6,609 nt of DNA from Desulfobacteraceae bacterium (GTDB taxonomy: Bacteria; Desulfobacterota; Desulfobacteria; Desulfobacterales; Desulfobacteraceae), in NCBI GenBank assembly GCA_024225895.1, contig JAAEMC010001006.1, forward strand, positions 1 to 6,609. Direction: 5' to 3'. This document shows positions 1 through 6,609 of this stretch, in pieces; the stretch's first letter is position 1, and each line of letters begins with the position of its first letter. A program made the position numbers and the translations under genes. The notes under the pieces are model-generated. The model made no database searches. It was not told the origin of the DNA and saw nothing but the letters and a program-made list of their open reading frames with translations.

Positions 1-689
1 ATGCACCTGTAGGTTTCATTGGTTTTGGCATCATAGGTATGGGAAATAACCGTATCAACGAAATAGAAGGACAATAGACTGCAGCTGATGGCTTTTTGAA
101 GCCTGTCCAGCCGCTTTTTTTTGTGGGTTATGCTTATATAGCATGTTTTCAAAGAATCGAATTCTTTGGCCGATATTTTATCAAGATTGTATTTGGCCAA
201 AAGGTTGTTGGCCTTTTGGGAAGCGGCTCTGGCTTCGTATTCATTGGTGGAATGGCTTAATGCCAGTAATTTTTTAATTTTATTGAGTGTGTTTAAAGCA
301 TCATCTTGAAGACGGCCTTTAATTAATGTTATGTCCATCTGGCATTTGGCAGCAGCAGTTTGAAATGCCGGATGGACCCCCAGGGCCTTGCAGGCATTTA
401 AAAAACATGGTCCATGGTGATCACTATTTTGATACTTTTCACTGACATACTGATGCGCCATCTCATGTTTGAGTACTTCCAAAACCATATCCCAGGGCTG
501 GGTTTCTATCAGATGAGCGGAAAGAGAAATCATATTCAGACCAGGATCCCAGGATCCCAGCTTTGTTCGGCTTTTGCTTATGAAAAAGGTGGGTCTGGAA
601 AGGGAAGTCTGATGTAAAAAACATATTTTTTCATGTTCGTTTACAAGCTGGAGGCACCAGTTATGCCATTTTTCGGTCTGTTCCATCAT
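1..689 (-). CDS. SprT-like zinc metalloprotease domain + DUF2786 protein (3' end cut by window edge)
   Basis: Reading the minus strand from 689 gives an uninterrupted frame of 229 codons to the window edge, with no stop, so the C-terminus is missing. Residues about 1-110 look like a SprT-like domain: a conserved-looking LGSWDPG segment (44-50), the zinc motif HEMAH (75-79, with E76 as probable catalytic base) and a downstream HHG (91-93) whose H92 is the likely third zinc ligand. Residues about 131-171 match DUF2786 (NKIKKLLALSHSTNEYEA, then KANNLLAKYNLD). SprT-like domains occur in Wss1/Spartan-type DNA-protein crosslink proteases and in uncharacterised bacterial proteins; DUF2786 has no known function. 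Start: tandem ATGs at 689 and 686; an in-frame stop lies at 725-723 and a GTG at 698 is also possible. No clear Shine-Dalgarno site precedes any of them. The domain calls are firm; the biological role is not known. Confidence 0.85.
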   Translation of the reverse strand, partial: MMEQTEKWHNWCLQLVNEHEKICFLHQTSLSRPTFFISKSRTKLGSWDPGLNMISLSAHLIETQPWDMVLEVLKHEMAHQYVSEKYQNSDHHGPCFLNACKALGVHPAFQTAAAKCQMDITLIKGRLQDDALNTLNKIKKLLALSHSTNEYEARAASQKANNLLAKYNLDKISAKEFDSLKTCYISITHKKKRLDRLQKAISCSLLSFYFVDTVISHTYDAKTNETYRC

Positions 690-930
690 GGAAGCCACAC
701 ATATAATAACAATTGAAATTAATCAAGGGTATGATAGGACTTAAGAAAATATTGGATAAAGCAATTGCCAAAATAATTTTTTCGAATAACCAAATGGCGT
801 ATGGCAATCGCCAAAAATCCGGCTCATAAATTCGAAGACTTAAGTCAAACGGCATGAGATGTCTCAATTGAATTTTAACGGAATACATTTATGACATTTG
901 GTATAACTGATTAACGGGAGTGATTACAAA
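690..930. other. divergent intergenic region
   Basis: This spacer separates the leftward SprT-like gene from the rightward YciI gene and should hold promoters for both. The only promoter-like element I can point to is an extended -10 on the plus strand at 899-907. No convincing coding sequence, terminator or long repeat was seen. A 75-codon minus-strand frame (888-661) crosses it, but it lacks a ribosome binding site and runs into the SprT-like gene, so I do not call it. Confidence 0.5.
899..907 (+). promoter_or_regulatory. possible extended -10 promoter for the YciI gene
   Basis: The plus strand reads TGGTATAAC, matching the extended -10 pattern TGnTATAAT at all but the last base. No good -35 lies 16-18 bases upstream, as tolerated for extended -10 promoters. 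Transcription would begin near 914, just before the GGGAG at 916-920, giving a very short leader. This is pattern matching only. Confidence 0.25.
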
Positions 931-1230
931 ATGCAGTTTATCGTAACAGGATATGATGGAACAGATGAAGGGGCTTTGGACAGGAGAATGGCTGCCCGTC
1001 AAGATCATCTTGAAATGGCAGCCAGCTTTTATCAAAGTGGACAATGGCTTTATGCTGCCGCCATTTTAAATGATGAAGCAAAAATGGCAGGCTCAATGAT
1101 TGTCTGTGAATTTCCATCCAAAGAAGCACTTGAAAAAGAATGGCTTGAAAAAGAACCCTATATTCTGGCCAATGTTTGGGAAAAGATAGAGATCAAAAGA
1201 GCACAGGTCGCCCCTTTTTGTGTGAAATAG
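931..1230 (+). CDS. YciI-family (YCII domain) protein
   Basis: A 99-residue protein, the usual size of a stand-alone YCII domain with its dimeric ferredoxin-like fold. Visible family features are an N-terminal beta-strand (MQFIVTGYDG), the RQDHLEMA segment in which H26 corresponds to the conserved histidine of the RxxHL motif, the AAAILNDEAKMAGSMIV strand-turn-strand region, a helix rich in Glu and Lys (63-74), and the closing EPYILANVWEKIEIK (75-89) matching the family's (D/E)PY...V.....V.P end. Known members are small cytosolic proteins of mostly unknown role, some with dehydrochlorinase-like or ligand-binding activity, so no reaction can be assigned. GGGAG at 916-920 lies 10 bases before the ATG. 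The next gene begins 43 bases downstream on the same strand with no terminator between, so the two may be co-transcribed. Confidence 0.85.
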   Translation: MQFIVTGYDGTDEGALDRRMAARQDHLEMAASFYQSGQWLYAAAILNDEAKMAGSMIVCEFPSKEALEKEWLEKEPYILANVWEKIEIKRAQVAPFCVK

Positions 1231-1256
1231 AATAGCTCAATTTTTCTGATTTAACA

Positions 1257-1272
1257 TCCTTCAGGAGAAGGA
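1257..1272 (+). promoter_or_regulatory. Shine-Dalgarno site inside a small hairpin
   Basis: TCCTTC (1257-1262) and GAAGGA (1267-1272) are perfect complements around the four-base loop AGGA, so the ribosome binding site of the downstream gene lies in the loop and right arm of a 6-bp hairpin two bases from the ATG. The stem is short and may simply present the site rather than block it. Confidence 0.3.
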
Positions 1273-1273
1273 A

Positions 1274-2311
1274 ATGAAAAGAATTGTTTTTATATGTTTA
1301 TTGGTGGTGTCTGCATTTATTGGCAATCATGTTGATGCATATCCAGGCAATATTCAAGATCTTATCCGGGATGCGCGGAACGGGGATGTTGAAGCAATGG
1401 TATTGCTTGGAACATCATATTACCACGGCAAAGGGGTGTTAAAAGATCCTTTTAAGGCCAAGTGCTGGATCAAAAAGGCCTACGATAATGGATCGCAAAA
1501 GGCTGCAAAAGTCTGGAATGATCTGGCGCTGTGGGAATATTCCGGAAAATGCGATGACTCCTTTGATGATGAGGTTACAGAAAAGTATCAAAAAAAAGAT
1601 ATCTTTACCGATCCTTTTACCGGCATGGTATTTGTTTATGTTCCCCAGGGGTGTTTTATTATGGGCTGCCACAACCGAGCCCAGGGGTGTAGAAAAGATG
1701 AAAAGCCTGCCCACAGTGTATGTGTTGATGGATTTTGGATGGGAAAATTTGAAGTGACCCAGGCGCAATGGGAATTGGTCAGGAAACAAAATCCGTCCCG
1801 GTTTAAAAGAGGCAGCCGGTATCCGGTTGAAAATGTTTCGTTTGAAGATGTTGATGCTTTTATACAAAGGCTCAATTCCCTGGGCCCCAATTCTTATTTG
1901 TTACCCACAGAAGCCCAGTGGGAATATGCCTGTCGTAATATGGGCATGAAAATCAATTTTCCTGACAAGGATGCATCCGATGCCCTCTATGAAAATTGCG
2001 GGAATTGTGATTCAGGACCTTATAAGAATGAAACCGCGCCGGTTGGAAGCTTTGTATCCAATGATCTTGGACTGTATGATATGGCCGGGAATGTAAGGGA
2101 ATGGTGCCGTGACGTTTACCACAAAGACGGGTATGAAATGCATTCAAAACTCGATCCTGTTGTAAAGGCCCGGGGTGCTTCAGAGGTTGTCAGAGGTGGT
2201 TCCTATATTGATAATATGAAGAACATTCGATGCACTGCCCGGCAAAAATCCATTCCGGCAATGAAAAGTGACTACATTGGTTTCCGTTTGGTATTAATTA
2301 AAGACAAGTGA
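1274..2311 (+). CDS. exported Sel1-repeat / FGE-sulfatase (SUMF1-like) protein without catalytic cysteines
   Basis: A 345-residue protein. Residues 1-22 form a signal peptide (MKR, hydrophobic core, cleavage expected after HVDA), so it is probably periplasmic. Residues about 27-80 resemble a Sel1-like repeat (DARNGDVEAMVLLGTSYYHG, then DPFKAKCWIKKAYDNGS). Residues about 115-341 are an FGE-sulfatase domain: FVYVPQGCFIMG (120-131), FWMGKFEVTQAQWELV (154-169), YPVENVSFEDVDAF (183-196), LLPTEAQWEYAC (209-220), GLYDMAGNVREWC (266-278), VVRGGSYIDN (305-314) and YIGFRLV (334-340). True formylglycine-generating enzymes carry two catalytic cysteines just after the GGS(Y/W) motif; here that segment reads IDNMKNIRCTAR with neither in place. 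Sulfatase activation is therefore unlikely, and a structural or ligand-binding role is more plausible. The mature protein has 11 cysteines, including a CGNC pair (242-245). AGGAG at 1263-1267 lies 6 bases before ATG, which fixes the start. Confidence 0.88.
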   Translation: MKRIVFICLLVVSAFIGNHVDAYPGNIQDLIRDARNGDVEAMVLLGTSYYHGKGVLKDPFKAKCWIKKAYDNGSQKAAKVWNDLALWEYSGKCDDSFDDEVTEKYQKKDIFTDPFTGMVFVYVPQGCFIMGCHNRAQGCRKDEKPAHSVCVDGFWMGKFEVTQAQWELVRKQNPSRFKRGSRYPVENVSFEDVDAFIQRLNSLGPNSYLLPTEAQWEYACRNMGMKINFPDKDASDALYENCGNCDSGPYKNETAPVGSFVSNDLGLYDMAGNVREWCRDVYHKDGYEMHSKLDPVVKARGASEVVRGGSYIDNMKNIRCTARQKSIPAMKSDYIGFRLVLIKDK

Positions 2312-2314
2312 AGT

Positions 2315-3346
2315 CTATTCAAATTCCGATCGGATAAATGCATTTAGTTCTTCATAACCGATTTTTTCCACCTTGGCTTTTCCAATTTGTTCCAAAAAGA
2401 CAAAGAAAAGATCCGAGCCCTGCTTCTTTTTGTCCCGACTGGCTGCATGAATGATATTTTTTGCATTATACGCCGGCTCAATTGGAAGTTGAAGATCTGC
2501 CAGCAGTCTTTTTATCCGCTGAACATCTGAATCAGCAATCATGCCTTTGAATCGGGAAAATTTTGCAGCCATTACCATGCCCATGGCAACCGCTCGTCCG
2601 TGGCCGGCGTTCTCAATTTTTTCAATGGCATGGCCAATGGTATGGCCAAAATTGAGTTTTCTTCTTTCTCCGGCCTCTTTTTCATCATTTTCCACTACCC
2701 GGGATTTAATTCTGACAGAATCTCTTACCAGTCTGAAAATGGTATCCAGATCCAGATTGAGGGCTTTTTCCTTGCTCTTTTCAAGAAACGCAAACATATT
2801 TGCGTCCGAGATTAGACCGTGTTTTACGATTTCTGCCATTCCATTGAAAATTTCTTTTTTGGGCAAGGTGGATAACATATCGATGTCGCAGATCACGAAC
2901 CTGGGTTGGTTAAAGACACCCACCATGTTTTTGTAGGCATCCAGGTTGACCCCATTTTTTCCGCCCACGCTGGCATCAACCTGTGAAAGCAGGGAAGTGG
3001 AAACAAAACCAAAATCCAGTCCCCGTAAAAATGTCGATGCTGCAAAGCCGGCTATGTCCGTGACAATCCCTCCCCCAATCCCTAAAATAAAGCTGGATCT
3101 GTCGCAAGAAAGACGGATTAATTCTTTATAAATATATTCGATTGTGGACAGGGTTTTATTCTTCTCTCCCTCACCAATGGTAATGATGGGGGCATCAGGG
3201 AACGCATCCTTGTAAAAATGATGGATGTTTTTGTCCGTAATAATGACTGTCTGGGTATCTGGAAGATAGTTCTTTATATTTTTAAAGCTTTCTCCCACGT
3301 ATATGGAAGAAAGCCCTTTTTCGACCTTCACTTGGAATGTTTCCAA
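2315..3346 (-). CDS. aroB: 3-dehydroquinate synthase AroB
   Basis: A 343-residue protein of normal AroB length that converts DAHP to 3-dehydroquinate, the second shikimate-pathway step, in the cytosol, using NAD+ and a divalent metal. Visible motifs are the NAD-binding GIGGGIVTDIAGFAAS (89-104), the active-site stretch SQVDASVGGKNGVN (121-134), AEIVKHG (171-177, with E172 as metal ligand), RRKLNFGHTIGHAIE (228-242, with H235 as metal ligand) and GHGRAVAMGM (248-257, with H249 as metal ligand). The usual HGEAV motif reads HGRAV here. The start is TTG at 3346-3344; AAGGA at 3360-3356 sits 9 bases upstream, inside the last codons of aroF. The aroF stop is only 5 bases before this start, so translational coupling and one shared transcript are likely. 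The 3' end meets the SUMF1-like gene after a 3-base gap. Confidence 0.96.
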   Translation of the reverse strand: METFQVKVEKGLSSIYVGESFKNIKNYLPDTQTVIITDKNIHHFYKDAFPDAPIITIGEGEKNKTLSTIEYIYKELIRLSCDRSSFILGIGGGIVTDIAGFAASTFLRGLDFGFVSTSLLSQVDASVGGKNGVNLDAYKNMVGVFNQPRFVICDIDMLSTLPKKEIFNGMAEIVKHGLISDANMFAFLEKSKEKALNLDLDTIFRLVRDSVRIKSRVVENDEKEAGERRKLNFGHTIGHAIEKIENAGHGRAVAMGMVMAAKFSRFKGMIADSDVQRIKRLLADLQLPIEPAYNAKNIIHAASRDKKKQGSDLFFVFLEQIGKAKVEKIGYEELNAFIRSEFE

Positions 3347-3351
3347 ATCTT

Positions 3352-4362
3352 TTAATCCTTTAGTATGATGGCGTGGATGGCATTCATTGTCTTGATGACT
3401 TTTGTAAACTGATCCGGGTATAGGGATTGTGCTCCGTCACTCATTGCTTCATCAGGGTTGTTATGCACCTCTATCATCATACCATCTGAACCCAAAGCAG
3501 CTGCAGCATAGGAAAGGGAAATCACCTGGTCTCGAACACCTGCGGCATGGCTGGGATCAACAATGATCGGCAGATGGCTCTCTTTTTTCACCGCAGGGAC
3601 CACAGAAAGATCCAGTGTATTCCTACTGTGCCTTACAAATGTTCTGACCCCTCTTTCACAGAGAATAATATTGTTGTTCCCCTTTTCCATGATATATTCA
3701 GCCGCCATCAGCCATTCCTGAAGCATGGCCGACATGCCTCTTTTCAGGAGAATCGGCTTTTTTGACTTGCCGGCCCGCCGAAGCAGGCTGAAATTCTGCA
3801 TATTTCGTGTGCCGATTTGCACCAAATCAGCAACTTCTTCAACCTGATCAAAATTTTGTACATCCATAACTTCTGTGACAATGGGAAGACCGGTTTCTTG
3901 TTTTACTTTTGCAAGATGCTCAAGCCCTTTTTTTCTAAGTCCCTGGAAAGAGTAAGGTGAGGTTCTAGGCTTAAATGCGCCCCCCCTGAACAATTTCGCA
4001 CCAGCCTCTTTGACTGATTTAGCAATGGATAACACTTGAGTTTCACTTTCAACAGCACAGGGGCCGGCAATGACCGGCATTGTGCCATCGCCGAAAACAG
4101 CATCACCAATTTTTACATGGGTGTTTTCCTGCTTAAACTCCCGGCTGACAAGTTTGTATGGTTTTGTCACCGGAATGACCTCTTTTACACCATTAAGGCC
4201 CAAAAAATGAGCTGCATCCACAGAATTTTTATTATTAAGGATTCCAATGGATACCCTGTTTCCACCTGGTATTGGACGGGCAGTATAGCCTCTTTTTTCA
4301 ATTGCTGTGACAATTGATTGAATTTTTTCTTCATTTGCATCTTTTTTCATTACAATAAGCAT
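3352..4362 (-). CDS. aroF: 3-deoxy-7-phosphoheptulonate (DAHP) synthase, type I-beta
   Basis: A 336-residue enzyme condensing phosphoenolpyruvate and erythrose 4-phosphate to DAHP, the committed step of aromatic biosynthesis. Residues 1 to about 66 form the ferredoxin-like regulatory domain typical of Thermotoga-type enzymes; from about 80 the TIM barrel shows AGPCAVES (99-106), LFRGGAFKPRTSPYSFQGL (124-142), LLKRGMSAMLQEW (205-217), ILCERGVRTF (233-242), DPSHAAG (269-275), MMIEVHNNPDEAMSDGAQSL (295-314). Metal ligands are expected at C102, H272, E298 and D309, the same numbers I recall for the Thermotoga maritima enzyme, which supports this start. A TTG three bases upstream (4365) could extend the frame by one residue, but GGAGG at 4373-4369 lies 6 bases from the ATG at 4362 and only 3 from the TTG. 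First gene of a pair with aroB, downstream of a Trp-rich leader peptide and terminator. Feedback by Tyr or Phe through the N-terminal domain is known in the family and inferred here. Confidence 0.96.
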   Translation of the reverse strand: MLIVMKKDANEEKIQSIVTAIEKRGYTARPIPGGNRVSIGILNNKNSVDAAHFLGLNGVKEVIPVTKPYKLVSREFKQENTHVKIGDAVFGDGTMPVIAGPCAVESETQVLSIAKSVKEAGAKLFRGGAFKPRTSPYSFQGLRKKGLEHLAKVKQETGLPIVTEVMDVQNFDQVEEVADLVQIGTRNMQNFSLLRRAGKSKKPILLKRGMSAMLQEWLMAAEYIMEKGNNNIILCERGVRTFVRHSRNTLDLSVVPAVKKESHLPIIVDPSHAAGVRDQVISLSYAAAALGSDGMMIEVHNNPDEAMSDGAQSLYPDQFTKVIKTMNAIHAIILKD

Positions 4363-4368
4363 CAATTT

Positions 4369-4373
4369 CCTCC
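4369..4373 (-). promoter_or_regulatory. ribosome binding site of aroF
   Basis: The minus strand reads GGAGG followed by AAATTG and then ATG. It is the strongest Shine-Dalgarno site in the window, lies downstream of the terminator hairpin, and selects the ATG at 4362 over the overlapping TTG at 4365. Confidence 0.8.
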
Positions 4374-4409
4374 ATGAGGTTTGTATCAGTATTCCATGAT
4401 CAGGGCAAT

Positions 4410-4436
4410 AAAAAAAGGCTGCTCACAAAGCAGCCT
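4410..4436 (-). terminator. rho-independent terminator (attenuator) in the aroF leader
   Basis: On the minus strand AGGCTGCT (4436-4429) pairs perfectly with AGCAGCCT (4423-4416) around the loop TTGTG, followed by six further T residues (4415-4410). The plus strand has no T-run at this hairpin, so it acts leftward. It lies 37 bases before the aroF Shine-Dalgarno site and after a short Trp-rich reading frame, so it should terminate transcripts in the leader before aroF unless disrupted by upstream pairing. Confidence 0.85.
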
Positions 4437-4445
4437 GAAAAGTGA

Positions 4446-4476
4446 AAAAGGCTGCCAGTTCTATCTGCAGCCTTTT
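4446..4476 (-). promoter_or_regulatory. upstream leader hairpin (segments B and C)
   Basis: AAAAGGCTGC (4476-4467) pairs with GCAGCCTTTT (4455-4446), giving a 10-bp stem around an 11-base loop. The GC core plus the trailing T5 also resembles a weak terminator. The left arm is alternatively complementary to the leader coding region (4528-4519). The right arm is alternatively complementary to the first arm of the terminator hairpin: GGCAGCCT (4456-4449) with AGGCTGCT (4436-4429), 8 pairs including one G-U. It is therefore the switching element between the leader peptide and the terminator. Confidence 0.75.
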
Positions 4477-4528
4477 GATTTTATTCTATTTAATCATTGT
4501 CAATAATCTGATTGATTTGCTGCAGATA
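4462..4528 (-). repeat. 10-bp inverted repeat linking the Trp codons to the leader hairpin (A:B pairing)
   Basis: TATCTGCAGC (4528-4519), which begins at the base after the last Trp codon, is an exact complement of GCTGCAGATA (4471-4462), which overlaps the left arm of the next hairpin by GCTGC. The two pairings cannot coexist. Flanking bases do not extend the match. Confidence 0.8.
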
Positions 4529-4609
4529 CCACCATTGCCAGAGCCAGGCGGCAGCATCCTGGTTGAATTTTGTTAAAATAGCTTCTGTTTCTATGTATAA
4601 GTACAACAT
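4490..4609 (-). CDS. Trp-rich leader peptide of the aroF-aroB operon
   Basis: A 39-codon frame from ATG at 4609 to TAA at 4492-4490. It begins MLYLYIETEA, and its second half contains AAAWLWQWWYLQQ (residues 19-31), with Trp at 22, 24, 26 and 27 and Tyr at 28. Two more Tyr (3, 5) and one Phe (15) make 8 of 39 residues aromatic. Such clustering next to competing hairpins and a terminator is the signature of a trpL-type attenuation peptide: scarce charged tRNA-Trp stalls the ribosome and alters leader RNA folding. The peptide itself probably has no function. No Shine-Dalgarno site precedes the ATG, and the best promoter would place the transcript start only a few bases upstream, so either translation is nearly leaderless or the true start differs. 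The Trp cluster and stop codon do not depend on which start is used. The gene is not a recognised named locus; trpL would be an analogy only. Confidence 0.8.
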   Translation of the reverse strand: MLYLYIETEAILTKFNQDAAAWLWQWWYLQQINQIIDND

Positions 4610-4620
4610 AATCTGGTTTG

Positions 4621-4647
4621 ACTATATTTTTTCGGGAAATTTGTCAA
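4621..4647 (-). promoter_or_regulatory. probable sigma-70 promoter of the leader-aroF-aroB transcript
   Basis: The minus strand has a perfect -35 TTGACA (4647-4642) and a near-consensus -10 TATAGT (4626-4621) separated by 15 bases, slightly shorter than the preferred 17. Very A/T-rich sequence lies upstream. Transcription would begin near 4614, immediately before the leader peptide ATG. Confidence 0.5.
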
Positions 4648-4674
4648 TAAAAATTTGAATTTTAAAATTATTGT

Positions 4675-4703
4675 TTGATTTTAAAGAGCCATCACGTTAC
4701 TAT
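4675..4703 (+). promoter_or_regulatory. possible promoter of the response-regulator gene
   Basis: TTGATT (4675-4680) and TACTAT (4698-4703) are separated by exactly 17 bases on the plus strand, each matching consensus at 4 of 6 positions. Transcription would begin near 4710, about 54 bases before the ATG at 4764. The region is A/T-rich, so chance matches are expected. Confidence 0.3.
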
Positions 4704-4763
4704 TTCATAGTTCAAATGAATTAAATTCTTAAAATAACAAAACTTGAATCGGTGCGAAAAATT

Positions 4764-5414
4764 ATGGAAATAAAAGTAATCATTGCAGATGACCACGCCA
4801 TAATGCGAGAGGGGCTTAAAAGCCTTCTTGAAAAATATCAGATCAATGTCGTTGCAATTGCAAATAATGGACGAGAAGCCATTGAGTTAGCCATAAAGCA
4901 CCAGCCTGATATTATGATTATGGATATTGCCATGCCAGATTTAAACGGCATGGAAGCTACCCTGCGAATCAAGCAGGAATTACCCGATGTAAAAATAATT
5001 GCGCTTTCAATGCACTCCAGCAAAAAAATTATTGATAGAATGTTTGTTGCCGGTGCATCTGGGTACATTTTAAAAGAAAGCGCGTTTACTGAACTTTTTG
5101 AAGCCATTCAAGAGGTCAACAAAGGCAATTTTTATTTAAGTCCCGCTGTGGCAAGAATGTTTGTAGATACCCATGGGTTTGATGTACCGAAAACCGATAT
5201 CCGGCCTAAATTTAATGAAATTTCTCGAAAAGAGCGTGAAATTCTTCAGCTCATTGCTGAAGGGGAAAAAACCAGGGATATAGCTGGTAAATTGAATATC
5301 AGCATCAAAACTGTGGAAACTCATCGAAGAAATATTATGAAAAAATTGAATATATTCAGTGTGGCTGGTTCAACCAAATTTGCAATTAAAGAAGGAATTA
5401 TCTCCTTGGACTAA
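4764..5414 (+). CDS. NarL/FixJ-family response regulator (REC-LuxR HTH)
   Basis: A 216-residue cytosolic transcription regulator. Residues 1 to about 118 are a receiver domain with all key residues: acidic D9/D10 (IIADDHAIMREGL), phospho-acceptor D54 (IMIMDIAMPDLNG), S82 (IIALSMHSS) and K104 (GYILKES). Residues about 152-213 are a LuxR-type helix-turn-helix: ISRKEREILQLIAEGEKT, then IAGKLNISIKTVETHRRNI as the recognition region, then MKKLNI. Length is normal for the family. A GTG at 4752 would add four residues (MRKI), but the ATG at 4764 gives the usual short lead into the first beta-strand and is preferred; no strong Shine-Dalgarno site supports either. It is divergent from the aroF leader and is followed after 127 bases by a hybrid histidine kinase on the same strand, a likely but unproven partner. 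Target genes are unknown. Confidence 0.93.
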   Translation: MEIKVIIADDHAIMREGLKSLLEKYQINVVAIANNGREAIELAIKHQPDIMIMDIAMPDLNGMEATLRIKQELPDVKIIALSMHSSKKIIDRMFVAGASGYILKESAFTELFEAIQEVNKGNFYLSPAVARMFVDTHGFDVPKTDIRPKFNEISRKEREILQLIAEGEKTRDIAGKLNISIKTVETHRRNIMKKLNIFSVAGSTKFAIKEGIISLD

Positions 5415-5434
5415 ACATTTAGTAAGGAGTGTTT

Positions 5435-5554
5435 TTGGAAAAAATCAGGTTTTCCCTGATTGATATTCTATGGTTTTATCTATTATATTTATACGAGTTT
5501 AAGTTTTCATTGGAATTACAAAAAAATAGGGTTGGGTACAAATGGAATACATAA
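5435..5554 (+). CDS. possible small hydrophobic ORF overlapping the kinase start
   Basis: A 39-codon frame starting at TTG 5435 (GTG 5429 is also in frame) with AAGGAG at 5424-5429 spaced 5 bases from the TTG, a better ribosome binding site than either neighbouring signalling gene has. The peptide has an aromatic, hydrophobic centre (LIDILWFYLLYLYEF) between charged ends, and its stop at 5552-5554 lies inside the first codons of the kinase frame, which it could couple translationally. No known family is recognised. It may well be non-coding, since the interval is A/T-rich and also carries a plausible promoter. Confidence 0.25.
   Translation: MEKIRFSLIDILWFYLLYLYEFKFSLELQKNRVGYKWNT
5460..5489 (+). 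promoter_or_regulatory. possible promoter of the hybrid kinase gene
   Basis: TTGATA (5460-5465, 5 of 6 consensus) and TATATT (5484-5489, 5 of 6) are spaced 18 bases. Transcription would start near 5496, about 46 bases before the kinase ATG. If real, the kinase can be expressed separately from the response regulator. Confidence 0.35.
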
Positions 5555-6609
5555 ACTTAAGAGGGGATAAACCAGATGCGGTCGAAGCACTTGCTAGTGG
5601 TTTAGCCCACGATTTCAGACACCTATTGGACGCTATAAAGGGCAGGGCATCTATAATGATGAACACAGTCAGCCCGTCTGACCCCCTTTATGGCCATGTC
5701 GTTGAAATTATCAATTGCATTAATAAAGGGTCTGACATCGCCAATCAATTGCTTGGTTTCGCCAAAGCAAGCGAGTACTATAAAAGCTCTGTTGACGTAA
5801 ACCGGATTGTACGAAATTCAATGGAAAACCTGAATCTTGCCGGAAAGAATATTACCCTTGATGTTGATCTTAACTCAAACCCGCTGATGATTGACGCAGA
5901 TCCTGAAAAAATTAACCAGGTGATCAAAAGTATTGTTGAAAATGCGGTAGATGCCATGCCTGTCGGAGGAAAACTAACCGTAGTTACCGAGTCTGCCTCA
6001 ATCTTAAATAGTACGGCAGAATCTTACGGACTTGCACCTGGTTTTTTTGTGAAAATTACTTTTACAGACTCTGGCCTGGGTATGGAAAGAGAAGTTATTG
6101 AAAAGATCTTTCATCCTTTTTTTTGTGCTGATCCTGAAAATTTCCCCGACAAAAGGGGATTGAGCCTTACGTTTGCCAAGGAAATCATTCAAAATCACGA
6201 GGGTATTATTGATGTGTGGAGTTCACCAGGTGTGGGATCTTCATTTTCGGTTATCCTTCCCTTGAAGGAAACCACGGGTAGTATTGATATCCCGGCCGAG
6301 GATGAAAAATTAATCTTGGGCCATGAATCGGTCTTACTGGTGGATGATGAAGAACGGATTTTAACCGTGGGAAGAGAAATTTGTAAGGCCTTGGGGTATA
6401 GTGTCCTCACAGCTTCTTCCGGAAAAGAGGCCATTAAGATTTACAGCAAAAAGAAACATGATATTAATCTGGTTATCCTGGACATGATTATGCCGGAAAT
6501 GAATGGGCTGGAAACTTTTATGGAGCTTAAAAAATATAATCCGAATATAAAGGTTTTATTATCCACCGGGTATTCCATTGATGAAAAAGCTCAGGAAATG
6601 CTTAAACAG
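5542..6609 (+). CDS. sensorless hybrid histidine kinase with degenerate H-box (3' end cut by window edge)
   Basis: An open frame of 356 codons running off the right edge. TAG at 5527-5529 is in frame upstream and ATG 5542 is the only sensible start; AGGG at 5528-5531 is a weak Shine-Dalgarno site. Residues 15-75 form the dimerisation/phospho-acceptor region with H23 in SGLAHDFRHLLDAIKG. Residues about 120-241 are the ATPase domain: N-box ENAVDAM (133-139), G1 box DSGLGM (176-181), F-box region IFHPFFCAD (189-197), and VWSSPGVGSSFSVILP (225-240). Residues about 262 to the end are a receiver with D268/D269 and phospho-acceptor D314 (LVILDMIMPEMNG) and S341/T342; the lysine expected later lies outside the window. 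Only about 15 residues precede the H-box, so there is no sensor or membrane domain. The usual HDFNN is HDFRH, and the usual GxGTGLGL G2 box is DKRGLSL, so kinase activity is doubtful. The pairing with the upstream response regulator is inferred from position. Confidence 0.85.
   Translation, partial: MEYINLRGDKPDAVEALASGLAHDFRHLLDAIKGRASIMMNTVSPSDPLYGHVVEIINCINKGSDIANQLLGFAKASEYYKSSVDVNRIVRNSMENLNLAGKNITLDVDLNSNPLMIDADPEKINQVIKSIVENAVDAMPVGGKLTVVTESASILNSTAESYGLAPGFFVKITFTDSGLGMEREVIEKIFHPFFCADPENFPDKRGLSLTFAKEIIQNHEGIIDVWSSPGVGSSFSVILPLKETTGSIDIPAEDEKLILGHESVLLVDDEERILTVGREICKALGYSVLTASSGKEAIKIYSKKKHDINLVILDMIMPEMNGLETFMELKKYNPNIKVLLSTGYSIDEKAQEMLKQ

Follow-up and report, generated by a model that had tools for sequence, protein, structure and literature searches.

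Upstream of the aroF-aroB gene pair of a Desulfobacula-like Desulfobacteraceae bacterium (assembly GCA_024225895.1, contig JAAEMC010001006.1), a short Trp-rich reading frame is followed by inverted repeats, and the question arises whether and how a tryptophan signal acts on the first genes of the shikimate pathway in this organism. The textbook case of such an arrangement is trpL of E. coli, in which a leader with Trp codons precedes alternative hairpins and a terminator, with four segments and one terminator in total. From our point of view, the 6,609-nt stretch analysed here (hereafter the window) carries a predicted Trp attenuator ahead of aroF-aroB, in which the ribosome on the leader would decide over two chained terminators, and a likely TrpR-family site at the promoter that would provide a second control by Trp. 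We assign a probability of about 0.8 to this reading.

The aroF leader and its recurrence in relatives

The aroF gene (3352..4362, minus strand; ATG 4362-4360) encodes a DAHP synthase with an N-terminal ferredoxin-like region (NCBIfam subfamily PRK08673) and is preceded by a GGAGG at 4373-4369. Further upstream on the same strand lies the leader frame (4609-4490), which comprises 39 codons plus stop, reads MLYLYIETEAILTKFNQDAAAWLWQWWYLQQINQIIDND and is recognized from its codons and from the Trp clusters kept in relatives. Its codons 22, 24, 26 and 27 encode Trp and are followed by Tyr, the cluster reading WLWQWWY; when the 390-nt intergenic region was dinucleotide-shuffled 20,000 times, a closed frame with at least four TGG per six codons, counted on either strand, arose once. 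Past the frame, AAAAGGCTGCAGATA, CTGGCAGCCTTTT, AGGCTGCT, AGCAGCCT, a T-run, GGAGG and the aroF ATG succeed one another on the minus strand.

A promoter-like pair of hexamers, TTGACA (4647-4642) and TATAGT (4626-4621), can be assigned by sequence at 4621..4647 (minus). Its spacer of 15 nt left it unlisted by the promoter scan, which allowed spacers of 16-18; the aroF promoters of relatives mostly read TTGACA-16-TATAAT at the same place. The predicted transcription start lies a few nucleotides 5' of the leader ATG. Since no Shine-Dalgarno sequence was seen before this ATG and since it stands 11 nt past the -10 box TATAGT, translation of the leader is predicted to need leaderless initiation. The Rfam scan of the window returned seven matches up to E = 5, none of them above its own cut-off. 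No match fell on the leader strand of 4410-4609, and the sole listed match overlapping this interval, on the opposite strand, scored 17.9 bits against a cut-off of 191. The curated leader and riboswitch families of Rfam include the trp leader and the T-box.

Among the first close relatives found by protein, the records of which are named Desulfobacula sp., Desulfobacteraceae bacterium or Deltaproteobacteria bacterium, five of six have frames such as MMFLYIETNIKQQQTCKNAAANFPRWRWWWINACSNGLT before aroF, and one (L009) has none. For a broader count, a leader was defined as a closed frame of 10-70 codons that ends 40-300 nt before aroF and contains at least three TGG per seven codons. The family set consisted of 59 loci from 57 genomes (G072 and G033 being represented twice), namely L001, the window's own locus, and L010-L069 minus L022 and L068 with incomplete upstream regions; it omits the named duplicates L004-L009, the repeat L070 and the paralogues L002, L003 and L071. 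A Trp-cluster leader was present at 22 of these 59 loci (14 of 2,950 in shuffles, 0 of 59 on the reverse strand) and at 41 of 77 loci from other families of the order (31 of 3,850 in shuffles, 2 of 77 on the reverse strand), the order set being the best 77 of 121 places outside the family, with L128 and L149 retained in n despite their short upstream regions. The strict rule was failed by the other 37 family loci and by 36 of the best 77 of 121 order loci; eight family loci that fail it (L024, L025, L031, L035, L042, L043, L046 and L049) bear a leader by eye. In the phylum sample of 29 loci besides L001, six qualified, or five of 27 without two genomes of the same order. The Trp leader is widespread and far from universal. 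In addition, L016 (genus g5) keeps both hairpins upstream of aroF without the -10 box, the leader frame and segment 1 (see below), as a result of either a natural deletion or an assembly error.

The preliminary description of this DNA had claimed that a Trp frame, competing repeats, a terminator hairpin and the ribosome binding site of aroF follow each other in order on one strand, which was borne out with exact coordinates, and the check that it proposed, namely for conservation of the Trp cluster and the hairpins in close relatives, did not refute it given the family and order counts above. It did not contain the hairpin 4476-4446 with its T's, the TTGACA/TATAGT promoter and a palindrome at 4605-4586.

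Competing helices and two putative terminators

Behind the Trp cluster, five RNA segments can be distinguished on the minus strand. Segment 1 (TATCTGCAGC, 4519..4528) lies directly past the last Trp codon and has segment 2 as its predicted partner. Segment 2 (4462..4476) contains both the 5' arm of putative terminator 1 (AAAAGGCTGC, 4476-4467) and the stretch that would pair with segment 1 (GCTGCAGATA, 4471-4462). Segment 3 (GCAGCCTTTT, 4446..4455) provides the 3' arm of terminator 1 and is an alternative partner of segment 4 (AGGCTGCT, 4429..4436), the 5' arm of putative terminator 2. The latter is completed by segment 5 (4410..4423), which consists of the arm AGCAGCCT at 4423-4416 and the U-run 4416-4410. 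A GC-rich hairpin with a U-run ahead of the first gene is present: terminator 2 (4436-4416) forms nine pairs followed by TTTTTTT and has the most pairs among the nine hairpins listed by the scan of the window, a shuffled window averaging 6.8 such sites. Terminator 1, the hairpin 4476-4446 plus T's, has a loop too long for that scan.

In the window, helix 1:2 has ten pairs and both hairpins are intact, the calculated energies being -17.0 kcal/mol for 1:2 (whole span folded), -9.8 for 3:4, -14.7 for 2:3 and -13.4 for 4:5. The RNA 4528-4410 folds with a z-score of -2.66, and 5 of 200 shuffles fold as well as it does. The helices 1:2, 2:3, 3:4 and 4:5 each exclude the neighbouring ones, with which they share an arm, and consequently only two sets are consistent, namely 1:2 together with 3:4, in which no terminator is present, or 2:3 together with 4:5, in which both are. 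With four helices chained in this way, a single decision of the ribosome would determine the state of both tandem terminators. When segment 1 was excluded from the window fold, 2:3 and 4:5 formed together, and for this reason the classical four-segment reading in trpL numbering was discarded in favour of five segments.

We infer that, with charged tRNA-Trp being scarce, the ribosome would stall on the Trp codons and segment 1 would pair with segment 2. This would free segment 3 for segment 4, so that neither terminator would form and aroF-aroB would be transcribed. With plentiful Trp, the ribosome would reach the stop codon and, in the geometry typical of the relatives, cover segment 1, whereupon 2:3 and 4:5 would form and transcription would end.

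The helices were evaluated in an alignment (A1) of 27 hand-picked family leaders with two hairpins, from which the single-hairpin leaders L024, L028 and L042 of genus g4 as well as L016 were excluded. Helix 3:4 is the best paired of the four, with 97.5% of cells paired, followed by 2:3 with 93.4% (0 of 500 shuffles as high in either case). Helix 1:2 reaches 78.7% (a level attained by 7 of 500 shuffles; 26-42% in slid controls) and is unexceptional for its covariation score (103 of 500) and for pairs changed on both sides (200 of 500). Helix 4:5, with 88.2%, is no better than shuffles (100 of 500 as high) and is poor in genus g13. For the mutually exclusive helices, the signal of compensating changes is clearest in 2:3 and 3:4 and fainter in 1:2, and 4:5 shows none by cells paired. 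Leader by leader, helix 1:2 outdid shuffles at p <= 0.05 in the family for 14 of 28 leaders and in the order for 15 of 39, figures that are noisy because the hairpin picker sometimes took 3:4 for terminator 1 (e.g., in L001); seven family loci whose two-Trp frames are spurious (L023, L032, L034, L044, L061, L062 and L064) were excluded from this count.

It is conceivable, if rather unlikely, that the system is a simple trpL-type attenuator, in which only 4:5 terminates and 2:3 either serves as an antiterminator or remains from the duplication of a hairpin, without a coupled double stop. In line with this, the last U-run TTTTTTATT is almost invariant while the first one is interrupted by other bases in several genomes, and the leaders of genus g4 have a single hairpin. 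Moreover, duplication of a hairpin alone would yield complementarity between segments 3 and 4, which is why arms were also swapped between genomes. In these swaps, the arms of a leader's own genome outpaired those of other genomes for 1:2, 2:3 and 3:4, with 0 of 5,000 permutations being as good for the family, the order or both combined, although the permutations leave some relatedness in. The 3' arm of terminator 1 likewise pairs better with the 5' arm of terminator 2 than with shuffled arms (p <= 0.05), which holds for 14 of the 15 family cases and for 23 of the 26 from the order. Both the swap and the two-hairpin test limited the loop to 16 nt. Of the 61 leaders that have any hairpin, 41 carry two terminator-like ones next to each other. 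That 3:4 is the best-paired helix and tracks each genome's own sequence, that the two hairpins so often stand side by side, and that 2:3 and 4:5 of the window co-form when 1:2 and 3:4 are missing all argue against a single terminating hairpin.

The ribosome covers about 12 nt downstream and about 15 nt upstream of its decoding site. Across the 27 leaders, the median distance from the start of the last Trp codon to the core of segment 1 is 14 nt and that from segment 1 to the stop codon 12 nt, the latter being at most 15 nt in 21 of 27. With this typical spacing, which fits most of the 27 leaders and not the window, segment 1 would stay free during a stall and be largely covered once the ribosome is at the stop. 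The window itself is an outlier, with 6 nt between the last Trp codon and the core of segment 1 and 26 nt between segment 1 and the stop. Here, a stall at codons 22 and 24 would leave segment 1 free, but a ribosome that has reached the stop would come to lie between segments 1 and 2, so that it would have to hold the two apart rather than cover segment 1.

This atypical stop spacing is the main doubt on the window's own copy of the leader. One could speculate that this copy is decaying, the long distance to the stop (26 nt versus a median of 12) having uncoupled it from Trp, and that the palindrome at the promoter does most of the regulation; the absence of leaders in L016 and in related genera that keep the palindrome would agree with this. 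However, decay should erode the four Trp codons, the ten-pair helix 1:2 and the two hairpins, all of which are intact in the window, and the window's palindrome itself carries three mismatches. We hence regard loss of function in this copy as improbable.

Still less probable is that the leader acts as an arrest peptide that senses free tryptophan, as tnaC does, rather than uncharged tRNA-Trp. The late position of the Trp codons in the frame would suit such a peptide, and a leader-dependent decision on termination is predicted either way. However, no residue context beyond the Trp cluster is shared across families, and the mixed clusters of genus g10, in which Trp is combined with Tyr and Phe (YWWWRYYWFF), and of genus g14 are better suited to sensing of codon speed.

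The palindrome at the promoter

The predicted start of transcription is followed by a 20-bp inverted repeat (TGTACTTATACATAGAAACA, 4586..4605, minus), which overlaps leader codons 2-8 and is a candidate TrpR-family operator. It lies 15 nt past the -10 box and differs from the symmetric consensus at three positions. The stretch encoding FLYTET (codons 2-8) is conserved as DNA (TGTTCTTRTRYAYAGAAACA), and the motif can be written as TGTTTCTRTRYAYAGAAACA. A palindrome of this kind is present at 36 of the 59 family aroF loci, always 11-15 nt past the -10 box, with shuffled upstream regions matching in 5 of 1,180 cases. Leader and palindrome occur together in 24 of 30 leader-bearing loci, and the other six (genera g7, g10, g12 and g14) have the leader without the palindrome. 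Conversely, all 12 loci of genus g9 that were read keep promoter and palindrome without a Trp leader, some of them even without an ATG at this place. By eye, g9 aroF loci such as L023 and L036 have lost leader and hairpins and carry, downstream of the palindrome, a T-rich remnant that resembles the end of terminator 2.

Beyond aroF, the symmetric pattern has 117 sites with at most two mismatches in 86 family genomes compared to 10 for a reversed control. Thirty of the 117 sites were read as loci (L073-L102) and lie before trpE (13), a trpB-like gene (8), an aroG-type DAHP synthase gene (3), aroF (2) or none of these (4). In one g4 genome, two palindromes stand 7 nt apart before a trpB-like gene (L086:1501-1547). 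Three of 13 trpR loci that were read, a non-random sample in which L109-L113 and L115 were hand-chosen, some of them for lying near trpR, have the palindrome 16-38 nt before trpR; none was found near the trpR-family gene of the window's genome. A TrpR-family protein was found in 65 of the 86 genomes. Site and protein co-occur in 56 of them, nine have the protein only, seven the site only and 14 neither (Fisher p = 8.5e-6, uncorrected for relatedness and completeness). The TrpR-family protein of the window's genome (L108, 838-1104) passes the Pfam Trp_repressor threshold (70.4 versus 27 bits) and stays below that of NCBIfam TrpR (49.5 versus 67.25).

Taken together, the palindrome is likely an operator of the TrpR family, to which the Trp-loaded protein would bind. 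The window's palindrome is the only site with up to three mismatches in its assembly, and the reversed control pattern gives four there; given these numbers, the case for this particular site is made by its position and by its relatives. The trp operator of E. coli probably differs in sequence from the palindrome found here.

The conservation of the 5' end of the frame, with codons 2-8 kept over genera g1, g4, g5, g8 and g13, could alternatively point to a functional small protein with the Trp cluster as part of its function. This is highly improbable and was rejected since the bases are retained where the frame is lost, as in the 12 g9 loci described above. Furthermore, the conserved stretch coincides with an inverted repeat that also precedes other Trp genes, and the remaining peptide is variable. 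Finally, a chance frame in front of an ordinary terminator of an upstream transcript is next to negligible: Trp-rich frames do arise in shuffles at the looser threshold (14 of 2,950 and 31 of 3,850), whereas the single hit in 20,000 shuffles, the conservation counts, the helix pairing and the arm swaps speak against it, and there is no upstream transcript to end on the minus strand because the neighbouring upstream gene is divergent.

Place in the aromatic pathway and among known systems

The aroB gene (2315..3346, minus; TIGR01357) encodes 3-dehydroquinate synthase, follows just downstream of aroF and is the only one found in the assembly. In the family, aroF is followed by aroB at 57 of 61 loci, and an attenuator belonging to an aroF-headed trp operon can accordingly be dismissed, aroF-trpE being seen in L067 only. 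This locus holds a second aroF copy of genome G033 directly before trpE. A second full-length DAHP synthase of the window's genome forms a fusion with prephenate dehydratase and ACT (L071:6235-8103, minus) and shows no Trp leader within the 281 nt upstream; there is also a third, weaker match (37% identity over residues 97-326). Consequently, Trp control would cover one of the DAHP synthases, and, as predicted from the sequence, Trp would set this enzyme together with the only aroB found. The claim in the preliminary description that a Trp signal throttles the whole aromatic pathway rather than the Trp branch alone is thus weakened by this fusion in the same genome and is only partly right; aroB, for its part, was found once. 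Long frames that match the same query as the fusion recur in many family genomes.

A true trpE was not found in the window's assembly, which is 81% complete. The single match of this search, below the cut-off, is a chorismate-binding enzyme that resembles a PabB fusion by eye (L203:622-2907, minus). Weak trpE-like tblastn matches occur in L132, L135, L136 and L139, and the first downstream frame in L132, L135 and L139 is one that we take by eye to be cinA-like. Among 12 family trpE upstream regions that were read, seven (L090, L096-L100 and L102) have their own Trp-cluster leader and hairpin, and in L101 the leader frame is apparently deleted. In genomes of genus g3, aroG-type DAHP synthase genes lie behind Tyr/Phe-rich frames (MNFDFTGIYYYFSTYFYRSLPVLF, MNLNFPGIYYYFITFFHGGCP), as read in L073 (upstream of 1788) and L074 (upstream of 1915); together with a hairpin and T-run, these could by eye represent a Tyr/Phe attenuator of another DAHP synthase class. 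Elsewhere in the window, a divergent gene for a NarL/FixJ-type response regulator, which is also divergent in the relatives L094 and L095, precedes a gene that resembles a histidine kinase, includes a receiver domain and extends past the end of the window (4752-6609, plus). The frame at 1274-2311 (plus) has weak, below-cut-off matches to GldK and PvdO, which are formylglycine-generating-enzyme-like; the frame at 931-1230 (plus) is YciI-like, below cut-off.

As a class, Trp attenuators are already known. What would be unusual here, on the sequence evidence and under the mechanism that we infer, is that two terminators are chained and that an operator lies within the leader frame. Like E. coli trpL with its TrpR operator, the locus combines clustered Trp codons, alternative hairpins, a U-run terminator and a Trp repressor operator (a candidate one here) at the promoter. 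It differs in that it precedes aroF-aroB instead of trpEDCBA, in having five segments and two chained terminators rather than four and one, and in that the candidate operator overlaps leader codons whose ATG follows the predicted start by a few nucleotides without a visible Shine-Dalgarno sequence. The trpE attenuators of the same family share a related palindrome upstream, a Trp-cluster leader and a GC-rich hairpin with U-run; there, however, the palindrome lies upstream of the -35 box and not past the start, and the gene is trpE. In Corynebacterium glutamicum, a putative leader-peptide attenuator likewise precedes a DAHP synthase gene, aroF, with a Phe-Tyr-Phe leader according to the accessible part of PMC4046766; its codons are for Phe and Tyr instead of Trp, and the lineages are unrelated. 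Trp leader peptides without a 5' UTR, as predicted here, and with two hairpins behind them are also reported for trpL1 and trpL2 of Streptomyces lividans, which are leaderless and located upstream of trpE and trpS, and the accessible part of that report describes no chained double switch or operator (PMC8079986).

For E. coli, TrpR targets and attenuation of the trp operon are described in parts of PMC5343134, which also assigns TrpR regulons to eight gammaproteobacterial lineages, with palindromic sites at trpE, trpR and, in some lineages, DAHP synthase genes, and considers other classes to lack TrpR. The motif found here is the one given above, and the host lies outside those eight lineages. 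In the text available of PMC1173090, the aromatic supraoperon of D. vulgaris is among those apparently under attenuation, as taken from a prediction database. A term look-up in the accessible text of PMC1262725, PMC2965389 and PMC1183508 gave no mention of aroF, and among the open-access titles and beginnings of abstracts that were listed, none points to a Trp leader before a DAHP synthase gene in this lineage; subscription papers or databases may hold such predictions.

Overall, the Trp-specific, ribosome-mediated attenuator before aroF-aroB that had been postulated from the window finds good support in conservation and in competing helices that covary. Charged tRNA-Trp would be a Trp signal, though probably not the sole one in view of the likely TrpR-family operator at the promoter, and the trpL-like layout holds for the Trp frame, the competing helices and the terminator, while the arrangement is richer by a second, chained terminator. 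We see even odds for the wider proposal of a domino attenuator, in which one stall flips two tandem terminators and which, fitted to a DAHP synthase gene and joined, in the family of the window, to a TrpR-family operator within the codons of a near-leaderless peptide, would have persisted across the order and beyond, with operator and attenuator being lost or kept independently by genus. Since the genera differ naturally in having the operator only, the attenuator only or both, and one or two terminators, they offer a comparative system for the added value of a second terminator or sensor. The palindromes further suggest that TrpR-type regulons extend beyond the gammaproteobacterial lineages assigned in the accessible part of PMC5343134. 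If the reading is true, a large bacterial order would let Trp control entry into the shikimate pathway by both the RNA and the DNA mechanism of the E. coli trp operon.
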